Below, in pieces: positions 1 through 64,000 of a stretch of 64,000 bases of DNA. The notes under the pieces are model-generated. The model ran no database searches. It was not told where the DNA came from and saw only the letters and a list, made by a program, of their open reading frames with translations. A program made the translations under genes and the position numbers. Each line of letters begins with the position of its first letter. Positions within the stretch are counted from its first letter, which is position 1. The DNA is from Aquiflexum balticum DSM 16537 (GTDB taxonomy: Bacteria > Bacteroidota > Bacteroidia > Cytophagales > Cyclobacteriaceae), in assembly GCF_900176595.1 (NCBI RefSeq), contig NZ_LT838813.1, forward strand, positions 372,001 to 436,000, given 5' to 3'.

Positions 1-1823
1 AATTGATTCAATAGAATATCACCAAGTTCTGAAAATTGCCATAAGCCTTCCCTTTCAGTACCAAACCATTTGGTCTGATCCGGTGCAACCAAAACTGACT
101 TAACCCGCTGCCCAATCAGCAGTGGCCTATTATCGAAAATAGGCAAAATGGCATTAATTGGACTGTTGATAGTAGTGAATTGAACAAATGGAAGATATGC
201 CACACCTGATGAGGTAGCAATCCAGAGATTTCCTTCCAAATCCATATCCATATCTAAAATTTCTGAATTGGGCAGATTCCCTTGGTTTGAGGAATTGTTC
301 AGCAAACGGTTAAGTCCTGTATTCTCATTGAATACCCTTATTCTTGGGGTTCCATTGGGCGGTGCTTGCAAAATCCAAAGGTTCCCGGATTGGTCCAAAA
401 TGATTTTGTGGGGAAATTGAAGCCCTGCAACAGGCACAGTAGTTATTTGATTTTTTGAGCTTAGTTTAAACAATCTGCTCGCATTGTCATTAACACCCAT
501 CCAAAGCAAGTTATCGTTTTGGTTTGCAAATGACCTGATGGAGGTAGTTGGGGATATATCGGGAATATCTATCTTTTCCAGGTTGCCATTTGATTCTATC
601 CACAAGCCATTTTCAAAGACCCCAAAATAATTGTCTTCCTGAAATACTGCTTTGGACATTACATTACTTGGAGCAATTGCCGCTTCCCATTTACCATCTT
701 TCAATACCGAGGTTTTATCACCAATAGATCTGATCGCATTACCTCTTATTGGAAGCAATACAGGTAATCCCCAAGTGCCATTTTCATCCCAGTGAAAATT
801 TCTGATTTGGGAAAAGGGTCCATTTGGAAAAATGAAGTTGTCAGCATTTTGATTGAAAACACCAGTCTGTTGACTCAAATAAATATTGTTGCCCGTGATA
901 TGAAAATCAATAATCGAATTGTCTTCTCTTTGTAAAATCTGGGAAAATGACCCACCTGAAGACAGCTGATAGATGGAAGTGCCATCAGTAAAAAACAAGT
1001 CTCCATTGATTTTCTTTAATCTTCCGGAGTGCTCTGTACCGATGAGCCAATCCAAATTCCCATTTTTGAAAATGTAAATTCGGCCATCAGCATCAGATAA
1101 AAAAACTTCTCCTTCCAATACCTGAACTTCCATTGCCCCTCCCGGAAGATCTAGACCCTGATTGACCCAATTCCTGAAATCATTGAGGTTGGTATTTATA
1201 TTTCCTTGCAATAACCCCAAGGCAGTAGCCAGATAATAAAAATCCCCTTCTTTATCTATATCCAAAATTTCCAGTTCTGAACCTTCCGGTCCAATATTGA
1301 TATATGAATCACGGAAAGCTCCTATTGCAGGATCAATGACAGCCACACCAAAATCACCTGTCAAGTAAACCAACCCATCTATTGACCTGGCCCGAATGAT
1401 TTTTTTGTTTAAAATCAATGGATTGTCCCTGATAGAAGTGAGTGATTGCACATTTCTTTCTCCTACCAAGTCCACTACTCCATCATCGTAAGCCACTATC
1501 AGTTTTTTAGATTGGAAATCATAAACAGAAGCGGTGAAAGATTGGGAATATAACCCATCCATGACTGAAAGTGGCTGGGGTTCATGATTGTCAGTTGAAA
1601 AATAAAACAGGGAATTTTCCCCTTGAAAGAAGATAGTTTGGTTACTTCCCGTCAAATTACCCCCTTCTGTATAAGCAGGGTGTATTCTCCAGCTCCCTAC
1701 TTCAATTTTTGATTGGCTGTATACTTCAAAAACAGCAAAAACAGAAAGAAACAAGGACAATACTCCAATTCTTTTTTTGATCAATTTCTTCAAATTGGAT
1801 GGAAAGCAATATGCTGATGTCAT
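1..1823 (-). CDS. porZ: PorZ-like two-component-regulator propeller protein (3' part cut by window edge)
   Basis: The reading frame is open from an ATG at 1823 down to base 1, so at least 607 codons are present and the C-terminus lies outside the window. A hydrophobic signal segment (about residues 14-36, ending in VYSQ) precedes a mature start reading GSWRIHPAY, which resembles the start of PorZ-type proteins. The rest is made of beta-propeller blades with short repeats such as IDPAIGAF, IYQLSSGG and LWIATSSGVAYL, and a late KWFGTERGLWQF motif. PorZ is a surface component of the type IX secretion attachment complex. The missing end should carry the sorting-like C-terminal domain. The gene sits 33 bp downstream of tdk on the same strand. 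The fold is clear; PorZ rather than another propeller sensor is an inference. Confidence 0.7.
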   Translation of the reverse strand, partial: MTSAYCFPSNLKKLIKKRIGVLSLFLSVFAVFEVYSQSKIEVGSWRIHPAYTEGGNLTGSNQTIFFQGENSLFYFSTDNHEPQPLSVMDGLYSQSFTASVYDFQSKKLIVAYDDGVVDLVGERNVQSLTSIRDNPLILNKKIIRARSIDGLVYLTGDFGVAVIDPAIGAFRDSYINIGPEGSELEILDIDKEGDFYYLATALGLLQGNINTNLNDFRNWVNQGLDLPGGAMEVQVLEGEVFLSDADGRIYIFKNGNLDWLIGTEHSGRLKKINGDLFFTDGTSIYQLSSGGSFSQILQREDNSIIDFHITGNNIYLSQQTGVFNQNADNFIFPNGPFSQIRNFHWDENGTWGLPVLLPIRGNAIRSIGDKTSVLKDGKWEAAIAPSNVMSKAVFQEDNYFGVFENGLWIESNGNLEKIDIPDISPTTSIRSFANQNDNLLWMGVNDNASRLFKLSSKNQITTVPVAGLQFPHKIILDQSGNLWILQAPPNGTPRIRVFNENTGLNRLLNNSSNQGNLPNSEILDMDMDLEGNLWIATSSGVAYLPFVQFTTINSPINAILPIFDNRPLLIGQRVKSVLVAPDQTKWFGTEREGLWQFSELGDILLNQ

Positions 1824-1856
1824 TAAATCGGGAAATTTCCACATTTTCAGATCCTT

Positions 1857-2444
1857 TTATCTCCCCTTTCCTTCAAAAAAACATTTCCTACATCTTGCCT
1901 CATAACTTTCCTTTTCTCCCAAAACGACTTTATTCTTAACTTCAACCAAGCGGTAAGAATAGGAAGCCAAGTCTCCGCATTTCATACAGATAGCATGAAC
2001 TTTGGTGACGTATTCAGCAATTGCAAGCAGCTGAGGCATGGGATCAAAGGGATTCCCTTCAAAATCCATATCTAATCCTGCAAGGATGACTCTTTTTCCG
2101 GAATTGGCCAAAACATTAGCGACATTGACTATTCTGTCATCAAAAAACTGGACCTCATCAATTCCAACCACCTCACAATTTCCTGCCAATAGAATAATAT
2201 CATCCGCAAATTGCACCGGAGTTGATCTAATAGCATTCTCGTTGTGCGATACCACATCCAATTCATGATAACGTTTATCCACAGCAGGTTTAAATATTTC
2301 AACTTTTTGCTTTGCAATCAGGGCCCTGTTGAGTCTCCTGATCAATTCCTCAGTTTTACCGGAAAACATAGAACCACAAATCACTTCTATATGACCTTTT
2401 TTTTCTGATTGTCTTGATTTTCCAAAAGTAGGTTCTATAAACAT
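1857..2444 (-). CDS. tdk: Thymidine kinase (type II, zinc-binding)
   Basis: This 195-residue protein phosphorylates thymidine to dTMP in the cytoplasm as part of nucleoside salvage. The P-loop GSMFSGKT is at residues 24-31 and the DEVQ magnesium motif at 96-99. A structural zinc site is formed by two Cys pairs near the C-terminus (C153/C156 and C184/C187). Length and motif order match the prokaryotic TK1-like family. It lies just downstream of the ferredoxin gene on the same strand and upstream of the PorZ-like gene. Confidence 0.97.
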   Translation of the reverse strand: MFIEPTFGKSRQSEKKGHIEVICGSMFSGKTEELIRRLNRALIAKQKVEIFKPAVDKRYHELDVVSHNENAIRSTPVQFADDIILLAGNCEVVGIDEVQFFDDRIVNVANVLANSGKRVILAGLDMDFEGNPFDPMPQLLAIAEYVTKVHAICMKCGDLASYSYRLVEVKNKVVLGEKESYEARCRKCFFEGKGR

Positions 2445-2450
2445 GCTCTA

Positions 2451-2777
2451 TCAATCGCTATAATCCATATGGGTAAATTTGTTTTCTTCAGCTACACAGA
2501 CTCTGATTTCCCCACTTTCCAAATAAGCTTGGCAAGATAACCTTTCGGAAGGGTTTAACCTGTTGTTTTTCCTGAAAAATTCTTCCCTCTCAGTCAATGC
2601 GGTAAGATTGTCCATACCTTTTTTGACTATGATCTTGCATGTAGTACATCTGCCTTTTTTTCCACAGGCATGCATCCAGTCGATGTGGTTTTCATGGATT
2701 AAATCTATAACTTTACGTACCTTATCATTGGATTTGATTTCCCTATGATGTAGGTTTTCAATAACAATTTTCAGCAT
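2451..2777 (-). CDS. 2Fe-2S ferredoxin
   Basis: This small plant-type ferredoxin of 108 residues has cluster ligands C38, C44 and C47 (ACGKKGRCTTC) and C82 (LSCQ). It probably donates electrons to a cytoplasmic oxidoreductase; no partner is encoded beside it. The frame is open further upstream to 2924, but that extension would overlap the divergent gene at 2817 and does not look like ferredoxin sequence. The ATG at 2777 gives the normal family N-terminus (MLKIVIENL). tdk follows 6 bp downstream. Confidence 0.9.
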   Translation of the reverse strand: MLKIVIENLHHREIKSNDKVRKVIDLIHENHIDWMHACGKKGRCTTCKIIVKKGMDNLTALTEREEFFRKNNRLNPSERLSCQAYLESGEIRVCVAEENKFTHMDYSD

Positions 2778-2816
2778 GGTTTGTGCTATACTAGAATAAA
2801 AATTCCAAAATATAAT

Positions 2817-3950
2817 ATGTCCGCTAAAATAAACAGCAAATACGTAGAAAACTACGCCAGTGAATTCAGCAAGGAAATCTGTGACCAATATTTCTCCCAA
2901 AAAAAATATATGACAGGTCACCAAATCATCACCTTAAGTCCCAGTCCACAGGTTAATTTTTTTATCATTAAGACTATTTTTGAAGCTTGGCAACTTGAGT
3001 TGGAAAAACTTAAAAGCAATCCCTTTTTTGACTATAGGGACAAAACAGTCCATGAAGCACTTAAAGAATTCATGAATGTATTGTCACGGACCATTAAAAT
3101 CGAAAGGACACATTTTGAACCCTTGCTGATCCGTGCAGTATTGGATGCCTTTGAACTAGCCATTGACCCAGTCAGTTATTATTCCGGTGAATTTGATAAA
3201 GTCCCCAGCAATCAAATCAACCAATATCTCAAAGAGAATAAAAAATATTACAAATGGCATGCTAATTTGATCACCAATCTGATTGATAAAGCAGGTTTAG
3301 AACATTCCAACCAAGCCTACAAGGATAGTCTGTCAAACAACTATTCCAACCAAAAAGCAAGTTTGGAAGATTTTAAAATATTGTTGAACAGCATGGGACA
3401 GGTTAAATTCCTGGACTTTTATCAGATATTGATCCAAGAAGAATCGGTAAAAGGACAGGAATCAATTATCGAATCCAAGGTACAGATAGAAAAGCCAAAG
3501 GAACCCGATACTGAAATTCATGAGGATGAAAAAAACCATCTTCAACAAGAAAATTTTGAAAATTTTCAGGAAAGCGATGATGAAATCCTTATTGAAAAGG
3601 AGACCAAAACAAGACACAGCAATGCAGCAAATGCCGCCCAGGCTATAGATCCCCTTCAAGCTTGGGCAAGGTTCGAAACTGAGGAATATTCCATCATGAA
3701 AGGGACGATCAAGGAACTTTCGGAAAGTATAGGGCTGAACCAAAGATTTATGTTTACAAAAGAACTTTTTGATGGAAATCCTGATCTTTTGAAGCACGGA
3801 CTAAAATCAATTGATCAATGTGAGAGTTTTATTGAAGCCATCAACTTGATCAATGACCGCTTTGTTGGCACATTGAAATGGGATAAAAACTCGGAAGTTG
3901 TCATAGAATTTCTGCAATTGGTTTTTAGAAAATTTGATCAAAAAGACTAA
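2817..3950 (+). CDS. Conserved protein of unknown function
   Basis: I do not recognise a characterised family. From the ATG at 2817 the product has 377 residues. It is soluble, helical and acidic-basic mixed, with a charged low-complexity stretch at roughly residues 220-275. No signal peptide or membrane segment is visible. An ATG 36 bp upstream (2781) is also open but lies almost on top of the divergent ferredoxin start, so the internal start MSAKINSKY is preferred. The divergent gene starts are only 39 bp apart and must share a compact promoter region. Confidence 0.8.
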   Translation: MSAKINSKYVENYASEFSKEICDQYFSQKKYMTGHQIITLSPSPQVNFFIIKTIFEAWQLELEKLKSNPFFDYRDKTVHEALKEFMNVLSRTIKIERTHFEPLLIRAVLDAFELAIDPVSYYSGEFDKVPSNQINQYLKENKKYYKWHANLITNLIDKAGLEHSNQAYKDSLSNNYSNQKASLEDFKILLNSMGQVKFLDFYQILIQEESVKGQESIIESKVQIEKPKEPDTEIHEDEKNHLQQENFENFQESDDEILIEKETKTRHSNAANAAQAIDPLQAWARFETEEYSIMKGTIKELSESIGLNQRFMFTKELFDGNPDLLKHGLKSIDQCESFIEAINLINDRFVGTLKWDKNSEVVIEFLQLVFRKFDQKD

Positions 3951-4224
3951 ATTCCAAGCTTGATTTATATAAATATCAATTTTGATTTACTAAATTACAA
4001 AAAAGTTAGTTACCCTGAATTTGGTATTTAATTATAAAGAGTATTTATTTGTTTCACTTCATTATAAGCCTGAGCCCGATAAAAACCAATAAACTCCCAA
4101 ATTCACGGCACAAACTCTAAATGAATTCTGTTTAGTGTTTTAATTAATTTTAATATGTTTATTTTAGCATTCTACAAACTGTGCAACCATTTAATTTAAT
4201 TTTTTTGGCAAAAAACATCAACAA

Positions 4225-4806
4225 ATGAAAGGTTATCTTAAACTTAGACGTATAGTTTTGACTAAACTGCAAAATGGCCTGCCAAAACACCTGACATACC
4301 ATAATCTGGAACATGTCCTGGATGTACTTGATGTTTGCAATCAATATATCAAAAGAGATAATATAAAAGGAGATGATGCGTTTTTGCTTCGTATAGGTGC
4401 AATTGTACACGATATGGGATTTTTAAAAACAAATATCAACCATGAAGAAGTTGGGGCAGATATGGCATCTGAAATCATGTCATCTTTGAACATGGGCCAA
4501 GAACAGATTGAAATTGTGCGCGGCTTGATACTTGCAACAAAAATACCTCAAAATCCAAAGACAGAACTTCAGAAAATAATTTGTGATTCGGATTTGGATT
4601 ATTTAGGTAGAAATGATTACCCAGAAATCAGCAAGCGCCTCTATCTGGAATTTAAATCAACCAATGTGATAAAGACCGATGAAGATTGGAAAAACCTTCA
4701 GGTTTCTTTTTTGACCAAACACGAATTTCATACCCCTTTTGCAAAAAAATACAGAAAACCAAAAAAGCAGGTTTGGCTTCAGAAAATTGCTGAAGACAAT
4801 ATCTGA
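4225..4806 (+). CDS. HD-domain phosphohydrolase
   Basis: The 193-residue protein has an HD-superfamily metal site: H26 and H30 (YHNLEH), H62-D63 (VHDMG), H73 and D121/D123 (CDSD). Such enzymes hydrolyse phosphoester bonds, often in nucleotides. The pattern after the HD core (CDSDLDYLG, then a WxxxQxxFLTKHxF-like stretch) resembles the N-terminal half of Bacteroidota HD-PycTM fusion proteins. The membrane half of such a fusion is encoded separately at 46714-47283. The gene stands alone, with a 274-bp AT-rich gap upstream and the convergent rodA downstream. Substrate unknown. Confidence 0.85.
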   Translation: MKGYLKLRRIVLTKLQNGLPKHLTYHNLEHVLDVLDVCNQYIKRDNIKGDDAFLLRIGAIVHDMGFLKTNINHEEVGADMASEIMSSLNMGQEQIEIVRGLILATKIPQNPKTELQKIICDSDLDYLGRNDYPEISKRLYLEFKSTNVIKTDEDWKNLQVSFLTKHEFHTPFAKKYRKPKKQVWLQKIAEDNI

Positions 4807-4847
4807 ATCAACATTTTTTTTAAAATCAATTGTAATTCTATTAAAAA

Positions 4848-6122
4848 TTACCCCATCCTATTCAATTGCTGAATTCTATGTGAATCCAATTTGATGAAAA
4901 TAAACAATAGAATAGTAAAGGACCAAAGAGAAGATCCCCCGTAGCTAAAGAAAGGCAAAGGAATCCCTACTACCGGAAAAAGTCCAATGGTCATGGAGAT
5001 ATTGATGAAAAAATGGAATAACAGAATGGAAACCACGCAATATCCATAAATTCTTGAGAACCTGTTTTTTTGCCTTTCGGCCAACATCACTAACCTGATC
5101 AAAAGTGCACAAAACAAAGTAATCACCACCAAACTACCAATCCAACCGAACTCCTCTCCAAGTGTACAAAAAATAAAATCCGTATGCTGTTCAGGAACAA
5201 AATCAAACTTGGTCTGAGTCCCTTCAAGATACCCTTTTCCCATAAAGCCGCCCGAACCAATGGCGATTTTGGATTGGGTGACATTCCAACCTACTCCTAA
5301 TGGATCAATATCAGGATTAAACAATACCATTATTCTATTTTGCTGATGGTCAGGGAGCTTGGATACCACATAATCCAAACTGTAGGAATAACCAATGATT
5401 ACAATTCCTATCACCCCCAAAATAATCCCCCTTGATAATTTTTTCTTCCCCAATAAAAAAATAACGGAAATGATGATGACAATTCCGATTGCTAAATAAA
5501 GATTGTTTTCGATGGCCAATGACAATAATGATATCGCCACAAATGAAAGGCCTAAAGCATAATAGCTCACAGGCATGCCCTCCCTGTACAACATGATAAA
5601 AAAAGCAGAATAAACCATGGCTGTACCTGTATCAGGCTGTAGCATAATAAAGGCGACAGGCAACATGATAATGGCTAAAGATTGGATCTGGTATTTTATC
5701 TGAGAAAGGTCAAAAGTTGTTCTTTCCATAAACTTTGCCAATGCCAAAGCTGTAGCGAATTTGGCAAATTCCGCCGGTTGAAGTCTGAATGCTCCTATTT
5801 CAAACCAAGCACGTTGTCCGTTGATTTCTTTTCCGAAAAATGGTGTAATCAACAAAAAAAACAGAAAAATCAGGTAAAGTGGAATAGCTAGATTTTCATA
5901 AAGCCTATAATCTGCCACCATAATCACAATAATCAATAAAACGGCAGTCCCAATCCAAACGAGTTGTTTTCCTGAGTTGATTGAAAAATCAAAAATACTT
6001 TTGGCAGCTTGTTCGTCATAGACTGCTGCGTAAATATTAAACCAACCTATGATAACCAGAATAGCATAAATGGAAATTGAAATCCAATCAATCTTATTGA
6101 TATATAAATCGTCCTGCCTCAC
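4848..6122 (-). CDS. rodA: Rod-shape peptidoglycan glycosyltransferase RodA
   Basis: This is the SEDS-family glycosyltransferase that polymerises lipid II during lateral wall elongation, working with PBP2. The 424-residue protein has about ten hydrophobic membrane helices and the family signatures NPDIDPLGVGWNVTQSKIAI and FVPEQHTDFIF in the extracytoplasmic loop, then the GIPLPFFSYGGSS motif. It is the last gene of the minus-strand run mreB-mreC-mreD-mrdA-rodA and starts 3 bp after mrdA ends. Confidence 0.97.
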   Translation of the reverse strand: MRQDDLYINKIDWISISIYAILVIIGWFNIYAAVYDEQAAKSIFDFSINSGKQLVWIGTAVLLIIVIMVADYRLYENLAIPLYLIFLFFLLITPFFGKEINGQRAWFEIGAFRLQPAEFAKFATALALAKFMERTTFDLSQIKYQIQSLAIIMLPVAFIMLQPDTGTAMVYSAFFIMLYREGMPVSYYALGLSFVAISLLSLAIENNLYLAIGIVIIISVIFLLGKKKLSRGIILGVIGIVIIGYSYSLDYVVSKLPDHQQNRIMVLFNPDIDPLGVGWNVTQSKIAIGSGGFMGKGYLEGTQTKFDFVPEQHTDFIFCTLGEEFGWIGSLVVITLFCALLIRLVMLAERQKNRFSRIYGYCVVSILLFHFFINISMTIGLFPVVGIPLPFFSYGGSSLWSFTILLFIFIKLDSHRIQQLNRMG

Positions 6123-6125
6123 TGT

Positions 6126-7925
6126 TTACATAAATTTTCCAACCTTCACATATTCCTCTAAAGCGGGTCTTGTGATTTCTCTTCTGATGTATTTTTCAAT
6201 CATCAAACTTGCTGTACTTGCTGCTGCACGACCTCCCCACCCAGCATTTTCCACATACACGGCAATCGCGATCTTGGGATCTTCCTTGGGAGCAAATGCT
6301 ATAAATACAGAGTGATCTTCTCCTTGGGGATTTTGGGCTGTTCCTGTTTTTCCTGCTATGGTAATATCCTTGATAGCTGCCCTGGCAGCAGTTCCGAAAA
6401 TTGCTTCAGCCATGGCATCCTGCACCATGTCAAAATGATGGGCGTCTACCCCTACCTCATGTTTAATCAGGAATTTATTTGGGATTGCGGATGGATCTCC
6501 GTCTACAGCTTTAATCAAATGGGGAGGATAATAGTAACCCTTATTGGCAAAAATTGCAGCCAAATTAGCCATTTGCAATGGGGTTACCAACATTTCTCCC
6601 TGTCCAATTGATAGGGAATAGATAGTGGAATATTTCCATCTTCCTTCACCATAGATCCGGTCATAAAGTTTACTTGAAGGAATAGATCCTCCTTTTTCAT
6701 TTTTTAAATCAATTCCCAAAGGACCCCCCAAACCAAACTTCAAAACATACTCTCTCCATTCATTCAAGCCTATTTCGGTATCCTTAAATGTATTCCCTGA
6801 GACTTCCCGGTTGATCATGGCCCTGTATGCCTGATGATAATAAGGATTACAGGAATTTCGGATCGCACCGAAGAGATTGACAGGACTTGGGTGATTGTGA
6901 CAGGCTACCAAAGACCTGTTACAACTGTAAGTAGTATTTGGATTCAGAACACCCATCTGAAGACCTACAAGAGACTGTACTATCTTAAAAATGGATCCAG
7001 GAGGATACATGGCCATGATTGGCCTGTTGAATAGGGGTTTGGTTTCATCCCTGTTTAATTCCATATAATTGGAGCTAAACTGAGCACCTGTCAAAATATT
7101 GGGGTCATAGGTTGGGGCGGATATCATTGCCAGGACTTCACCTGTCTTTGGCTCGATTGCTACCACCGAGCCCCGCTTACCTTCCATCAGCATCTCACCA
7201 TATAGCTGAAGCTCCAGATCAATAGTAGAGGTAAGGTTATGACCGGCTACAGAGGCTGAATCATATTCTCCACTTTTAAATGCACCTTTATCTACTCCCC
7301 GCACGTTGACCATTTTATACTTAACCCCTTTGACCCCTCTTAATTCATTTTCATAAAAACCTTCTATCCCACTTAGTCCTACATAGTCCCCTTGAGTATA
7401 ATAGTTGGAACTATCCCTTTCCAATTGAATTGCGCTGATTTCACCAATATATCCCAGCGCATTAGCGGCACTTGATTGAGGATAGGACCTCACGGACCTG
7501 GTCATTACAAAAAGTCCGGGGTAATCAATGAGAAAATCCTGAACTCTTGCAAAATCGGTTGTTGAAATCTGCTTGATTAACGGTGATGGTTTGACAGGCG
7601 AATATTTTCTGGCGGCTGTGTATGCTTCTTTAAGGTATTCTTTATCAATATTGAAAATTTCACAAAATCGAGTGGTGTCATCGACCTGAAATTCCTTTGG
7701 AATAATCATCAAATCAAAAATAGGATTGTTGTAAACCATTATTTTACCGGTTCGGTCATAAACTAAACCTCTATATGGATGGTCTACCAAACGCTGAATA
7801 GCATTACTTTCAGCCCTTTTTAAAAAACTATCATCAGCTACTTGGATCAAAAACAGTTTGGTCAATAGAACTATGCCCACCAGTATTACGGTGATGATAA
7901 TAGTGATTTGTCTTTGGTCGTTCAT
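6126..7925 (-). CDS. mrdA: Penicillin-binding protein 2 (elongasome transpeptidase)
   Basis: This class B PBP cross-links peptidoglycan during cell elongation together with RodA. The 599-residue protein has one N-terminal membrane anchor (about residues 8-26), a PBP dimerisation domain and a C-terminal transpeptidase domain. The active-site motifs are SIFK (S near residue 311, in PPGSIFK), SCN (near 358) and KTG (near 525, GKTGTAQ). The start shares one base with the end of mreD, so translation is probably coupled. Confidence 0.97.
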   Translation of the reverse strand: MNDQRQITIIITVILVGIVLLTKLFLIQVADDSFLKRAESNAIQRLVDHPYRGLVYDRTGKIMVYNNPIFDLMIIPKEFQVDDTTRFCEIFNIDKEYLKEAYTAARKYSPVKPSPLIKQISTTDFARVQDFLIDYPGLFVMTRSVRSYPQSSAANALGYIGEISAIQLERDSSNYYTQGDYVGLSGIEGFYENELRGVKGVKYKMVNVRGVDKGAFKSGEYDSASVAGHNLTSTIDLELQLYGEMLMEGKRGSVVAIEPKTGEVLAMISAPTYDPNILTGAQFSSNYMELNRDETKPLFNRPIMAMYPPGSIFKIVQSLVGLQMGVLNPNTTYSCNRSLVACHNHPSPVNLFGAIRNSCNPYYHQAYRAMINREVSGNTFKDTEIGLNEWREYVLKFGLGGPLGIDLKNEKGGSIPSSKLYDRIYGEGRWKYSTIYSLSIGQGEMLVTPLQMANLAAIFANKGYYYPPHLIKAVDGDPSAIPNKFLIKHEVGVDAHHFDMVQDAMAEAIFGTAARAAIKDITIAGKTGTAQNPQGEDHSVFIAFAPKEDPKIAIAVYVENAGWGGRAAASTASLMIEKYIRREITRPALEEYVKVGKFM

Positions 7926-8446
7926 TAAATTCCTCTCCTTCTCCTGTATAACAACAGTTGGACAATTATACTCATTATTAATACAAAAATAGCACTGGCA
8001 ATTATTTTTTGAAGGGAAGAAATAAATAAATCTGTACCCATGCTCTCAATATAAAAAAACAAAGAGTGATGGACCAGAATCAAAGGAAAGCTATATGAAA
8101 AAAACCATCCAAAGCCCATATTCAAAATGCTTGGTTGCAAATCATCGTCATATCCTCCTGTGGGAACCAATACCTGAAGCCATCTGTACCTCACAAACCC
8201 TACAGCGACCAAACAGGCTGTATGGATCCCCATAGTGTCATAAAAAAAATCCACTCCAAGCCCCATAAAAAAGCTGATCAATAAAACCGGTATTGTCTTG
8301 ATGTGGACTGGAAGTAACAGAATAAACATCATATAAAGGAAGCAAAAAGCAATTCCAAAAAGGACTAGATTTTTTAGAATCAAAACCTGAAAAAACAGAT
8401 AAAGGATTCCACCTCCTACCAACATGATAATCCTGCTGCTACTCAT
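7925..8446 (-). CDS. mreD: Rod shape-determining protein MreD
   Basis: A small integral membrane protein (173 residues) with about five hydrophobic helices and almost no soluble domain, as in other Bacteroidota MreD proteins. It is part of the elongasome that links MreB filaments to MreC, PBP2 and RodA. Sequence identity in this family is low, so the call rests mainly on size, topology and position. It overlaps mreC by 8 bp and mrdA by one base. Confidence 0.92.
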   Translation of the reverse strand: MSSSRIIMLVGGGILYLFFQVLILKNLVLFGIAFCFLYMMFILLLPVHIKTIPVLLISFFMGLGVDFFYDTMGIHTACLVAVGFVRYRWLQVLVPTGGYDDDLQPSILNMGFGWFFSYSFPLILVHHSLFFYIESMGTDLFISSLQKIIASAIFVLIMSIIVQLLLYRRRRGI

Positions 8447-9272
8447 TTTCTATCCCTATTGATTGATTTAAAGAATCCAATTCCTGCTGCTGCGTATTCT
8501 CAACCAGATAAACATAGGAAATTCTTGAAAAGTCCGTGGCTAGTTCAATGGTTATATCCAGGTAGTTGGTTTCCGATCCGGGTTTTACTTCTGTAACCGT
8601 ACCAATAGGAATTCCTTCGGGAAATACGGCATTGTATCCGGAAGTGACTACCTTATCCCCTTCTTTAACGACAACGTGCCGGGGCACATACAGCAACTTG
8701 GCAATTTTGGAATCCTTTCCATCCCATTTTGTCGAACCAAAAACATCATTAGACTGGATTTTTGAGGAAATGAGCAATTCTGTGTGTAAAAGTGAAATAA
8801 TGGAGGAATAATTTTTACTCACGCTTTTCACTCTTCCAATTACCCCTTCTTCATTGAAAACACCCATCCCAGGCTTAATGCCGTGGTTGGAACCTTTGCT
8901 TATGGTCAGGTGATTTTGCGTTAATTTCAAAGAATTGTTGATGACTTTTGCTCCTTTGAATTGAAAACTGCTGGCCAATGCACTGTCAAGCGCAATAAAA
9001 ACACTGTCTGAAGGTTGCCTGAATTTTTCCAATTCCATAAGCAGTTCGGCATTTTTATCGACAAGGCTTTTATTGACAGAAGCCAATGAAAAATATTCAA
9101 CAACGTCATTCTGAGCACCTAGAATTGAACCAATCACTTGATTTGAACTATTGAAAAAAGCGGAACCTTGCTGTGAATTATTGGATGCAATCATCCACAC
9201 AGCTATTGCTTCCAACAAAACAAATAACAGAAACGCGCGGATTTTAAATAAAAAGAGTAGTATTTGTTGCAT
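8439..9272 (-). CDS. mreC: Rod shape-determining protein MreC
   Basis: The 277-residue protein has one N-terminal membrane helix (about residues 12-28), a short coiled coil (about 65-85) and a periplasmic beta-domain with the family pattern SKGSNHGIKPGMGVFNEEGV and VVTSGYNAVFPEGIPIG. MreC organises PBP2 and other wall enzymes outside the inner membrane. It starts 7 bp after mreB ends and overlaps mreD. Confidence 0.96.
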   Translation of the reverse strand: MQQILLFLFKIRAFLLFVLLEAIAVWMIASNNSQQGSAFFNSSNQVIGSILGAQNDVVEYFSLASVNKSLVDKNAELLMELEKFRQPSDSVFIALDSALASSFQFKGAKVINNSLKLTQNHLTISKGSNHGIKPGMGVFNEEGVIGRVKSVSKNYSSIISLLHTELLISSKIQSNDVFGSTKWDGKDSKIAKLLYVPRHVVVKEGDKVVTSGYNAVFPEGIPIGTVTEVKPGSETNYLDITIELATDFSRISYVYLVENTQQQELDSLNQSIGIENE

Positions 9273-9279
9273 TCAGTGA

Positions 9280-10308
9280 TTAAGTCATCAACACTGTCCT
9301 GAAATTATTTATATTTTTCAATGCCGTGCCGGTGCCTCTTACTACAGCCCTTAAAGGATCTTCTGCAATATGAATCGGTAATTTCGTTTTCTGATGCAAT
9401 CTTTTGTCCAGACCTTTCAACAAGGCACCGCCACCTGTAAGGTGAATCCCGTTGTCATAAATATCCGCCGAAAGTTCAGGGGGAGCAATTTCCAGTGCTT
9501 TTAAAACCGCTTCCTCAATTTTTGAAACAGATTTATCAAGCGCAAAAGCGATTTCAGAATAGGAGACTTTAATTACTTTTGGTATTCCTGTCATCAGATC
9601 CCTTCCTCGGATTTCATAATCTTCGGGGGCATCATCCAATTCCGTTAGAGCAGAACCGATAGCAATTTTTACTTTTTCTGCCGAACGCTCACCGATCAAA
9701 AGGTTGTGTTGTCTTCTCATATAATCAAGGATATCTTTTGTGAAAGTATCCCCCGCAACTCTTATTGATTGATCCGCAACAATACCTGAAAGCGCAATCA
9801 AAGCAATTTCAGTAGTACCTCCACCAATATCAACAATCATTGAACCCATAGGTTTTTCTATATCAATACCGATACCAATGGCAGCGGCGATCGGCTCATA
9901 AATCATATAAACTTCCTTGGCGCCTGCATGCTCGGCAGAGTCCCTGACTGCCCTTTTTTCCACCTCTGTGATCCCCGAAGGAATACATATAACCATCCTA
10001 TGGGATTTTGGGAACATTCCCTTTTTATGACCGGGAATCATCTTGATCAATCCCCTTATCATTTGCTCTGCAGCATAAAAATCAGCAATTACACCATCTT
10101 TCAATGGACGGATTGTTCTGATGTTTTCGTGGGTTTTTTCATGCATATTCATTGCATCCTTTCCAACTGCCAAAACCCGGTTGTTGGTTCTGTCAATGGC
10201 AATGATGGAAGGTTCATCGACCACGATTTTGTCTTTGTGTATAATAAGTGTATTGGCAGTACCTAGATCGATTGCAATATCACTGGAGAAAAAATCGAAT
10301 AATCCCAT
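9280..10308 (-). CDS. mreB: Rod shape-determining actin homologue MreB
   Basis: This bacterial actin (342 residues) forms membrane-associated filaments that orient lateral wall synthesis. Visible nucleotide-binding motifs are DLGTANT near residues 15-21 (phosphate 1), DIGGGTTE near 165 (phosphate 2) and HLTGGGALLKGLD near 290 (adenosine loop). It is the first gene of the five-gene minus-strand elongation operon and is divergent from rimP. Confidence 0.98.
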   Translation of the reverse strand: MGLFDFFSSDIAIDLGTANTLIIHKDKIVVDEPSIIAIDRTNNRVLAVGKDAMNMHEKTHENIRTIRPLKDGVIADFYAAEQMIRGLIKMIPGHKKGMFPKSHRMVICIPSGITEVEKRAVRDSAEHAGAKEVYMIYEPIAAAIGIGIDIEKPMGSMIVDIGGGTTEIALIALSGIVADQSIRVAGDTFTKDILDYMRRQHNLLIGERSAEKVKIAIGSALTELDDAPEDYEIRGRDLMTGIPKVIKVSYSEIAFALDKSVSKIEEAVLKALEIAPPELSADIYDNGIHLTGGGALLKGLDKRLHQKTKLPIHIAEDPLRAVVRGTGTALKNINNFRTVLMT

Positions 10309-10387
10309 TATGTCTTTTTTGGTTGATTTGATGATAGATAATCGTATAAATTTAACAATGCAGCGCAGAACATCTAACGTGGGCAGG

Positions 10388-10420
10388 CAAAATTATTATC
10401 TAATTCCCAATTTATTACAA
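10388..10420 (-). promoter_or_regulatory. Candidate mreB operon promoter
   Basis: On the minus strand a TAATTTTG element (10388-10395) matches the Bacteroidota -7 consensus TAnnTTTG. A TTG lies 22 bp upstream (10418-10420). The predicted leader to the mreB ATG is about 70 bases. Motif match only. Confidence 0.4.
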
Positions 10421-10453
10421 GTTTACCGTTTTTTTTTGTGGGAATAATTTTAT

Positions 10454-10461
10454 TAACTTTG
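10454..10461 (+). promoter_or_regulatory. Candidate -7 element of the rimP-nusA-infB operon
   Basis: TAACTTTG matches TAnnTTTG and lies 66 bp before the rimP ATG. The nearest upstream TTG (10436-10438) is only 15 bp away, shorter than the usual 19-21, so the -33 element is uncertain. Confidence 0.4.
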
Positions 10462-10483
10462 CATTGTAATACCAAGCTTAACT

Positions 10484-10506
10484 GAGGGGACACAAGTCCC
10501 CTCTTT
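10484..10506 (+). promoter_or_regulatory. Leader hairpin before rimP
   Basis: GAGGGGAC, loop ACAA, GTCCCCTC form a perfect 8-bp stem (10484-10503) followed by only three Ts. It lies between the candidate promoter and the rimP ATG at 10528. The short T-run makes it a weak terminator at best, so an attenuator or RNA-stability role in the nusA operon leader is possible. The structure is seen; the role is inferred. Confidence 0.5.
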
Positions 10507-10527
10507 CATTTCACAGCCCTGTTGCAC

Positions 10528-10998
10528 ATGAGTCTGAATCATATCCTGGAAGAAATTGTGACCAAACATCTTCCCGATGACAGCCACTTTTTAGTGGATA
10601 TTCATTTGGTGGAGAAAGGTACAAAACCACAGCTTAAAGTTTTGATCGATTCTGATCAAGGAGTAAGTATTGAAAACTGTGCTCTGGTAAGTAGGCTTGT
10701 GGGTGAAGAAATTGAAGCAAAAGGATTGTTGCCTGATGCCTATATTCTTGAAGTCTCATCACCAGGTGTAGATTTTCCTTTAGATTCTAAAAGACAATAT
10801 ACCAAAAATATCGGCAGAAATCTGAAAGTGACTTATTTAAATGGAAAAGAAATAGAAGGTAAGCTTCTTGAAGTAGGTTCTTCAGAAATCAAGCTGGTAG
10901 TGAAAACAAAAGAAAAAGGTAAAAAAGCCCAAGAACAGGAAATCAATGTTCCCTTTGAACAGATTAAGAAATCAATTGTGTTAGTCTCTTTCAAATAA
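10528..10998 (+). CDS. rimP: Ribosome maturation factor RimP
   Basis: RimP assists late 30S subunit assembly. The 156-residue protein has the family core: VSIENCALVSRLVGEEIEA, then the conserved LEVSSPGVDFPL near residue 80, and a C-terminal Sm-like domain. A TTG two codons upstream is also in frame, but the ATG at 10528 is the natural start. It is the first gene of rimP-nusA-infB, the usual bacterial order, with nusA 5 bp downstream. Confidence 0.97.
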   Translation: MSLNHILEEIVTKHLPDDSHFLVDIHLVEKGTKPQLKVLIDSDQGVSIENCALVSRLVGEEIEAKGLLPDAYILEVSSPGVDFPLDSKRQYTKNIGRNLKVTYLNGKEIEGKLLEVGSSEIKLVVKTKEKGKKAQEQEINVPFEQIKKSIVLVSFK

Positions 10999-11003
10999 AT
11001 AAA

Positions 11004-12251
11004 ATGGATGCTAAAGTACTCATAGAATCATTTGCAGAGTTTGCAAAATCTAAAAATGTAGATCGCCCAACAATGATCCGCATATTGGAAGATGTATTTA
11101 GAGCGATGATTCGCAAAAAATACGAAACTGATGAAAATTTTGATGTCACCATCAATGCGGATAAAGGAGACCTTGAAATTTTAAGGGTCAGAGAGATTGT
11201 TGATGACAATTCAGAGGATATCTGGGACTTTGACAAAATAAGCTTGACAGATGCCCGAAAAATCGAGCCTGATTTTGAAGTTGGCGAAGAGGTTTATGAA
11301 AAAATTGAGCTGGAGGACTTCGGTAGAAGAGCAGTAATGATGGCAAGACAGACTTTGATTCAAAAAATCAAAGACCTGGAAAAAGATCTTTTGTTCAATC
11401 AGTATGAAGAATTGGTCGGTGAAATTATTTCAGCCGAAGTTTATCAGATTTTGGGTAGAGAAGTTCTCTTGATAGATGGAGAAGGAAATGAACTGATTCT
11501 CCCTAAAGGAGAGCAAATCCCGAAGGACCGCTTTAGAAAAGGTGATTCAGTAAGGGCCATTGTCCATAAAGTGGAAATGGTAAACGGTAATCCCAAGATA
11601 ATTTTATCCAGAACCTCACCTATATTTTTGGAAAGATTGTTCGAAAATGAGGTACCGGAAGTATTTGACGGTCTGATCACCATCAAAAAGATTGTAAGAG
11701 AACCGGGCGAAAGGGCCAAGGTAGCGGTAGAATCCTATGATGACAGGATTGACCCTGTCGGAGCATGCGTAGGCATGAAAGGAAGCCGTATTCACGCCAT
11801 AGTCCGTGAATTGCAAAATGAGAATATCGATGTTATCAATTATACAGAAAATCTGGACCTTTATGTTTCCAGAGCTCTAAGTCCTGCAAAAGTATCTTCC
11901 ATTCAGGTTGATAAAGAGCGTAAAAGAATTTCAGTATTCCTGAAACCCGATCAGGTTTCGATGGCGATTGGAAAAGGTGGATTCAATATCCGTCTTGCTT
12001 CAAGACTATTGGGTTATGAAATTGATGTATTCAGAGAACTCAGTGATTACGAAGATGAAGAAGATGTTGATTTGGAAGAATTTGGCGACGAAATCGAAAG
12101 CTGGGTGATTGATGAATTGAAAAAAACAGGATTGGACACTGCTAAGAGTGTATTGACGCTGACCAAAGAAGACCTATTGAGAAGGACCGAATTGGAAGAA
12201 GAGACAATCGATGATGTGTTCAAAATATTAAAACAGGAATTTGAACAGTAA
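11004..12251 (+). CDS. nusA: Transcription termination/antitermination factor NusA
   Basis: NusA binds RNA polymerase and controls pausing, termination and antitermination. The 415-residue protein has the N-terminal polymerase-binding domain (about 1-125), an S1 domain (about 130-200) and two KH domains. The KH GxxG-type signatures are GMKGSRIHAIVRELQNE near residue 255 and AIGKGGFNIRLASRLLGYE near 319. A short acidic C-terminal region follows. It sits between rimP and infB. Confidence 0.98.
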   Translation: MDAKVLIESFAEFAKSKNVDRPTMIRILEDVFRAMIRKKYETDENFDVTINADKGDLEILRVREIVDDNSEDIWDFDKISLTDARKIEPDFEVGEEVYEKIELEDFGRRAVMMARQTLIQKIKDLEKDLLFNQYEELVGEIISAEVYQILGREVLLIDGEGNELILPKGEQIPKDRFRKGDSVRAIVHKVEMVNGNPKIILSRTSPIFLERLFENEVPEVFDGLITIKKIVREPGERAKVAVESYDDRIDPVGACVGMKGSRIHAIVRELQNENIDVINYTENLDLYVSRALSPAKVSSIQVDKERKRISVFLKPDQVSMAIGKGGFNIRLASRLLGYEIDVFRELSDYEDEEDVDLEEFGDEIESWVIDELKKTGLDTAKSVLTLTKEDLLRRTELEEETIDDVFKILKQEFEQ

Positions 12252-12280
12252 ATATGGGCCGATTAACCCAATAATTGGCC

Positions 12281-12288
12281 TATATTTG
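12281..12288 (+). promoter_or_regulatory. Candidate internal promoter (-7) before infB
   Basis: TATATTTG fits TAnnTTTG and lies in the 65-bp nusA-infB gap, 28 bp before the infB ATG. No good TTG is found at 19-21 bp upstream, so this is a weak call. Confidence 0.3.
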
Positions 12289-12316
12289 CGGAAAATAAAG
12301 AAAGAGTTTTTAACGT

Positions 12317-15256
12317 ATGTCAGAAGAAATAACGATGCGACTTGGCCAAGCAGCCAGAAAACTCAACGTAGGAATTGCTACGATTGTGGAATCTATGGCT
12401 AAAAAAGGCTTTGAAGTGGAAAACAATCCCAACTCCAAAATCAACATGGATCAATTTGACATGTTGGCCAAGGAGTTTAAATCCTCTGCCCAGGACAAGG
12501 AGGAAGCTTCGCACCTTTCTATTGGAAAGCGTCATCATGAGACATTTACAATAGAAGCGGAATCAGAAGCAAAGGAGGAAAAGAAACCTGAGCAAGTAAT
12601 TGAACCAAAAAAAGAAGAGGCTGAAAAGATTTCTCCGGAAGTTCCTAAGGTAAAGGAGAAAGAAGTTGAAGTGGAAAAAATCCCACTTGATGCTCCTAAA
12701 TTACAGGGAATCAAAGTATTGGGCAAGATTGATCTGAGTGCAAAAACAGAATCTCCCAAGAAAGAAGAGGTGAAAGCTCCCGAGCCGACTATTGTTCCCA
12801 AGCAAGAAGAAGTTAAAAAAGAGGAGGGAAAACCTGAAATTCAGGCTGAAAAGCCTCAACCTGACGACATAGTTAAAAAACCTGTTGAAGAGAAACCAAA
12901 AGCGGTAGTCACTCCAAAAGCGGAAGAAAAACCGAAAGAAGTAATTCCTCCTGCTCCTGAAAAACCAGTGGTTGTTGAATTACCTGAGAAAAAAATACCA
13001 TTCACTCCTGAAAACAGAGTAATTGCTGCAAAGGCAGACGCTTTGAAAGGCCTTACTGTATTAGGAAAAATAGAACTACCGGAAGATAAGTCCAAAAAGA
13101 AAGGAAAGCCGGTTGCATCTTCAGACGAAAAGGGTAAAGACAAAAAGAAAAGACTTCGAAAGAGAATCGATAAAAAACCGGGAACTCCGGGCCCAGGACA
13201 AGGAAGAGCCCCTGAACCAGGTGTTCCAAATAAACCAAAACCTCCTGGACAGGGCGGTAGCACTCCTCCTCAAGGAAATCAAAGAGACAGAAAACCTGCT
13301 GGTGCACCAGGAAGACCTCGACCAGGACAACAGCAGAATGTAGGCCGAATCCAAAAAGCGGAACCTACTCAAAAAGAAATACAGGATCAGATCAAACAAA
13401 CTCTTGCAAGATTGCAGGGAGGCGGAAAATCCGGTGGTGGAAAATCGAAAAGAAGAGATAAAAGAACAGAAAGAAGCAGAGAGGAAGTTGAAGGGGTTGA
13501 AGATACCAAAATATTAAGAGTCACTGAATTTATTTCTGCAAATGACCTTGCGTCATTGATGGATATATCTGTGAACCAGGTGATATCCACTTGTATGTCT
13601 TTGGGTATGTTTGTCTCTATCAACCAAAGATTGGATGCAGAAGCCATTACTATAATCGCAGATGAATTTGGATACGAGGTTGAATTTACCAAGCCTGACG
13701 AAGAGACTGAAACCATTGAAGCAATAGATTCTCCTGAAGAATTACTTGACCGTGCACCAATCGTTACGATCATGGGTCACGTTGATCATGGTAAAACTTC
13801 ACTCCTTGATTATATAAGGCGAGCAAAAGTAACTGCTGATGAAGCAGGTGGTATCACCCAGCATATCGGTGCTTATGATGTGACTACCAAAGACGGTGAT
13901 AAAATTGCTTTTTTAGATACACCTGGACACGAAGCCTTCACAGCCATGAGGGCAAGGGGAGCTAAAATTACAGATGTTGCCATTATTGTGATTGCTGCGG
14001 ATGACAATATCATGCCTCAAACTAAGGAAGCCATCAATCATGCTCAAGTAGCGGGTGTCCCTATGATATTTGCAATCAATAAAATTGATAAGCCAAACGC
14101 CAATCCGAATAAAATTAAAGAAGAACTTGCCAATATGAATTTATTGGTGGAGGAATGGGGCGGTAAATACCAGTCTCAGGATATTTCTGCAAAGACAGGT
14201 GTCGGGATCGATGAGCTGTTGGAAAAAGTATTGCTTGAAGCAGAAATTCTTGAATTGAAGGCCAATCCAAATAAGAATGCAGTTGGCACAGTAGTGGAAG
14301 CTTCTTTGGACAAGGGTAGAGGTTATGTAGCAACAGTAATGGTTCAGGCCGGTACATTAGGTGTCGGAGATATCATGCTTGCAGGCCCACACTATGGACG
14401 TGTCAAGGCCATGTTTGACCATAAAGGTAAAAAACTGGATAAAGCAGGTCCATCCACCCCGGTACAGGTTTTAGGATTGGCAGGTGCACCTCAAGCAGGT
14501 GATACCTTTAAAGTATACGATTCAGAAAGAGAAGCCAGAGAGATTGCCAATTCCAGAGAACAGATTCTCCGTGAACAAAGCATGCGAACCAAAAAGCACA
14601 TCACTTTGGACGAAATCGGAAGAAGGTTGGCTATAGGAAGTTTCAAAGAACTCAATATCATCATCAAAGGTGACGTGGATGGTTCTGTAGAGGCACTTTC
14701 GGATTCCTTGCTTAAACTTTCCAAAGAGGAAGTTTCCGTGAACATCATCCATAAGGGTGTGGGTCAGATATCTGAATCCGATGTCCTTTTGGCATCCGCT
14801 TCAGATGCCATTATTCTGGGCTTTAATGTCAGACCTTCTACCAATGCCAAGAAACTGGCTGAACAGGAAGAAATTGAAATCAGACATTATTCCATCATCT
14901 ATGACGCCATCAATCAAATCAAAGATGCCATTGAAGGTATGTTGGAACCTGAGTTTGAGGAAATCATCACCGGTAATATCCAGGTGCGGGAGGTGTTCAA
15001 AATCTCAAAAATCGGAACTGTCGCCGGATGTTATGTAACTGATGGATATATCACCAGAAAAAACAAAATCCGCGTAGTCAGAGATGGTATTGTAATCCAT
15101 GATGGAGAAATTGACCAGTTAAAACGATTCAAAGATGATGTTTCTGAAGTAAAAGCCGGTTACGAATGTGGTATTTCTATTAAGAAATTCAATGATATAT
15201 TGGTAGATGATACCATTGAAGGATATCATATGCAGGAGATAAAACGCAAAAAATAA
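12317..15256 (+). CDS. infB: Translation initiation factor IF-2
   Basis: This GTPase positions initiator tRNA on the 30S subunit and promotes subunit joining. The 979-residue protein begins with an IF2_N-type helical module (residues about 5-50). A long Lys/Glu/Pro-rich linker follows (about 70-370), then a second IF2_N-like module (about 395-460). The GTPase domain has G1 GHVDHGKT near 486, G3 DTPGHEAF near 533 and G4 NKID near 587. Domains II-IV follow, with [12 protein letters not shown] and the C-terminal fMet-tRNA-binding region. The linker is much longer than in E. coli, as is usual in Bacteroidota. A strong terminator follows. Confidence 0.98.
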
Positions 15257-15261
15257 ACATT

Positions 15262-15294
15262 AAAAGGAACGGCCAAAACCGTTCCTTTTTTTTA
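15262..15294 (+). terminator. Terminator of the rimP-nusA-infB operon
   Basis: AAGGAACGG (15264-15272), loop CCAAAA, CCGTTCCTT (15279-15287) followed by a run of Ts: a canonical intrinsic terminator 8 bp after the infB stop. Confidence 0.92.
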
Positions 15295-15297
15295 AAT

Positions 15298-15489
15298 ATG
15301 AAAGAGGTTCTTTCCCCTTTTTTCCAAATCCTGTTCACCATTTCAATTTTCTGTCTGATTATCGGATTGATTCGCCCGGTATTGGTGCTTTGGTTCTTGG
15401 ATAGATTCAATAGATGGAAAGTAATAAAAGTATACGGGGTATTGGCAATGTTTTGGTTGCTATTAATTTATATTTTGAATCTGTTTTAG
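15298..15489 (+). CDS. Small two-helix membrane protein
   Basis: A 63-residue protein made almost entirely of two hydrophobic helices (about residues 10-33 and 43-62) joined by a short basic loop (DRFNRWK). I recognise no function. It begins right after the infB terminator. Size and Lys/Arg placement suit a genuine small inner-membrane protein with the loop in the cytoplasm. Confidence 0.6.
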   Translation: MKEVLSPFFQILFTISIFCLIIGLIRPVLVLWFLDRFNRWKVIKVYGVLAMFWLLLIYILNLF

Positions 15490-15582
15490 TTTTTAGGATT
15501 TTTTGAATTTTTTAAAAAAATACCTGACATTTATCATGCTTTTAAATTATTTATGTAATTTTCAATCTAAAATCAATTTCAA

Positions 15583-16128
15583 TTGAGAAAGATTGTAGCC
15601 ATATTCCTCCTTTTTTGCTTTGCATTATACCATTTTGGGTACTATGTAGCGTATTTTTCATTTAGGCTGCAAATAGAAAATCATTGGTCCGAAAAAATTT
15701 TTAGTGCCTCTCAGGAAGGTTTTGATGAAAGAATCATGGAAATTCCACTTTCTATCCCATACATGGCTGATGAAGAGGAGTTCAGGGCTACCAACACAAG
15801 CTTTCAGAAGGATGGACAATATTATCGGGTTATCAAACAAAGATACATCAACGACACCCTACAGGTGGTATATGTACCTGATAGTGCCAAAAAGAACTTG
15901 GAAAGCACAATTAAACAATGGGTAAGTTCCTTGGTGCAAGACGAATTGCCGGATTCTGGCAGCAATACTTTATTAGGCAAAATCTTTGTAAAAGATTATA
16001 CTCAACCTAACAATGAGTTTGATTTCGCTTTCAATATAATCAATGATAAACATTACAAAGGGTTTGTTTTTTTAACTTATCACAATCAGGATATCAACCT
16101 TACTACCCCACCACCGGAATTGGTTTGA
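15583..16128 (+). CDS. Membrane-anchored protein of unknown function
   Basis: 181 residues starting with a single hydrophobic N-terminal helix (VAIFLLFCFALYHFGYYVAY), then a soluble, probably periplasmic domain. No ATG exists at the front of the frame. A stop at 15568-15570 leaves the TTG at 15583 as the only start that includes the membrane segment, so TTG initiation is likely. The C-terminus is Pro-rich (TTPPPELV). I know no function for this family. Confidence 0.7.
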   Translation: MRKIVAIFLLFCFALYHFGYYVAYFSFRLQIENHWSEKIFSASQEGFDERIMEIPLSIPYMADEEEFRATNTSFQKDGQYYRVIKQRYINDTLQVVYVPDSAKKNLESTIKQWVSSLVQDELPDSGSNTLLGKIFVKDYTQPNNEFDFAFNIINDKHYKGFVFLTYHNQDINLTTPPPELV

Positions 16129-16293
16129 TTTTTCAGCCGGTTTTCTTTGGATATTTTCTTTTCAGAAAGTAACCTCAACTGTACATATTTTACTGAGATA
16201 AATCCGATGTTTTCAATGGGTTTGTTGCATTACATTTATTCCAGATATCTGTGCTTTTGAGATATTTACAAAAAAGGAATTTTTATTTCAAAT

Positions 16294-16347
16294 GAATTTC
16301 TGTCATGCCCATCGATCCAAATCAATTGATGGGTAGGACAGAAATTC
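16294..16347. repeat. Long imperfect inverted repeat
   Basis: GAATTTCTGTC (16294-16304) pairs with GACAGAAATTC (16337-16347). After a 3-base mismatch, CCCATC (16308-16313) pairs with GATGGG (16328-16333), leaving a 14-base loop. It lies in the 270-bp gap before the beta-barrel gene at 16399, has no T-run, and is not part of any gene. It could be an operator, an mRNA leader structure or a dispersed palindrome. Confidence 0.65.
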
Positions 16348-16398
16348 GGACCGGACTGCTTTTACCAGTTTTCATACATCAACTAATTCTTAAAAATT

Positions 16399-17319
16399 AT
16401 GAAAAAACTACTACCAATAATCTTGGGATTGATGGTATATGGGGCTACCCTAAATCATGCCCATGGACAGACTCCTTGGGATGAAATAATGATGGGGAGG
16501 GGCGAGATTTGTGCGGCTTTGATTTATGAGCATTCTTCGTGGAATCAATATTGGGAAGGAAGTTATTTAAGGGAAAATGCCAATATCGGCACATTTACAA
16601 GACAAATGGGAATGCCTATGGTCGCTATGGGCCTAACCGATAAAATCAACCTTATTACAAGTGTCCCCTATATAAACACAAAAGCATCAGGAGGTACACA
16701 AGTTGGCCAAACCGGATTTCAAGACCTAAGTGTTTCCTTAAAAATAGATTGGTTACAAAAACAACTTGGAAATGGCAGGCTTCAATTCCTTACCAATACC
16801 CATTTCAGCACACCTGTGGGAAATTACCTATCCGATTATATGCCTTTTAGTATTGGCTTAGGGGCACCTGAACTTGGCATGAGAGGGATTGGTGCATACA
16901 AAATGGACAATGGATTGGTTTTTAGAGCAGGTTTGGCTTATCTATGGAGAGGACAGACCGAAATTGAAAGGGACTTCTATTATGAAGATGGAGCTGTATA
17001 TTCCCCTTACATGAACGTACCCCATTCCCTGAATTTTCATGGAGCGATTGGATATTGGGCTTTTGACAATAGACTGAGACTAGAAGCAACCTATATGAGT
17101 CTAAATTCTTTATCAGGTGATGATATTCGCTCCTACAACAGACCTCAACCCACCAATAAAATGGAAGTCAGTCAAATTGGCGCCTGGGTTCAATATTATA
17201 TCAATACTGACAGGGGCCTAGGTGCTCTGGCTTATTTCAACCAAACTGTTAGTGGCAGAAATATGGGAAAAGCCACGACGTTCGGTATTGGTCTTACTTA
17301 TCAATTAAAAGTCTATTAA
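16399..17319 (+). CDS. Outer-membrane beta-barrel protein
   Basis: The 306-residue protein has a Sec signal peptide (about residues 1-23, ending HAHGQ) and a mature part of alternating hydrophobic/polar strands typical of a beta-barrel. Examples are GNGRLQFLTNTHFSTP, GLVFRAGLAYLWRG and the terminal TTFGIGLTYQLKVY with aromatic-rich ends. It resembles transporter-type barrels of the phenol-degradation MetA-like group. It is 12 bp upstream of the haloperoxidase-like lipoprotein gene and probably co-transcribed. Substrate unknown. Confidence 0.75.
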   Translation: MKKLLPIILGLMVYGATLNHAHGQTPWDEIMMGRGEICAALIYEHSSWNQYWEGSYLRENANIGTFTRQMGMPMVAMGLTDKINLITSVPYINTKASGGTQVGQTGFQDLSVSLKIDWLQKQLGNGRLQFLTNTHFSTPVGNYLSDYMPFSIGLGAPELGMRGIGAYKMDNGLVFRAGLAYLWRGQTEIERDFYYEDGAVYSPYMNVPHSLNFHGAIGYWAFDNRLRLEATYMSLNSLSGDDIRSYNRPQPTNKMEVSQIGAWVQYYINTDRGLGALAYFNQTVSGRNMGKATTFGIGLTYQLKVY

Positions 17320-17331
17320 ATCTTACTGAAA

Positions 17332-18873
17332 ATGAGAAATTTGTTTATATCCTATTTGGTACTAATCTTCCTTTTCCTCACTACAAGTGCCTGTCTGGAG
17401 GAAACACCACGCTATATGAATTTTGATGAATACGAATTTGAGAGCATGGATGAAACCGGTGGAAATTGGAAAACCATCCTTGTAGGCGACCCGGCGCAAA
17501 TCAATATTCCCCAACCTGAGCCCATCAATTCAACCGATTATCAGGCTGAACTTAACGACCTAAAGTTACAAATGGAAATGTTGACGCCTACTCAAAAGCA
17601 AGCTGTAAGCTATTGGTCAAGTAATCCTATTTTGAGGTGGAATGAGATAGCCCTTGAAATGGCTGCAAAATACAACCTAATACCAGGACCTAACGCTGAT
17701 GGCACTTATACTTTGCCAAACCCTGCCAACCCAATGGGGCCGCCACCATTTCCGTTTGCCCATCCTCCTTATACCAGTAGAATGTTGGCATACTTAAGTG
17801 TGGCCCAATTTGATGCCTTAGTTGTCGCTTGGCATTACAAATTCCAATATAACCGTCCAAATCCATCTCAAGTGGACGAAAGAATTAAACCAGCCTATTT
17901 GCTTAGCACCTTACCATCCTATCCTTCTGATGGAGCAACAGTTGCCAAAGTTTCCAAAGAGATTCTGTCTGTAATGTTCCCCTTGGAAATATCATTTCTT
18001 GACAAAAAATACAGAGAACACATCGCAAGCCTCGTTCATGCTGGTATCAATACCCAAAGCGATGTTGAAGCAGGTATTGAAATTGGTTCAGAAGTTGTCA
18101 AGTTGGCCATGCAGCGTGCTTCGGCAGATGGCATGTCTAAAGCCCAGACTCCAAAATCAGTGTCAGATTCTATTGCAAATGCTGCCTTTGAAAAGTTTGG
18201 ATGGAAATGGCAAAATACCGAAGTACCCCAAAGACCAGTTGGATTGACTCCTCTCTTTGGTCAGGTAAAAATGTGGCATGTGCCTACAGTGGAAGAAGTA
18301 AGGTCCATCCCTCCCCCAGCTCCCGGTTCACCACAATTCGAAACCGACGTTGCTGAACTGAAGAAGTTTGCTGCTCATATGACACTAAATCAAAGAAGAA
18401 TTGCCAATTGGTGGGAGGATGGAATAGGTTCTTATACCCCACCTGGTCACTGGAACAAATTCGCAAAAGAATATACCGTGAAATACAAACTCAACCCCTT
18501 AAGGACTGCTAGGGTATTCGCTTACATGAATACTGCCATCATGGATGCAGGTGTGGCATGTTGGGATACAAAATACTACTATCATTATCCTAGACCAGTT
18601 GAGGCAATTCCGGGTTTTAAAACCATTCTCGGAACCCCCAATTTTCCCGCCTATACCTCTGGACATAGTACTTTCTCCGCTGCGGGAGCAGAAGTATTGG
18701 CTTATTTCTTCCCAGCTGACGCAGCACAATTCAGACTTTGGGCAGAAGAAGCAGCCATGTCACGGCTTTATGGAGGAATTCACTACCGATTTGATGCAGA
18801 AGTAGGTATCGATCAAGGAAAAAAAGTAGCTGCATACGCGGTGGCACGTGCCAAAACTGATGGAGCTCAATAG
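17332..18873 (+). CDS. Vanadium-dependent haloperoxidase / PAP2-superfamily lipoprotein
   Basis: The 513-residue protein has a lipoprotein signal (lipobox ending at C21, LTTSAC) and an all-helical body. The C-terminal PAP2 phosphate/vanadate site is visible: KYYYHYPRP near residue 412, TSGHS near 442, and SRLYGGIHYRFD near 476-487. Such proteins are either vanadium haloperoxidases or acid phosphatases; the sequence alone does not decide. It is expected on the periplasmic or outer-membrane face. It follows the barrel gene and is followed, with no spacer at all, by the decayed DUF3179 gene. Confidence 0.85.
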   Translation: MRNLFISYLVLIFLFLTTSACLEETPRYMNFDEYEFESMDETGGNWKTILVGDPAQINIPQPEPINSTDYQAELNDLKLQMEMLTPTQKQAVSYWSSNPILRWNEIALEMAAKYNLIPGPNADGTYTLPNPANPMGPPPFPFAHPPYTSRMLAYLSVAQFDALVVAWHYKFQYNRPNPSQVDERIKPAYLLSTLPSYPSDGATVAKVSKEILSVMFPLEISFLDKKYREHIASLVHAGINTQSDVEAGIEIGSEVVKLAMQRASADGMSKAQTPKSVSDSIANAAFEKFGWKWQNTEVPQRPVGLTPLFGQVKMWHVPTVEEVRSIPPPAPGSPQFETDVAELKKFAAHMTLNQRRIANWWEDGIGSYTPPGHWNKFAKEYTVKYKLNPLRTARVFAYMNTAIMDAGVACWDTKYYYHYPRPVEAIPGFKTILGTPNFPAYTSGHSTFSAAGAEVLAYFFPADAAQFRLWAEEAAMSRLYGGIHYRFDAEVGIDQGKKVAAYAVARAKTDGAQ

Positions 18874-19235
18874 ATGAAAAATCTATTTTATATAGGTATC
18901 ATTTCTTTATGCTTTTTGGAAATCCTAAAAGTATATTTCATCATGCCTATGACTGGAATGATCTGAAAAATCAAAGGATTATACATGACATCATCGGAAA
19001 AACCCCAATTTTTCTGGTATTGTCGGAGGATGATCTAAGTTTTGCCGCATTTAAAAGAGAGTCATTTCAATATTTTCAAATTAAGGAAGACACTCTTCAT
19101 TCAGATGAATCAAAATTCAATCTTGCCGGAAAATCATTTCATTCCGGAACACCAAGTCTGGAGAAAATCAATGCTTATCAGGAATTCTGGCACAGTTGGA
19201 GGACATTCCATCCTTCAACAAGGATTCACAACTAA
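18874..19235 (+). pseudogene. DUF3179 protein gene with internal deletion
   Basis: An ATG immediately after the haloperoxidase stop opens a frame encoding a membrane helix (FLEILKVYFIMPM) typical of DUF3179 N-termini in this phylum, but it stops after 30 codons. From 18909 a different frame encodes about 100 residues. This part contains AYDWNDLKNQRIIHD and ends INAYQEFWHSWRTFHPST, resembling the C-terminus of DUF3179. The expected middle of about 250 residues is absent. N- and C-terminal parts overlap on the bases GCCTATG, as expected for a deletion between short direct repeats. The C-terminal ORF could be translated alone from 18909, but a functional product is unlikely. Confidence 0.75.
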
Positions 19236-19285
19236 ATGATAAAACAAAAGGAGTTTTTAATACCATAGATTGATTAATTGATCAT

Positions 19286-19320
19286 CCCCGGGCAATGCTT
19301 TGGCCCGGGGTTGTTTTTTT
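19286..19320. terminator. Strong terminator between convergent units
   Basis: CCCCGGGC (19286-19293), loop of nine bases, GCCCGGGG (19303-19310), then TTGTTTTTTT. It ends the barrel-haloperoxidase unit. A-rich sequence upstream on the other side is weak, so termination of cstA from the opposite strand is less certain. Confidence 0.9.
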
Positions 19321-19357
19321 AAGCCAGAAAATCTAAACTCCTCTTTTTTAAACAATT

Positions 19358-20992
19358 TCAAGTAGTTTTCACAGGTTCTTCAATTTCTTTTCTTAGGCTT
19401 TTGCCCGCAAGAACAATCAGGGAAATAGATAAAACAAAAAGCAATCCTGCGATCAAGGAAAGTACATAAACTTTATCCTGATAGTTTTTCCATGCAAACA
19501 AGCCCAATGAGGTCAAAGTGACAGTGAACATAAAAAACATGGGTATGGTCACGAAAGTAGCATTGATCTTTTTTCTCATCAACCAAACTGCTATGGTCAA
19601 AAGCGCCAATGCAGCCAACAGTTGATTGGCAGAACCAAAAATTGGCCAAAGCGTGGTAAAACTTCCTGATGCCAAAAGCAATATGGATAGCAACACCACT
19701 ACCATAGTAGATATATACCTGTTTTGCGATATTTTGGCTCCAATCGGATTTTTGACATCTTCGAAGTATTCCTGCAAGGTGAATCTTGCCAATCGGGTAC
19801 AGGTATCCAAAGTTGTCAATGCAAAAGCAGAAACTGTCAAAGCTACAAATCCAACTGCAAAGGATTCAGAAATCCCCATTGAAGCAATCATGCTCCCCAA
19901 TCCACTGGCAAAAAGTGGGACCGGGCCTTCTTCACCCAACCTTCCCAAATATTCCCCTCTACTCAAAACAATAACCGCAGCTACTGAAATAATCGCCAAA
20001 AAAGATTCAATCAACATCCCTCCAAATCCAACTACTTTGGCATCACTTTCTTTATCCAATTGTTTGGAAGTAGTGCCCGAAGCAACAAGGGAGTGGAATC
20101 CGCTGATGGCACCACAGGCAATAGTTACGAACAAAACCGGAAACAGATAACCCAAATTATCCGCATTGAGGTGAATCTCATTATCCATTTTGATTTCAGG
20201 ATTGGCAATAAAAACGCCTACCACTGCGGCTATGATCAACCCATACAATAAAAAGCTGTTGAGATAATCCCTTGGCTGCAACAACATCGAAACCGGGGTA
20301 ACTGAAGCAATAAAAGCGTAGCCAAGCAGCATATATATCCAGATTTGATAATCCAAAACGAAAGGTAACTGCATGCCTAAAAAGACAAAATAGTACATCA
20401 AAATAATCCCCAATATAGAAATGATCAAAAATGCTCTCTTACTGCTTCCGATCAATTTATTGACCAATCCAAATGCAACTGCCAAACCAATAAATAAAAG
20501 GGATGCTGATGCAACTCCAGGATTATTTACAAAAGTTTTGGCAATTATATCGGCAAATACACCGATGACCAGAATCAGTGTAGAAAAACTAAAAACAATA
20601 AACAACTGCTTTCCTTTTTTGCCTATGTTTTTTTCAATGATCACACCAATGGATTTTCCTTGATTCCTCAGAGAAGCAGCCATACTTCCCAAGTCATGAA
20701 CTGCCCCAAAAAATATCCCCCCAACCAGTATCCAAATAACTGCAGGAATCCAACCAAAAGTAACAGCGATAATAGGACCTACAATTGGTCCAGCCCCTGC
20801 AATGGAAGCAAAGTGGTGGCCCAAGACCACAATCGGCTTGCTTGGAACATAATCAATTCCATCTGAATACGTATGAGAAGGCGCCTTTCTGGAATCATCA
20901 AGACCAAATTTTTTATAAACATATTTGCCATAAGTAAAATAGGCAGTTGTTAAAATAATCGCTGAAATAACAAGAAGGGCAGTAAGGCTCAT
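19358..20992 (-). CDS. cstA: Carbon starvation protein CstA (peptide/pyruvate transporter)
   Basis: The 544-residue inner-membrane protein has about 14 hydrophobic helices and the family signature near residues 46-75 (DYVPSKPIVVLGHHFASIAG, then GPIVGPIIAVTFGW). A GFHSLVASGTTSKQ motif lies in the second half. CstA-type carriers import peptides or pyruvate. It is shorter than E. coli CstA, as is common for this clade. It is monocistronic, with a 271-bp AT-rich upstream region in which I see no clear promoter match. Confidence 0.95.
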   Translation of the reverse strand: MSLTALLVISAIILTTAYFTYGKYVYKKFGLDDSRKAPSHTYSDGIDYVPSKPIVVLGHHFASIAGAGPIVGPIIAVTFGWIPAVIWILVGGIFFGAVHDLGSMAASLRNQGKSIGVIIEKNIGKKGKQLFIVFSFSTLILVIGVFADIIAKTFVNNPGVASASLLFIGLAVAFGLVNKLIGSSKRAFLIISILGIILMYYFVFLGMQLPFVLDYQIWIYMLLGYAFIASVTPVSMLLQPRDYLNSFLLYGLIIAAVVGVFIANPEIKMDNEIHLNADNLGYLFPVLFVTIACGAISGFHSLVASGTTSKQLDKESDAKVVGFGGMLIESFLAIISVAAVIVLSRGEYLGRLGEEGPVPLFASGLGSMIASMGISESFAVGFVALTVSAFALTTLDTCTRLARFTLQEYFEDVKNPIGAKISQNRYISTMVVVLLSILLLASGSFTTLWPIFGSANQLLAALALLTIAVWLMRKKINATFVTIPMFFMFTVTLTSLGLFAWKNYQDKVYVLSLIAGLLFVLSISLIVLAGKSLRKEIEEPVKTT

Positions 20993-21214
20993 ATTGGAAT
21001 GTAAATCGTTAGGAAAGTATGAATTTCAATTAAATCCTTCAAATAACAAATGAAATTATCAAGTTTGAAAAATCACCTCAGAATTAAATGCTCCTTTAGG
21101 TATAGACAAATTAATCCTTATACCAATCAGGTTTATCAGAATGCAATTTAAGGCTCTTACTGATCTCTGGTAGAATGAAGTTGAAGTCAAATTTTATTTA
21201 ACGGATAATACCTA

Positions 21215-21222
21215 TAAATTTG
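21215..21222 (+). promoter_or_regulatory. Candidate -7 element for accD
   Basis: TAAATTTG matches TAnnTTTG and lies 41 bp before the accD ATG. No TTG lies at the optimal distance, so only the -7 part is supported. Confidence 0.35.
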
Positions 21223-21263
21223 TATTCCCTTGAAACGGAAGTTTCAGAATTAAAAAAAATATT

Positions 21264-22106
21264 ATGGCTTGGTTTAAAAGGACAGATAAAGGAATCAAAA
21301 CTTCTACGGAAGAAAAAAAAGACACGCCTGACGGACTTTGGTATAAAACCCCCCAAGGTAACATTATACATACACGTGAGCTCAAAAACAATTCTTACGT
21401 ATGCCCTGATGACGAATACCATGTTAAAATCGGTTCCAAAGAATATTTTGAAATTTTATTTGACGAAAATAAATTTACCGAACTTGACACAAACATGGTT
21501 TCCGGTGATCCTTTAAAATTTGTAGATACCAAACCTTATAATTCAAGGATTGAGGCAACAATTTCAAAAACTGAATTGAAAGATGCAGTCCGGACCGCTG
21601 TTGGGAAAATGAACAATCTTGAATTGGTGGTAGCTTGTATGGATTTTAATTTTATTGGGGGTTCAATGGGTTCCGTGGTCGGCGAGAAAATCTCCCGTGC
21701 TATCGACCATTCCCTCAAAAACAAAATTCCTTTTTTGATGATTTCCAAATCAGGTGGAGCCAGAATGATGGAGGCGGGATTCAGTTTGATGCAAATGGCA
21801 AAAACTTCTGCAAAACTTGCATTATTGGATAAAGCCGCTATTCCCTATATAAGTCTTTTGACAGATCCGACTACAGGCGGAGTTACGGCATCCTATGCCA
21901 TGTTGGGGGATTTTAATATAGCCGAACCAGGTGCATTAATTGGTTTTGCCGGTCCAAGGGTAATCAGAGAAACCATCGGAAAAGATTTGCCAAAAGGATT
22001 TCAAAGTTCTGAGTTTGTTTTGGAACACGGCTTTTTGGATTTTATCATCGATAGACGGCAGTTGAAAAACAGATTGACTACACTCCTAAACCTTCTGAAG
22101 AATTAA
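21264..22106 (+). CDS. accD: Acetyl-CoA carboxylase carboxyltransferase beta subunit
   Basis: AccD with AccA transfers carboxyl from biotin to acetyl-CoA in the first step of fatty-acid synthesis. The 280-residue protein has the crotonase-like carboxyltransferase core: [20 protein letters not shown] near residue 160, [14 protein letters not shown] near 190, then [13 protein letters not shown]. The N-terminal zinc ribbon normally has four Cys; here only C47 remains (YVCPDD) and the first CxxC pair reads KTPQG. The ribbon is therefore present in outline but cannot bind zinc in the usual way. Confidence 0.96.
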
Positions 22107-22183
22107 TCAGTTACTCTATTGAATCAATAAAAAGTAAAAAGGAAAATTCAAGTTCTTTTTCGCCGATTTTATTGATTAATAAA

Positions 22184-22191
22184 TATATTTG
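22184..22191 (+). promoter_or_regulatory. Candidate -7 element for nqrF
   Basis: TATATTTG fits TAnnTTTG, 53 bp before the nqrF ATG in the 138-bp accD-nqrF gap. It suggests nqrF is transcribed on its own. The -33 part is not clear. Confidence 0.35.
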
Positions 22192-22244
22192 TGTTCCCAA
22201 AATGGGCTCCGATACTGAAAATTAAAAGTAAAATAATCATTTAA

Positions 22245-23549
22245 ATGGGTTCAGTAATTATTACCTCAATTGTAGCATTTACTATAATCATACTGCTACT
22301 TGTTTTTATCCTCTTGTTTGCCCAATCTAAATTGGTTGCTTCGGGAGATGTTAAAATTATTGTCAATGGGGATGAAAGTAACCCCATCGTTGCTTCGGCG
22401 GGCTCTACTTTGCTGAGTACACTTGGCAATAAGAAGATCTTCCTTCCTTCTGCCTGTGGTGGCGGAGGTACATGTGCTATGTGTAAATGTGTCATTGAAG
22501 AAGGAGGTGGAGAAGTCCTGCCTACTGAAGAAGGTCACCTCAGCCGAGCAGAAAAACAAGGAAATGTAAGATTGTCCTGTCAGGTAAAAGTTAAACAGGA
22601 TATGAAAATCCGTATTCCTGAAGAAATTTTTGGAATAAAGAAATGGGAGTGCGAAGTTATTTCCAACTACAACGTATCTACTTTTATCAAAGAATTTAAA
22701 GTAAAATTACCTGAAGGTGAAATACTTGAATTTGAATCAGGGGGATACATTCAAATTGACGTACCAGTAATTACTGTCAACTTCAAGGACATGGATATCA
22801 CTCCACATCCGGATTTGGGACACCCCAAAGACGTATATCAAAGTGATTGGGACAAATTCGGACTTTGGGATTTGACCATGAAAAATGACGAGGAACTCTT
22901 CCGAGCTTATTCCATGGCCAATCACCCTGCTGAAGGAAATATAGTAATGTTGACCATCCGTATTGCTACTCCACCGTGGGATAGGGCCAATAACAAATGG
23001 ATGGATGTAAATCCGGGAGTTTGTTCTTCCTATGTTTTCTCCAGAAAACCCGGAGATAAAGTGACCATTTCAGGACCTTATGGAGAATTCCATATCAATC
23101 CTACCCAGAGAGAAATGATTTATATTGGTGGTGGTGCAGGAATGGCCCCATTGAGATCACATATTTTCCACCTTTTCCATACTGAGAAAACTGATAGAAA
23201 AGTTTCCTATTGGTATGGTGGCAGATCTAAAAAAGAACTCTTTTACACTCCTCAATTCAGAGAAATTGAAAAGGAATTCCCGAATTTCCAATTCCATATT
23301 GGTTTGTCTGAACCGCTTCCGGAAGACAATTGGAAGTTGAAAACTTCTCTTGATGACAATAAAGGTGATGGCTATATCGGATTTATCCATCAGGTACTTT
23401 ATGACAATTACCTTAAAAACCACCCTGAACCGGATGAGGTGGAATATTACCTATGTGGGCCACCATTGATGAATGCAGCGGTTTTGAAGCTTCTCGATGA
23501 TATGGGTATCCCTCAGGAAAATATCAGGTTTGATGACTTTGGAGGATAA
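22245..23549 (+). CDS. nqrF: Na+-translocating NADH:quinone reductase subunit F
   Basis: NqrF is the NADH-oxidising subunit of the sodium-pumping Na+-NQR. The 434-residue protein has an N-terminal membrane anchor (about residues 5-27) and a 2Fe-2S domain with C71, C77, C80 and C112 ([11 protein letters not shown] ... LSCQ). An FAD-binding domain (RAYSMANHP near 222-230) and an NAD-binding domain ([14 protein letters not shown], then the C-terminal [10 protein letters not shown] and FDDFGG) follow. All cofactor motifs are present. The other subunits (nqrA-E) are not nearby. Confidence 0.96.
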
Positions 23550-23561
23550 AATACCAAATAG

Positions 23562-23587
23562 AGTCCCGCAAAAGCGGGACTTTTTTA
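23562..23587 (+). terminator. Terminator after nqrF
   Basis: AGTCCCGC, loop AAAA, GCGGGACT, then six Ts: a perfect 8-bp stem 12 bp after the nqrF stop. Confidence 0.9.
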
Positions 23588-23637
23588 TTTACTCAGGATT
23601 TTTTAATTATTTTTGGATAGCATTCTAAACCCGAGCA

Positions 23638-24789
23638 ATGGAAATACAGCAATTCTTTGAACCTATTCCAGAGTACATCACTTCCCAGAAATACAGCTCT
23701 AACTCATTTTTCAATTATATCCATTATTTCGGAGACACTTTTCCTGATTTAAAAGGCTTACAGATTGCAATAGTGGGACTCACTGAAAAAAGAGGAATTC
23801 TTAAAAATGACAGCATTGAAAGAGGTGCTTCTGAAATCAGGGAAAAACTTTATCACTTAAAAAAAGGGAATGGCCTTTATAAAATTGCGGATTTGGGCGA
23901 CCTGAAAAATGGAGATACTTTAGAAGATACACTGAAAGCCATCTATTCGGTAGGCGAATTTTTGATCAAAAAGCAGATCCTTCCGGTTTTTTTGGGTGGA
24001 TCCCATGATTTGGATCTTGGACAATATCTTTCATATCAAAGATTGGATAAATTGGTATCCATGCTCACCATTGATGCGAAAATTGACATGGAAGAAGACG
24101 GAACTCCTTCTGAAAGACACTCACAGGACATCATTCTTCACCAACCCAATTTCCTTTTCAACTACAGTCACTTGGCTTATCAAAGTTTCCTTACGGATAT
24201 CGATCTGATCGGAGTTTTAGAAAAATTACACTTTGACCATGTCCGGGTCGGTAACCTTAGGAGTAACTTCCAGGAAGTTGAACCGCTTATCCGGAATGCT
24301 GATTTATTGAGTTTTGATATCTGTGCCATCCAATCAGCCGATGCACCGGGTGCAGCAGATGCGCAGCCCTTTGGGCTGACCGGGGAAGAGGCATGTCAGA
24401 TTTGTAGGTTTGCCGGAATGAATGAAAAACTTTCCTCGATAGGCATTTATGGTTATCAACCCTATTTTGATGACAATAGAAACAAGACAGCTACCATTAT
24501 TGCCACCATGGTTTGGTATTTTATTGAAGGCTTTTTTGAGAGAAAAGACAGCCTATCCTTCAAAAGCAGCGATTATATCAAATATACTGTATCTTTGGAT
24601 TCACAGCCTTCTGTCCTGATATTTTACAAAAGTATAAGAAGTGATAAGTGGTGGATGGAAGTTCCGCAGGGTGATCAGAAAAAATTTGACCGAACCACAA
24701 TAATCCCCTGCAGCTATCAGGATTATCAGATGGCTCAATCAGGCGAGATTCCTGAAAGGTGGATAAACGCCCAGCTCAAATTATTCTAA
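23638..24789 (+). CDS. Arginase/formimidoylglutamase-fold protein with degenerate metal site
   Basis: The 383-residue protein has the ureohydrolase fold order: GGSHDL (H123), the TIDAKIDM segment (D146, K148, D150) and SFDICAIQSADAPG (D227, C229). In active arginases the second block is DAHxD and the third SxDxDxxDP. Here one His ligand is Lys148 and one Asp ligand is Cys229, so the binuclear manganese centre should be incomplete. A C-terminal extension of about 60 residues follows the fold. Families annotated formimidoylglutamase in Bacteroidota include such members; hydrolase activity is doubtful. It is contiguous with the cytochrome b5-like gene (0 bp gap). Confidence 0.85.
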   Translation: MEIQQFFEPIPEYITSQKYSSNSFFNYIHYFGDTFPDLKGLQIAIVGLTEKRGILKNDSIERGASEIREKLYHLKKGNGLYKIADLGDLKNGDTLEDTLKAIYSVGEFLIKKQILPVFLGGSHDLDLGQYLSYQRLDKLVSMLTIDAKIDMEEDGTPSERHSQDIILHQPNFLFNYSHLAYQSFLTDIDLIGVLEKLHFDHVRVGNLRSNFQEVEPLIRNADLLSFDICAIQSADAPGAADAQPFGLTGEEACQICRFAGMNEKLSSIGIYGYQPYFDDNRNKTATIIATMVWYFIEGFFERKDSLSFKSSDYIKYTVSLDSQPSVLIFYKSIRSDKWWMEVPQGDQKKFDRTTIIPCSYQDYQMAQSGEIPERWINAQLKLF

Positions 24790-25020
24790 ATGAAAATTTA
24801 CAGCTTACAGCAATTGGCACTTAGAAACGGTCAGGACAAACCTGAGATTTGGGTAGCTTACCAGGGCATCATTTATGATGTCACTGAATCCAGGCTCTGG
24901 AAAAATGGCAAACATTATGAACATTGGGCAGGACAGGATTTGACTGATGAACTGCCCGATGCCCCGCACACTGCGGAGGTATTCCAAAAATTCATGACCA
25001 TCGGTCAATTGATGAAATAA
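24790..25020 (+). CDS. Cytochrome b5-like heme-binding domain protein
   Basis: The 76-residue protein is a single cytochrome b5-like domain of the short bacterial type: IWVAYQGIIYDVTESRLWKNG, then HYEHWAGQDLT and DAPHTAEVF, with histidines 42, 45 and 60 as candidate heme ligands. No signal or membrane segment is present. It starts directly after the arginase-like stop and ends 1 bp before the kinase gene, so the four genes 23638-26670 probably form one transcript. Confidence 0.85.
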   Translation: MKIYSLQQLALRNGQDKPEIWVAYQGIIYDVTESRLWKNGKHYEHWAGQDLTDELPDAPHTAEVFQKFMTIGQLMK

Positions 25021-25021
25021 T

Positions 25022-25864
25022 ATGATATTGATAGCAGATAGCGGTGCCAGCAAAACTGACTGGAGAGTGATCAACCAAAAAGGTGAAATTGGACAACACA
25101 AGGGTATTGGTTTTAATCCCAATTACCAAACTGCGGAAGAAATGTCCAATGAACTTCAGGATGACTTTTTGTTGAATCTGCGGGATAAAGTAGAAACTAT
25201 TTACTATTACGGAGCAGGATGCGGGTCCCAAAAAAACCGGTTGCAGGTTACGAATGCCCTCAAAAGCATTTTTAAGAGCGCAGAAATAAATGTCGATCAT
25301 GACCTAATGGCAGCAGCGAGGGCTACCTGCGGGTATCAGCCCGGAATAGCCTGCATTTTGGGTACCGGATCAAATAGCTGTGACTATGATGGAGAGGTAA
25401 TTATAGCCAAAAGACCTGCCCCTGGCTATATTTTGGGAGATGAGGGCGGTGGCGCATACATCGGCAGGAAATTTTTACAGGATTTTATTTATGAAGAAAT
25501 GCCTGAAAAATTACGTGAAAAAGTGATTGATAAATTTCAGCTTGATAATCAGATCATTATTGAAAATGTTTATCAAAGACCTTTTCCCGGCAGGTATATG
25601 GCCAGTTTTTGTAGGTTTATTACAGAGCACATCAGTGACCCTTATTGCTACATGCTTTACTATAATTCCTTTCAGGATTTTTTCAAAAAGCACGTCATGA
25701 AATATAAAGATTATAAAAAGAAACCTGTCAATTTTGTTGGTTCAATCGCCTTCCACAACAGTGATATACTCAGAAGTGCAGCCTATGACGCTGGAATACA
25801 TGTCAACCTGATTATTGAAGGCCCAATTGCCGGACTAACACTTTATCACCAAGAATTGCTATGA
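25022..25864 (+). CDS. BadF/BcrA-type N-acetyl-amino-sugar kinase
   Basis: The 280-residue protein belongs to the ASKHA fold (BadF/BadG/BcrA/BcrD ATPases, N-acetylglucosamine-kinase-like). It has the phosphate-1 loop ADSGASKTDW at the N-terminus, then GTGSNSC near residue 117 and LGDEGGGAYIG near 139. The coding end overlaps murQ by 4 bp (ATGA). A role phosphorylating MurNAc or GlcNAc released from peptidoglycan, feeding MurQ, follows from that coupling; the substrate is an inference. Confidence 0.88.
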   Translation: MILIADSGASKTDWRVINQKGEIGQHKGIGFNPNYQTAEEMSNELQDDFLLNLRDKVETIYYYGAGCGSQKNRLQVTNALKSIFKSAEINVDHDLMAAARATCGYQPGIACILGTGSNSCDYDGEVIIAKRPAPGYILGDEGGGAYIGRKFLQDFIYEEMPEKLREKVIDKFQLDNQIIIENVYQRPFPGRYMASFCRFITEHISDPYCYMLYYNSFQDFFKKHVMKYKDYKKKPVNFVGSIAFHNSDILRSAAYDAGIHVNLIIEGPIAGLTLYHQELL

Positions 25865-26670
25865 GTACAACAGAAAGCCCATCCCTGTATGATAACCTCG
25901 AGCAAATGGACATTCCGTCTCTGCTCCAAAATATTAATGAAGAAGACAAAAAAGTCGCTTTTGCTGTCGAAGACCAATTAGATGCAATTGCAAAATTGAT
26001 CGCTGAAATCATCCCTAGAATGAAAAAAGGAGGGAGATTATTTTATATTGGTGCCGGTACAAGTGGTAGATTAGGTATTTTGGATGCTTCTGAATGCCCC
26101 CCTACTTACGGAGTTCCCCATGACTGGGTTATCGGAATTATTGCCGGAGGAGACTATGCAATCCGTAAGGCCGTCGAAAATGCAGAAGATAATCCTGATC
26201 AGGCCTGGAAGGATATCAATGAATTTGGCTTCAACGAAAATGATACAGTGATCGGAATAGCCGCTTCAGGTACTACCCCTTATGTCATAGGAGGAGTCAA
26301 AGCTGCAAATAATGCTGGTCTATTGACGGGATGTATCACTTGCAATTTAAATACACCTCTTTCAGCAGCTGTAAAGTTCCCCATCCAAGTTATTGTAGGG
26401 CCAGAGTTTGTGACAGGCAGCACCAGAATGAAAGCAGGTACAGCCCAAAAGCTGGTCTTAAATATGATCTCTACTACTGTAATGATCAAATTGGGACGTG
26501 TAAAAGGAAATAAGATGGTGGATATGCAGCTTTCCAATAAAAAATTGGTTGTAAGGGGAACGCGTATGATTATGGAATCCACAGGCCTGGAAGAAAGTGG
26601 GGCCAAAGAATTACTGTTGCAATATGGCTCGGTTCGGGCAGCTGTTGAAGCTTTTTATTCCAAGAATTAA
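25861..26670 (+). CDS. murQ: N-acetylmuramic acid 6-phosphate etherase
   Basis: MurQ cleaves the lactyl ether of MurNAc-6-phosphate to give GlcNAc-6-phosphate in wall recycling. The 269-residue protein has the SIS-domain signature GAGTSGRLGILDASECPPTY near residue 65, IAASGTTPYVIGG near 136, and GSTRMKAGTAQKL near 186. It is somewhat shorter at the C-terminus than the E. coli enzyme but keeps all catalytic regions. Translationally coupled to the upstream sugar kinase. Confidence 0.95.
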   Translation: MSTTESPSLYDNLEQMDIPSLLQNINEEDKKVAFAVEDQLDAIAKLIAEIIPRMKKGGRLFYIGAGTSGRLGILDASECPPTYGVPHDWVIGIIAGGDYAIRKAVENAEDNPDQAWKDINEFGFNENDTVIGIAASGTTPYVIGGVKAANNAGLLTGCITCNLNTPLSAAVKFPIQVIVGPEFVTGSTRMKAGTAQKLVLNMISTTVMIKLGRVKGNKMVDMQLSNKKLVVRGTRMIMESTGLEESGAKELLLQYGSVRAAVEAFYSKN

Positions 26671-26700
26671 ATCATTCATATTTTTTAATGGAACTTTGCT

Positions 26701-26708
26701 TATCTTTG
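26701..26708 (+). promoter_or_regulatory. Candidate -7 promoter element for the pseudouridine synthase gene
   Basis: TATCTTTG followed by CATC is a typical Bacteroidota -7 sequence, 76 bp before the ATG at 26784. The -33 region is T-rich without a clean TTTG. Confidence 0.45.
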
Positions 26709-26783
26709 CATCCCTTTTAGATTCAGGGAGTTAATTTCCACCTAAAAGGAATTTATATAAATCCAGCAGAGATGCTGCATACA

Positions 26784-28127
26784 ATGAAAAAAGATAACAG
26801 CAGAAGACCTGATCGTAAAAGTGAAGGCAAATCAGGCCCTGAAAAAGGGCGAAGTAAATTCGGAGAGAAAAAAGAATTTTCTTCAGGGAAAGACTACAAA
26901 AAATCCAAGCCTTATGGTGATGAAGCATTTGAAAAAAAGGATTTTAAAAAAAGTGGTTTTTCCAAGGATAAAGACTATTCAAAATCAGATTTTAAAAAAT
27001 CAGGCAGATTTGATAAACCAGAAAAGCCTTCCTATCAAAAAAGAACTGATGACACAAGAGAACCCAGAAAAAAATCCGAGGATAGGGAATCCCAAAGTGT
27101 TTTTGTAGAAAGAGGAAGTGAGAAAAAACCGAATTCGTACAGAGGTTCAAGAGAGGAAAGGAGCCAACCCGCAGATACAAGAGAAAGCAGAAAATCACCT
27201 GTAGAAGAAAAAAAGGAAGGGGAATTTAAGAGTGTCTATAGAGGACGTGGGAAAGACGAAAAACCAATCTATGAAATGGTCCCCAAATCTGAACTTCCAA
27301 AGGAAACTCCTTATAAGAAAAAATTCAAGAAACCCTTTTCAACACAAACTCCACAGGAAGAAAGACCTCAGTATAATTTTGATAAATTGGAAAAAAACCA
27401 TGGAAAAAAAGAGGTTTCCGATGTTTTTAGGCTGAACAAATATATTTCAAATTCCGGAATCTGCTCAAGAAGAGAAGCAGACCAACTCATCCTTAAAGGG
27501 GAAATAACGGTTAATGGTGAAGTCATCACAGAACTTGGCCACAAAGTCCTCAAGACGGATAAGGTCATCTATAAAGGTAAATTAATCAATCCTGAGAAAC
27601 CGGTCTATATCCTGATGAACAAACCCAAGGATTTTATCACTACTACAGACGACCCAATGGAAAGGAAAACAGTGATGCATCTTTTGGAAAATGCCTGCAA
27701 AGAAAGAGTATTTCCTGTAGGAAGGCTGGATAGGAATACCACAGGTTTGCTTTTGTTTACCAATGATGGAGAATTGGCTGCCAAACTTTCGCATCCTTCA
27801 AATAACATCAAAAAAATATATCAGGTTACTTTGGACAAACCGATCACAAGCAACCATGAAAAAGAAATATCTGAAGGGTTGACCTTGGAAGACGGTCCAG
27901 TCAAAGTGGATGATATACAGGTTCTCTCCAAAGACAGAACCATATTAGGTCTTGAGATCCACGTAGGGAAAAACAGGATTGTCAGAAGAATCTTTGCACA
28001 CTTGGGTTATGAAGTAGTCGGTCTGGACAGAGTAATGTATGCCGGTTTGGATAAAAAGGACCTCCCAAGAGGAAAATTCAGATTTCTCAGTGAAAAAGAA
28101 GTTGTCAAATTGAAGTACTTTTTATAA
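26784..28127 (+). CDS. 23S rRNA pseudouridine synthase (RluB/RsuA family) with long charged N-terminal tail
   Basis: The C-terminal half is a standard RsuA/RluB-type enzyme: an S4 RNA-binding domain (FRLNKYISNSGICSRREAD, near residue 215), then the catalytic motif GRLDRNTTGLLLFTNDGEL with the nucleophilic Asp near residue 315, and NRIVRRIFAHLGYEV. The first about 210 residues are low-complexity, rich in Lys, Ser, Glu and Arg, and probably disordered, as often seen in this phylum. An ATG four codons upstream (26772) is an equal alternative start. Which uridine is modified cannot be told. Confidence 0.93.
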   Translation: MKKDNSRRPDRKSEGKSGPEKGRSKFGEKKEFSSGKDYKKSKPYGDEAFEKKDFKKSGFSKDKDYSKSDFKKSGRFDKPEKPSYQKRTDDTREPRKKSEDRESQSVFVERGSEKKPNSYRGSREERSQPADTRESRKSPVEEKKEGEFKSVYRGRGKDEKPIYEMVPKSELPKETPYKKKFKKPFSTQTPQEERPQYNFDKLEKNHGKKEVSDVFRLNKYISNSGICSRREADQLILKGEITVNGEVITELGHKVLKTDKVIYKGKLINPEKPVYILMNKPKDFITTTDDPMERKTVMHLLENACKERVFPVGRLDRNTTGLLLFTNDGELAAKLSHPSNNIKKIYQVTLDKPITSNHEKEISEGLTLEDGPVKVDDIQVLSKDRTILGLEIHVGKNRIVRRIFAHLGYEVVGLDRVMYAGLDKKDLPRGKFRFLSEKEVVKLKYFL

Positions 28128-28147
28128 ATCAAGTTGATAAAATAGTG

Positions 28148-28178
28148 AAAGGCCAAGGTTCCCACCTTGGCCTTTTTA
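28148..28178 (+). terminator. Terminator after the pseudouridine synthase gene
   Basis: AAAGGCCAAGGT, loop TCCC, ACCTTGGCCTTT followed by Ts: a perfect 12-bp stem, 20 bp after the stop. Confidence 0.92.
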
Positions 28179-28197
28179 TTTTTATTGTTGGTTTAGT

Positions 28198-28791
28198 TTA
28201 TTTGGCTGCCATTAAATTTTTGAAGCCGTCACTTGTTTTTACAAAAAACTCCAGTTTTGAATTTGAGCTTACTCCTTCCATTTTATAGAGTTTCTGAAAT
28301 CCAGTTACGTTATCAAATTTTTCTTCATGTATCAATTGGTCATTTGAATATATATACACAGACATATCTGAAGCCAATATTGAATTGACAAGCAATTTAT
28401 ATTTGTTGTTGTCTACTTTTTCCAAACTTGAATAAACTGTAGGTTGCGCTGCTATGTTGCGCATGTCCATCTCGATCTCATCTACCAATTCATTGTTGGA
28501 AAAGAGCTCTACTTTGTAAATTCCGGGAGCCAATTGGGAAAAATCATAATATTTGGCAAATGCATTTTTGGATACAGTTCTGTCTTTCTGTACCAGAAAA
28601 TGATTTTCATCAAAGATTTTCACCAATATGGTACTCTCTTCATGGAGACCGTAGAATAACTGGACTTTGTTTTGATCCACTTTTTTAAGGGATACCGCTG
28701 TTTTTTCAGGTTCTTCGGAACCTGCTGTGTTTGCCATGGCGCTTACTGAAACGCCAACTGCAAAGATGAGTGCAATGATTACTTTTTTCAT
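28198..28791 (-). CDS. Exported protein with two tandem beta-sandwich-like repeats
   Basis: The 197-residue protein has a signal peptide (about 1-20, SAMANT). It then has two homologous segments of about 75 residues starting KVDQNKVQLFYG (near 37) and KVDNNKYKLLVN (near 125). Each carries a pattern of beta-strands with a middle YDFSQLAPGIYKVEL-type hairpin. This looks like two Ig-like modules resembling those of type IX secretion or adhesion proteins. No enzyme motif. It is monocistronic, convergent with the upstream terminator and preceded by a good promoter. Confidence 0.7.
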   Translation of the reverse strand: MKKVIIALIFAVGVSVSAMANTAGSEEPEKTAVSLKKVDQNKVQLFYGLHEESTILVKIFDENHFLVQKDRTVSKNAFAKYYDFSQLAPGIYKVELFSNNELVDEIEMDMRNIAAQPTVYSSLEKVDNNKYKLLVNSILASDMSVYIYSNDQLIHEEKFDNVTGFQKLYKMEGVSSNSKLEFFVKTSDGFKNLMAAK

Positions 28792-28920
28792 GGTAATAAT
28801 AGTTAATAGGTTTTAGAAATTTTTGTCTTGAATTACCTCTTAGGGATTTTCCCTATTTCAAACAATGTGAGGCCGGTTACCTTGGGAAGAATTAAGTCAA
28901 ATTGTGGAATGACTTCGATA

Positions 28921-28952
28921 CAAACCTAGACCAAATTTTCCTTAATTACAAA
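28921..28952 (-). promoter_or_regulatory. Promoter of the exported repeat protein gene
   Basis: On the minus strand TTTG (28949-28952), 20-bp spacer, TAGGTTTG (28921-28928): a good match to the Bacteroidota sigma-A consensus. The leader would be about 120 bases. Confidence 0.5.
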
Positions 28953-29162
28953 TAATACAAAATATATTATGTTTTATTAATGATTATTCAAAAAAATAAA
29001 ATAATTTTTACGGATTTAATAATTACATAAAATTTTTTCGGAATCGATGCCATGGTGAGAATATTTTAACTATTCTTTACTAAAACCAATTAAAATTTTG
29101 TCCAAAGATTTTCTGACATAGAAGAAAAAAATATTCAATACATCATAACAAAATATAAAAAA

Positions 29163-29191
29163 TAAAGCGTGGTATTTATTTCTACCACGCT
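29163..29191 (-). terminator. Terminator of the sigma/DUF4252 operon
   Basis: AGCGTGGTA and TACCACGCT form a 9-bp stem with an 8-base loop (29166-29191). On the minus strand it is followed by TTATTTTTT. It lies 34 bp after the last DUF4252 stop. Confidence 0.8.
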
Positions 29192-29224
29192 ATTATCAAA
29201 CATTCAATCTATAGTTTTTTTTAT

Positions 29225-29704
29225 CTATCGGATAGCTTTTCCAGCATCAGCCAATGCTTTAGAATCAAAATTACCCTGCAATTCCACTACCATAAGATCT
29301 CCCTCTTTATCATTTAGGAGCACTACGACATCACTGATCTGTTTATCTCCTTTGGTAAAAATCAAAATCCCATTTCCTTTGTCAGTTGCTTCTAACATCA
29401 CTTCATACTTTTCTTTTTCCAAGGCCTTGTGGAGCGTTTTGAATTCGGCTTTCCCATTTGGACTGTTCTCTGGTAATTTAAATAATTTTACCCTTTCCAA
29501 GGATTGAACAATTCCTTCCATCTCGGCTTCATCCAATTTCACATTGAATCCTTTGGCAAAATTCATAAAATTGCCTCCAACATCCATATGGAAGAAGTCA
29601 TCATTGGACTTGTACTTTTGATAAAGCGCTTCTACACTTTTGCTTTGCGAAAAAGCAACTGTACTCAAAATAAAGAAAAACAGCAATAAGGTTAAATTTT
29701 TCAT
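29225..29704 (-). CDS. DUF4252 exported protein (copy 2)
   Basis: The 159-residue protein has a signal peptide (about 1-19, ending AFSQ) and a DUF4252-like body (YQKYKSNDDFFHMDVGGNFM, then VVVLLNDKEGDLMVVELQGNF). The family's function is unknown. In Bacteroidota its members typically sit behind an ECF sigma/anti-sigma pair. It is a diverged paralogue of the neighbour at 29728 (same order of strands and the same LLxDKxGDL-like region). Confidence 0.85.
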   Translation of the reverse strand: MKNLTLLLFFFILSTVAFSQSKSVEALYQKYKSNDDFFHMDVGGNFMNFAKGFNVKLDEAEMEGIVQSLERVKLFKLPENSPNGKAEFKTLHKALEKEKYEVMLEATDKGNGILIFTKGDKQISDVVVLLNDKEGDLMVVELQGNFDSKALADAGKAIR

Positions 29705-29727
29705 TTTTTAGTTGGTTTATATGATTT

Positions 29728-30261
29728 TCATTTGTTTGTATTTCCACTTTTATATTCCTTCATACCAGGCATATTGGTCTTATCTGCCAAAATATTCAAA
29801 TCCTGATAGGTAAAATCCCCCAGCATGCTCAGTAGGGCAAAACTCTCAGATGAACCTGTAATCATTAACAGCTCTTTCACTTTCCCACCTTCTTCCCTAA
29901 CCATGAATTTCACACTTGAACTCTTGTCCTGCACATCCATCAGGTCTTCATATTTGTTCTTTGAAAGCGTATTCATAGCCTCTGTATAAAGTGGTTTTCC
30001 ATTTATGCTGTCAGCAGTTAAAATCCTTATCCCTCTCACCTTACTGATCAATTCACCCAAATCAGCTGCATCTTTGTCAGCACCTTCACCTTCCGATTTC
30101 AAAAATCCTCCTGCCATCTGCATCATTTTGGGACTGATATATACCCTGGAAAAGCGGTCATCTTCCATGTATTTGGAAAAAAACCTCATTATGGCATCGT
30201 CCTGGGCCTGTACTCCTGATACTATCAGGTATATAGCGATTAATAAAATACTTCTTTTCAT
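29728..30261 (-). CDS. DUF4252 exported protein (copy 1)
   Basis: 177 residues with a signal peptide (about 1-19, ending VQAQ). The FSKYMEDDRFSRVYISPKMM start and ESFALLSMLGDFTYQDLNIL end are DUF4252-like. Function unknown. It lies 5 bp after the anti-sigma gene and 23 bp before the second copy. The operon order makes it a likely target or regulator of the sigma factor system. Confidence 0.85.
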   Translation of the reverse strand: MKRSILLIAIYLIVSGVQAQDDAIMRFFSKYMEDDRFSRVYISPKMMQMAGGFLKSEGEGADKDAADLGELISKVRGIRILTADSINGKPLYTEAMNTLSKNKYEDLMDVQDKSSSVKFMVREEGGKVKELLMITGSSESFALLSMLGDFTYQDLNILADKTNMPGMKEYKSGNTNK

Positions 30262-30266
30262 ATCCT

Positions 30267-30698
30267 TTACTTAGTTTCTTTAATTTCGAAAATTTCCTGA
30301 GGAGCATTGAGATGCCTGAAATCCTGCATCAATTCCAAACTTCCCGTACCTTTTTGCATATTTTCATTGATCAGTGCAAATGCATTCATCACTTTTTCAT
30401 AAGCCTCTTCTTCAGCTTGTTTTTGAAGGTTTTGACGAATCGTAACCCCCGCAACGAGAAAAACCAAAAACAAGGCAGCAATACTCAGCCATCTTGAAAA
30501 ACTGAATTTTCTAATCGGTTTTTCCAAAGTGAGGTCATTTTCCTTGATTGCAGCGATTTCTTCCAATCCAAGAAAAAAATCTTTTTCTGCTTCATAACCT
30601 TCTGACTGCAAAAGCAAGTCCCTAAGGATTTTTTCCTCTTCAGGAGAAGTTTCACCCTCCCAGTATTTGTCAAATAATTTATCCAGTTGATTTTTCAT
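30267..30698 (-). CDS. Single-pass anti-sigma-factor-like protein
   Basis: The 143-residue protein has a cytoplasmic N-terminal domain (LDKLFDKYWEGETSPEEEKIL, the usual start of anti-sigma/FecR-like proteins), one membrane helix (about residues 70-86, LSIAALFLVFLVAGVTI) and a short extracytoplasmic part. It overlaps the 3' end of the ECF sigma gene by 20 bp, so the two are translationally coupled. Its role holding the sigma factor inactive is inferred from position and topology. Confidence 0.8.
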   Translation of the reverse strand: MKNQLDKLFDKYWEGETSPEEEKILRDLLLQSEGYEAEKDFFLGLEEIAAIKENDLTLEKPIRKFSFSRWLSIAALFLVFLVAGVTIRQNLQKQAEEEAYEKVMNAFALINENMQKGTGSLELMQDFRHLNAPQEIFEIKETK

Positions 30699-31176
30699 TT
30701 CTAACTCTAAAATAGTCCCGTAATGCTTTTCTTGCTCTATGCAAATTGACCTTAACCTGATCCAGACTTATTTCAAGATATTCAGCAATTTCTTCATATG
30801 TCAAACCTTCTACTTCCCTCAACTCAAAGATCTCCCGCTGTTTATCAGGTAACTTTTCCAAGAATTGAAATACCAAATTCACACGTTCAGATACCCCCTC
30901 TTTATCCTCCTCAATCCCTGCCTGAAAATCAATACCTTCAATTGGTTCAATCTTTTTGATCGATCGAAAATATTGAAGGCTCTCGTTTTTCAAGCTTTTT
31001 ACCATCCATCCGGTGGGATTATCCATTTTTTGAAGCTCCTCTTTTCTTTGCCATGCTTTTTCAAAAACAGCCTGCAATACATCCTGAGCGACATCCCTGT
31101 CTTTCACCCAGAGGTATGCCATTCTGTAGAGTTTGTTTTTTAGCGTCCATATATGTGCTTCAAAAAAAGTCTTCAT
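30679..31176 (-). CDS. ECF-family RNA polymerase sigma factor
   Basis: The 165-residue protein has sigma-70 region 2 (RMAYLWVKDRDVAQDVLQAVF, near residues 18-38) and region 4 with a helix-turn-helix (LREVEGLTYEEIAEYLEISL, near 125-145). It lacks regions 1 and 3, as in extracytoplasmic-function sigma factors. It is the first gene of a four-gene minus-strand operon (sigma, anti-sigma, two DUF4252 proteins) and probably autoregulates it. The inducing signal is unknown. Confidence 0.95.
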   Translation of the reverse strand: MKTFFEAHIWTLKNKLYRMAYLWVKDRDVAQDVLQAVFEKAWQRKEELQKMDNPTGWMVKSLKNESLQYFRSIKKIEPIEGIDFQAGIEEDKEGVSERVNLVFQFLEKLPDKQREIFELREVEGLTYEEIAEYLEISLDQVKVNLHRARKALRDYFRVRNEKSTG

Positions 31177-31360
31177 TCAGGTAGATGATGATTGGAAATT
31201 TGAAATGTTACAGCAATTTGGAAAAAAAATCAGAAATTAGATTGAATTTAAATTATGGATAAAAATAGTATGCATGCCTACTATTTATTATTTTGCCACT
31301 TTCAAATTAGGGAAAATGAATTCTTCAACCTCAGCCTCGGATCTAAATTTGGACATAAAA

Positions 31361-31383
31361 AAAGCCCCTTTTTTCAAAGGGGC
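31361..31383 (-). terminator. Terminator of tRNA-Phe
   Basis: On the minus strand GCCCCTTT, loop GAAA, AAAGGGGC, then seven Ts; it begins 3 bp after the tRNA 3' end. Confidence 0.9.
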
Positions 31384-31386
31384 CTG

Positions 31387-31459
31387 TGGTGATAAGTGGA
31401 CTCGAACCACCGACTCACGGATTTTCAGTCCGATGCTCTACCAACTGAGCTATATCACC
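31387..31459 (-). tRNA. tRNA-Phe (GAA)
   Basis: A 73-base cloverleaf on the minus strand: acceptor GGTGATA/TATCACC, D-arm GCTC...GAGC, anticodon loop CTGAAAA with anticodon GAA, T-arm with GGTTCGAGTCC and discriminator A. CCA is not encoded. Promoter and terminator are both recognisable, so it is a single-gene transcript. Confidence 0.97.
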
Positions 31460-31477
31460 GTTTCTGATAAAGTGATG

Positions 31478-31508
31478 CAAAGGTAGATATTTGAACCTTT
31501 CAAGCAAA
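31478..31508 (-). promoter_or_regulatory. Promoter of tRNA-Phe
   Basis: Minus strand TTTG (31505-31508), 19-bp spacer, TACCTTTG (31478-31485): an exact match to the Bacteroidota TTTG-N19-TAnnTTTG pattern, about 18 bp before the tRNA 5' end. Confidence 0.75.
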
Positions 31509-31563
31509 CCATTTGAACAAAAAATTAATATAAATCCAATCCAAAAACGCTAAATCAAACAAT

Positions 31564-32898
31564 ATGAGCATTTTACCACAACTGGTTTTTATCCTTGTAA
31601 TTGCGGTGGCCGCCTATATTTTATTCAAAAGAGTCCGCTATTTAAGGAGAAACATTTTCTTGGGCAAAGGAGAGACCAGAAATGACCAACAAGATAAGCG
31701 ATGGAAGACTATGCTATTGGTTGCATTTGGACAGCAGAAGATGTTCAAAAGATTTGGACCTGCATTTCTCCACCTATTGATATATGTAGCCTTTGTTATC
31801 ATCAATCTTGAAGTGCTCGAATTTATCATCGATGGTATTTCCGGAAGTCACAGGATTTTTGCTCCATTTTTGGGTGCAGCTTATGGTGTGGCAATGAATA
31901 TCTTTGAATTCTTGGCTATTGCTGTTTTAGTATCCTGTGTGGCTTTTCTTGTGCGAAGAAATGTAATTAAAGTGGAAAGGTTTACAAAACCGGAGATGAA
32001 AGGATGGCCTTCTTTGGATGCCAATCTGATATTGGTAATCGAAATCATTCTTATGTTAGCAATCCTGACTATGAATGCTACGGATCAGATTTTGGCTGCA
32101 AGAGGTGTGGATCATTATAATTTGCTTAATGGTCTATTTTTCAGTAGCATGATTCAACCTTTGTTTGAAGGCATGGGAGATGCGTCTTTGATATTTATTG
32201 AAAGATTTGCCTGGTGGTTTCATATTATAGGTATTTTGGGTTTTGCAGTGTATGTGACCTACTCCAAGCACTTACATATTTTCCTGGCCTTTCCCAATAC
32301 CTGGTATTCCAACCTTAAGCCAAAAGGTGAAATGAAAAACATGCCTGAAGTGACAAATGAGGTAAATATGATGCTGGGATTGGCAACTGAAAGTGCCCAG
32401 GAACCTCCTACCGAGATTGGAAGATTTGGTGCCAAAGACATCAATGACCTGACATGGGTCAATGTGATGAATGCTTATAGTTGCACTGAATGTGGAAGAT
32501 GTACCGCTGAGTGCCCCGCCAATATCACCGGCAAAAAGCTTTCCCCAAGGAAAATCATGATGGATGTCCGTGACCGGGCGGAAGAAGTCGGAAAGAGCCT
32601 AGACAAAGGCGGCCAAGGGCTTGAAGACGGGAAATCTTTATTGGGAGATTACATTACCAAAGAAGAAATCAATGCCTGTACCTCCTGTAACGCCTGCGTG
32701 GAAGCTTGTCCCATCAATATTGATCCACTATCCATTATCTTACAACTCAGAAGATATGTATCTATGGAGGAATCCGCCTCTCCTGCCCAATGGAATGCCA
32801 TGTTCCAAAATATGGAAACATCATTTTCTCCTTGGAAATTTCCTCCAACTGACAGGTTCAATTGGGCGGATAAAGTGAAAAATGAAGAAGTAAAATAA
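31564..32898 (+). CDS. Membrane Fe-S protein, heterodisulfide-reductase/NarI-like with two 4Fe-4S clusters
   Basis: The 444-residue protein has about six N-terminal membrane helices (residues 5-250). A soluble part follows with two ferredoxin-type 4Fe-4S motifs: CTECGRCTAECP near residue 309 and CTSCNACVEACP near 373. This is the HdrC/GlpC-like layout used to pass electrons between the quinone pool and a soluble dehydrogenase. The partner CCG-domain protein is the next gene. The donor (for example lactate, glycolate or acyl-CoA electrons) cannot be named from sequence. Confidence 0.88.
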   Translation: MSILPQLVFILVIAVAAYILFKRVRYLRRNIFLGKGETRNDQQDKRWKTMLLVAFGQQKMFKRFGPAFLHLLIYVAFVIINLEVLEFIIDGISGSHRIFAPFLGAAYGVAMNIFEFLAIAVLVSCVAFLVRRNVIKVERFTKPEMKGWPSLDANLILVIEIILMLAILTMNATDQILAARGVDHYNLLNGLFFSSMIQPLFEGMGDASLIFIERFAWWFHIIGILGFAVYVTYSKHLHIFLAFPNTWYSNLKPKGEMKNMPEVTNEVNMMLGLATESAQEPPTEIGRFGAKDINDLTWVNVMNAYSCTECGRCTAECPANITGKKLSPRKIMMDVRDRAEEVGKSLDKGGQGLEDGKSLLGDYITKEEINACTSCNACVEACPINIDPLSIILQLRRYVSMEESASPAQWNAMFQNMETSFSPWKFPPTDRFNWADKVKNEEVK

Positions 32899-32901
32899 AT
32901 A

Positions 32902-32984
32902 GACATAAGACTCAAGACGTGAGCCACAAGAATTTCTAGTGGTCATGTCTCAAGTCTCATGTCTTATGTCTCACATCTCACATC
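32902..32984. repeat. Heptamer-phased hairpin repeat, GAC/GTC family (copy A)
   Basis: Four 7-mers of the form GACnnnA (32902-32929) face six 7-mers of the form TnnnGTC or TCACATC (32943-32984) across a 13-base spacer. The sequence is a hairpin built from exact 7-bp steps. It fills the gap between the two Fe-S genes, which would otherwise be adjacent. A second copy lies at 55362-55424. Confidence 0.85.
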
Positions 32985-32991
32985 TATAAAA

Positions 32992-33783
32992 ATGTCAACA
33001 TATAAAGTACCCACCATGGCCGAAATGGCCGCTTCCGGCAAAAGCCCAGAAATTCTTTTTTGGGTTGGCTGTGCTGGATCTTTTGATGACCGATATAAAA
33101 CAGTAACCCAAGCTTTTGTCAAAATACTCAATAAGGTCGGAGTGGATTTTGCAGTATTGGGAACTGAAGAGGCTTGCACCGGTGATCCGGCAAGAAGAGC
33201 GGGAAATGAATTCCTGTTTCAGATGCAGGCCGTAGCAAATATTCAGGTTTTGAACGGCTATGACATCAAAAAAGTAGTGACCGCCTGCCCCCACTGTTTC
33301 AATACCATCAAAAATGAATATCCTGCTTTGGGCGGAAATTATGAAGTATTGCACCATTCCCAATTCCTTCAGCAACTGATCAATGCTGGGAAAATAACTT
33401 TAAAAGGAGGAGGAGAATTTAAAGGTAAAAAGATCACCTTTCATGATTCCTGCTACCTGGGGCGAGCGAATGATGTATATGAAGCGCCAAGAGAAGTAAT
33501 CAAAGCTTTGGACATAGAATTAGTGGAAATGAAAAGGTGTCGTACCAAAGGACTTTGCTGTGGGGCCGGTGGTGCGCAAATGTTCAAAGAACCCGAGCCC
33601 GGAAAAAAAGACATCAATATCGAAAGGACTGAGGAAGCATTGGCAACAGGAGCTTCGGCCATAGCTGTAGGTTGTCCTTTCTGCTTGACAATGATGTCGG
33701 ATGGGGTGAAAAATAAAGAAAAAGAGCATGAAGTAAAAGTTTATGACCTGGCAGAAATGCTTGCAAAGGATATGGGTATTTGA
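32992..33783 (+). CDS. CCG-domain Fe-S oxidoreductase subunit (HdrB/GlpC-like)
   Basis: From the ATG at 32992 (MSTYKVPTM) the protein has 263 residues with two cysteine-rich CCG domains. The first has WVGCAGSFDDR and ACPHCFNTI. The second has DSCYLGR, CRTKGLCCGAGGAQM and GCPFCLTMM. These domains bind a special 4Fe-4S cluster or zinc in heterodisulfide-reductase-like enzymes. It acts with the membrane Fe-S protein upstream. A longer frame from 32959 would begin inside the heptamer repeat and is rejected. Confidence 0.9.
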   Translation: MSTYKVPTMAEMAASGKSPEILFWVGCAGSFDDRYKTVTQAFVKILNKVGVDFAVLGTEEACTGDPARRAGNEFLFQMQAVANIQVLNGYDIKKVVTACPHCFNTIKNEYPALGGNYEVLHHSQFLQQLINAGKITLKGGGEFKGKKITFHDSCYLGRANDVYEAPREVIKALDIELVEMKRCRTKGLCCGAGGAQMFKEPEPGKKDINIERTEEALATGASAIAVGCPFCLTMMSDGVKNKEKEHEVKVYDLAEMLAKDMGI

Positions 33784-34039
33784 TCAGGAAGATACCATTG
33801 GCGGAGTTGATTTAATTCCCTTTTGGAAGTAGGCGCAAGAAAAAGCAGACAAATGGCTTGATTTAAATTTAGAGTAGGCCCCATCAAACCATTTATTTCA
33901 AATTATTAACGGAATATCATGGTTTGATTAGCGGATTTAATTGTTGAATTATAATACCCAATCCTTCTTTTCTCCGTTAATTAAGAGAACTAATTTGAGT
34001 GAATTCTCCTTATTTTAAGATATTTAAATAATCAAACAT

Positions 34040-34531
34040 ATGTATTTGGAATTTGATCAAATGCCCGCCCACTCAAGAATATGGGTATACCAATCCGATA
34101 GAGATTTTACCCCAAAAGAAACGGAGTGGATTTCTTCACAATTGGAGGTTTTTTGTAATCAATGGAATACGCATGGCAGTGTGATGCCAACTTCTTTTTC
34201 TATCAAGTTTAACCAGGTGATTGTATTCTCAGTAGATGAAAGTCGGCTTGGTGCTTCTGGCTGTTCCATTGACAGTTCGGTCCGTATCCTAAGAGAAATA
34301 GAGGAAAAACTTGGTATTAATTTATTGGATCAGGGGAAAGTGGGTTTTCTTGAAGAGAAGGACAAGCTTGCAGTGAATTCCGTCTTTAAGATAAAAGAAA
34401 GTATAAGCAGTGGTAAGCTGCAACCTGAAACCCTTGTCCTCAATCCTCTCGTTAGAGAAAAAAGAGATTTGGAAAACAAATGGCTGATCAATGCAAAAGA
34501 TAGCTGGTTGAACAAATTCTTTGCGAATTAA
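34040..34531 (+). CDS. Conserved Bacteroidota protein of unknown function
   Basis: The 163-residue soluble protein has no signal or membrane segment. It has conserved-looking SRIWVYQSDR at the N-terminus and a central VFSVDESRLGASGCSIDSS motif, then a C-terminal WLxxxxDSWLNKFF tail. I recall homologues in Bacteroidota being labelled ABC transporter ATPase, but no P-loop is present, so that label is wrong here. It is separated from the OmpA-family gene by 53 bp and may be co-transcribed with it. Confidence 0.75.
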   Translation: MYLEFDQMPAHSRIWVYQSDRDFTPKETEWISSQLEVFCNQWNTHGSVMPTSFSIKFNQVIVFSVDESRLGASGCSIDSSVRILREIEEKLGINLLDQGKVGFLEEKDKLAVNSVFKIKESISSGKLQPETLVLNPLVREKRDLENKWLINAKDSWLNKFFAN

Positions 34532-34584
34532 ATTGATTAATGTCCTATATTTAAATCATTGAGAATAACCTATTGACAATACCC

Positions 34585-36510
34585 ATGAAGCATATTGCTG
34601 TATATCTGGTTTTGACGGTCTTACTGATTAGTTCCTGCACCAGTTTGTACCAAAAAGGACAAAACCAGTTTCAAGAAGGCGATTATCAGCTTGCCATAAG
34701 TTCATTTTCCAAAATATTGGAAGAAGATCCTGAAAACAAAGAAGCTAATCTTTATGTGGCAGAAAGCTATCGCTTGACCAATCGGATTGAACAATCCAAA
34801 CCATACTATGAAAAAGTGGCTATGGAAGAGGAAACTTTTGATACATATTTTAGGCTCGGTCAAAGTCTGAAAAGCCAAGGCCAGTATGAAGAAGCAAAAG
34901 AAGCCTATTCAAAAGCCAAAAATCTGACGCTTGATGACAACTATCTGAGAATATTGAGCCGGGAAATAGACAATTTGAACAAACTGGATGAAATTGTAGA
35001 CTATTTTCCATTTATGGAAGTTGAAAATTATAAGCTGCTGAATACACCCTTAGCAGAATATTCTCCCATAGCTAATGAAGGTTTTTTATATTTCACGAGT
35101 AATAGACAAAGTAGCGGAATTTATTTGGCAACAGGCACTCCTTATCTGAAAATGTTCAGAACCAGGGTAGAAGGAATTAAAGTCGATGTTCAGAATGTAC
35201 AGGCCCTACCGGAATTTCGAAATGAAGACAATCTCAATCAAGGATCTTTAGCCATCAGCCCTGATGGCAATACCTTAATTTATGCAAGGGCCAATTCAAG
35301 GTCTCCAAAAGATTTACCCGATGTACAGCTTTTTGCCTCCTATTTTAGAGGTGGGGGTTTTACCCAACCGATTTGGATGCCGGTCAATGAGGATGAATTT
35401 TACACCAATACTACTCCTGCCTTTAGTCCGGATGGAAATGAATTATACTTTGCCTCGCTACGCCCTGAAGGTTTGGGTGGCTTTGATCTTTACAAAGCCA
35501 CTAAATTGGCTAATGGTGATTTCGGGAATGCCGTAAGACTTGGAGTTCCTATTAATACCTCGGGCAATGAAATGTTTCCTTACGTGGCCTCTGATGGCAA
35601 ACTTTTCTTTGCTTCCGACGGTCATGCCGGTTTTGGGAAATTGGATCTTTTTGTAGCAGAAAATACTGAACAAGGATGGGTGGTAAAAAACCTTGGACCA
35701 AACATCAATACTGTTGCCGATGATTTTGGCATTTTCTTCACCAAGTATCCGACCGAAGGATTTCTTTCTTCCAACAGAGAAGGCGGAATGGGAGATGATG
35801 ACATTTATTATTTTGAAGATAAAACCCCTAAACCAAAAATTGTCAATGTGTTGCTTAATGTAACCACTAAAGAAACTGATGATAGTGGGGCAGAAAAAAT
35901 CCTACCTCAGACACGCGTGGTCCTATATGATAATACGAATAAAAATATTGGTGGGGATTTTTCAAATCAAAACGGCAGGTTAAGATTTACTTTGGCACCT
36001 GATCAGAATTTCTCCATTATTGCCTCTAAAAGCGGATATTTTGCGAAGAGTATTACTTATAGCACAATCGGGAAAACTCCAAGAACAGAAGACCTTATTC
36101 AGGAAGTCACCAATATAACTTTGGATACCACTATAGTATTGGAACCATTGATTCTGGAAAGATCCATAGTATTGGATAACATCTATTATGATTTGGATAA
36201 AGCCGATATCAGGCCTGATGCTGCCTTGGAATTGAACAAATTGGTCAAAATCCTAAAGGATAATCCTTCTATCAGGATTGAACTTAGTTCACACACTGAT
36301 GATAGGGCAAGTGATTCCTATAACGATGCCTTATCACAAAGAAGAGCGGAATCAGCTGTCGCCTATATGGTTTCACAGGGGATTGATGAGAGCAGACTAG
36401 TAGCCAAAGGCTATGGAAAACGTCAATTGATCATTGCCAATGCTACCACCGAGGAAGAACATCAGACCAATAGAAGAACTGAATTTAAGGTAATTGAAAT
36501 AAAGGAATGA
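34585..36510 (+). CDS. porE: PorE-like OmpA-family lipoprotein (TPR, propeller, regulatory domain, OmpA)
   Basis: The lipoprotein signal ends LLISSC, so the mature protein is lipid-anchored. Four modules follow: TPRs (about residues 20-130), a PD40/WD40-like propeller (about 145-410, with repeats such as SPDGNTLIYARANS and SPDGNELYFASLRPEG), a carboxypeptidase-regulatory-like domain (about 420-515) and a C-terminal OmpA peptidoglycan-binding domain (IRIELSSHTDDRAS, RRAESAVAYMVSQGI). This order matches PorE, the peptidoglycan anchor of the type IX secretion system. The frame opens at a TTG at 34573, but the ATG at 34585 gives the better signal. Confidence 0.8.
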   Translation: MKHIAVYLVLTVLLISSCTSLYQKGQNQFQEGDYQLAISSFSKILEEDPENKEANLYVAESYRLTNRIEQSKPYYEKVAMEEETFDTYFRLGQSLKSQGQYEEAKEAYSKAKNLTLDDNYLRILSREIDNLNKLDEIVDYFPFMEVENYKLLNTPLAEYSPIANEGFLYFTSNRQSSGIYLATGTPYLKMFRTRVEGIKVDVQNVQALPEFRNEDNLNQGSLAISPDGNTLIYARANSRSPKDLPDVQLFASYFRGGGFTQPIWMPVNEDEFYTNTTPAFSPDGNELYFASLRPEGLGGFDLYKATKLANGDFGNAVRLGVPINTSGNEMFPYVASDGKLFFASDGHAGFGKLDLFVAENTEQGWVVKNLGPNINTVADDFGIFFTKYPTEGFLSSNREGGMGDDDIYYFEDKTPKPKIVNVLLNVTTKETDDSGAEKILPQTRVVLYDNTNKNIGGDFSNQNGRLRFTLAPDQNFSIIASKSGYFAKSITYSTIGKTPRTEDLIQEVTNITLDTTIVLEPLILERSIVLDNIYYDLDKADIRPDAALELNKLVKILKDNPSIRIELSSHTDDRASDSYNDALSQRRAESAVAYMVSQGIDESRLVAKGYGKRQLIIANATTEEEHQTNRRTEFKVIEIKE

Positions 36511-36609
36511 TACTTGCAAATGAATACAGTGTAGAAAGGAGTACCAGTTATTCTGTTGATAAAGTCAGGTACAGATTTTAAATTTTGACAATATTAAAAT
36601 AATTCAACG

Positions 36610-36825
36610 ATGGAAACAGTTTTAGTACAAATCAATAATCAAAAGGCTTACAAGCTTTTAGAGGATTTGGAAGATTTAAATATTATCAAAGTTCTTAAAA
36701 AAAATATTCAACCACAGGAAAAACTTTCTGAAAAGTATGCTGGAAAGCTACCATCTGATGTGGCTGACGAACTTCAAAATTATGTAACACGAAGCCGTAA
36801 CGAATGGAACAACCGCAGTATTTAA
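36610..36825 (+). CDS. Putative antitoxin of a VapBC-type pair
   Basis: A 71-residue acidic protein without membrane segments. The C-terminal part (YVTRSRNEWNNRSI) overlaps the PIN-toxin start by 22 bp. Antitoxins of this phylum with such short length and position usually bind the toxin by the C-terminus. No DNA-binding fold is obvious in the N-terminus (METVLVQINNQKAYKLLEDL). Confidence 0.75.
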   Translation: METVLVQINNQKAYKLLEDLEDLNIIKVLKKNIQPQEKLSEKYAGKLPSDVADELQNYVTRSRNEWNNRSI

Positions 36826-37193
36826 TTGATACCAATGCAGTAATTGATTACCTGGGCAATAAACTTCCTGCTTCAGGAATGATTTTTTTGAATGGCATTA
36901 TTGATGTCATTCCAAATATTTCGGTAGTAACCAAAATTGAATTATTGGGCTTTAATTCTCTTGATGAACATAACAAAACTATTTCTAATTTCATTAATGA
37001 TGCTGCTGTTTTGAATTTGACAGACAATGTAGTAGAAGCTACAATTGAAATCCGTAAAAAACGCAAAACTAAATTACCCGATGCCATCATTGCAGCTACG
37101 GCATTAGTCTTTGATTTAGTTCTAATCTCTCGCAATATATCAGACTTTAAAAATATTGATGGGTTAAAGATTATTGACCCACATAGTTTGTAA
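36804..37193 (+). CDS. PIN-domain ribonuclease toxin (VapC-like)
   Basis: The 129-residue PIN domain has the acidic residues of an active site: D in LIDTNAVIDYL (near residue 9), E in TKIELLGF (near 46), D in KLPDAIIAATAL (near 93) and D in SRNISDFKNI (near 114). PIN toxins cleave RNA, commonly tRNA. It is preceded by and overlapped with the antitoxin gene. The pair sits as an island between the PorE-like gene and the NTF2-like gene. Confidence 0.9.
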   Translation: MEQPQYLIDTNAVIDYLGNKLPASGMIFLNGIIDVIPNISVVTKIELLGFNSLDEHNKTISNFINDAAVLNLTDNVVEATIEIRKKRKTKLPDAIIAATALVFDLVLISRNISDFKNIDGLKIIDPHSL

Positions 37194-37407
37194 AACAATA
37201 TTTACTGCATTTCCAATAACCGATTTTTAATTCTTCTTTTAGCTTGGAACTTTAATAATTTTCTTTTAAAAACAGAGGCACAATAAGCCTGATTAGGTGT
37301 AGAATAATCTTTGAATTGGTTGGGTGTATTACTGTATCTGGATGCTATTACACCCTCTATTATTCAAACATACTCGGAATTTCAAAGATATTAGTAAATT
37401 TTAAACA

Positions 37408-37863
37408 CTAAATCCCACAGTTCTTTCTCCTTGTATCAATAATATAAATGATTTTCCACCCGTCAATTGTTTTGATCAGCTGAAAAGAATTTACACCGCA
37501 ATGACTGAAAACATCATTGACATAAAACTCAAATGGAGTCCAGGCGGTTGCCATGTGACCGTCAACTTTAATCTGGTAGTCCAAGATCCTTTCATTAAGA
37601 ACAGTGCCTTCAGGAGTATTCATAACTCTATTCAAAAAATCCGCAACTGAATTGGAGGCAATTGTTGAACCTGATTCCGCATGGACAACTGTCTGCATGA
37701 TGGCATCAGGATGAAAAGCATTTCTCAATAATTCTTCTTGCTTATTTTTCATCCCTTCAAAAAGAGAGACAATCACCTGCTCTACTGCAATTTCTTCCTG
37801 CGCGATCAATGGCGTCATGAAGAAAAACAAAAATCCCGATAATAGTATTAAATGCTTTTTCAT
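37408..37863 (-). CDS. Exported NTF2-like (lumazine-binding/SnoaL-type) protein
   Basis: The 151-residue protein has a signal peptide (about 1-21, ending LIAQ) and an NTF2-fold pattern: helix VIVSLFEGMKNKQEELLRNAFHPDA, a beta-sheet part with ATAWTPFEFYVNDVFSHCGVNSFQL and IDGWKIIYIIDTRRK. It is of the small-molecule-binding type without clear catalytic residues. It overlaps the DUF2807 gene by 4 bp and is its downstream operon partner. Confidence 0.8.
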   Translation of the reverse strand: MKKHLILLSGFLFFFMTPLIAQEEIAVEQVIVSLFEGMKNKQEELLRNAFHPDAIMQTVVHAESGSTIASNSVADFLNRVMNTPEGTVLNERILDYQIKVDGHMATAWTPFEFYVNDVFSHCGVNSFQLIKTIDGWKIIYIIDTRRKNCGI

Positions 37864-38546
37864 CTTTTCTGAATAGATCCTCCTGTACTTGATTTTACAT
37901 CCAACTGTTTCGGATTTCCGCCATAAAAAACTTTAGCAGCTGTGGCAACAGAACCCTCCAATGAATTGATCGCATCAAAACTGACATTTGCGGCAGTATT
38001 TGCCTGTACATTTACTTGATCACCTGTTAGCTTCTTCCCATCAACTTCTGCATTGGTGAAAGCCTTTATATTAAGTTCTTCTGCTTTTCCACTCACAAAA
38101 ATTCTAGCATTGGTTGCAGCGGTAATGTGTAATATATCTGACTGCATTTCCGCTTCCAAATAAGAACTGTTTGTAGCTGATAAATATGCTTCCCGGGCGA
38201 CTATGGGGTTTTTAGAAACAACACGGGCACTTGTATTGGCTTCTATACCCAACAATTCAACATAAGTCACAACCACAGTGACTGAAGGATTTCTATAGTT
38301 TCCTTTGGCCAATTTTATTTCAAGCGTTTCACCTACAACGGCCGTTTCAACTTTTCCAACGTCTATGCCGGAAACTTTTATTGTCACCTGATTTTCATCA
38401 CCTTTTACCAATTCAGCTTTGATCGAATTGGAAACTTTGATGGTATTAAAATCCCGTAATTTTCTCGTATCGGTATCTGATTGACCTTTGGCCAGTCCAA
38501 CGAATAAAATTACTAACATTAAAACGAGTTTCGCTGATTTTTTCAT
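37860..38546 (-). CDS. DUF2807 head-GIN-domain exported protein
   Basis: The 228-residue protein has a signal peptide (about 1-21, GLAKGQ) and a repetitive right-handed beta-helix-like region. Its start DFNTIKVSNSIKAELVKGDE is diagnostic of the DUF2807 (putative auto-transporter adhesin, head GIN) domain. Surface or periplasmic location is likely; function unknown. Its stop overlaps the next gene start (ATGA), so the two are co-translated, with the SDR gene just upstream. Confidence 0.87.
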   Translation of the reverse strand: MKKSAKLVLMLVILFVGLAKGQSDTDTRKLRDFNTIKVSNSIKAELVKGDENQVTIKVSGIDVGKVETAVVGETLEIKLAKGNYRNPSVTVVVTYVELLGIEANTSARVVSKNPIVAREAYLSATNSSYLEAEMQSDILHITAATNARIFVSGKAEELNIKAFTNAEVDGKKLTGDQVNVQANTAANVSFDAINSLEGSVATAAKVFYGGNPKQLDVKSSTGGSIQKR

Positions 38547-38561
38547 TTTGATTAAATTTGG

Positions 38562-39239
38562 TTAAACGCCTCCATATAATTTGAAAGTTGTATTCCTAAG
38601 CGCAGGATTATTGACTGCATAATGCATCGCCTCAGCTATTTCAAATGGACTGACCCACTTGGAAAAATCTGAATCCGGCATAGATTCACGGTTTTGAGGA
38701 GTATCGATTATACTCGGCACAAAAATATGTGCCCTAATTTTAGAACCCTCAGTTTCCTCCGCTACAAACTTCGATAATTCTACCACCAACCGTTTGCTCA
38801 AAGCATATGCCACAACGCTTTTTCCGTCTTTTGGTTGCAATGCCGGTCTTGCTCCGATAAAAAGAAAATTGCCAAAATCTGCTTTTTTCATAACTGGAAG
38901 GAAGTTTTTAACCATATTGAAGGTTGAATAAAAATTTAATTTTAACATTTTTTCAAAGTCCATTAAACCTGTTTCTTCTATTCCGCCGGTAGCAAACCCG
39001 CCCACCAATAATGCAATGGCATCCACTTCTCCATATTGCATGTGATATTCACTTGCAAAAGCCGATACTGCTTTTTCATCAGTGACATCTAACTCATAGA
39101 CATCATCTGCTTCTTCCACTTCCTCTCCGGATTCCGGTAGAATTGTAGCGATGACTCTATATCCCTCACGTTTGAATTTTTCCACAACAGCCTTTCCCAG
39201 GTTTCCTGCAGCCCCGGTGATAATAATATTCCGTTCCAT
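38562..39239 (-). CDS. SDR-family oxidoreductase
   Basis: The 225-residue protein has a Rossmann NAD(P) motif GAAGNLGKA (near residues 8-16), LLVGGFA near 78, and the active-site YALSK (Y near 150, K near 154). The serine expected before YxxxK lies in FLFIGARPA-like sequence, where Gly/Ala replaces the usual Ser. It is upstream of DUF2807 with 15 bp spacing. Substrate unknown. Confidence 0.9.
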   Translation of the reverse strand: MERNIIITGAAGNLGKAVVEKFKREGYRVIATILPESGEEVEEADDVYELDVTDEKAVSAFASEYHMQYGEVDAIALLVGGFATGGIEETGLMDFEKMLKLNFYSTFNMVKNFLPVMKKADFGNFLFIGARPALQPKDGKSVVAYALSKRLVVELSKFVAEETEGSKIRAHIFVPSIIDTPQNRESMPDSDFSKWVSPFEIAEAMHYAVNNPALRNTTFKLYGGV

Positions 39240-39295
39240 AAATAATTATTTTATGTTTGTATTCTTTTTATAGATTCCGATAATTTATTTTAACC

Positions 39296-40171
39296 ATGGA
39301 AACCAATATTTCCCCTTTCAAAAGTACTGAGACAAAGAAAAAAAGAATCTTTTTCCTTAAATTATTCCTTTATCTGGTATTGTTTTTTGGGAGTAAATTT
39401 TCCCCAATCGTTCAGGAATTTTTTAGTAATTACCCTGGAATGAACAGTTTATCCAAAGCTATTTTGTTTTTGCTTGGTGGTAATATCCTTATTTCTTTAG
39501 GCAGACTTATTACGGCCAGAATATATTTAAGCAAAGCTAAAGATGAAAAGTTTCACGGTAACTTCCTTCTTGGTATTTCATGGATTTCGAATATACTAAA
39601 TTCATTGGTTTTTGTCATTGCTTTGATGCTGGCTTTTGATATTCATCCTCTTGAATTCCTTACAAGTTTGACAATCGTTGCCGCAGCAATTGCTATTCTG
39701 AGCAAAGATTATGTCAACAGTATGATAAATGGTTTGATCATGATGTTTACGGATCAATTTTCATTGGGCGATACCATAAGAATCGGTGAGACTCAGGGCG
39801 TAATTGAGGATATTACCCTGCTGAATGTGGTAGTCAAACAAGAGGACGGGCATATGACAATTATTCCCAACAGCTTAATTTTGAACACCCAAGTGACCAA
39901 CTTCAAACATTTGGATCAAAAAAAAATCGAATTCATGATGGAATTACCCATAGGATTTAAATATGAAGTCTCAAAGATAAGGGAACTTTTAAACCAGACT
40001 TTTTCAGATAGATTAGCAAAAAAGGAGGTTTCTTTTCTTAACCTTTCCCTTCAGGCAATTCAAAAAGAAATCATGATTTTAAAAGTATCAATGGAAACTC
40101 CTGTCAACATCGCAAAAGAAGTTGAATCAGAACTACATCTTTTTTTAATCAACCTGCTGAATGAAAAATGA
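39296..40171 (+). CDS. MscS-family mechanosensitive channel
   Basis: The 291-residue protein has N-terminal membrane helices (three or four up to about residue 135). The MscS pore/beta-domain follows: SLTIVAAAIAILSKDYVNSM, then FTDQFSLGDTIRIGETQGVI and the IIPNSLILNTQVTNF motif. It forms a tension-gated pore in the inner membrane. Its stop overlaps the following alkyltransferase-like gene by 11 bp. Confidence 0.9.
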   Translation: METNISPFKSTETKKKRIFFLKLFLYLVLFFGSKFSPIVQEFFSNYPGMNSLSKAILFLLGGNILISLGRLITARIYLSKAKDEKFHGNFLLGISWISNILNSLVFVIALMLAFDIHPLEFLTSLTIVAAAIAILSKDYVNSMINGLIMMFTDQFSLGDTIRIGETQGVIEDITLLNVVVKQEDGHMTIIPNSLILNTQVTNFKHLDQKKIEFMMELPIGFKYEVSKIRELLNQTFSDRLAKKEVSFLNLSLQAIQKEIMILKVSMETPVNIAKEVESELHLFLINLLNEK

Positions 40172-40496
40172 AAATTATTTCGATTTGGTCTTTCAGGTGG
40201 TAAGACTTATCCCTGAGGGCAAAGTCACCTCTTATGGTGCCATTGCCAATTATCTAGGCCTGAAAAGTGGTGCAAGGATGGTTGGCTACGCTATGAACGC
40301 TTCGCATTCCCAAGTTGACATTCCTGCACATAGAGTGGTAAACAGAAATGGACTTCTTACGGGAAAGCACCATTTTGGAAATCCCAATGAAATGGAAAGG
40401 CTTCTGAAATTGGAGGGAATCAATGTAATTGAAGATAAAATCACAAACTTTGAAAATCACTTTTGGGATCCAAATTCACTTAAATTAGATGAATAA
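40161..40496 (+). CDS. Alkyltransferase-like protein (ATL), MGMT C-terminal fold without the active Cys
   Basis: The 111-residue protein matches the DNA-binding domain of O6-alkylguanine transferases: IPEGKVTSYGAIANYLGLKS (helix-turn-helix) and the active-site loop IPAHRVVNRNG. In true MGMT the loop is PCHRV; here Cys is Ala, so alkyl transfer cannot occur. ATL proteins bind O6-alkylguanine and flag it for nucleotide excision repair. It overlaps the mscS-type gene by 11 bp. Confidence 0.9.
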   Translation: MKNENYFDLVFQVVRLIPEGKVTSYGAIANYLGLKSGARMVGYAMNASHSQVDIPAHRVVNRNGLLTGKHHFGNPNEMERLLKLEGINVIEDKITNFENHFWDPNSLKLDE

Positions 40497-40607
40497 ACAC
40501 CTTTTTTAGCTTCAAAAAAGAAGAAAGTAGAAAAAAAATCAACATTTTTTTTAAAAATCGGCCAAATATGTATGCTTTTTGCAACAATTTCACAAAATCG
40601 TTTGATT

Positions 40608-40973
40608 ATGGAAACAGCATTAAAAAGTAACATTGCAGAAAATCTTAGAAAGCACCGTGTTTTAAGAGGATATACCCAAGAATACATTGCCGAATATTTA
40701 GGTAAAAAAGATTATACTGCCTATTCCAGGTATGAACAAGGGAGATCCAATCTTAAAATGGAAGATGCCATCAAATTGGCGGATTTGTACCAAGTAGATG
40801 TTCAAGAATTGATTTCAGTATCTCCAAAAGTCAATCAGTCTTTTGAAAACCAAAAGAAATCAAATGGATTGATTTCAATATTGGTCGATCTCGATGGCAG
40901 CAGCAGTACCCTTGAAAATAATATTATCAGGCTGAAAAAGATTAATGAATTAATTGCCAAGCAGGACCTTTGA
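40608..40973 (+). CDS. XRE-family helix-turn-helix regulator
   Basis: From the ATG at 40608 the protein has 121 residues. The N-terminal HTH (NIAENLRKHRVLRGYTQEYI, then YSRYEQGRSNLKMEDAIKLA) is a clear Cro/C1 domain. The C-terminus is a short tail with leucine-spaced residues (LENNIIRLKKINEL), possibly for dimer contact. An upstream ATG at 40572 adds 12 unconserved-looking residues. It is convergent with the symporter gene. Confidence 0.9.
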   Translation: METALKSNIAENLRKHRVLRGYTQEYIAEYLGKKDYTAYSRYEQGRSNLKMEDAIKLADLYQVDVQELISVSPKVNQSFENQKKSNGLISILVDLDGSSSTLENNIIRLKKINELIAKQDL

Positions 40974-40974
40974 T

Positions 40975-42417
40975 CTATCGCTTTCTTAACAAGTAAAGCC
41001 CTGTAAACATAAGAAGTCCGTTAAGAATCAATATTTCAAAACCAAATTTATAACCCCATAGCAATTTTTCAGAATTCTGGCTGATGATAAAAGCCAAAAC
41101 AGGTGCGGCTACAGCAAGGTAAGGAACTAATTTATCCTTGACTTGCCATTTTGTAAATAATCCAAAAGAATATAGCCCCAGTAATGGCCCATAGGTATAG
41201 CCTGCAATTATAAATACTGCATTGATTACACTTTGGTCATTTAACCATCGGAAAACAAGGATCACTACAAACATCAGTAAAGTGAATGAGATGTGAACCT
41301 GTTTTCGAACAGTTATCTGCCTATCCACTTCATACCTCTTTTCAATTTCAAGAAAGTCATAACAAAAAGAGGTAGTCAAGGCAGTCAAGGTAGAATCGGC
41401 ACTGGAATAAGCTGCCGCAGTAATCCCTAGGACAAAGACAATTCCTGCGAATGCAGTAAATTGCTGTGTTGCCAAAAAAGGATATAAATCATCGGACCTT
41501 ACCGGTAAAGCAATCCCGTTTGTTTCGGCATATAGGTAAAGTAAAAGGCCAAGTGAAAGAAACATAAGATTTACAAAAACAAGAATAATGGTAAACCAAA
41601 ACATGTTTTTCTGAGCATCACCTAAATTCCGACAAGTCAGGTTTTTTTGCATCATATCCTGATCCAATCCAGTCATAACAATTGTTATAAAAGCCCCTGA
41701 AGCAAATTGTTTAAAGAAATTGGTTCCTGATTTCCAATCCCAATTGAAGATTTCAGACCTTGAATCGGCAGCTATTGTTCCGATAAACTCAGAAATTTTC
41801 AAAATACCTAAATCTTTTCCAACCAGATAAATGCTGATTCCTACGGCCGAAAGCATAAAAAATGTTTGCAATGTATCAGTCCATACTACAGTTTTGATCC
41901 CGCCTTTGTGGGTATAGACCCATATCAAAGAAACAGTAATCAATACCGAAACCCAGAAGGGTATCCCCCAATTGTCAAAAAGAATTAGCTGTAAAACTCC
42001 CGCAACCAGAAATACACGGATAGAAGATCCGAGGGTTCTTGACAAAATAAAGAAAAATGCACCGGTTTTGTATGACCAAAATCCAAATCTACTTTCGAGA
42101 TAAGCGTAGATCGAAACAAGATTTAGCTTGTAATAAAGTGGTAATAAAACCTTTGCTATTACAAAATAACCTAATGTATATCCCAAAACGACTTGGAAAT
42201 AATAAAAATTTGTATTTCCTACCTCACCGGGAACAGAAATAAAAGTAACTCCTGATAAGGAAGCCCCGATCATTCCAAATGCAACCAAAAACCATGGAGA
42301 TTGCCTATCCCCTGTGAAAAATGTGTCCTTTGATACGTTTCTTGAAGTAAACCAGGAAATCAAAAACAATAGAACAAAATATGATGTTATGACGATTAAA
42401 ACTAAATTTGAATCCAT
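40975..42417 (-). CDS. Sodium:solute symporter family protein
   Basis: The 480-residue membrane protein has about 13 hydrophobic helices and SSS-family features: DTFFTGDRQSPWFLVAFGM near residue 33, GASLSGVTFISVPG, and the later GLDQDMMQKNLTCRN block with AAAYSSADSTLTALTTSFCYD near 360. It imports an organic solute with Na+; substrate not determinable. The frame is open to 42492, but starting at 42417 (MDSNLVLIVI) avoids overlap with the divergent clpS and removes an unhydrophobic tail. Confidence 0.92.
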   Translation of the reverse strand: MDSNLVLIVITSYFVLLFLISWFTSRNVSKDTFFTGDRQSPWFLVAFGMIGASLSGVTFISVPGEVGNTNFYYFQVVLGYTLGYFVIAKVLLPLYYKLNLVSIYAYLESRFGFWSYKTGAFFFILSRTLGSSIRVFLVAGVLQLILFDNWGIPFWVSVLITVSLIWVYTHKGGIKTVVWTDTLQTFFMLSAVGISIYLVGKDLGILKISEFIGTIAADSRSEIFNWDWKSGTNFFKQFASGAFITIVMTGLDQDMMQKNLTCRNLGDAQKNMFWFTIILVFVNLMFLSLGLLLYLYAETNGIALPVRSDDLYPFLATQQFTAFAGIVFVLGITAAAYSSADSTLTALTTSFCYDFLEIEKRYEVDRQITVRKQVHISFTLLMFVVILVFRWLNDQSVINAVFIIAGYTYGPLLGLYSFGLFTKWQVKDKLVPYLAVAAPVLAFIISQNSEKLLWGYKFGFEILILNGLLMFTGLYLLRKR

Positions 42418-42434
42418 ATATGATTTAAAGTCAA

Positions 42435-42466
42435 TTGTGCTAAGTTGTCTATAATTATTAAATTTG
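42435..42466 (+). promoter_or_regulatory. Candidate clpS-recR promoter
   Basis: TTG (42435-42437), 21-bp spacer, TAAATTTG (42459-42466). Transcription would begin about at the first clpS ATG (42471), so either the mRNA is leaderless or translation starts at the next ATG (42498). Confidence 0.5.
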
Positions 42467-42470
42467 CAAA

Positions 42471-42764
42471 ATGAATTTAAATACATACTCAAATCCCATG
42501 CTTCAAGAAGAAGATGTTTTGGTCGAGGAGCTGATAGATATCGAGGAATGCGAACTTGTGGTATTCAATGATGATTTCAATACTTTTGAACATGTCACCA
42601 AAGTCCTGATCAAAGTCTGTCAACACAGCGCTGAACAAGCCGAACAATGCACTTTGATCATACATTACAAAGGAAAATGTGCAGTGAAAAAGGGCAGTAG
42701 AGAAAAACTCAAACCTATGTGTCAGGCAATTTTGGATGCAGGTATTCAAGCTGCTGTTTTATAA
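42471..42764 (+). CDS. clpS: ATP-dependent Clp protease adaptor ClpS
   Basis: ClpS delivers N-degron substrates to ClpAP-type proteases. The 97-residue protein has the family core: ELVVFNDDFNTFEHVTKVLI (the NDD-containing N-degron pocket) and CTLIIHYKGKCAVKKGSREK. The first about 20 residues are an unstructured tail. Another ATG at 42498 (MLQEEDVLV) may be the true start, given the position of the predicted promoter. recR follows 12 bp downstream. Confidence 0.95.
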   Translation: MNLNTYSNPMLQEEDVLVEELIDIEECELVVFNDDFNTFEHVTKVLIKVCQHSAEQAEQCTLIIHYKGKCAVKKGSREKLKPMCQAILDAGIQAAVL

Positions 42765-42776
42765 TTTTTTATACCC

Positions 42777-43397
42777 GTGGAATATTCTTCCAAATTGATA
42801 GAAAACGCAGTAACTGAAATCAGCAGATTGCCTGGTATCGGTAAAAAAACTGCCATGAGATTAGCATTATATCTTCTTAAGCAAAAAGAATCTGTCAGCG
42901 ATGATCTTGCCGGTGCTATCACAGCATTAAGAAAAAATATTAAATATTGCAGCCTTTGCCATAATATATCGGATACAGAAATCTGCAGCATCTGCAATGG
43001 GAAAAGACGGGATAAAAGTTTGATCTGTGTAGTAGAGGACATCCCTGATGTACTTGCTATAGAGAACACTTCCCAATACAATGGACTTTATCATGTTTTG
43101 GGGGGAGTTATTTCTCCGATTCAAGGTATTGGCCCCGATGAACTCAAGATTGATTCTTTGATAAATAGAATCCTTAATTCACATGCTGAGGAAAAAGTAA
43201 AAGAAGTCATAATGGCACTTCCTGCCACCATGGAAGGAGACACAACTTCATTCTACATTAGCCGAAAGTTAAATGAACATCAGATAAAGGTAAGCACAAT
43301 CGCAAGGGGTATACCAATAGGCGGAGAATTGGAATTTACAGATGAAGTAACTTTGGGAAGAAGTATTCTTACCAGAGTAAAATATTCTCCTGATTGA
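42777..43397 (+). CDS. recR: Recombination mediator RecR
   Basis: RecR acts with RecO/RecF in loading RecA at gaps. The 206-residue protein has the helix-hairpin-helix ISRLPGIGKKTAMRLALYLL (near 14-33), a C4 zinc finger (CSLCHNISDTEICSIC, near 58-73) and the Toprim domain (CVVEDIPDVLAIE near 84, and HVLGGVISPIQGIGPDEL near 107). It starts with GTG at 42777; no in-frame ATG is at the expected position. Confidence 0.97.
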   Translation: MEYSSKLIENAVTEISRLPGIGKKTAMRLALYLLKQKESVSDDLAGAITALRKNIKYCSLCHNISDTEICSICNGKRRDKSLICVVEDIPDVLAIENTSQYNGLYHVLGGVISPIQGIGPDELKIDSLINRILNSHAEEKVKEVIMALPATMEGDTTSFYISRKLNEHQIKVSTIARGIPIGGELEFTDEVTLGRSILTRVKYSPD

Positions 43398-43405
43398 TAA
43401 TTTCC

Positions 43406-43436
43406 TTTGTCCAAATCAAAAGGCTTTCTATATTTG
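43406..43436 (+). promoter_or_regulatory. Promoter of the tRNA-Ala locus
   Basis: TTTG (43406-43409), 19-bp spacer, TATATTTG (43429-43436): an exact match to the Bacteroidota consensus, just after recR. The predicted start near 43443 lies 5 bp before the first 56-bp repeat, so the repeats are inside the transcript. Confidence 0.8.
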
Positions 43437-43447
43437 CAAACCCAAAT

Positions 43448-43595
43448 GGGGGATTATCCCGATAGCTATCGGGATGGCCAGAGAATATAAAGATTGAAAC
43501 TTTGGGGGATTATCCCGATAGCTATCGGGATGGCTAGAGAATATAAAGATTGAAACTTTGGGGGATTATCCCGATAGCTATCGGGATGGCTAGAG
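43448..43595 (+). repeat. Three tandem 56-bp units: tRNA-Ala 5' end with palindrome in the D-stem
   Basis: Unit starts are at 43448, 43504 and 43560; units 1 and 2 are 56 bp and unit 3 ends early at 43595. Each starts GGGGGATTA, identical to the first nine bases of the tRNA-Ala at 43613. Then comes the perfect palindrome TCCCGATAGCTATCGGGA where the tRNA has GCTCAGC, then TGGCTAGAG (unit 1 TGGCCAGAG), again identical to the tRNA. The rest of units 1 and 2 (AATATAAAGATTGAAACTTT) is not tRNA-like. Confidence 0.95.
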
Positions 43596-43611
43596 GCACA
43601 TAAAAAAATTA

Positions 43612-43686
<75 letters not shown>

Positions 43687-43691
43687 CTTTA

Positions 43692-43718
43692 GACTTACAG
43701 ATCCTGTAAGTCTTTTTT
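43692..43718 (+). terminator. Terminator of tRNA-Ala
   Basis: GACTTACAG, loop ATC, CTGTAAGTC followed by six Ts. An exact copy lies at 44076-44103 behind the tRNA-like sequence. Confidence 0.92.
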
Positions 43719-43734
43719 ATTTTATACCATTTTT

Positions 43735-43995
43735 ATGGAAGATCTATATTTTGTCTATATCATTTACTCTCCTAAAATCAACCAGTTCTATATTGGTTCC
43801 ACTAATGATTTGGAAGCCAGGCTCAGGCATCATAACTCAGGTGCTACTCCATCAACAAAAAAAGGGGCGCCTGAGTGGACTATCAGATATATTGAAGATT
43901 TCCAGACCAAGTCAGATGCTCTAAAAAGAGAAATCCAGATCAAAAGGAAAAAAAGTAGAAAATACATCGATTTCCTGATTAGCTCAGCTGGTTAG
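43735..43995 (+). CDS. Small GIY-YIG nuclease-domain protein whose C-terminus is encoded in tRNA-like DNA
   Basis: The 86-residue protein is a minimal GIY-YIG domain: FVYIIYS and FYIGSTNDLEARLRHHNSG give the GIY and YIG strands with the catalytic Arg, and SDALKREIQIKRKKSRKYID carries the catalytic Glu and a basic helix. The last codons (LISSAG) and the stop TAG are read from a tRNA D-arm sequence (CTGATTAGCTCAGCTGGTTAG). The gene lies between the intact tRNA-Ala with its terminator and a second copy of the same tRNA 3' half with the same terminator. A homing-endonuclease-like or repair role is inferred; no helper genes are present. Confidence 0.85.
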   Translation: MEDLYFVYIIYSPKINQFYIGSTNDLEARLRHHNSGATPSTKKGAPEWTIRYIEDFQTKSDALKREIQIKRKKSRKYIDFLISSAG

Positions 43996-44070
43996 AGCGT
44001 CCCGCAAGCCTGCGGGAAGGTTCCCGAAATACTTCGGGACAGGCTATCGGTTCGACTCCGTTATCCTCCA
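43976..44070 (+). pseudogene. tRNA-Ala-like pseudogene with two palindromes replacing the anticodon arm
   Basis: The D-arm region (43977-43999) matches tRNA-Ala with one change (GGTTAG for GGCTAG). The T-arm and 3' acceptor strand through the discriminator (44046-44070) are identical to tRNA-Ala. The 5' acceptor strand is not complementary to the 3' strand. Between the arms lie TCCCGCAAGCCTGCGGGA (44000-44017) and TCCCGAAATACTTCGGGA (44022-44039) in place of the anticodon arm. It cannot decode. The first half overlaps the end of the GIY-YIG gene. Confidence 0.9.
44000..44039. repeat. Pair of TCCCG-family palindromes
   Basis: Two 18-bp hairpins, each a 7-bp stem with a 4-base loop (TCCCGCA/TGCGGGA and TCCCGAA/TTCGGGA), 4 bp apart. 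They share the TCCCG...CGGGA frame with the three palindromes upstream of tRNA-Ala. Confidence 0.9.
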
Positions 44071-44075
44071 CTTTA

Positions 44076-44103
44076 GACTTACAGATCCTGTAAGTCTTTT
44101 TTT
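44076..44103 (+). terminator. Duplicated tRNA-Ala terminator
   Basis: GACTTACAG, ATC, CTGTAAGTC and a T-run, identical to 43692-43712. It ends any transcript of the GIY-YIG gene and the tRNA-like sequence. Confidence 0.9.
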
Positions 44104-44193
44104 ATTTCTATTTTTTTAAAACTGAGTAATTATTCGCGGCACTATTTTCCGAGGAGTTTTTAAATCTCTATTGGAGAAATTGAGTTCAGGAAA

Positions 44194-46599
44194 TTAAAAC
44201 TCTACAATGATCCCAATAGTCGGAAGGATGGTTCCGGCAGTATTTTCTATAAATCTCATCTGATACCTTGTAGGATCGTTTGGATCAATTCTGATGCTTC
44301 CGTCGGATTCCCTCACCGGAATCAGGGTGGGAGGCTGTTGAGCTTGGAAATTCAAGGCGTTTTGCACATCAAAATACCAGTTTAAATTCCATTTATTGAA
44401 GAAGTAGCGCTTATCTATCCTAAAATCAAGTTGATTAAAGGCAGCCAATCTCTGAGCGTTGATTTGATCGAAATCTAACACTGCCCTACCGGTTAAATCC
44501 CAAACTTCTCTCAATGATGATGTTTCTACATCTACGGGGGTAAATGGTACTCCACCAAGGTATCTCCACCTTGCACCAATTTCCCAATTCTTTCCGAATC
44601 TTTTTCCTGCTGTCAAGCTGACAATAAACCTATTATCCCAAGAGGAAGGAATAAACCCTTCGGTATTAGGGTTTGTAAATTCGCTTCGGACCAAAGTCAC
44701 GGAGGCTATCCCATAGAAGTTTTGGAATAAACGCTGCTGAGCCAAAAATTCCAAACCGTAAGCCCTTCCTTCAGAATCTGAATTAACTGGTTCATTGCCG
44801 ATTACACCAAAGTCTGCACCTAGATTGGCAAGTGAAATCCCGTTTCTGATCGAAGTAGGATAATTGTCGTACAACTTATAAAATCCTTCTACACTAAACC
44901 TTCTGTTTTTTTCAGGGATTACTCTTTCAAATCCCGTAATGAAGTGGGTGGCTTGAATAAACCTGATGTCGTTCAATTGATTTTCAAGTTGACCATCACT
45001 GTTTCTATATCCTAAAGCAGTGTATGGTGGTTTCTGATAGTAGATTCCCACATTTCCAGTCCAGAACAGATTAGGTTTCAATTGATATGAAAAGGATGCT
45101 CTTGGGCTTATCTGATTGAGTGGGTTTTCGGCAGTGGCCCCAAAAGAACTTCCATCCATTCTGATACCTCCTGTTACAAGTAGTCTTTCATTGTTGAAAT
45201 ATTTACTTGCCGAAACGAAAGCACCATAGCTGTGGAAAAACGATGTGGAAGTGACATTAACCACTTGACCTTCATTTGCTAGAGTACTTCTGTCAAAGTC
45301 GCTGATAAAGTATCTCGCATATTCATAATTTACTCCATATTTCAGGTTGAAACCTTTTGTGAAGATAGAATTTTCAGCCCTGAATTTATTCTCACTTTCC
45401 TGAGAAAGGTAGTCAAAAAGTAGATTCTGCGGATCACTGTTATCATTATCGGCATATTTGAAAGACCTGTTGTTTAGCATATTTCTGCTCAAAATGAATG
45501 TCCAAAATCCATTTTCTCTGAATCTTTTTAGTTTCAGCCCGGTGGCATAATTCCATTGAGAAGAAATTGGTAGGTTTTGCAAAGTATAGAGTCTTTCTTC
45601 TCTTTCTTCATCAGTTTCATCTTCCGGAACATCAAAATTCAACGCAAATTGATCAATCGCTCCAACGCCAATGAAAGTCAATTCAGTCTTATCATTCAGT
45701 TTTGTGACTGTTTTTAATTGGAAGTCATTGAAAGTAGGTAAGAAAGGAAGTTGCAGCTGTCTGAACAAAAATTGTAGGTAAGATCTTCTGGCAGAAAGAA
45801 TATATGTCGTTTTTTCTCCGATAGGCCCCTCATTTGAAATGGTAAGTTCACTCGCTCCAAGGGTCATCTGCGTAAACATTTTATCTTTTCTACCCTCTTT
45901 GAGCTGAAATTCAAAGAACGAACTGAGTGAATTCATCCTATCAGCAGGAAATCCACCTGTAATAACATCCACGTTTTTGATCAAGTTTACATTGAGGATA
46001 CCAACTGGACCTCCGGAAGAACCCTGAGTAGCAAAGTGATTGATTACCGGAACTTCGATTTCATCGATGAAGAATTTATTTTCATTTGGTGCCCCGCCGC
46101 GAATGATAATATCGTTTCGAAAACTTGCAGTACTCGCCACACCGGGAAGGGATTGGATTACCCTACTGATGTCCCTGTTTCCTCCAGGATACCGCTCGAT
46201 TTCATTTGTATTTAGTCTTCTGACTGAAATCGGCGTTTCGTCAGATCGGGTAAATTCCGCAGAAACAGTCACCTCACTCAACTCAGCAGCTTCCTCTCTC
46301 AAATCAAAATCAAGACGGACGGCACTTGCAAGCGTGGCTTGTATCTCAAAAAAAGTTTTTGATCTAAAGCCTAAAAAACTCGCCCTGATATTGTAAAGTC
46401 CTGGAGGGAGGTCAGATAGCACATAGTTTCCGTTTTCATCAGAAACTGTTCCATAGTCTGTACCTAAAACAACGATATTGGCAAAAGGAATACCTTCATT
46501 ATTGACCGCATTAAAAACCCTACCCCGGACTTCTGCGGTTTGGGCATGTAGATTGAAAAAAATAAATGAAAGGAATAAACTAATAAAGGAAACTCTCAT
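44194..46599 (-). CDS. TonB-dependent outer-membrane receptor with CarboxypepD-reg-like domain
   Basis: The 801-residue protein has a signal peptide (about 1-19, ending LHAQ) and a carboxypeptidase-regulatory-like beta-sandwich (about 23-105, GRVFNAVNNEGIPFANIVVL). A plug domain (about 115-225, with RNDIIIRGGAPNENKFFIDE) and a 22-strand-type barrel to the C-terminus (TAGTILPTIGIIVEF) follow. Substrate unknown; no SusD-like partner follows, so it is not a polysaccharide utilisation pair. Probably monocistronic. Confidence 0.93.
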   Translation of the reverse strand: MRVSFISLFLSFIFFNLHAQTAEVRGRVFNAVNNEGIPFANIVVLGTDYGTVSDENGNYVLSDLPPGLYNIRASFLGFRSKTFFEIQATLASAVRLDFDLREEAAELSEVTVSAEFTRSDETPISVRRLNTNEIERYPGGNRDISRVIQSLPGVASTASFRNDIIIRGGAPNENKFFIDEIEVPVINHFATQGSSGGPVGILNVNLIKNVDVITGGFPADRMNSLSSFFEFQLKEGRKDKMFTQMTLGASELTISNEGPIGEKTTYILSARRSYLQFLFRQLQLPFLPTFNDFQLKTVTKLNDKTELTFIGVGAIDQFALNFDVPEDETDEEREERLYTLQNLPISSQWNYATGLKLKRFRENGFWTFILSRNMLNNRSFKYADNDNSDPQNLLFDYLSQESENKFRAENSIFTKGFNLKYGVNYEYARYFISDFDRSTLANEGQVVNVTSTSFFHSYGAFVSASKYFNNERLLVTGGIRMDGSSFGATAENPLNQISPRASFSYQLKPNLFWTGNVGIYYQKPPYTALGYRNSDGQLENQLNDIRFIQATHFITGFERVIPEKNRRFSVEGFYKLYDNYPTSIRNGISLANLGADFGVIGNEPVNSDSEGRAYGLEFLAQQRLFQNFYGIASVTLVRSEFTNPNTEGFIPSSWDNRFIVSLTAGKRFGKNWEIGARWRYLGGVPFTPVDVETSSLREVWDLTGRAVLDFDQINAQRLAAFNQLDFRIDKRYFFNKWNLNWYFDVQNALNFQAQQPPTLIPVRESDGSIRIDPNDPTRYQMRFIENTAGTILPTIGIIVEF

Positions 46600-46713
46600 A
46601 ATTGTGTATTAACCTAAAGGAATAAATCAGAAAAAGGCAGTTTTTGTTTTCGGAAATCGTAGAAAATTTTATTTTTCTTCATTCTAAATTCAAAAATTCA
46701 ATCCTTCCAACTC

Positions 46714-47283
46714 CTATGCAAACAAATAGACAAGAAAGGCCAAAACTCCAAATACTATCCCCAACAAAAAGATATTATAAGCATAACCGAGCATATTATA
46801 TTTCCGCTTCAAAACCACCCCTTGGTAAAAAACAGCTATTGACATTTGCTCATTGATCTCATTTTTGGAAGGTAAAATCTTATCTATTTCTTGAAGGTAC
46901 TGTTCAAGGGAATAATTGGCCACTTCTCCAAAAAACAGCAGGCTTCCTTTACCTCGGCTTTGAAGGTCCTTATTTTTATTTATGATTTTTGGCTTGGCCG
47001 CCTGAACAGCCAACACGGTAGATATCAGGCAGGACAGGAGAATCAACACGATGGGGAAAATCAGCTTCGAACCATACAAATCAAGTTCATCCGAAATAGT
47101 ACCATATCCCGCAATGGCAATTATTGAAGAAATCACCAAAGCATTGATACTGATAATCATATTTGCTTTGTTATCTGCGATTTGAAGGAGATTACAGTTA
47201 TTTTTAAAAGTAACCCTAAAAAAGGTTTGTCTCTCCCTTACAGAAGTATCTTTGTCTTTTTTTTTAATTTCTTGTTCTTGCAT
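46714..47283 (-). CDS. Pycsar-effector-type transmembrane protein (DUF5706-like)
   Basis: The 189-residue protein has the DUF5706/PycTM pattern: RERQTFFRVTFKNNCNLLQI, then ADNKANMIISINALVISSII leading into the first membrane helix. A second helix is near 75-95 and a third at the C-terminus (IFLLGIVFGVLAFLVYLFA). In Pycsar defence such proteins disrupt the membrane on binding a cyclic pyrimidine nucleotide, but many chromosomal members occur without a cyclase. No cyclase is in this window. It resembles the membrane half of HD-PycTM fusions; the HD half is separately encoded at 4225-4806. Confidence 0.78.
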   Translation of the reverse strand: MQEQEIKKKDKDTSVRERQTFFRVTFKNNCNLLQIADNKANMIISINALVISSIIAIAGYGTISDELDLYGSKLIFPIVLILLSCLISTVLAVQAAKPKIINKNKDLQSRGKGSLLFFGEVANYSLEQYLQEIDKILPSKNEINEQMSIAVFYQGVVLKRKYNMLGYAYNIFLLGIVFGVLAFLVYLFA

Positions 47284-47440
47284 GCGCGGGCAAATTATTC
47301 AAAATTAACTTACAAATATATTCAATGAATCAAGCGTTGGTTTAAAATAGAGCTGAAATAAAATAAGCTTATTGCTCTAATCCTTTGATGGCCCAAAAAT
47401 ATTCTTTTTTAGGGAGAATTTCATCTTTACTGGAAAATGA

Positions 47441-48016
47441 TTATGGTGCCAACCAATCCATTTCCCAATTATCTTTCTTTTTTTGAAAAACTACCCTAAT
47501 ATGATTCAATCCATGAATTTGCAAAGCCTCAATATGGATAGGGATAACTTTAATTAAACAGAAAAATCTATCATCCATTTCTGTCGGCCAATTATACGCC
47601 GTCCGCGGATCTGGAATAATTTCCCCAGGTGGTGTGATAGCATTGTAGGCCTTTTGTGCATCTCCCTGTATTGTAGACCAAAAAGACCTGCTGATGTCGT
47701 TTTGATGATAGATTTCTATCTTTCCTTTTATCCTTACTTGTACCCTTTCCCCAGGATGGTAAAATAAAAGGGCTGCATCAGGTTTGTTTTTCAACTGCCT
47801 TACTTTGGTGGATCGATAATCTGTGAAAAAAAAGAGATTCATCTCTTCATCCAGCTTTCTCAAAACCACATAGCGCACATCAATATCTGAATCTGTATGT
47901 GAAGCCAAGGAAAGAAATCTAAATGGATGTATGGGATCTAAAGCCCCTCTTTGCAATTCATTTTTAACAATCCGGAAAATATCTTCAAGTGGATCTTCAG
48001 CCGAAAAAAGCATCAT
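47441..48016 (-). CDS. Pyridoxamine 5'-phosphate oxidase-family protein
   Basis: From the ATG at 48016 the product has 191 residues with a split-barrel FMN fold: FRFLSLASHTDSDIDVRYVVL, NLFFFTDYRSTKVRQLKNKP and the ALLFYHPGERVQVRIKGKIE segment, like general-stress or PNPOx-like flavin proteins. The C-terminus (NHIRVVFQKKKDNWEMDWLAP) differs from true PdxH, so vitamin B6 synthesis is not assured. Its ATG overlaps the stop of the cysteine-rich gene (ATGA). The frame open to 48103 is not used because it would overlap that gene completely. Confidence 0.85.
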   Translation of the reverse strand: MMLFSAEDPLEDIFRIVKNELQRGALDPIHPFRFLSLASHTDSDIDVRYVVLRKLDEEMNLFFFTDYRSTKVRQLKNKPDAALLFYHPGERVQVRIKGKIEIYHQNDISRSFWSTIQGDAQKAYNAITPPGEIIPDPRTAYNWPTEMDDRFFCLIKVIPIHIEALQIHGLNHIRVVFQKKKDNWEMDWLAP

Positions 48017-48195
48017 TGTTCTATTGATAGTGCCTGAAAATATAAAAGGGTTCCATTTTCCATTTCGAGCTGAACCTGTATTGGATTGCAGCATACTTCG
48101 CAATTCTCAATATATTTTTGTGTTCGGATTGAGGGGTCAATAAGGATGGAAATTTCTGCCATGCAATAAGGACAATTAAAGAAATGTTCAAACAT
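48013..48195 (-). CDS. CPXCG-motif cysteine-rich small protein
   Basis: The 60-residue protein has two cysteine pairs, FNCPYC near residues 8-11 and CEVCCNP near 33-37, spaced as in the CPXCG-motif family of zinc-binding small proteins of unknown function. It overlaps the downstream PNPOx-like gene by 4 bp, so the two are translationally coupled. Confidence 0.82.
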   Translation of the reverse strand: MFEHFFNCPYCMAEISILIDPSIRTQKYIENCEVCCNPIQVQLEMENGTLLYFQALSIEQ

Positions 48196-48308
48196 AATTG
48201 AGATTATAACACTAAAACCCTGATTTTAGCCAGATGGTTTTCAAAACTGAATTATTGTTCCATGTTAGCAATTTTGCAAAAGCCCAATTTCTCTCAATTG
48301 GGTATTAA

Positions 48309-48342
48309 AAACAAAAGCACAGGAATCGCTGTGCTTTTGTTT
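48309..48342 (-). terminator. Terminator of clpB
   Basis: ACAAAAGCACAG and CTGTGCTTTTGT form a 12-bp stem with a 6-base loop. On the minus strand a T-rich tail follows, 24 bp after the clpB stop. Confidence 0.8.
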
Positions 48343-48366
48343 ATCGGAATTTCAATTTAAAATCAA

Positions 48367-50979
48367 TTAAACCTCCACGCTTTCTATATTTTTGAAATAG
48401 ACCTGGTTTTCGGCATCCAAATCAACCAAAACTGCAGAATCATTTTTGATGTATCCGGAAAGAATCTGCTTGGACAATTCATTGAGAATCAATCGCTGCA
48501 TTGTCCTTTTCAGGGGTCTGGCACCAAATTGAGGGTCAAACCCTACTTGTCCCAAGAAATCCAAAACTTCTTGAGTAGCTTCAATTTCAATGTTTGACTC
48601 TGCTAATCTTTGTTGGATTTCTCTCCATTGAATATCCACGATTTTACGAATTACTTTTCGGTTGAGAGGCTCAAACATTATTGTTTCATCAATCCTGTTT
48701 AAGAATTCCGGCCTTACTGATTTTTTAAGCAAATCGTAAACCTCGGATTTGGTTTTTTCAAGAATCTCTTCTTTGTTCCACTCCTCCATTTCCGCAAAAC
48801 GTTCCTGAATCAGGTGGGAACCAATATTTGTAGTAAGGATTATGATCGTATTTTTGAAGTTGGCAATCCTTCCTTTATTGTCAGTCAATCGTCCATCATC
48901 CAAAACCTGTAAAAGGATATTGAAAACATCTGGATGTGCTTTTTCTATTTCATCAAGCAAGACCACTGAATAAGGCTTTCTTCTGACCGCTTCGGTCAAT
49001 TGCCCCCCTTCATCATATCCCACATATCCCGGAGGCGCTCCTACCAATCTGCTTACGGCGTGTCTTTCCTGATATTCTGACATATCAATTCTTACCATGG
49101 AATTCTCATCGTTGAACAGATATTCAGCGAGGGCTTTTGCCAACTCAGTTTTACCCACTCCTGTGGTACCCATGAAAATAAATGATCCAATTGGACGCTT
49201 GGGATCCTGCAGCCCTGCCCTACTCCTTCTTACTGCATCTGAAATAGCTGTGATTGCCTCTCTTTGACCGGCAACTCTTTTTCCCAGTTCATCCTCCAAG
49301 TGTAAGAGTTTTTCCCTTTCACTCTGTATCATCTTAGAAAGGGGAATCCCTGTCCATTTTGAAACCACTGCCGCAATATCTTCATTGTCAACCTCTTCCT
49401 TCAGAAGCGGTGACCCTTGCTGCATTTCTTCCAATTGGGATTTATATTTATCAAGTTTTTGTTCCGCTTCTACTATTTTACCATACCTGATTTCGGCTAC
49501 TTTACCAAAATCACCGGCTCTTTCAGCTTGTTCAGCTTCAAGTTTTAGTCTGTCAATACTTTCCTTTTCCGTTCTTATCCCTGTAATAACTGCCTTCTCA
49601 CTTTCCCATTTGGCTTTTACATTTTGCCTTTTTTCAGAAAGCTCTGCAATCTCTTTGCTTAGGACAGTTTCTTTGTCCTTATTGTTTTCTCTTCGAATGG
49701 CTTCTCTTTCAATTTCCAACTGCATGATTCTTCTATTGAGTTCATCCAATTCCTGGGGCAGGGAGTCTATTTCCATCCTCAGTTTTGCTGCCGCTTCATC
49801 CATTAAATCTATCGCTTTGTCCGGAAGAAATCTGTCGGAAATATACCTTTGGGATAATTCCACTGCTGCTATGACCGCATCATCTTTGATCCTGACACCA
49901 TGATGCAGTTCATATTTATCCTTTATACCTCTTAGTATAGAAATGGCATCAGCTGAATCAGGTTCATTGACCATTACAGCCTGAAACCTTCTTTCAAGTG
50001 CCTTGTCCTTTTCTATATATTTCTGGTATTCTTTCAGTGTGGTTGCACCAATTGCATGGAGTTCTCCTCTTGCAAGAGCTGGTTTCAATAAGTTGGCTGC
50101 ATCCATCGCACCTTCTCCACCTCCACCTGCACCGATAAGGGTGTGTATTTCATCAATGAACAGAATTATTTCTCCCTCTGAATCAGTCACTTCCTTAATA
50201 ACAGCTTTGAGTCTTTCTTCAAACTCCCCTTTGTATTTGGCACCTGCCACAAGTAAACCCATATCCAATGAAATCAGAATTTTGGATTTTAAATTTTCCG
50301 GAACATCTCCACTGATGATTCTTTGGGCAAGACCTTCGACAATCGCTGTTTTTCCCACTCCGGGTTCTCCTAGCAAAATCGGATTGTTTTTAGTCCTTCT
50401 GGCCAAAATCTGAAGTACCCTTCTAATTTCCTCATCGCGGCCAATGACCGGATCTATTTTACCTTTTTTGGCAAGTTCATTGAGGTTTTTGGAATATTTC
50501 TCCAAAGCCCTATATTTTGATTCCGCATTCTGGTCTGTCACTTTATTTCCTTTTCTTAATTCTTTGATAGCTTCAATCAGAGGTTTCTCTGACATTCCCT
50601 GGTCTTTTAAAAGCTGGGCGGTTTTTTCAGAACCAGCCAAAATCGCCAACAATAAATGTTCTATGGCAATGAATTCATCCCCGAAATTCTTGAGATAATC
50701 TTTTGCCTTTGATAGCACTTGGTTTGCAGCATTAGACAAATAGGGCTGCTGACCACTTACTTTGGGATAATTGCTGATAATCTCATCTGTTTTTTGAATA
50801 ATCAGACCTTTGTTTACCCCCAGCTTTTTAAACAAAAAATCAGTTACATTTTCATCTTCAGAAAATATACCTTTCAGTAAATGGGCCGGTTCTATGACCT
50901 GTTGCTGTTCTGCTGAAGTCAGTTCGACAGCTTTTTGGATTGCTTCCTGGGATTTGATGGTGAATTGTTTGAAATCCAT
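48367..50979 (-). CDS. clpB: ATP-dependent protein disaggregase ClpB
   Basis: ClpB is a hexameric AAA+ disaggregase that works with DnaK. The 870-residue protein has the N-domain repeats (1-145), AAA-1 with Walker [10 protein letters not shown] (near residue 206) and Walker [14 protein letters not shown], the coiled-coil middle domain (about 410-525, [20 protein letters not shown] region) that distinguishes ClpB from ClpA/ClpC, and AAA-2 with Walker [10 protein letters not shown] (near 607). The C-terminal D2-small domain is complete. Monocistronic. Confidence 0.98.
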
Positions 50980-51136
50980 GGCTATTTCTGGTTATGTAGT
51001 TACTTATTCAAGGACCCTGAGTAATCAGGATTAATTCGATTCTAATCAAAAGCTCTACCAAATACAAAACCCACACTTATTCGGAAATTGTGTCTGAAAA
51101 AATAGTTTCAAATTAAAAAAACAAGACTTTTTGACA

Positions 51137-51176
51137 TAAAAAAAGCCATTACCCAATGATTGAATAATGACCTTTA
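51137..51176 (-). terminator. Terminator of the coiled-coil protein gene
   Basis: On the minus strand AAGGTCATTA and TAATGGCTTT form a 10-bp stem with two G-T pairs, followed by a T-run; it lies 20 bp after the stop at 51197. Confidence 0.55.
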
Positions 51177-51196
51177 TCTTTCTTTAATTATTAAAA

Positions 51197-51703
51197 TCAA
51201 TTTTCATCCTCTTCCCCTTTATCTTTTTCATCCTTTTCTATTGTGTACCTTTGTATATCTCTTTGGAACCTGTCTACATCCGCCTGTGCCTGAGATATGG
51301 CAATTTCAAATTTCTTAAGGTTCATTTCGAATTTGGCCAAATCAGCTTCCGTAGCTTTACCTTTTAGTTTGACCTTCTCATATTTCAGATTTTCCTTTGC
51401 AAAATTAATTTCTGCCTGTTGCTTTTTTGTCAATGCTTTATCAAAGTTCTCTTGAGCTTTAGCCAAATTATTGATCCTTTTTTGTTCAGCTTTCAATTCA
51501 GCGTCCTTAAGTTTTTTCTCTTTTTCAACGGCTTGAGCTTCGGCTTTTTGCTGGGCTAAAATCCTTTTTTCTTCCTTGGGAGTTACTTTTTCTTGAATCT
51601 GCTCAGATTTGTTTTGCGAAACACTTTCTTGCGCCAAAACATAAATTGGCATATTAATCACAAGCATTGTTATAATTATCAGCTGATATACCTTCATTTT
51701 CAC
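51197..51703 (-). CDS. Exported coiled-coil protein of unknown function
   Basis: The 168-residue protein has a signal peptide (about 1-24, ending VLAQE) and is then almost entirely charged alpha-helix, rich in Lys, Glu, Ala and Gln. Long stretches of heptad character (EKRILAQQKAEAQAVEKEKK, then QADVDRFQRDIQRYTIEKDE) are present. The tail is acidic. It resembles periplasmic coiled-coil scaffold proteins, but no family is recognised. Single gene. Confidence 0.75.
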   Translation of the reverse strand: MKMKVYQLIIITMLVINMPIYVLAQESVSQNKSEQIQEKVTPKEEKRILAQQKAEAQAVEKEKKLKDAELKAEQKRINNLAKAQENFDKALTKKQQAEINFAKENLKYEKVKLKGKATEADLAKFEMNLKKFEIAISQAQADVDRFQRDIQRYTIEKDEKDKGEEDEN

Positions 51704-51870
51704 TTATTTTTCATCAAATATAATTTATCCTCTAGATAAGGCCAATTTTGTTTTCTCTTTATTTGATGCCATTTAGTTTTTTTTAGATAACAAAACAATT
51801 ATTTTTACTTTGCTGAAACCACCTTAATTCAGAAAATGGCAGAATTTTATCTTTTTATTAAAAGTCAAGC

Positions 51871-54800
51871 ATGAATTTCGAATTCTATCTCAATCCCTAC
51901 GGCATCCCGGCTTTCTTGGTAAGCCTTCTCTTTATTACCCTGACAATTTTTTCTTTCAAAAGACAAAACTTACAGGGAGAAAGGTATTTCTCATACCTGA
52001 TGTTTGCATCTTTTTTATATTCCTATTTTTACAGTATTGAACTCATGACCAAAGACCCGGGTACTATCGGGTTTTTCTATAAGCTTGAATTTCTTGGAGG
52101 AGTATTCATAGCCCCGCTACTTTTGTTATTTACACTGAAATATTCTGATAAAGCTAAATATATCAACCCTATATGGATCATAACCATGTTTGGGATATCA
52201 TTCCTATTCCTGGTCATTTTGTTTACCAATGACTATCACCACTTGTTTTACGGCGATATTTCAGCTGCTGACAATTCATATTTTATTTCCATTACACTTG
52301 AAAGAGGTATTTTCCATTGGTTATATGCAGGCTATAATTCTATCTTGATTTTAACAGCGAATGTCCTGCTTCTGAGAATGTTTTTTTCAGTCCCTAAAGT
52401 CTACCAAAAACAAGTTATGATCATGATGTTTGGTAGTTTTGTTCCTTGGATAGCCTATCTTTTTGTGGTTTTCGGATTTTATCCTTTTGGCTTGGATCCG
52501 GTACCTTTTCTTTTGGGAATTGCCGGAGTGATTATTTTCTGGGCCTTATTCAAACATCAGTTATTTATCGCAAGTCCGATCGCATTTAAAACAATTTTCG
52601 AAAAACTTTCAGATGGTGTTTTGATACTGAATGAAGATGGGGAAATAGTTGCGATGAACCTTGCCGCAAACACATTCATTTCAAATTTTACCGAGTTAGG
52701 CATTACTAGAATAGATCAATTAATTAAAATCTGTCCGGAGTTACAGGTATTATTATCTTCAGAAATAGCAGAAAAAAGAGTGGAAATAGACTTGCCTTCT
52801 GAGAATAAAACATTTTCAGCCTACTTAAAAAACATTGACAATGGAGGTAACCAAAATTCAGATTCTTCCCATTTTAAATACCTGTTTTTAAGAGATATAA
52901 CAGAACAGAAGGCGATAGAAAACATTATAAAAGCAAATGAAATCGCACTTAAAAATGTAAACAGCAATTTGATCAGAAATGAGAAAATGCTGACTTCCAT
53001 TGCTTATGCCACAAAAGAGTTGCTTTCCAATCAGGATTTCCCCAAGGCTACGCAGAAAGCAATTGCACTGCTCGGAGATGGCGCCGGAGTGGATAGGGCA
53101 TATTTATTTGAAAATTTTCAAGATGAAGAGGGAAATATTTTCTGTTCCCAAAGATTTGAATGGAGCGCTTTGGGAGTGCCTGCTGAGATAGACAATCCTG
53201 ATTTGCGGGGATTGCCCGTGGGCTTGTTTGGTGAAGGAACACAAGCCATGTTAAAAAACAGGCCATATCATGCTGTAGTGTCTCAGATCGACAATGATCC
53301 TGAATTGAAAGAATTGCTGGAAAGTCAGGATATATTGTCAATCCTTTTGATCCCAATTTATGTACAGGATTATTTTTGGGGTTACGTGGGTTTTGATGAT
53401 TGTACCCGCGAAAGGGTATGGAGTGAAGCTGAAACGGCCTTGCTGATCAGTTTCGCGGACAGTATATCCAATGCCATAGAAAGAAAAACGATGGAAAAAA
53501 CACTCATCGACTCTATGGAGCAGGCAAAAGAAGCAAGTGTGGCGAAATCCGAATTTCTGGCAAATATGAGCCATGAGATCAGAACTCCTTTAAATGGAGT
53601 TATAGGATTTTCGGACCTTTTGATGAAGACAGATTTAGATGAAAATCAAAAAGGATTCCTTAAATCCATTGTTCAATCAGGAAATTTACTTTTGGACCTT
53701 ATCAATGACATCCTTGATTTTTCAAAAATTGAAGCGGGAAAACTTGAATTAAACCCTGAATGGACAAATTTAAGATCCCTGGCAATGGAAACCCTTAAAA
53801 TCATCCAGCCCATTACAAAAGAAAAAAATCTTGATATTATTCTCACAATGGATGAGTCGCTTCCAGAATTTGCTTTTGTGGATACTACAAGATTAAAACA
53901 GATTCTTATTAATCTACTGAGCAATGCAGCCAAATTCACCCCCAAAGGACATATAGAATTGAGTATAAAAGGGGTGGGAGATACCTCAAAAAACACTGAT
54001 TTTCAGTCTGTGTCTTTCTCTGTGATTGACTCCGGAATCGGGATATCAAAAGAAAAAGAAAAAGTAATTTTTGAGGCATTTGCACAAGAAGATAATTCTA
54101 CAACAAGAAAGTATGGCGGAACTGGTCTCGGACTAAGCATCTGCAGCAAGCTGTTGGGACTGATGGATAGCAAATTGGTATTGGAAACCGAAGTGGGAAA
54201 AGGAAGTGAATTTAAATTTAAAATTGATATTCCGCTTTCTTCCAATATAGCAGTAACCCAAAAAGTTACACCCGAAGAACCCAAAGCCAAGGTATCAACT
54301 CCACAAAAGTCTTTTGAATTTTCCCATAAAATTTTACTGGTAGATGACAATCCGGTCAATATGTTATTGGCTAAATCTATTGTGAAAAGCATCTTGCCTT
54401 CAGCTATTATATGCGAAGCCTATAACGGGATTGAGGCTGTTTCCCAATATACCAAAGAAAAACCGGATATGATTTTTATGGATATTCAGATGCCGGAAAT
54501 GAGTGGCTATGAAGCAACCCAACACATCCGGCTTCAGGAAACGGATCATAGAGTCCCCATAGTTGCGCTCACTGCCGGCACTATAAAAGGAGAAACCTCC
54601 AGGTGCTTGGATGCAGGTATGGATGACTATTTGAGCAAACCCGTTTTGGTATCTGACATTTCAGGAATGATCGAAAAATATTTGGGACCGAAGTCAGAAA
54701 TACCGGTAGTTTCTCCACTGGATACCAAAATCTCCCTTAACAAACTGGAGGAATATAGAGATTCTGATCCTGATTTTTTTAAGGAGTTACTTGAAGTCAG

Positions 54801-55059
54801 TTATGAAAATATTAACATTTTAAGGGATAAACTTAAAAGCAGTGAGGAAGAAAAAAATCTTCATGCAGTAAAGCAAACAGGACATGCATTAAAAGGTGTA
54901 GGCCTGAATCTGGATTTTAAGGAACTCACTACATATTCCTCAGCAATTGAAAACCTGAACAGTTTGGAAGAAAGCAGCAATGAGGTCTTTAAGAATGCCT
55001 ATGAGGAATTAGACAGAATAATAACCTCACTGAAAAATGAATTGGAATCTATAGGATAA
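51871..55059 (+). CDS. Hybrid histidine kinase with 7TM, PAS, GAF, kinase, receiver and Hpt domains
   Basis: The 1062-residue phosphorelay protein contains, in order: seven N-terminal membrane helices (about 8-230, histidine-kinase 7TM sensor type), a PAS-like domain (about 240-350), a GAF domain (about 380-530), HisKA with H-box SHEIRTPLNG (H near 567), HATPase with N-box LINLLSNAAKF near 680 and G-box DSGIGI near 717, a receiver with LVDDNP near 824 and phospho-Asp in FMDIQMPEMSG near 870, and a C-terminal Hpt with HALKGVG (H near 1006). The Asp, His and DD residues needed for each step are present. No response regulator with an output domain is adjacent, so its target lies elsewhere. Confidence 0.95.
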   Translation: MNFEFYLNPYGIPAFLVSLLFITLTIFSFKRQNLQGERYFSYLMFASFLYSYFYSIELMTKDPGTIGFFYKLEFLGGVFIAPLLLLFTLKYSDKAKYINPIWIITMFGISFLFLVILFTNDYHHLFYGDISAADNSYFISITLERGIFHWLYAGYNSILILTANVLLLRMFFSVPKVYQKQVMIMMFGSFVPWIAYLFVVFGFYPFGLDPVPFLLGIAGVIIFWALFKHQLFIASPIAFKTIFEKLSDGVLILNEDGEIVAMNLAANTFISNFTELGITRIDQLIKICPELQVLLSSEIAEKRVEIDLPSENKTFSAYLKNIDNGGNQNSDSSHFKYLFLRDITEQKAIENIIKANEIALKNVNSNLIRNEKMLTSIAYATKELLSNQDFPKATQKAIALLGDGAGVDRAYLFENFQDEEGNIFCSQRFEWSALGVPAEIDNPDLRGLPVGLFGEGTQAMLKNRPYHAVVSQIDNDPELKELLESQDILSILLIPIYVQDYFWGYVGFDDCTRERVWSEAETALLISFADSISNAIERKTMEKTLIDSMEQAKEASVAKSEFLANMSHEIRTPLNGVIGFSDLLMKTDLDENQKGFLKSIVQSGNLLLDLINDILDFSKIEAGKLELNPEWTNLRSLAMETLKIIQPITKEKNLDIILTMDESLPEFAFVDTTRLKQILINLLSNAAKFTPKGHIELSIKGVGDTSKNTDFQSVSFSVIDSGIGISKEKEKVIFEAFAQEDNSTTRKYGGTGLGLSICSKLLGLMDSKLVLETEVGKGSEFKFKIDIPLSSNIAVTQKVTPEEPKAKVSTPQKSFEFSHKILLVDDNPVNMLLAKSIVKSILPSAIICEAYNGIEAVSQYTKEKPDMIFMDIQMPEMSGYEATQHIRLQETDHRVPIVALTAGTIKGETSRCLDAGMDDYLSKPVLVSDISGMIEKYLGPKSEIPVVSPLDTKISLNKLEEYRDSDPDFFKELLEVSYENINILRDKLKSSEEEKNLHAVKQTGHALKGVGLNLDFKELTTYSSAIENLNSLEESSNEVFKNAYEELDRIITSLKNELESIG

Positions 55060-55098
55060 CATTCCAAATAAGAATTTTATTTTTTAGTAACCTTAGGT

Positions 55099-55356
55099 TT
55101 ATTCCTTTACTTCTTCGTAGTCAATATAATCTCCGCCTTTGATTTCCTTAGACCTTTTTTTCTGATATTCCTGGGGAATGTGGTCAACATTAATATTCCC
55201 ATCATTAGGTTTCCTCCGCAGATCGTCCTCACGCTTGAGGTTATTTGCATGGTCTACAAACTGCTTCAACTTACTTTTCAAAAAAAACTGCAATAGCTTG
55301 GAAAATATCCAAGATATGGCAATTGCAATCAAAAGAAATTTAAATATAAATCCCAT
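55099..55356 (-). CDS. DUF4834 single-pass membrane protein
   Basis: From the ATG at 55356 the 85-residue protein has an N-terminal membrane helix (GFIFKFLLIAIAISWIFSKL) followed by a charged cytoplasmic tail ending GDYIDYEEVKE, the conserved acidic end of DUF4834 family proteins. A longer frame from 55407 runs through the heptamer repeat and is not used. It is located downstream of carB on the same strand. Confidence 0.8.
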   Translation of the reverse strand: MGFIFKFLLIAIAISWIFSKLLQFFLKSKLKQFVDHANNLKREDDLRRKPNDGNINVDHIPQEYQKKRSKEIKGGDYIDYEEVKE

Positions 55357-55361
55357 GTTTA

Positions 55362-55424
55362 GATGTAAGATGTGAGACATGAGACGTGAGACTGTCTTAT
55401 GTCTCATGTCTCATGTCTCAAGTC
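55362..55424. repeat. Heptamer-phased hairpin repeat, GAC/GTC family (copy B)
   Basis: Nine exact 7-mers in one register: GATGTAA, GATGTGA, GACATGA, GACGTGA, GACTGTC, TTATGTC, TCATGTC, TCATGTC, TCAAGTC. The first four are near-reverse complements of the last four around the self-complementary-like centre. It fills the gap between the DUF4834 start and the carB stop. Same family as 32902-32984. Confidence 0.9.
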
Positions 55425-55433
55425 TGAAATTAA

Positions 55434-58253
55434 TTATCTACTTAAATATAGGTTTCGTTCGGAATAAATCTTCAAGAAATAATCATCCATCAGATCGTCA
55501 ATGAAATAGATGGCTTCACCCGTGGACTTCATTTCAGGACCCAATTCTTTGTTGACATTGGGGAATTTGTGGAAAGAGAAAACAGGTTCTTTGATAGCGT
55601 AACCATTTTTAACTGGATGGAATTCAAAATCAGTCACTTTTTTCTCCCCGAGCATCACCTTAGTGGCATAATTTACATAAGGCTCCTGATAAGCCTTACA
55701 GATAAAGGGAACGGTTCTCGAGGCTCTTGGGTTCGCTTCGATTACATAAACCTTGTCATTTTTGATGGCAAATTGAATATTGATCAGCCCGACAGTTCTC
55801 AAAGCAAGTGCAATCTTTTTGGTGTAAGTTTCAATCTGACGCATGACATAATCACCCAAATTATAGGGAGGTAATACGGCATAAGAATCTCCGGAATGAA
55901 TTCCTGCTGGTTCTATATGTTGCATGATTCCGATGATATAGACATTTTCACCGTCGCAAATGGCATCCGCCTCAGCTTCTATAGCACCTTCCAGAAAGTG
56001 GTCCAAAAGGATTTCATTGTTGGGGATATCCCTTAGGACATTCACTACATGTTCCTCCAATTCTTTTTCATTGATGACAATCTTCATTCCTTGTCCGCCC
56101 AAAACATAGGAAGGTCTGACCAATAAAGGAAACCCGATGATTTTGCAGAGCTCCAGCGCTTCGTCAGTGTTGTGGATAGTTCCGAACTCAGGATAGGGAA
56201 CTTCATTCTCTTTCAATAGGGTCGAAAATCTGCCTCTATCTTCAGCCAAGTCCAACGCTTCAAAACTGGTCCCTACGATTTTAATCCCATATTTGTTCAG
56301 CTTCTCTGCTATTTTCAACGCTGTCTGTCCACCCAATTGGACAATAACTCCAATAGGATTTTCCTGAAGAATAATCTCATAAATATGCTCCCAGAAAACC
56401 GGCTCAAAATACAATTTGTCCGAAATATCAAAGTCTGTGGAGACAGTTTCAGGATTACAATTGATCATGATGGTTTCGTAGCCACATTCTTTTGCCGCCA
56501 AAACACCATGTACGCAGGAATAATCAAATTCTATTCCCTGTCCTACTCTATTGGGTCCGGATCCAAGTACTACAACTTTCTTTTTATTGGAAGAAATGGA
56601 TTCGTTTTCTTCTCCAAAGGTCGAGTAATAATAGGGTGTCAGCGCTTCAAATTCTGCTGCACAGGTATCGACAAGTTTGTAAACCCGTCTGATTCCCATT
56701 TCTTTATATCGTTTATCAAAAACCTCACTTTCCAAGCAATCCAAAAGATGGGCTATCTGCCGGTCTGCATAGCCTTTCTTTTTGGCTAAATCCATCAAAT
56801 CACGGGGAATGGTATCCAATTTATATTTCTCGATTTCTTTCTCTACATGGATCAGCTCCTCGATCTGTCTCAAAAACCATTTATCTATTTTAGTCAAATC
56901 ATGAATGGTTCTGAAGGAAATACCTAGCTTGAAAGCATCATAGATATGAAAGAGCCTATTCCAACTTGGATTGGCCAAACTATAGAGAATAGCTTCCTGA
57001 TTTTTGAGTTCCTTTCCATCAGCACCCAACCCGTTTCTATTGATTTCCAAAGATTGACAGGCTTTTTGAAGTGCTTCCTGGAAATTCCTTCCTATTCCCA
57101 TTACCTCGCCTACTGACTTCATGGAAAGACCTAAACGGCGGTCCGATCCTTTGAATTTATCAAAATTCCACCTGGGAACTTTCACAATGACATAGTCAAT
57201 GGCCGGTTCAAAAAATGCAGAAGTAGTACCGGTAATAGAGTTTTTAAGCTCGTCCAAATTATAGCCTACTGCCAATTTTGCAGCTACTTTTGCAATCGGG
57301 TATCCTGTTGCTTTGGAAGCCAAAGCCGAAGAACGAGAAACTCGCGGGTTGATTTCAATACCGATGATTTCTGAATTGTCCGGACTTACCGCAAACTGAA
57401 CATTACATCCGCCAGCGAAGGTCCCGATGCTGTTCATCATGGTAATGGCATAATTCCTCATGCGTTGATACACAGTATCCGGCAATGTCATGGCTGGGGC
57501 CACGGTAATTGAATCGCCAGTATGCACTCCCATTGGGTCAAAATTCTCGATAGAACAGATAACAATCATGTTACCTATATTATCCCGCATTACTTCCAGT
57601 TCGTATTCCTTCCAACCCAATATACTTTTCTCAATCAATACTTCATGGACCGGGGATGCCTGCAAGCCAGCAACCAATGCTTTTTCAAAATCCTCCGCCT
57701 TTTCAACAAAACTACCACCTGCTCCGCCAAGTGTATAGGAAGCTCTAATAATAAGTGGAAAACCGATTTCCTGGGCTATTTCATTTCCCTGAAGAAAGGA
57801 GGTAGCTGTATTACCTTTACAAACTCCAACACCGATCTTCTCCATCAATGCTTTGAATTTTTCCCGGTTCTCAGCAGTATCAATGGCATCTATATCCACT
57901 CCTATCATTCGGACTCCAAATTTCTTCCATATACCTGCTTTATCACAATCAATGGCCAGATTTAGAGCAGTTTGACCGCCCATCGTGGGAAGTACACTAT
58001 CAATGTCCGGATGGTCCTGAAGGACTTTGATGATGGACTTCTTATCCAATGGCAGCAAATACACGTTGTCAGCCGTCACGGGATCTGTCATAATCGTGGC
58101 AGGGTTAGAATTGATCAAGGTTACCTTGATGCTCTCTTCCCTGAGCGAACGGGAGGCTTGGGAACCTGCATAATCAAATTCGCAAGCTTGACCGATAACG
58201 ATTGGACCTGAGCCGATGATGAGAACGTGTTTGATACTGGTATCCTTAGGCAT
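55434..58253 (-). CDS. carB: Carbamoyl-phosphate synthase large subunit (short form)
   Basis: CarB makes carbamoyl phosphate for arginine and pyrimidine synthesis. The 939-residue protein has two tandem ATP-grasp halves: carboxyphosphate domain with GSGPIVIGQACEFDYAGSQA at the N-terminus, and carbamoyl-phosphate domain with VLGSGPNRVGQGIEFDYSCV near residue 560. The chain ends at EAIYFIDDLMDDYFLKIYSE about 130 residues earlier than E. coli CarB, so the C-terminal MGS-like allosteric domain is missing. carA is not adjacent. Confidence 0.97.
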   Translation of the reverse strand: MPKDTSIKHVLIIGSGPIVIGQACEFDYAGSQASRSLREESIKVTLINSNPATIMTDPVTADNVYLLPLDKKSIIKVLQDHPDIDSVLPTMGGQTALNLAIDCDKAGIWKKFGVRMIGVDIDAIDTAENREKFKALMEKIGVGVCKGNTATSFLQGNEIAQEIGFPLIIRASYTLGGAGGSFVEKAEDFEKALVAGLQASPVHEVLIEKSILGWKEYELEVMRDNIGNMIVICSIENFDPMGVHTGDSITVAPAMTLPDTVYQRMRNYAITMMNSIGTFAGGCNVQFAVSPDNSEIIGIEINPRVSRSSALASKATGYPIAKVAAKLAVGYNLDELKNSITGTTSAFFEPAIDYVIVKVPRWNFDKFKGSDRRLGLSMKSVGEVMGIGRNFQEALQKACQSLEINRNGLGADGKELKNQEAILYSLANPSWNRLFHIYDAFKLGISFRTIHDLTKIDKWFLRQIEELIHVEKEIEKYKLDTIPRDLMDLAKKKGYADRQIAHLLDCLESEVFDKRYKEMGIRRVYKLVDTCAAEFEALTPYYYSTFGEENESISSNKKKVVVLGSGPNRVGQGIEFDYSCVHGVLAAKECGYETIMINCNPETVSTDFDISDKLYFEPVFWEHIYEIILQENPIGVIVQLGGQTALKIAEKLNKYGIKIVGTSFEALDLAEDRGRFSTLLKENEVPYPEFGTIHNTDEALELCKIIGFPLLVRPSYVLGGQGMKIVINEKELEEHVVNVLRDIPNNEILLDHFLEGAIEAEADAICDGENVYIIGIMQHIEPAGIHSGDSYAVLPPYNLGDYVMRQIETYTKKIALALRTVGLINIQFAIKNDKVYVIEANPRASRTVPFICKAYQEPYVNYATKVMLGEKKVTDFEFHPVKNGYAIKEPVFSFHKFPNVNKELGPEMKSTGEAIYFIDDLMDDYFLKIYSERNLYLSR

Positions 58254-58429
58254 TCTAAATGAGGTTTTAAATGGTTTAATTACTTCCGGTTAAATTGGTG
58301 CAAAAATAGGGAAATAAATTTAAGTAGCCCCGATAAGCTTTGAAAAAGGGAGGCTTGAACCCAAATTAATGGTGGTGATGTTGTTTGATTTCCCAAACCC
58401 TTCATAAACTTGATGGTTCCTAAGAGGTT

Positions 58430-58915
58430 TCAAGACTTCCATCTAAATGATTTGTCATCTATTGCCCGCATAGTGCACAAGATACCCTCCAAATGATCAT
58501 ATTCGTGTTGGACCAGTTCTGAAATTGCTCCTTCAACCTTCCAGGATTGCTTTTCCCAGTTTTCATCCAAATATTCCAAGGTCAAAGATTGATGTCTTTT
58601 TACTTTCACCAATAGATTTGGGAAACTCATACAATCATCCCAAAGCTCAAATAATTCTTGGCTTGGATGTTTGATTTCAGGATTGATGATGATATAGGGT
58701 TTGTCCAGATTTAGGTAAAACAACCTTTTCATGATCCCCAATTGAGGTGCGGCTATTCCCCTGCCAAAACCATATCGGGCCCTGATATCTTCCATGGCTT
58801 CATGCAGGTCATTTACCCAAGTTTGGACAAGAGGAAGTTCTCCCCTTTGGACAGGTTCGCAGGTTTCATATAGTCTGGAATCACCTAGTTTAAGTATATC
58901 GTCAGTTGTCTTCAT
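58430..58915 (-). CDS. def: Peptide deformylase-family protein
   Basis: PDF removes the formyl group from nascent N-termini. The 161-residue protein has the three metalloenzyme motifs: GRGIAAPQLGI near 48, a motif 2 reading WDDCMSFP (Cys retained; canonical is EGCLS) near 92-99, and QHEYDHLEG near 135 (HExxH). Motif 2 has Asp-Asp for Glu-Gly, so this may be a second, divergent deformylase rather than the main one. It is 176 bp upstream of carB, transcribed the same way. Confidence 0.85.
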   Translation of the reverse strand: MKTTDDILKLGDSRLYETCEPVQRGELPLVQTWVNDLHEAMEDIRARYGFGRGIAAPQLGIMKRLFYLNLDKPYIIINPEIKHPSQELFELWDDCMSFPNLLVKVKRHQSLTLEYLDENWEKQSWKVEGAISELVQHEYDHLEGILCTMRAIDDKSFRWKS

Positions 58916-59163
58916 GTTTAATTATTAGGAATATTGATGCCAATCACAGCATTTCCATATATCAAAGGCAAATGAAATTTGAATTATTCTGACCCTATAT
59001 AAATCAATCTCCAACAATTCCATAAATATTTTTGATCATCGGTTAATTAATGAATGGAATTTCCTTTGAGTTTATGAACCAGAAACAATACAAGTAGGGA
59101 TTTCTTTTATAAACCATTGATTTTGTTTAAATTATAATTTCTTTCCACCAGACAAAAGCACCA

Positions 59164-60738
59164 ATGAAACATGACACTCCATTGATAAAATTATTTCTGA
59201 TAGGTATCAGCGTTTTTGCTTTTACTTTTTGCCAGCCTAAAGCTCCTTCAGGAAGTTCCTTGGGAAACTTGGATTTTCCTATAAGCGGTAAACCAAAGGC
59301 CCAGGAAGCCTTCCAAAAAGGGCTTTTATTGATGCATAGTTTTGAATATAAGGATGCTTTGGAGGCTTTTGAGGAAGCCCAACAAGAAGATCCTGAATGC
59401 GTGATGGCTTATTGGGGTGAAGCTATGGCACACAATCATCCGATTTGGCAGGAACAGGATTATAATAAAGGAAATGTGGCACTTAGCAAACTAGGTGATA
59501 CCCGGGAAGAAAGATTGTCTAAAGCCAAAACAAAAATTGAAAAAGATTTTCTTACGGCTATTGAAATCCTTTATGGCGAAGGAAACAAGGTGGAAAGAGA
59601 TAATGCCTATGCCAGATATTTAGGAGAACTCTACCATAAATACCCTGAAAATGATGAAGTTACTGTCTTTTATTCCCTTGCATTAATGGGTTCTATACCC
59701 TATATCAGTGATATGGAGGTTTATCAAAAAGCAGCATCTTTGGCCAAGGAGGTTATGGATAGAAATCCTGAGCATCCGGGTGCTGTCCATTATTATATTC
59801 ACGCCAATGATGAACCCAATTATGCCCATCAAGCAAAAAAAGCAGCCGATATTTATGCCAAAGTAGCCCCTGATGCGGCTCATGCTATACATATGCCAAG
59901 CCATATCTACCTTTCGCTAGGTATGTGGGATGAGGTGGTCAGTTCCAATGTAGCCTCATTTCAGGCGAGCGTCAACAGAAAGGAAAGAAAAAATCTTGAT
60001 TACGGTGCTTTAGGGCTTCATTCTTTTCAATGGCTGCAGTATGGCTATCTGCAACAAGAAAAATTCGATGAAGCCAAAAAATTATTGGAGGATGTGGTTT
60101 TTTATACCAAAGAATCCCCATCCGTCTATACCCATGAGCATCAGTCCTACATGAAAACCACCTATTTTGTGGAAACGGAAGATTGGGACAATCCCATGAT
60201 AAATTTGGAATCGGATTATTCCGGTTTTAACATCGCTGTCAAAAGCAGGGACAGATTTGTCCATGCCTTGAAAGCATTTCATGATAAAGATTTTGAAAAG
60301 GTAGAATCAACTCTCCTAGTCATGAAAGAAGAAAGAGAGGCCGCTGCCAAAACCATCAGTCTGGATGCAGGAATGGCACTATGCAGCAGTGGCGGAGCAA
60401 GCAGTGAAAACACAACTCCTAGAGATCTGAAGATTGCTGAAACCATGGAACTTGAACTGAAAGCTTTACTGGCTTGGGAAAAGGGAGATCCTTCAGATGG
60501 GGAAAACTATTTCCTAAAAGCAACCGCATTGGAAAATGAAGTCGGTTCGGCGGCAGGACCTCCAACAATTGTAAAACCAAGCCATGAATTATATGCAGAA
60601 TTTTTGGTGGCCAATGGTCGACCTGAAGAGGCAATTCAACAATATGAAGCAGCCTTGAAATTAGCTCCAAATCGGATAAAAAGTGTAAAGGGGAAGAAAG
60701 TAGCAGAGGAATTGTTGAAGCAACAGGCTGTTCTTTGA
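59164..60738 (+). CDS. TPR-repeat lipoprotein
   Basis: The 524-residue protein has a lipoprotein signal (FAFTFC, C near 23) and tetratricopeptide helices throughout: FQKGLLLMHSFEYKDALEAF near 45, VMAYWGEAMAHNHPIW near 80, HPGAVHYYIHANDEP near 205, and a C-terminal pair ending RPEEAIQQYEAALKLAPNRI. No enzyme motif is visible apart from conserved His residues. It probably scaffolds a periplasmic complex. A relic of a second copy lies downstream (60922-60979). Confidence 0.8.
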   Translation: MKHDTPLIKLFLIGISVFAFTFCQPKAPSGSSLGNLDFPISGKPKAQEAFQKGLLLMHSFEYKDALEAFEEAQQEDPECVMAYWGEAMAHNHPIWQEQDYNKGNVALSKLGDTREERLSKAKTKIEKDFLTAIEILYGEGNKVERDNAYARYLGELYHKYPENDEVTVFYSLALMGSIPYISDMEVYQKAASLAKEVMDRNPEHPGAVHYYIHANDEPNYAHQAKKAADIYAKVAPDAAHAIHMPSHIYLSLGMWDEVVSSNVASFQASVNRKERKNLDYGALGLHSFQWLQYGYLQQEKFDEAKKLLEDVVFYTKESPSVYTHEHQSYMKTTYFVETEDWDNPMINLESDYSGFNIAVKSRDRFVHALKAFHDKDFEKVESTLLVMKEEREAAAKTISLDAGMALCSSGGASSENTTPRDLKIAETMELELKALLAWEKGDPSDGENYFLKATALENEVGSAAGPPTIVKPSHELYAEFLVANGRPEEAIQQYEAALKLAPNRIKSVKGKKVAEELLKQQAVL

Positions 60739-60749
60739 ACCAAGAAAAA

Positions 60750-60783
60750 GACCTTCGAGGTTTAGAAAAAAACCTCAAAGGTC
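60750..60783. repeat. Palindrome 1 of the CCTTCGAGG family
   Basis: GACCTTCGAGGTTT pairs with AAACCTCAAAGGTC (one mismatch) around a short A-rich loop. It begins 11 bp after the TPR gene stop. Related copies are at 60979-61023 and 61047-61080. Confidence 0.85.
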
Positions 60784-60921
60784 CCACTGCCTATGTGATT
60801 GTTTCCACTCAAATCCCTAAGGGATAGCACTTCTACCTTGATTTGTTTTCCGGGAAAAGGGCGTTACAAACGCCTGACTCAGCGTCACGAAGACACAGGC
60901 TTCGGACAACGAGAAGGCCAA

Positions 60922-60979
60922 AAGTGTGAATGGGAAGAAGGAAGCAGAGGAATTGATTAGGCAGCGGGCGGTTTTTTGA
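60922..60979 (+). pseudogene. Relic 3' end of a tandem copy of the TPR lipoprotein gene
   Basis: The frame reads KSVNGKKEAEELIRQRAVF and a stop, against KSVKGKKVAEELLKQQAVL at the end of the intact gene at 60738. About 20 codons align at most positions with several changes. Upstream of it no further TPR similarity is evident. This is the remainder of a duplicated gene after deletion, or of a 3'-end duplication. Confidence 0.8.
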
Positions 60980-61023
60980 ACCTTTGAGGTCTTCCAAACC
61001 GCGACGACAGGACCTCGAAGGTT
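60979..61023. repeat. Palindrome 2 of the CCTTCGAGG family (inside-out orientation)
   Basis: AACCTTTGAGGTC (60979-60991) and GACCTCGAAGGTT (61011-61023) enclose a 19-base loop. Stem bases match those of the other two copies in reverse order. Confidence 0.75.
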
Positions 61024-61046
61024 TTTAACCTCTAATCCTAGAGGAA

Positions 61047-61080
61047 GACCCTTCGAGGTTTAAAAAAAACCTCAAAGGTC
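61047..61080. repeat. Palindrome 3 of the CCTTCGAGG family
   Basis: GACCCTTCGAGGTTT and AAACCTCAAAGGTC around an A-rich loop, nearly identical to palindrome 1. It lies 8 bp after the lpdA stop. Confidence 0.85.
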
Positions 61081-61087
61081 TAGTGGA

Positions 61088-62485
61088 CTAAATATGCAAT
61101 GCCCGATTATCCGTAGCTGCCAGACAGGCTTCTTTAAATGCTTCGGTGTAGGTAGGATGGGCATGGGACATTCGGGCGATGTCTTCTGCTGAAGCCCTGA
61201 ACTCCATGGCAACCACTGCTTCGGCAATCATATCGGCTGTTCTGGGACCTATCATGTGTACGCCTAAGATTTCGTCCGTTTCGGCATCTGCCAATACTTT
61301 GACCAAGCCATCAGTGTCCATGGATGCCCTTGCCCGGCCTGAGGCCATAAAAGGGAATTTGCCTGTTTTATATTTGATGCCTTTTTCTTTTAATTGCTCC
61401 TCGGTGTAACCCACAGCAGCCACTTCTGGCCAGGTATACACTACTCCAGGGATCAAAAGGTAATTGATATGGGGTTTCTGACCTGCGATTACTTCTGCAA
61501 CAAAAGTACCTTCTTCCTCTGCTTTGTGGGCCAACATGGCGCCTTTGACCACATCGCCAATAGCATAGATATTAGGTACATTGGTTCTGAGATATTCGTC
61601 CACTTCTACCTGACCTCTATCGGTGATTTTTACCCCTGCTGCTTCTGCATTTAACCCATCTGTATAAGGTCTTCTTCCTATGGAAACCAACACATAGTCT
61701 CCTTTCAGTTCCACAGTTTCTCCTTTGGAATTCTCTGCCTTCACGATGACTTCTTTGCCTTTGTTTTCTACCTCGACCACCTTGTGTTTGAGGTAAAACT
61801 CAAAACCGAGTTTCTTCAAGGACTTTTGTAATTCCTTACCCATGGTTTTGTCCATGGAAGGAATCAAAGAATCCATATATTCCACTACGGATACTTTTGC
61901 ACCCATTCTGCCATAGACAGAACCCAATTCCATTCCGATCACACCACCTCCAATGACAATCATATGCTTGGGAATTTCCTTAAGATTCAGGGCTTCAGTA
62001 GAGGTGATGACTCTTTTCTTGTCAAGTTTGATAAAAGGAAGGGATGAAGGTTTGGAGCCTGTGGCAATGATGATATTTTTGCCTTTGATCTCTTCAGAAG
62101 TACCATCATCCTTGGTCACCTTTATGGTATTTTTATCTACAAAGGAACCGAGACCATGGTGCACCTCAATTTTATTTTTCTTCATCAAAAATTGAATCCC
62201 ATCCACATTCTGTTTTACCACATCGTCTTTCCTTGCGATCATCTGGTCGAGGTCTACCTTCAGACTACTCAGATTAATGCCATGGGTTTTAAAAGTGTGT
62301 GCAGCATTGTGATAGTGCTCTGAGGAATCCAGCAGGGCTTTTGAGGGGATACAACCCACGTTGAGGCATGTGCCCCCTAGTGTTGGATATTTTTCAATGA
62401 TGGCAGTATTCATACCCAATTGGGCTGCTCTGATGGCTGCAACATATCCTCCTGGTCCGGAGCCGATTACTATAAGGTCGTACAT
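61088..62485 (-). CDS. lpdA: Dihydrolipoyl dehydrogenase (E3)
   Basis: E3 re-oxidises dihydrolipoyl groups of 2-oxoacid dehydrogenase complexes with NAD+. The 465-residue flavoprotein has the FAD motif GSGPGGYVAAIRAAQLG at the N-terminus, redox-active C40 and C45 (GGTCLNVGCIPSK), an NAD-binding GGGVIGMELGSVYGRMG near 180, and the C-terminal active-site His in SHAHPTYTEAF. It is downstream of the E2 gene (63065) with the four-helix-bundle gene inserted between. Confidence 0.97.
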   Translation of the reverse strand: MYDLIVIGSGPGGYVAAIRAAQLGMNTAIIEKYPTLGGTCLNVGCIPSKALLDSSEHYHNAAHTFKTHGINLSSLKVDLDQMIARKDDVVKQNVDGIQFLMKKNKIEVHHGLGSFVDKNTIKVTKDDGTSEEIKGKNIIIATGSKPSSLPFIKLDKKRVITSTEALNLKEIPKHMIVIGGGVIGMELGSVYGRMGAKVSVVEYMDSLIPSMDKTMGKELQKSLKKLGFEFYLKHKVVEVENKGKEVIVKAENSKGETVELKGDYVLVSIGRRPYTDGLNAEAAGVKITDRGQVEVDEYLRTNVPNIYAIGDVVKGAMLAHKAEEEGTFVAEVIAGQKPHINYLLIPGVVYTWPEVAAVGYTEEQLKEKGIKYKTGKFPFMASGRARASMDTDGLVKVLADAETDEILGVHMIGPRTADMIAEAVVAMEFRASAEDIARMSHAHPTYTEAFKEACLAATDNRALHI

Positions 62486-62494
62486 ATTTTTGTC

Positions 62495-62543
62495 TTGATA
62501 CTAATTTCTTGGTACCAAGTACAATGTACTAAGTACCAAGAAA
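62495..62543. repeat. GTAC-family heptamer array (left of four-helix-bundle gene)
   Basis: Seven 7-mers in one register: TTGATAC, TAATTTC, TTGGTAC, CAAGTAC, AATGTAC, TAAGTAC, CAAGAAA. Four carry the NNNGTAC form. The whole is an imperfect palindrome because GTAC is self-complementary. It lies in the 66-bp gap between the gene and lpdA. Confidence 0.9.
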
Positions 62544-62551
62544 ATAAATGC

Positions 62552-62908
62552 TTATTTAGAATTTAAACTTATTTTAAGCTTGACAATCATGTTCTGAAGA
62601 TGTTCAAGCTCTTTTTCTGTTTTTTGAAAATCCTGATCATTAACATATTCAAGCTTATTGGAAATCACTAATTGGGTATCCAGTTCAAATGAAGAACCTA
62701 AAGCAACACCAAGAAAATTATTGAAATCTTTGTCGGTATTTCTTCCCGCACCTTCTGCAATGTTTGAGGGAATTGAAACAGCCGATCTGTTCATTTGGCC
62801 GATCAGACCAAACCTTTCATCTTTCGGTAGCTTTTCAGTGATTCTGTAAACTTCAACAGCTAAGTCAATGGCCTTCTGCCAAACCTTTAATTCTTTGTAT
62901 CGATGCAT
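62552..62908 (-). CDS. Four-helix-bundle protein (23S rRNA intervening-sequence protein family)
   Basis: The 118-residue protein has the family core: YKELKVWQKAIDLAVEVYRI at the start, then FGLIGQMNRSAVSIPSNIAE and GAGRNTDKDFNNFLGVALGSS, the typical sequence of the four-helix-bundle family first seen in 23S rRNA intervening sequences and related to the Avd accessory proteins of diversity-generating retroelements. Function unknown. It is inserted between the E2 and E3 genes of one operon, bracketed on both sides by GTAC heptamer arrays. Confidence 0.9.
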   Translation of the reverse strand: MHRYKELKVWQKAIDLAVEVYRITEKLPKDERFGLIGQMNRSAVSIPSNIAEGAGRNTDKDFNNFLGVALGSSFELDTQLVISNKLEYVNDQDFQKTEKELEHLQNMIVKLKISLNSK

Positions 62909-63030
62909 GGTCGTAATAGTTTAAGTGAATAAAATGGAAAACTTCAATTTAACACTTACTCATCCTATCTCTTAACCTCACCCCCAACTTATCCGATTAT
63001 TTTCACCTACCCCTCAGATAAAACCTATGC

Positions 63031-63058
63031 TTGGTACATGGTAAATCGTACTTTGTAC
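63031..63058. repeat. GTAC-family heptamer array (right of four-helix-bundle gene)
   Basis: Four 7-mers in register: TTGGTAC, ATGGTAA, ATCGTAC, TTTGTAC. It ends 6 bp before the E2 gene stop codon. Same unit form as 62495-62543. Confidence 0.85.
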
Positions 63059-63064
63059 AACAGA

Positions 63065-64000
63065 TCAAACCCCAAACAACAACCTTGTCGGATCCTCAAG
63101 AAGCTGCTTTACCCTGACAAGGAAACTTACCGACTCCCTGCCATCAATGATCCTGTGATCATATGAAAGCGCCAAGTACATCATGGGTAAAATTTTCACT
63201 TCACCATTTACAGCCATTGGTCTTTCCACGATATTGTGCATGCCCAAAATGGCTGACTGTGGAGCATTGATGATCGGAGTGGACATCATGGAACCGAATA
63301 CACCTCCATTGGTGATGGTGAAAGTTCCTCCTGTCATTTCCTCAATAGACAATTTATTGTCCCTGGCTTTAGTAGCCAATCTGACCACTTCTTTTTCGAT
63401 CTGTTCAAAGCTCATCGCCTCTGCATTCCTTATGACCGGTACCACCAAGCCTTTGGGTGCTGAAACCGCAATGGAAATATCACAGAAGTCATTATAGATG
63501 ATTTCATTACCATCGATCTGAGCATTGACTGCAGGCCATTCCTGTAAGGCTACACATACAGCTTTGGTAAAGAAAGACATAAAACCAAGGTTGACACCAT
63601 GCTTCTCTTTGAACTGATCTTTGAATTTCTTTCTCATGTCCATGATTGGGCCCATGTTGACCTCATTAAATGTGGTCAGCATGGCCGTCTCATTCTTTAC
63701 AGCTACTAATCTTCTGGAAACAGTCCTTCTTAAGGAAGACATTTTCTCTCTTTTGCTTTCACGGGAGCCTGCAACTTTCGGTGCAGTCACTTCAGCTGAT
63801 GCCTTTGGTGTTTCAGCTTTAGGCATATCAACTTTAGGCACTGTTTTCACTGGTTTTTGTGCGGCTTCTGCATCTTCTTTTGTGATGCGTCCATCTATGC
63901 CTGTTCCCTTGATATCCTGAGGATCAATTCCTTTTTCAGCCAATATTTTTGCAGCAGCCGGGGAAGCATGGCCCGTGGCATAGGTTTCTTTCTGGGAATC
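63065..64000 (-). CDS. sucB: 2-oxoglutarate dehydrogenase E2 (dihydrolipoyl succinyltransferase), 5' part beyond the window
   Basis: The reading frame runs from its stop at 63065 through the right edge, so the N-terminus (lipoyl domain) lies outside. Visible are a peripheral-subunit-binding domain ([33 protein letters not shown]) at the edge, a Pro/Lys-rich linker, and the catalytic domain with the active-site [11 protein letters not shown] and ending DPTRLLFGV. The linker and catalytic sequence are of the succinyltransferase type. lpdA follows on the same strand. An apparent ATG near 63943 is internal. Confidence 0.95.

Follow-up and report, generated by a model that had tools for sequence, protein, structure and literature searches.

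Small GIY-YIG nuclease genes between intact and partial tRNA copies in Bacteroidota and Patescibacteria: a possible selfish unit of tRNA loci

At a tRNA-Ala locus of Aquiflexum balticum DSM 16537 (genome of 5.99 Mb, single contig), a gene encoding an 86-residue GIY-YIG nuclease lies between an intact tRNA gene and a partial, hairpin-bearing copy of the same tRNA, and this layout, which the original prediction expected in other genomes too, recurs in many of them, across a wide range of tRNA isotypes and in two distant groups of bacteria. Homing accompanied by regeneration of the tRNA would be expected to leave such an anatomy, and we consider it slightly better than an even bet (a probability of roughly 0.55) that these loci represent a selfish unit residing at tRNA genes, i.e., a free-standing gene for a homing-type GIY-YIG endonuclease with tRNA sequence on both sides. 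The nuclease would cut the tRNA gene of the matched isotype, most likely in or near the D-arm, and the break would be repaired from a copy carrying the tRNA, its terminator and the nuclease gene, the tRNA halves serving as homology arms. The nuclease gene would end up with a complete, functional tRNA to one side and a residual 5' or 3' tRNA fragment to the other; as the tRNA would be regenerated beside the nuclease gene, the host would keep it.

Anatomy of the tRNA-Ala site

The locus lies in a window of 64,000 nt (contig NZ_LT838813.1, positions 372,001 to 436,000), in which all positions below are counted. Its features are:

43406..43436, + strand: promoter-like TTTG-N19-TATATTTG, upstream of the repeat array and tRNA-Ala (sequence reading)
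43447..43595, + strand: three direct repeats with 56-bp spacing (repeat-family comparison)
43613..43687, + strand: intact tRNA-Ala(GGC) (ARAGORN; also RF00005 match)
43691..43718, + strand: tRNA terminator hairpin and T run, copy 1 (sequence and repeat comparison)
43735..43995, + strand: GIY-YIG nuclease gene, 86 aa (ORF and Pfam), stop codon TAG at 43993-43995 in tRNA-derived D-arm sequence
43977..43999, + strand: D-arm in the partial copy of tRNA-Ala, within which the nuclease ORF ends (repeat comparison)
44000..44017, + strand: hairpin 1, TCCCGCAAGCCTGCGGGA, replacing the anticodon arm (sequence; insert fold)
44022..44039, + strand: hairpin 2, TCCCGAAATACTTCGGGA, at the place of the live tRNA's anticodon arm (sequence; insert fold)
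44046..44071, + strand: 3' portion of tRNA-Ala, comprising T-arm and 3' acceptor strand, with no difference from the live tRNA
44075..44103, + strand: tRNA terminator, copy 2 (repeat comparison)

The ORF upstream of the tRNA (42777-43397) is presumably recR. The promoter label is our assumption from the Bacteroidota promoter consensus, and a sequence resembling it precedes tRNA copies at the syntenic site of relatives (judged by eye). Each upstream repeat consists of the tRNA-Ala 5' end (GGGGGATTA), the hairpin TCCCGATAGCTATCGGGA standing in place of the tRNA's GCTCAGC, and TGGC(T/C)AGAG; two repeats are near-identical and the third diverges after its hairpin and TGGCTAGAG. At the other end, the nuclease ORF closes with LISSAG and TAG inside tRNA D-arm sequence, as predicted: GATTAGCTCAGCTGGTTAGAGCG (43977-43999) is identical to 43617-43639 at 22 of 23 positions. 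The predicted repeat of the tRNA 3' half, CTTTA spacer and terminator is likewise exact, 44046-44102 being identical to 43662-43718 over 57 nt, which is not a matter of chance. This anatomy supports the idea from which we started, a small nuclease-encoding unit at a tRNA gene with duplicated tRNA ends. The nuclease gene stands outside any intron or intein (intron absence being judged from the layout) and is flanked by homology to its target-type tRNA. As the sole listed ORF of at least 60 aa in 43687-44103 it is accompanied by no integrase ORF, and an integrase-borne tRNA island, for which a tyrosine or serine integrase ORF was sought in the window unit, was rejected.

A GIY-YIG protein under purifying selection

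The protein of the window is a member of the GIY-YIG nuclease superfamily. It matches the Pfam family GIY-YIG (PF01541, E 6e-17), its residues Y19, G21, R29, H33 and E66 are invariant among 14 related proteins, the catalytic Arg and Glu presumably being among them, and it is modelled by AlphaFold with high confidence (mean pLDDT 93, pTM 0.81). Both a Foldseek search with the predicted structure and a sequence search place UPF0213 (1zg2 and 1ywl among structures) and SLX1 ahead of I-TevI, which matches weakly by sequence; this order makes a structure-specific enzyme of the repair type possible. The closest matches in the genome collection are from two Algoriphagus species.

Three other identities were considered and rejected: a group I intron endonuclease (NCBIfam TIGR01453, 24 bits against a cut-off of 56), a defence gene (PADLOC matches weak, E 0.0003 or worse, with two proteins tried) and phage or plasmid cargo, for which the viral_contigs search with the window protein confirmed no relative and the plasmid search found none. 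PHROGs gave weak matches, for the most part homing endonucleases (the window protein at E 1.4e-5), and two Staphylococcus aureus phage records match at 38% identity over 79% of the query.

Of 99 between-locus pairs of at least 60% identity, dN/dS could be computed for 20, a few of them pairs of unlinked relatives, and all 20 gave 0.18 or less, which indicates that the enzyme has been kept functional by purifying selection.

Linkage of one GIY-YIG subfamily to tRNA genes

A profile built from the 14 proteins has matches in 93 of 148 Bacteroidota genomes and in 105 of 145 genomes from the phylum to which a Falkowbacteria genome belongs; since these matches include unlinked UPF0213-like relatives, neither figure counts tRNA-linked units. 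Linkage was therefore scored locus by locus. The Bacteroidota sample comprised 110 stretches (30 returned by searches and 80 chosen from the high-scoring matches listed), in which we counted 134 distinct GIY genes of at least 60 bits, lower hits being dropped. Among these high-scoring genes from the matches listed, 90 of 134 have a tRNA gene on the same strand within 250 bp (upstream in 74, downstream in 18, either in 90), and none of the 134 has one within 250 bp on the opposite strand. The genes come from 56 genomes and 15 family codes, and 52 of the 56 genomes hold at least one linked unit. A re-count of 133 genes left 43 unlinked, namely 26 tandem siblings, 6 genes near tRNA-like remnants, 2 near the end of a stretch, where tRNA searches can miss genes, and 9 for which no tRNA link was found.

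In a second set, mainly Patescibacteria (the phylum of the Falkowbacteria genome together with the genomes of loci L018, L019, L030 and L035), 35 of 46 GIY genes are linked to a same-strand tRNA and none to one on the opposite strand, and 26 of 33 genomes hold one or more linked units; here the usual position of the nuclease gene is immediately upstream of the intact tRNA. Over all sets, the nearest tRNAs are of the isotypes Ser, Pro, Ala, Asn, Val, Gly, Met, Asp, Leu, Arg, Lys, Thr, Gln and Cys, with Tyr and Glu once each. Units are labelled by the nearest tRNA on their own strand, a label that may be mistaken where tRNA genes are clustered.

The linkage is a property of one subfamily. For the control, 16 genomes were picked for their weak best matches and 30 loci with 31 GIY matches were read: UPF0213-like genes of Bacteroidota in the 40-60 bit bin are linked in 1 of 23 cases, as opposed to 90 of 133 (Fisher p ~6e-9), and the 20-40 bit bin gave 4 of 8, several of these four being truncated or divergent copies of the tRNA type (by eye). 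Among loci from an earlier search, 2 of 14 are linked at 40-60 bits, 1 of 10 at 60-80 and 8 of 10 at 100 bits or more; below 60 bits, 3 of 16 genes from the high-score Bacteroidota loci are linked, and at 40-60 bits 3 of 7 from the second set. The expectation that small GIY-YIG genes often abut tRNA genes in this phylum is thus borne out for the subfamily studied here and not for its UPF0213-like relative.

Partial tRNA copies on the far side of the nuclease gene

Where the live tRNA lies upstream, it reappears as a 3' copy in the 3' flank of the nuclease gene in 64 of 73 units, the flank scoring better against its own tRNA than against every tRNA of another isotype (median scores 43 and 15, respectively). 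Where the live tRNA lies only downstream, a copy of its 5' part stands upstream of the nuclease gene in 15 of 15 Bacteroidota units, beginning at tRNA position 1 in 14 of them, and in 15 of 24 units of the second set, the other 9 having no clear one.

In 72 of the 80 3' copies, the match covers 20 nt or more; of these 72, 45 begin no later than tRNA position 26 and 61 extend to within 3 nt of the tRNA 3' end, and of the 15 Bacteroidota 5' copies 10 end at or before position 28. Starts and ends together point to a junction in or near the D-arm in most units, which is also where the nuclease ORF of the window ends. In 28 of the 73 units whose tRNA is upstream, tRNA-derived sequence has already begun when the stop codon ends, and in 9 of 16 downstream-only units the ORF runs into the intact tRNA. 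A stop codon supplied by the tRNA, which had been put forward as a trait of the element, is therefore a frequent outcome rather than a constant one.

Nuclease lineages and tRNA isotypes

On a tree of 143 proteins, the isotype label requires 46 changes, as against a mean of 102.7 after shuffling (none of 200 shuffles as low); with one protein per locus (122 proteins), the figures are 46 and 88.1, with a minimum of 82 in 200 shuffles. The tree was made by a quick method from few columns and leaves 66 of 140 inner branches open. The Pro, Asn, Leu and Ser groups each span several host families, and the host-family label, given here as a bare count, needs 51 changes on the same tree. Clustering by isotype may partly reflect vertical inheritance at each tRNA locus.

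Such a tie between nuclease lineage and isotype would also suit an enzyme dedicated to a particular tRNA as RNA, that is, a tRNA-cleaving toxin or processing enzyme for which the hairpin-bearing copies would be decoys or a regulator, and the position of the window's upstream copies, between the promoter-like sequence and the tRNA, agrees with this. We give the idea very little credence: the GIY-YIG enzymes known to us cut DNA, many of the partial copies begin within the tRNA and differ in the arms they keep, unlike what is expected of a conserved decoy, and the PADLOC matches are as weak as stated above.

Empty and occupied forms of the recR-tRNA-Ala site

A search of 60 genomes from the window's family located the recR protein in 58; 30 loci were read, and tRNA-Ala(ggc) adjoins recR in 12 of them, once on the other strand. 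A comparison between species of the sequences of 13 recR loci revealed a series of forms. The tRNA stands alone in L062 and L063, and L057 has no clear extra copy. One hairpin-bearing 5' copy is present in L054 and L065, and tRNA copies stand on both sides in L055 and L059, the nuclease gene being absent from all four. The nuclease gene is present in the window (L053), in L058 and, twice in tandem, in L060; L067 retains only its start (by eye), and in L066 the contig ends in hairpin-bearing copies. Forms with and without the nuclease gene therefore exist at one and the same site. The comparison of empty and occupied sites that had been called for thus yields empty, partly occupied and nuclease-occupied forms, between species, and also duplications without the nuclease (L054, L055, L059, L065), so the duplicated unit is not always nuclease-bearing, which counts in part against the original prediction.

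These nuclease-free copies, together with others at further loci of the window's genome, would be expected if the tRNA had simply been duplicated in tandem by replication slippage and had decayed, the GIY-YIG gene being an ancient hitch-hiker with no part in the process. This explanation is very improbable in our view, as the nuclease family is linked to tRNAs on one strand, at many isotypes and in two phyla while its relative is not, as the nuclease protein is under purifying selection, and as a partial copy stands on the far side of the nuclease gene in 64/73, 15/15 and 15/24 units.

Hairpins in the partial copies

From the 80 units with an upstream tRNA, 70 inserts were extracted; 48 of these fold so well that no more than 1 of 30 shuffles equals them. 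A simple position rule assigns 36 inserts to the T-arm, 27 to the anticodon or variable part and 7 to the D-arm. Pure insertions with no loss of tRNA sequence account for 21, of which 12 are placed precisely at TTC^R in the T-loop; other inserts take the place of a fixed stretch, e.g., CGAGTTCG or CGGGTTCG in the T-arm of Asp copies (f12, f14, f17) and Gly copies (f21), and several consist of two consecutive hairpins (by eye). Many partial copies start inside the tRNA, and the arms kept differ from copy to copy. Some hairpin types follow the isotype (by eye): TCCGCC..GGCGGA is common to tRNA-Met copies of f1, f21 and f24, one f6 copy being different, and TGGCGC..GCGCCA to tRNA-Pro(cgg) copies of f12, f14 and f24. 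The TCCCG type is found at many isotypes.

On the homing reading, short hairpins would be gained by redundant tRNA copies, in the T-loop, anticodon arm or D-arm, and would kill these copies as tRNAs; the hairpins may also shield the copies from the nuclease or serve as a structured target. One idea is that they could make excision by recombination lethal (a "poisoned copy"); in the window, the longest homology, of 57 nt, lies 3' of the hairpins, so that a clean loss would remain possible there. The live tRNA at an occupied site should itself retain the target, which counts against the homing reading. So do the 9 of 24 second-set units with no clear 5' copy, the 9 of 133 Bacteroidota genes for which no tRNA link was found, and the failure of the viral and plasmid searches to turn up a carrier.

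The recurrence of hairpins in the partial copies is also what would be seen if the enzyme were a structure-specific, SLX1/UPF0213-like one acting on the cruciform hairpins of tRNA copies and driving local expansion and contraction of arrays, a mainly vertically inherited resident of tRNA loci with no homing. The nearest solved relatives are of that kind, and hairpin arrays with no nuclease gene nearby would allow for action in trans. The junction in or near the D-arm and the regular pairing of a full tRNA with a fragment across the nuclease gene resemble, on the contrary, insertion with regeneration of the tRNA, and several isotype clades span host families, which taken alone is compatible with vertical descent. 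We regard this alternative as improbable, if worth keeping in mind.

Palindromes at and away from tRNA loci

Structures similar to that at tRNA-Ala occur in the window's genome at the tRNA-Lys, Asn, Asp, Val(tac), Val(gac), Thr and Met loci. Three hairpin-bearing 5' copies precede the first gene of the tRNA-Lys locus, with further copies after it; the tRNA-Asn locus has seven copies ~78 bp apart and a remnant of the nuclease (by eye); at tRNA-Asp, a single hairpin-bearing copy stands between two intact genes; and at tRNA-Thr, seven copies 54-55 bp apart are followed by the tRNA and then the nuclease. Hairpin-bearing copies are also carried by tRNA-Val(tac), tRNA-Val(gac) and tRNA-Met, and copies with no nuclease are present at other tRNA loci of this genome as well.

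Eight exact copies of the 20-nt palindrome are present in the genome, 7 of them at tRNA loci. The looser pattern TCCCGN3-10CGGGA occurs at 116 places in the whole genome, compared with 13 for a control pattern. Of the 58 places listed for the first 2.93 Mb, 19 lie within 700 bp of a tRNA, where such DNA makes up 0.77% of the sequence, and all 19 belong to the 35 near-perfect palindromes among the 58. The other 39 lie away from tRNAs, 16 of them near-perfect, so the palindrome is not confined to tRNA loci. Across the same 148 Bacteroidota genomes, TCCCGN3-9CGGGAAGGTC, which covers one class of hairpin, matches 24, i.e., 18 of 93 with a GIY match and 6 of 55 without, a weak association in which several matches look like chance because their inner bases are unpaired. 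One genome with no detected GIY match (G081) has three regularly spaced copies of the hairpin followed by AGGTC; this and the nuclease-free copies suggest that the hairpins may be partly independent of the nuclease.

It is accordingly conceivable, if on balance unlikely, that the hairpins are an independent mobile palindrome of the REP or double-hairpin kind, which survives only in functionless tRNA copies as a separate parasite sharing the niche; such a palindrome would be compatible with the homing reading of the nuclease unit. The occurrence of TCCCGATAGCTATCGGGA far from tRNAs, the copies in G081 and the weak association by genome favour it. The concentration of near-perfect places around tRNAs and the types that track isotype (Met, Pro(cgg)) weigh against it, the TCCCG type being one that many isotypes share.

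Relation to known systems

On the homing reading, the units would join the free-standing GIY-YIG homing endonucleases of tRNA regions, with a fair chance of forming a class of their own. The closest parallel is SegB of phages T4 and T6, which, in the sections of the sources consulted, is likewise a free-standing GIY-YIG enzyme beside tRNA genes, with a junction in T6 of the type seen here. SegB is larger than the enzyme of the window. It is also phage-borne, whereas the units described here are chromosomal, with a single domain of ~85 aa, many isotypes and a distribution over Bacteroidota and Patescibacteria. In T4, segB lies between tRNA genes and the target is the tRNA intergenic region (PMC2988022, consulted in part); in T6, the 3' end of segB and the 5' end of the tRNA share microhomology (PMC13096335, consulted in part). 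Hairpin-bearing partial tRNA copies are not mentioned for SegB in the portions consulted of these two papers. In the open-access literature consulted in part, with preprints and most subscription papers outside its scope, neither chromosomal tRNA-linked GIY-YIG units nor hairpin-bearing partial copies were found described. The T6 microhomology, as far as that source was consulted, means that the principle behind a tRNA-supplied stop codon, which had been suggested to be undescribed, is not wholly without precedent (PMC13096335).

By sequence and fold, UPF0213 and SLX1 are closer, and UPF0213 too is a single small GIY-YIG domain; the UPF0213-like relatives in the phylum differ in being mostly unlinked to tRNAs (1/23 at 40-60 bits), and many of them end in an NPxWxDL-like stretch (by eye). 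Islands mobilised by tyrosine recombinases insert in a tRNA gene, regenerate it and leave a tRNA fragment at the far end. The nuclease units share the regenerated tRNA and the distal fragment; they differ in their size of ~350 bp, in having no integrase and, presumably, in relying on a nuclease and homology instead of site-specific recombination. The partner enzyme of REP sequences is a tyrosine transposase. REP/GTAG elements resemble our hairpins in being short palindromic repeats of bacterial genomes and differ in being mostly extragenic and genome-wide, and no GIY-YIG protein is mentioned in the part of that account consulted (PMC3733652). Double-hairpin elements of fungal mitochondria and palindromic tRNAs of cryptophyte mitochondria, which are tied to rearrangement, are similar in placing short hairpins or palindromes in or near tRNA sequence; they are organellar and, in the part of the source consulted, not linked to a GIY-YIG tRNA unit (PMC5910586). 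A GIY-YIG domain gene is listed among the predicted donations of Patescibacteria to other bacteria in the consulted part of another study (PMC12455944).

A more far-reaching reading, to which we give somewhat less than even odds, is that these are minimal chromosomal mobile elements (~350 bp with a single 85-aa nuclease) whose homing target is the D-arm in tRNA genes of the matched isotype, which bring along a full replacement tRNA and so spare the host any loss of its own, and which mark the flanking fragments with hairpins in the T-loop or anticodon arm that block re-cutting or loss; they would be widespread in Bacteroidota and Patescibacteria, with tRNA genes of many isotypes acting as nurseries of a selfish nuclease lineage. 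If true, a widespread selfish element in essential genes would be easily overlooked, as annotation would show just small GIY-YIG proteins and odd tRNA copies. The units could explain tandem tRNA arrays and tRNA fragments in Bacteroidota and are one possible cause of contig breaks at tRNA loci. They also offer a test system, in which 85-aa nucleases are matched to tRNA isotypes and are present or absent at a conserved site.

Tandem amplification

Recombination between the tRNA copies would be expected to amplify the unit into tandem arrays. In T6, a unit of tRNA-Tyr and segB amplifies in tandem by nuclease-dependent recombination (PMC13096335, consulted in part), to which the units described here would, if the reading is true, be a chromosomal counterpart. 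In G112, a unit of 364 bp is repeated 7.9 times, and the reading frame reaches its usual end in 7 of 8 copies. Tandem copies are also present in L060, L085, L098 and L187, and dN/dS between copies at one locus rises to 0.51.

Copy number and arrangement of the units

Among 145 genomes of the phylum to which a Falkowbacteria genome belongs, up to 15 GIY-YIG profile matches were found per ~1-Mb genome (15, 14 and 13 in G302, G283 and G233, respectively), these being counts of matches, unlinked relatives included, and not of tRNA-linked genes. Since the contigs carrying L014, L016 (Saprospiraceae MAG-26) and L066 (G031) end within or beside units, short-read assemblies may break at such units and thus under-count them.

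A tandem array is present in genome G112 (L113, G112:C34:6000-11000), where a 364-bp unit is repeated 7.9 times, each unit consisting of a GIY-YIG ORF and a 3' fragment of tRNA-Met with CCGCC..GGCGG hairpins. A partial tRNA-Met persists at the left end of the array, and ARAGORN found no intact tRNA in this stretch.

Hairpins in tRNA copies and elsewhere

In the genome of Aquiflexum balticum, a cluster of tRNA-Lys/Pro/Arg genes (L193, C1:7700-9700) includes two tRNA-Lys genes with hairpin-bearing tRNA-Lys 5' copies upstream; two near-complete tRNA-Lys copies carry ATACCGATAGCTATCGGTAT in the D-arm, and ARAGORN nonetheless calls both as tRNA. Upstream of tRNA-Asn (L194, C1:2130500-2132300), the tRNA-Asn 5' half with TCCCGTATGTACGGGA occurs seven times at a spacing of ~78 bp, and a GIY-YIG remnant was recognized by eye downstream.

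Two further stretches, L202 (C1:5020800-5021900) and L201 (C1:1033000-1034400), contain either a hairpin (CCGCCTCGGCGG) inserted in a tRNA-like sequence or tRNA 3' ends only (GGTTCGAATCCTTCTCCTACA). ARAGORN called no tRNA within either stretch, and these sequences are possibly remnants of lost units.

The palindrome TCCCGATAGCTATCGGGA has a second niche in intergenic-looking repeats of type CGTCACCCTGA, present at L199 (C1:480300-481400) and in stretch L050, both of which lack a tRNA. Finally, G081, where a profile search of 148 Bacteroidota genomes detected no GIY match, carries three regularly spaced copies of a hairpin followed by AGGTC (C146:20773-21148).
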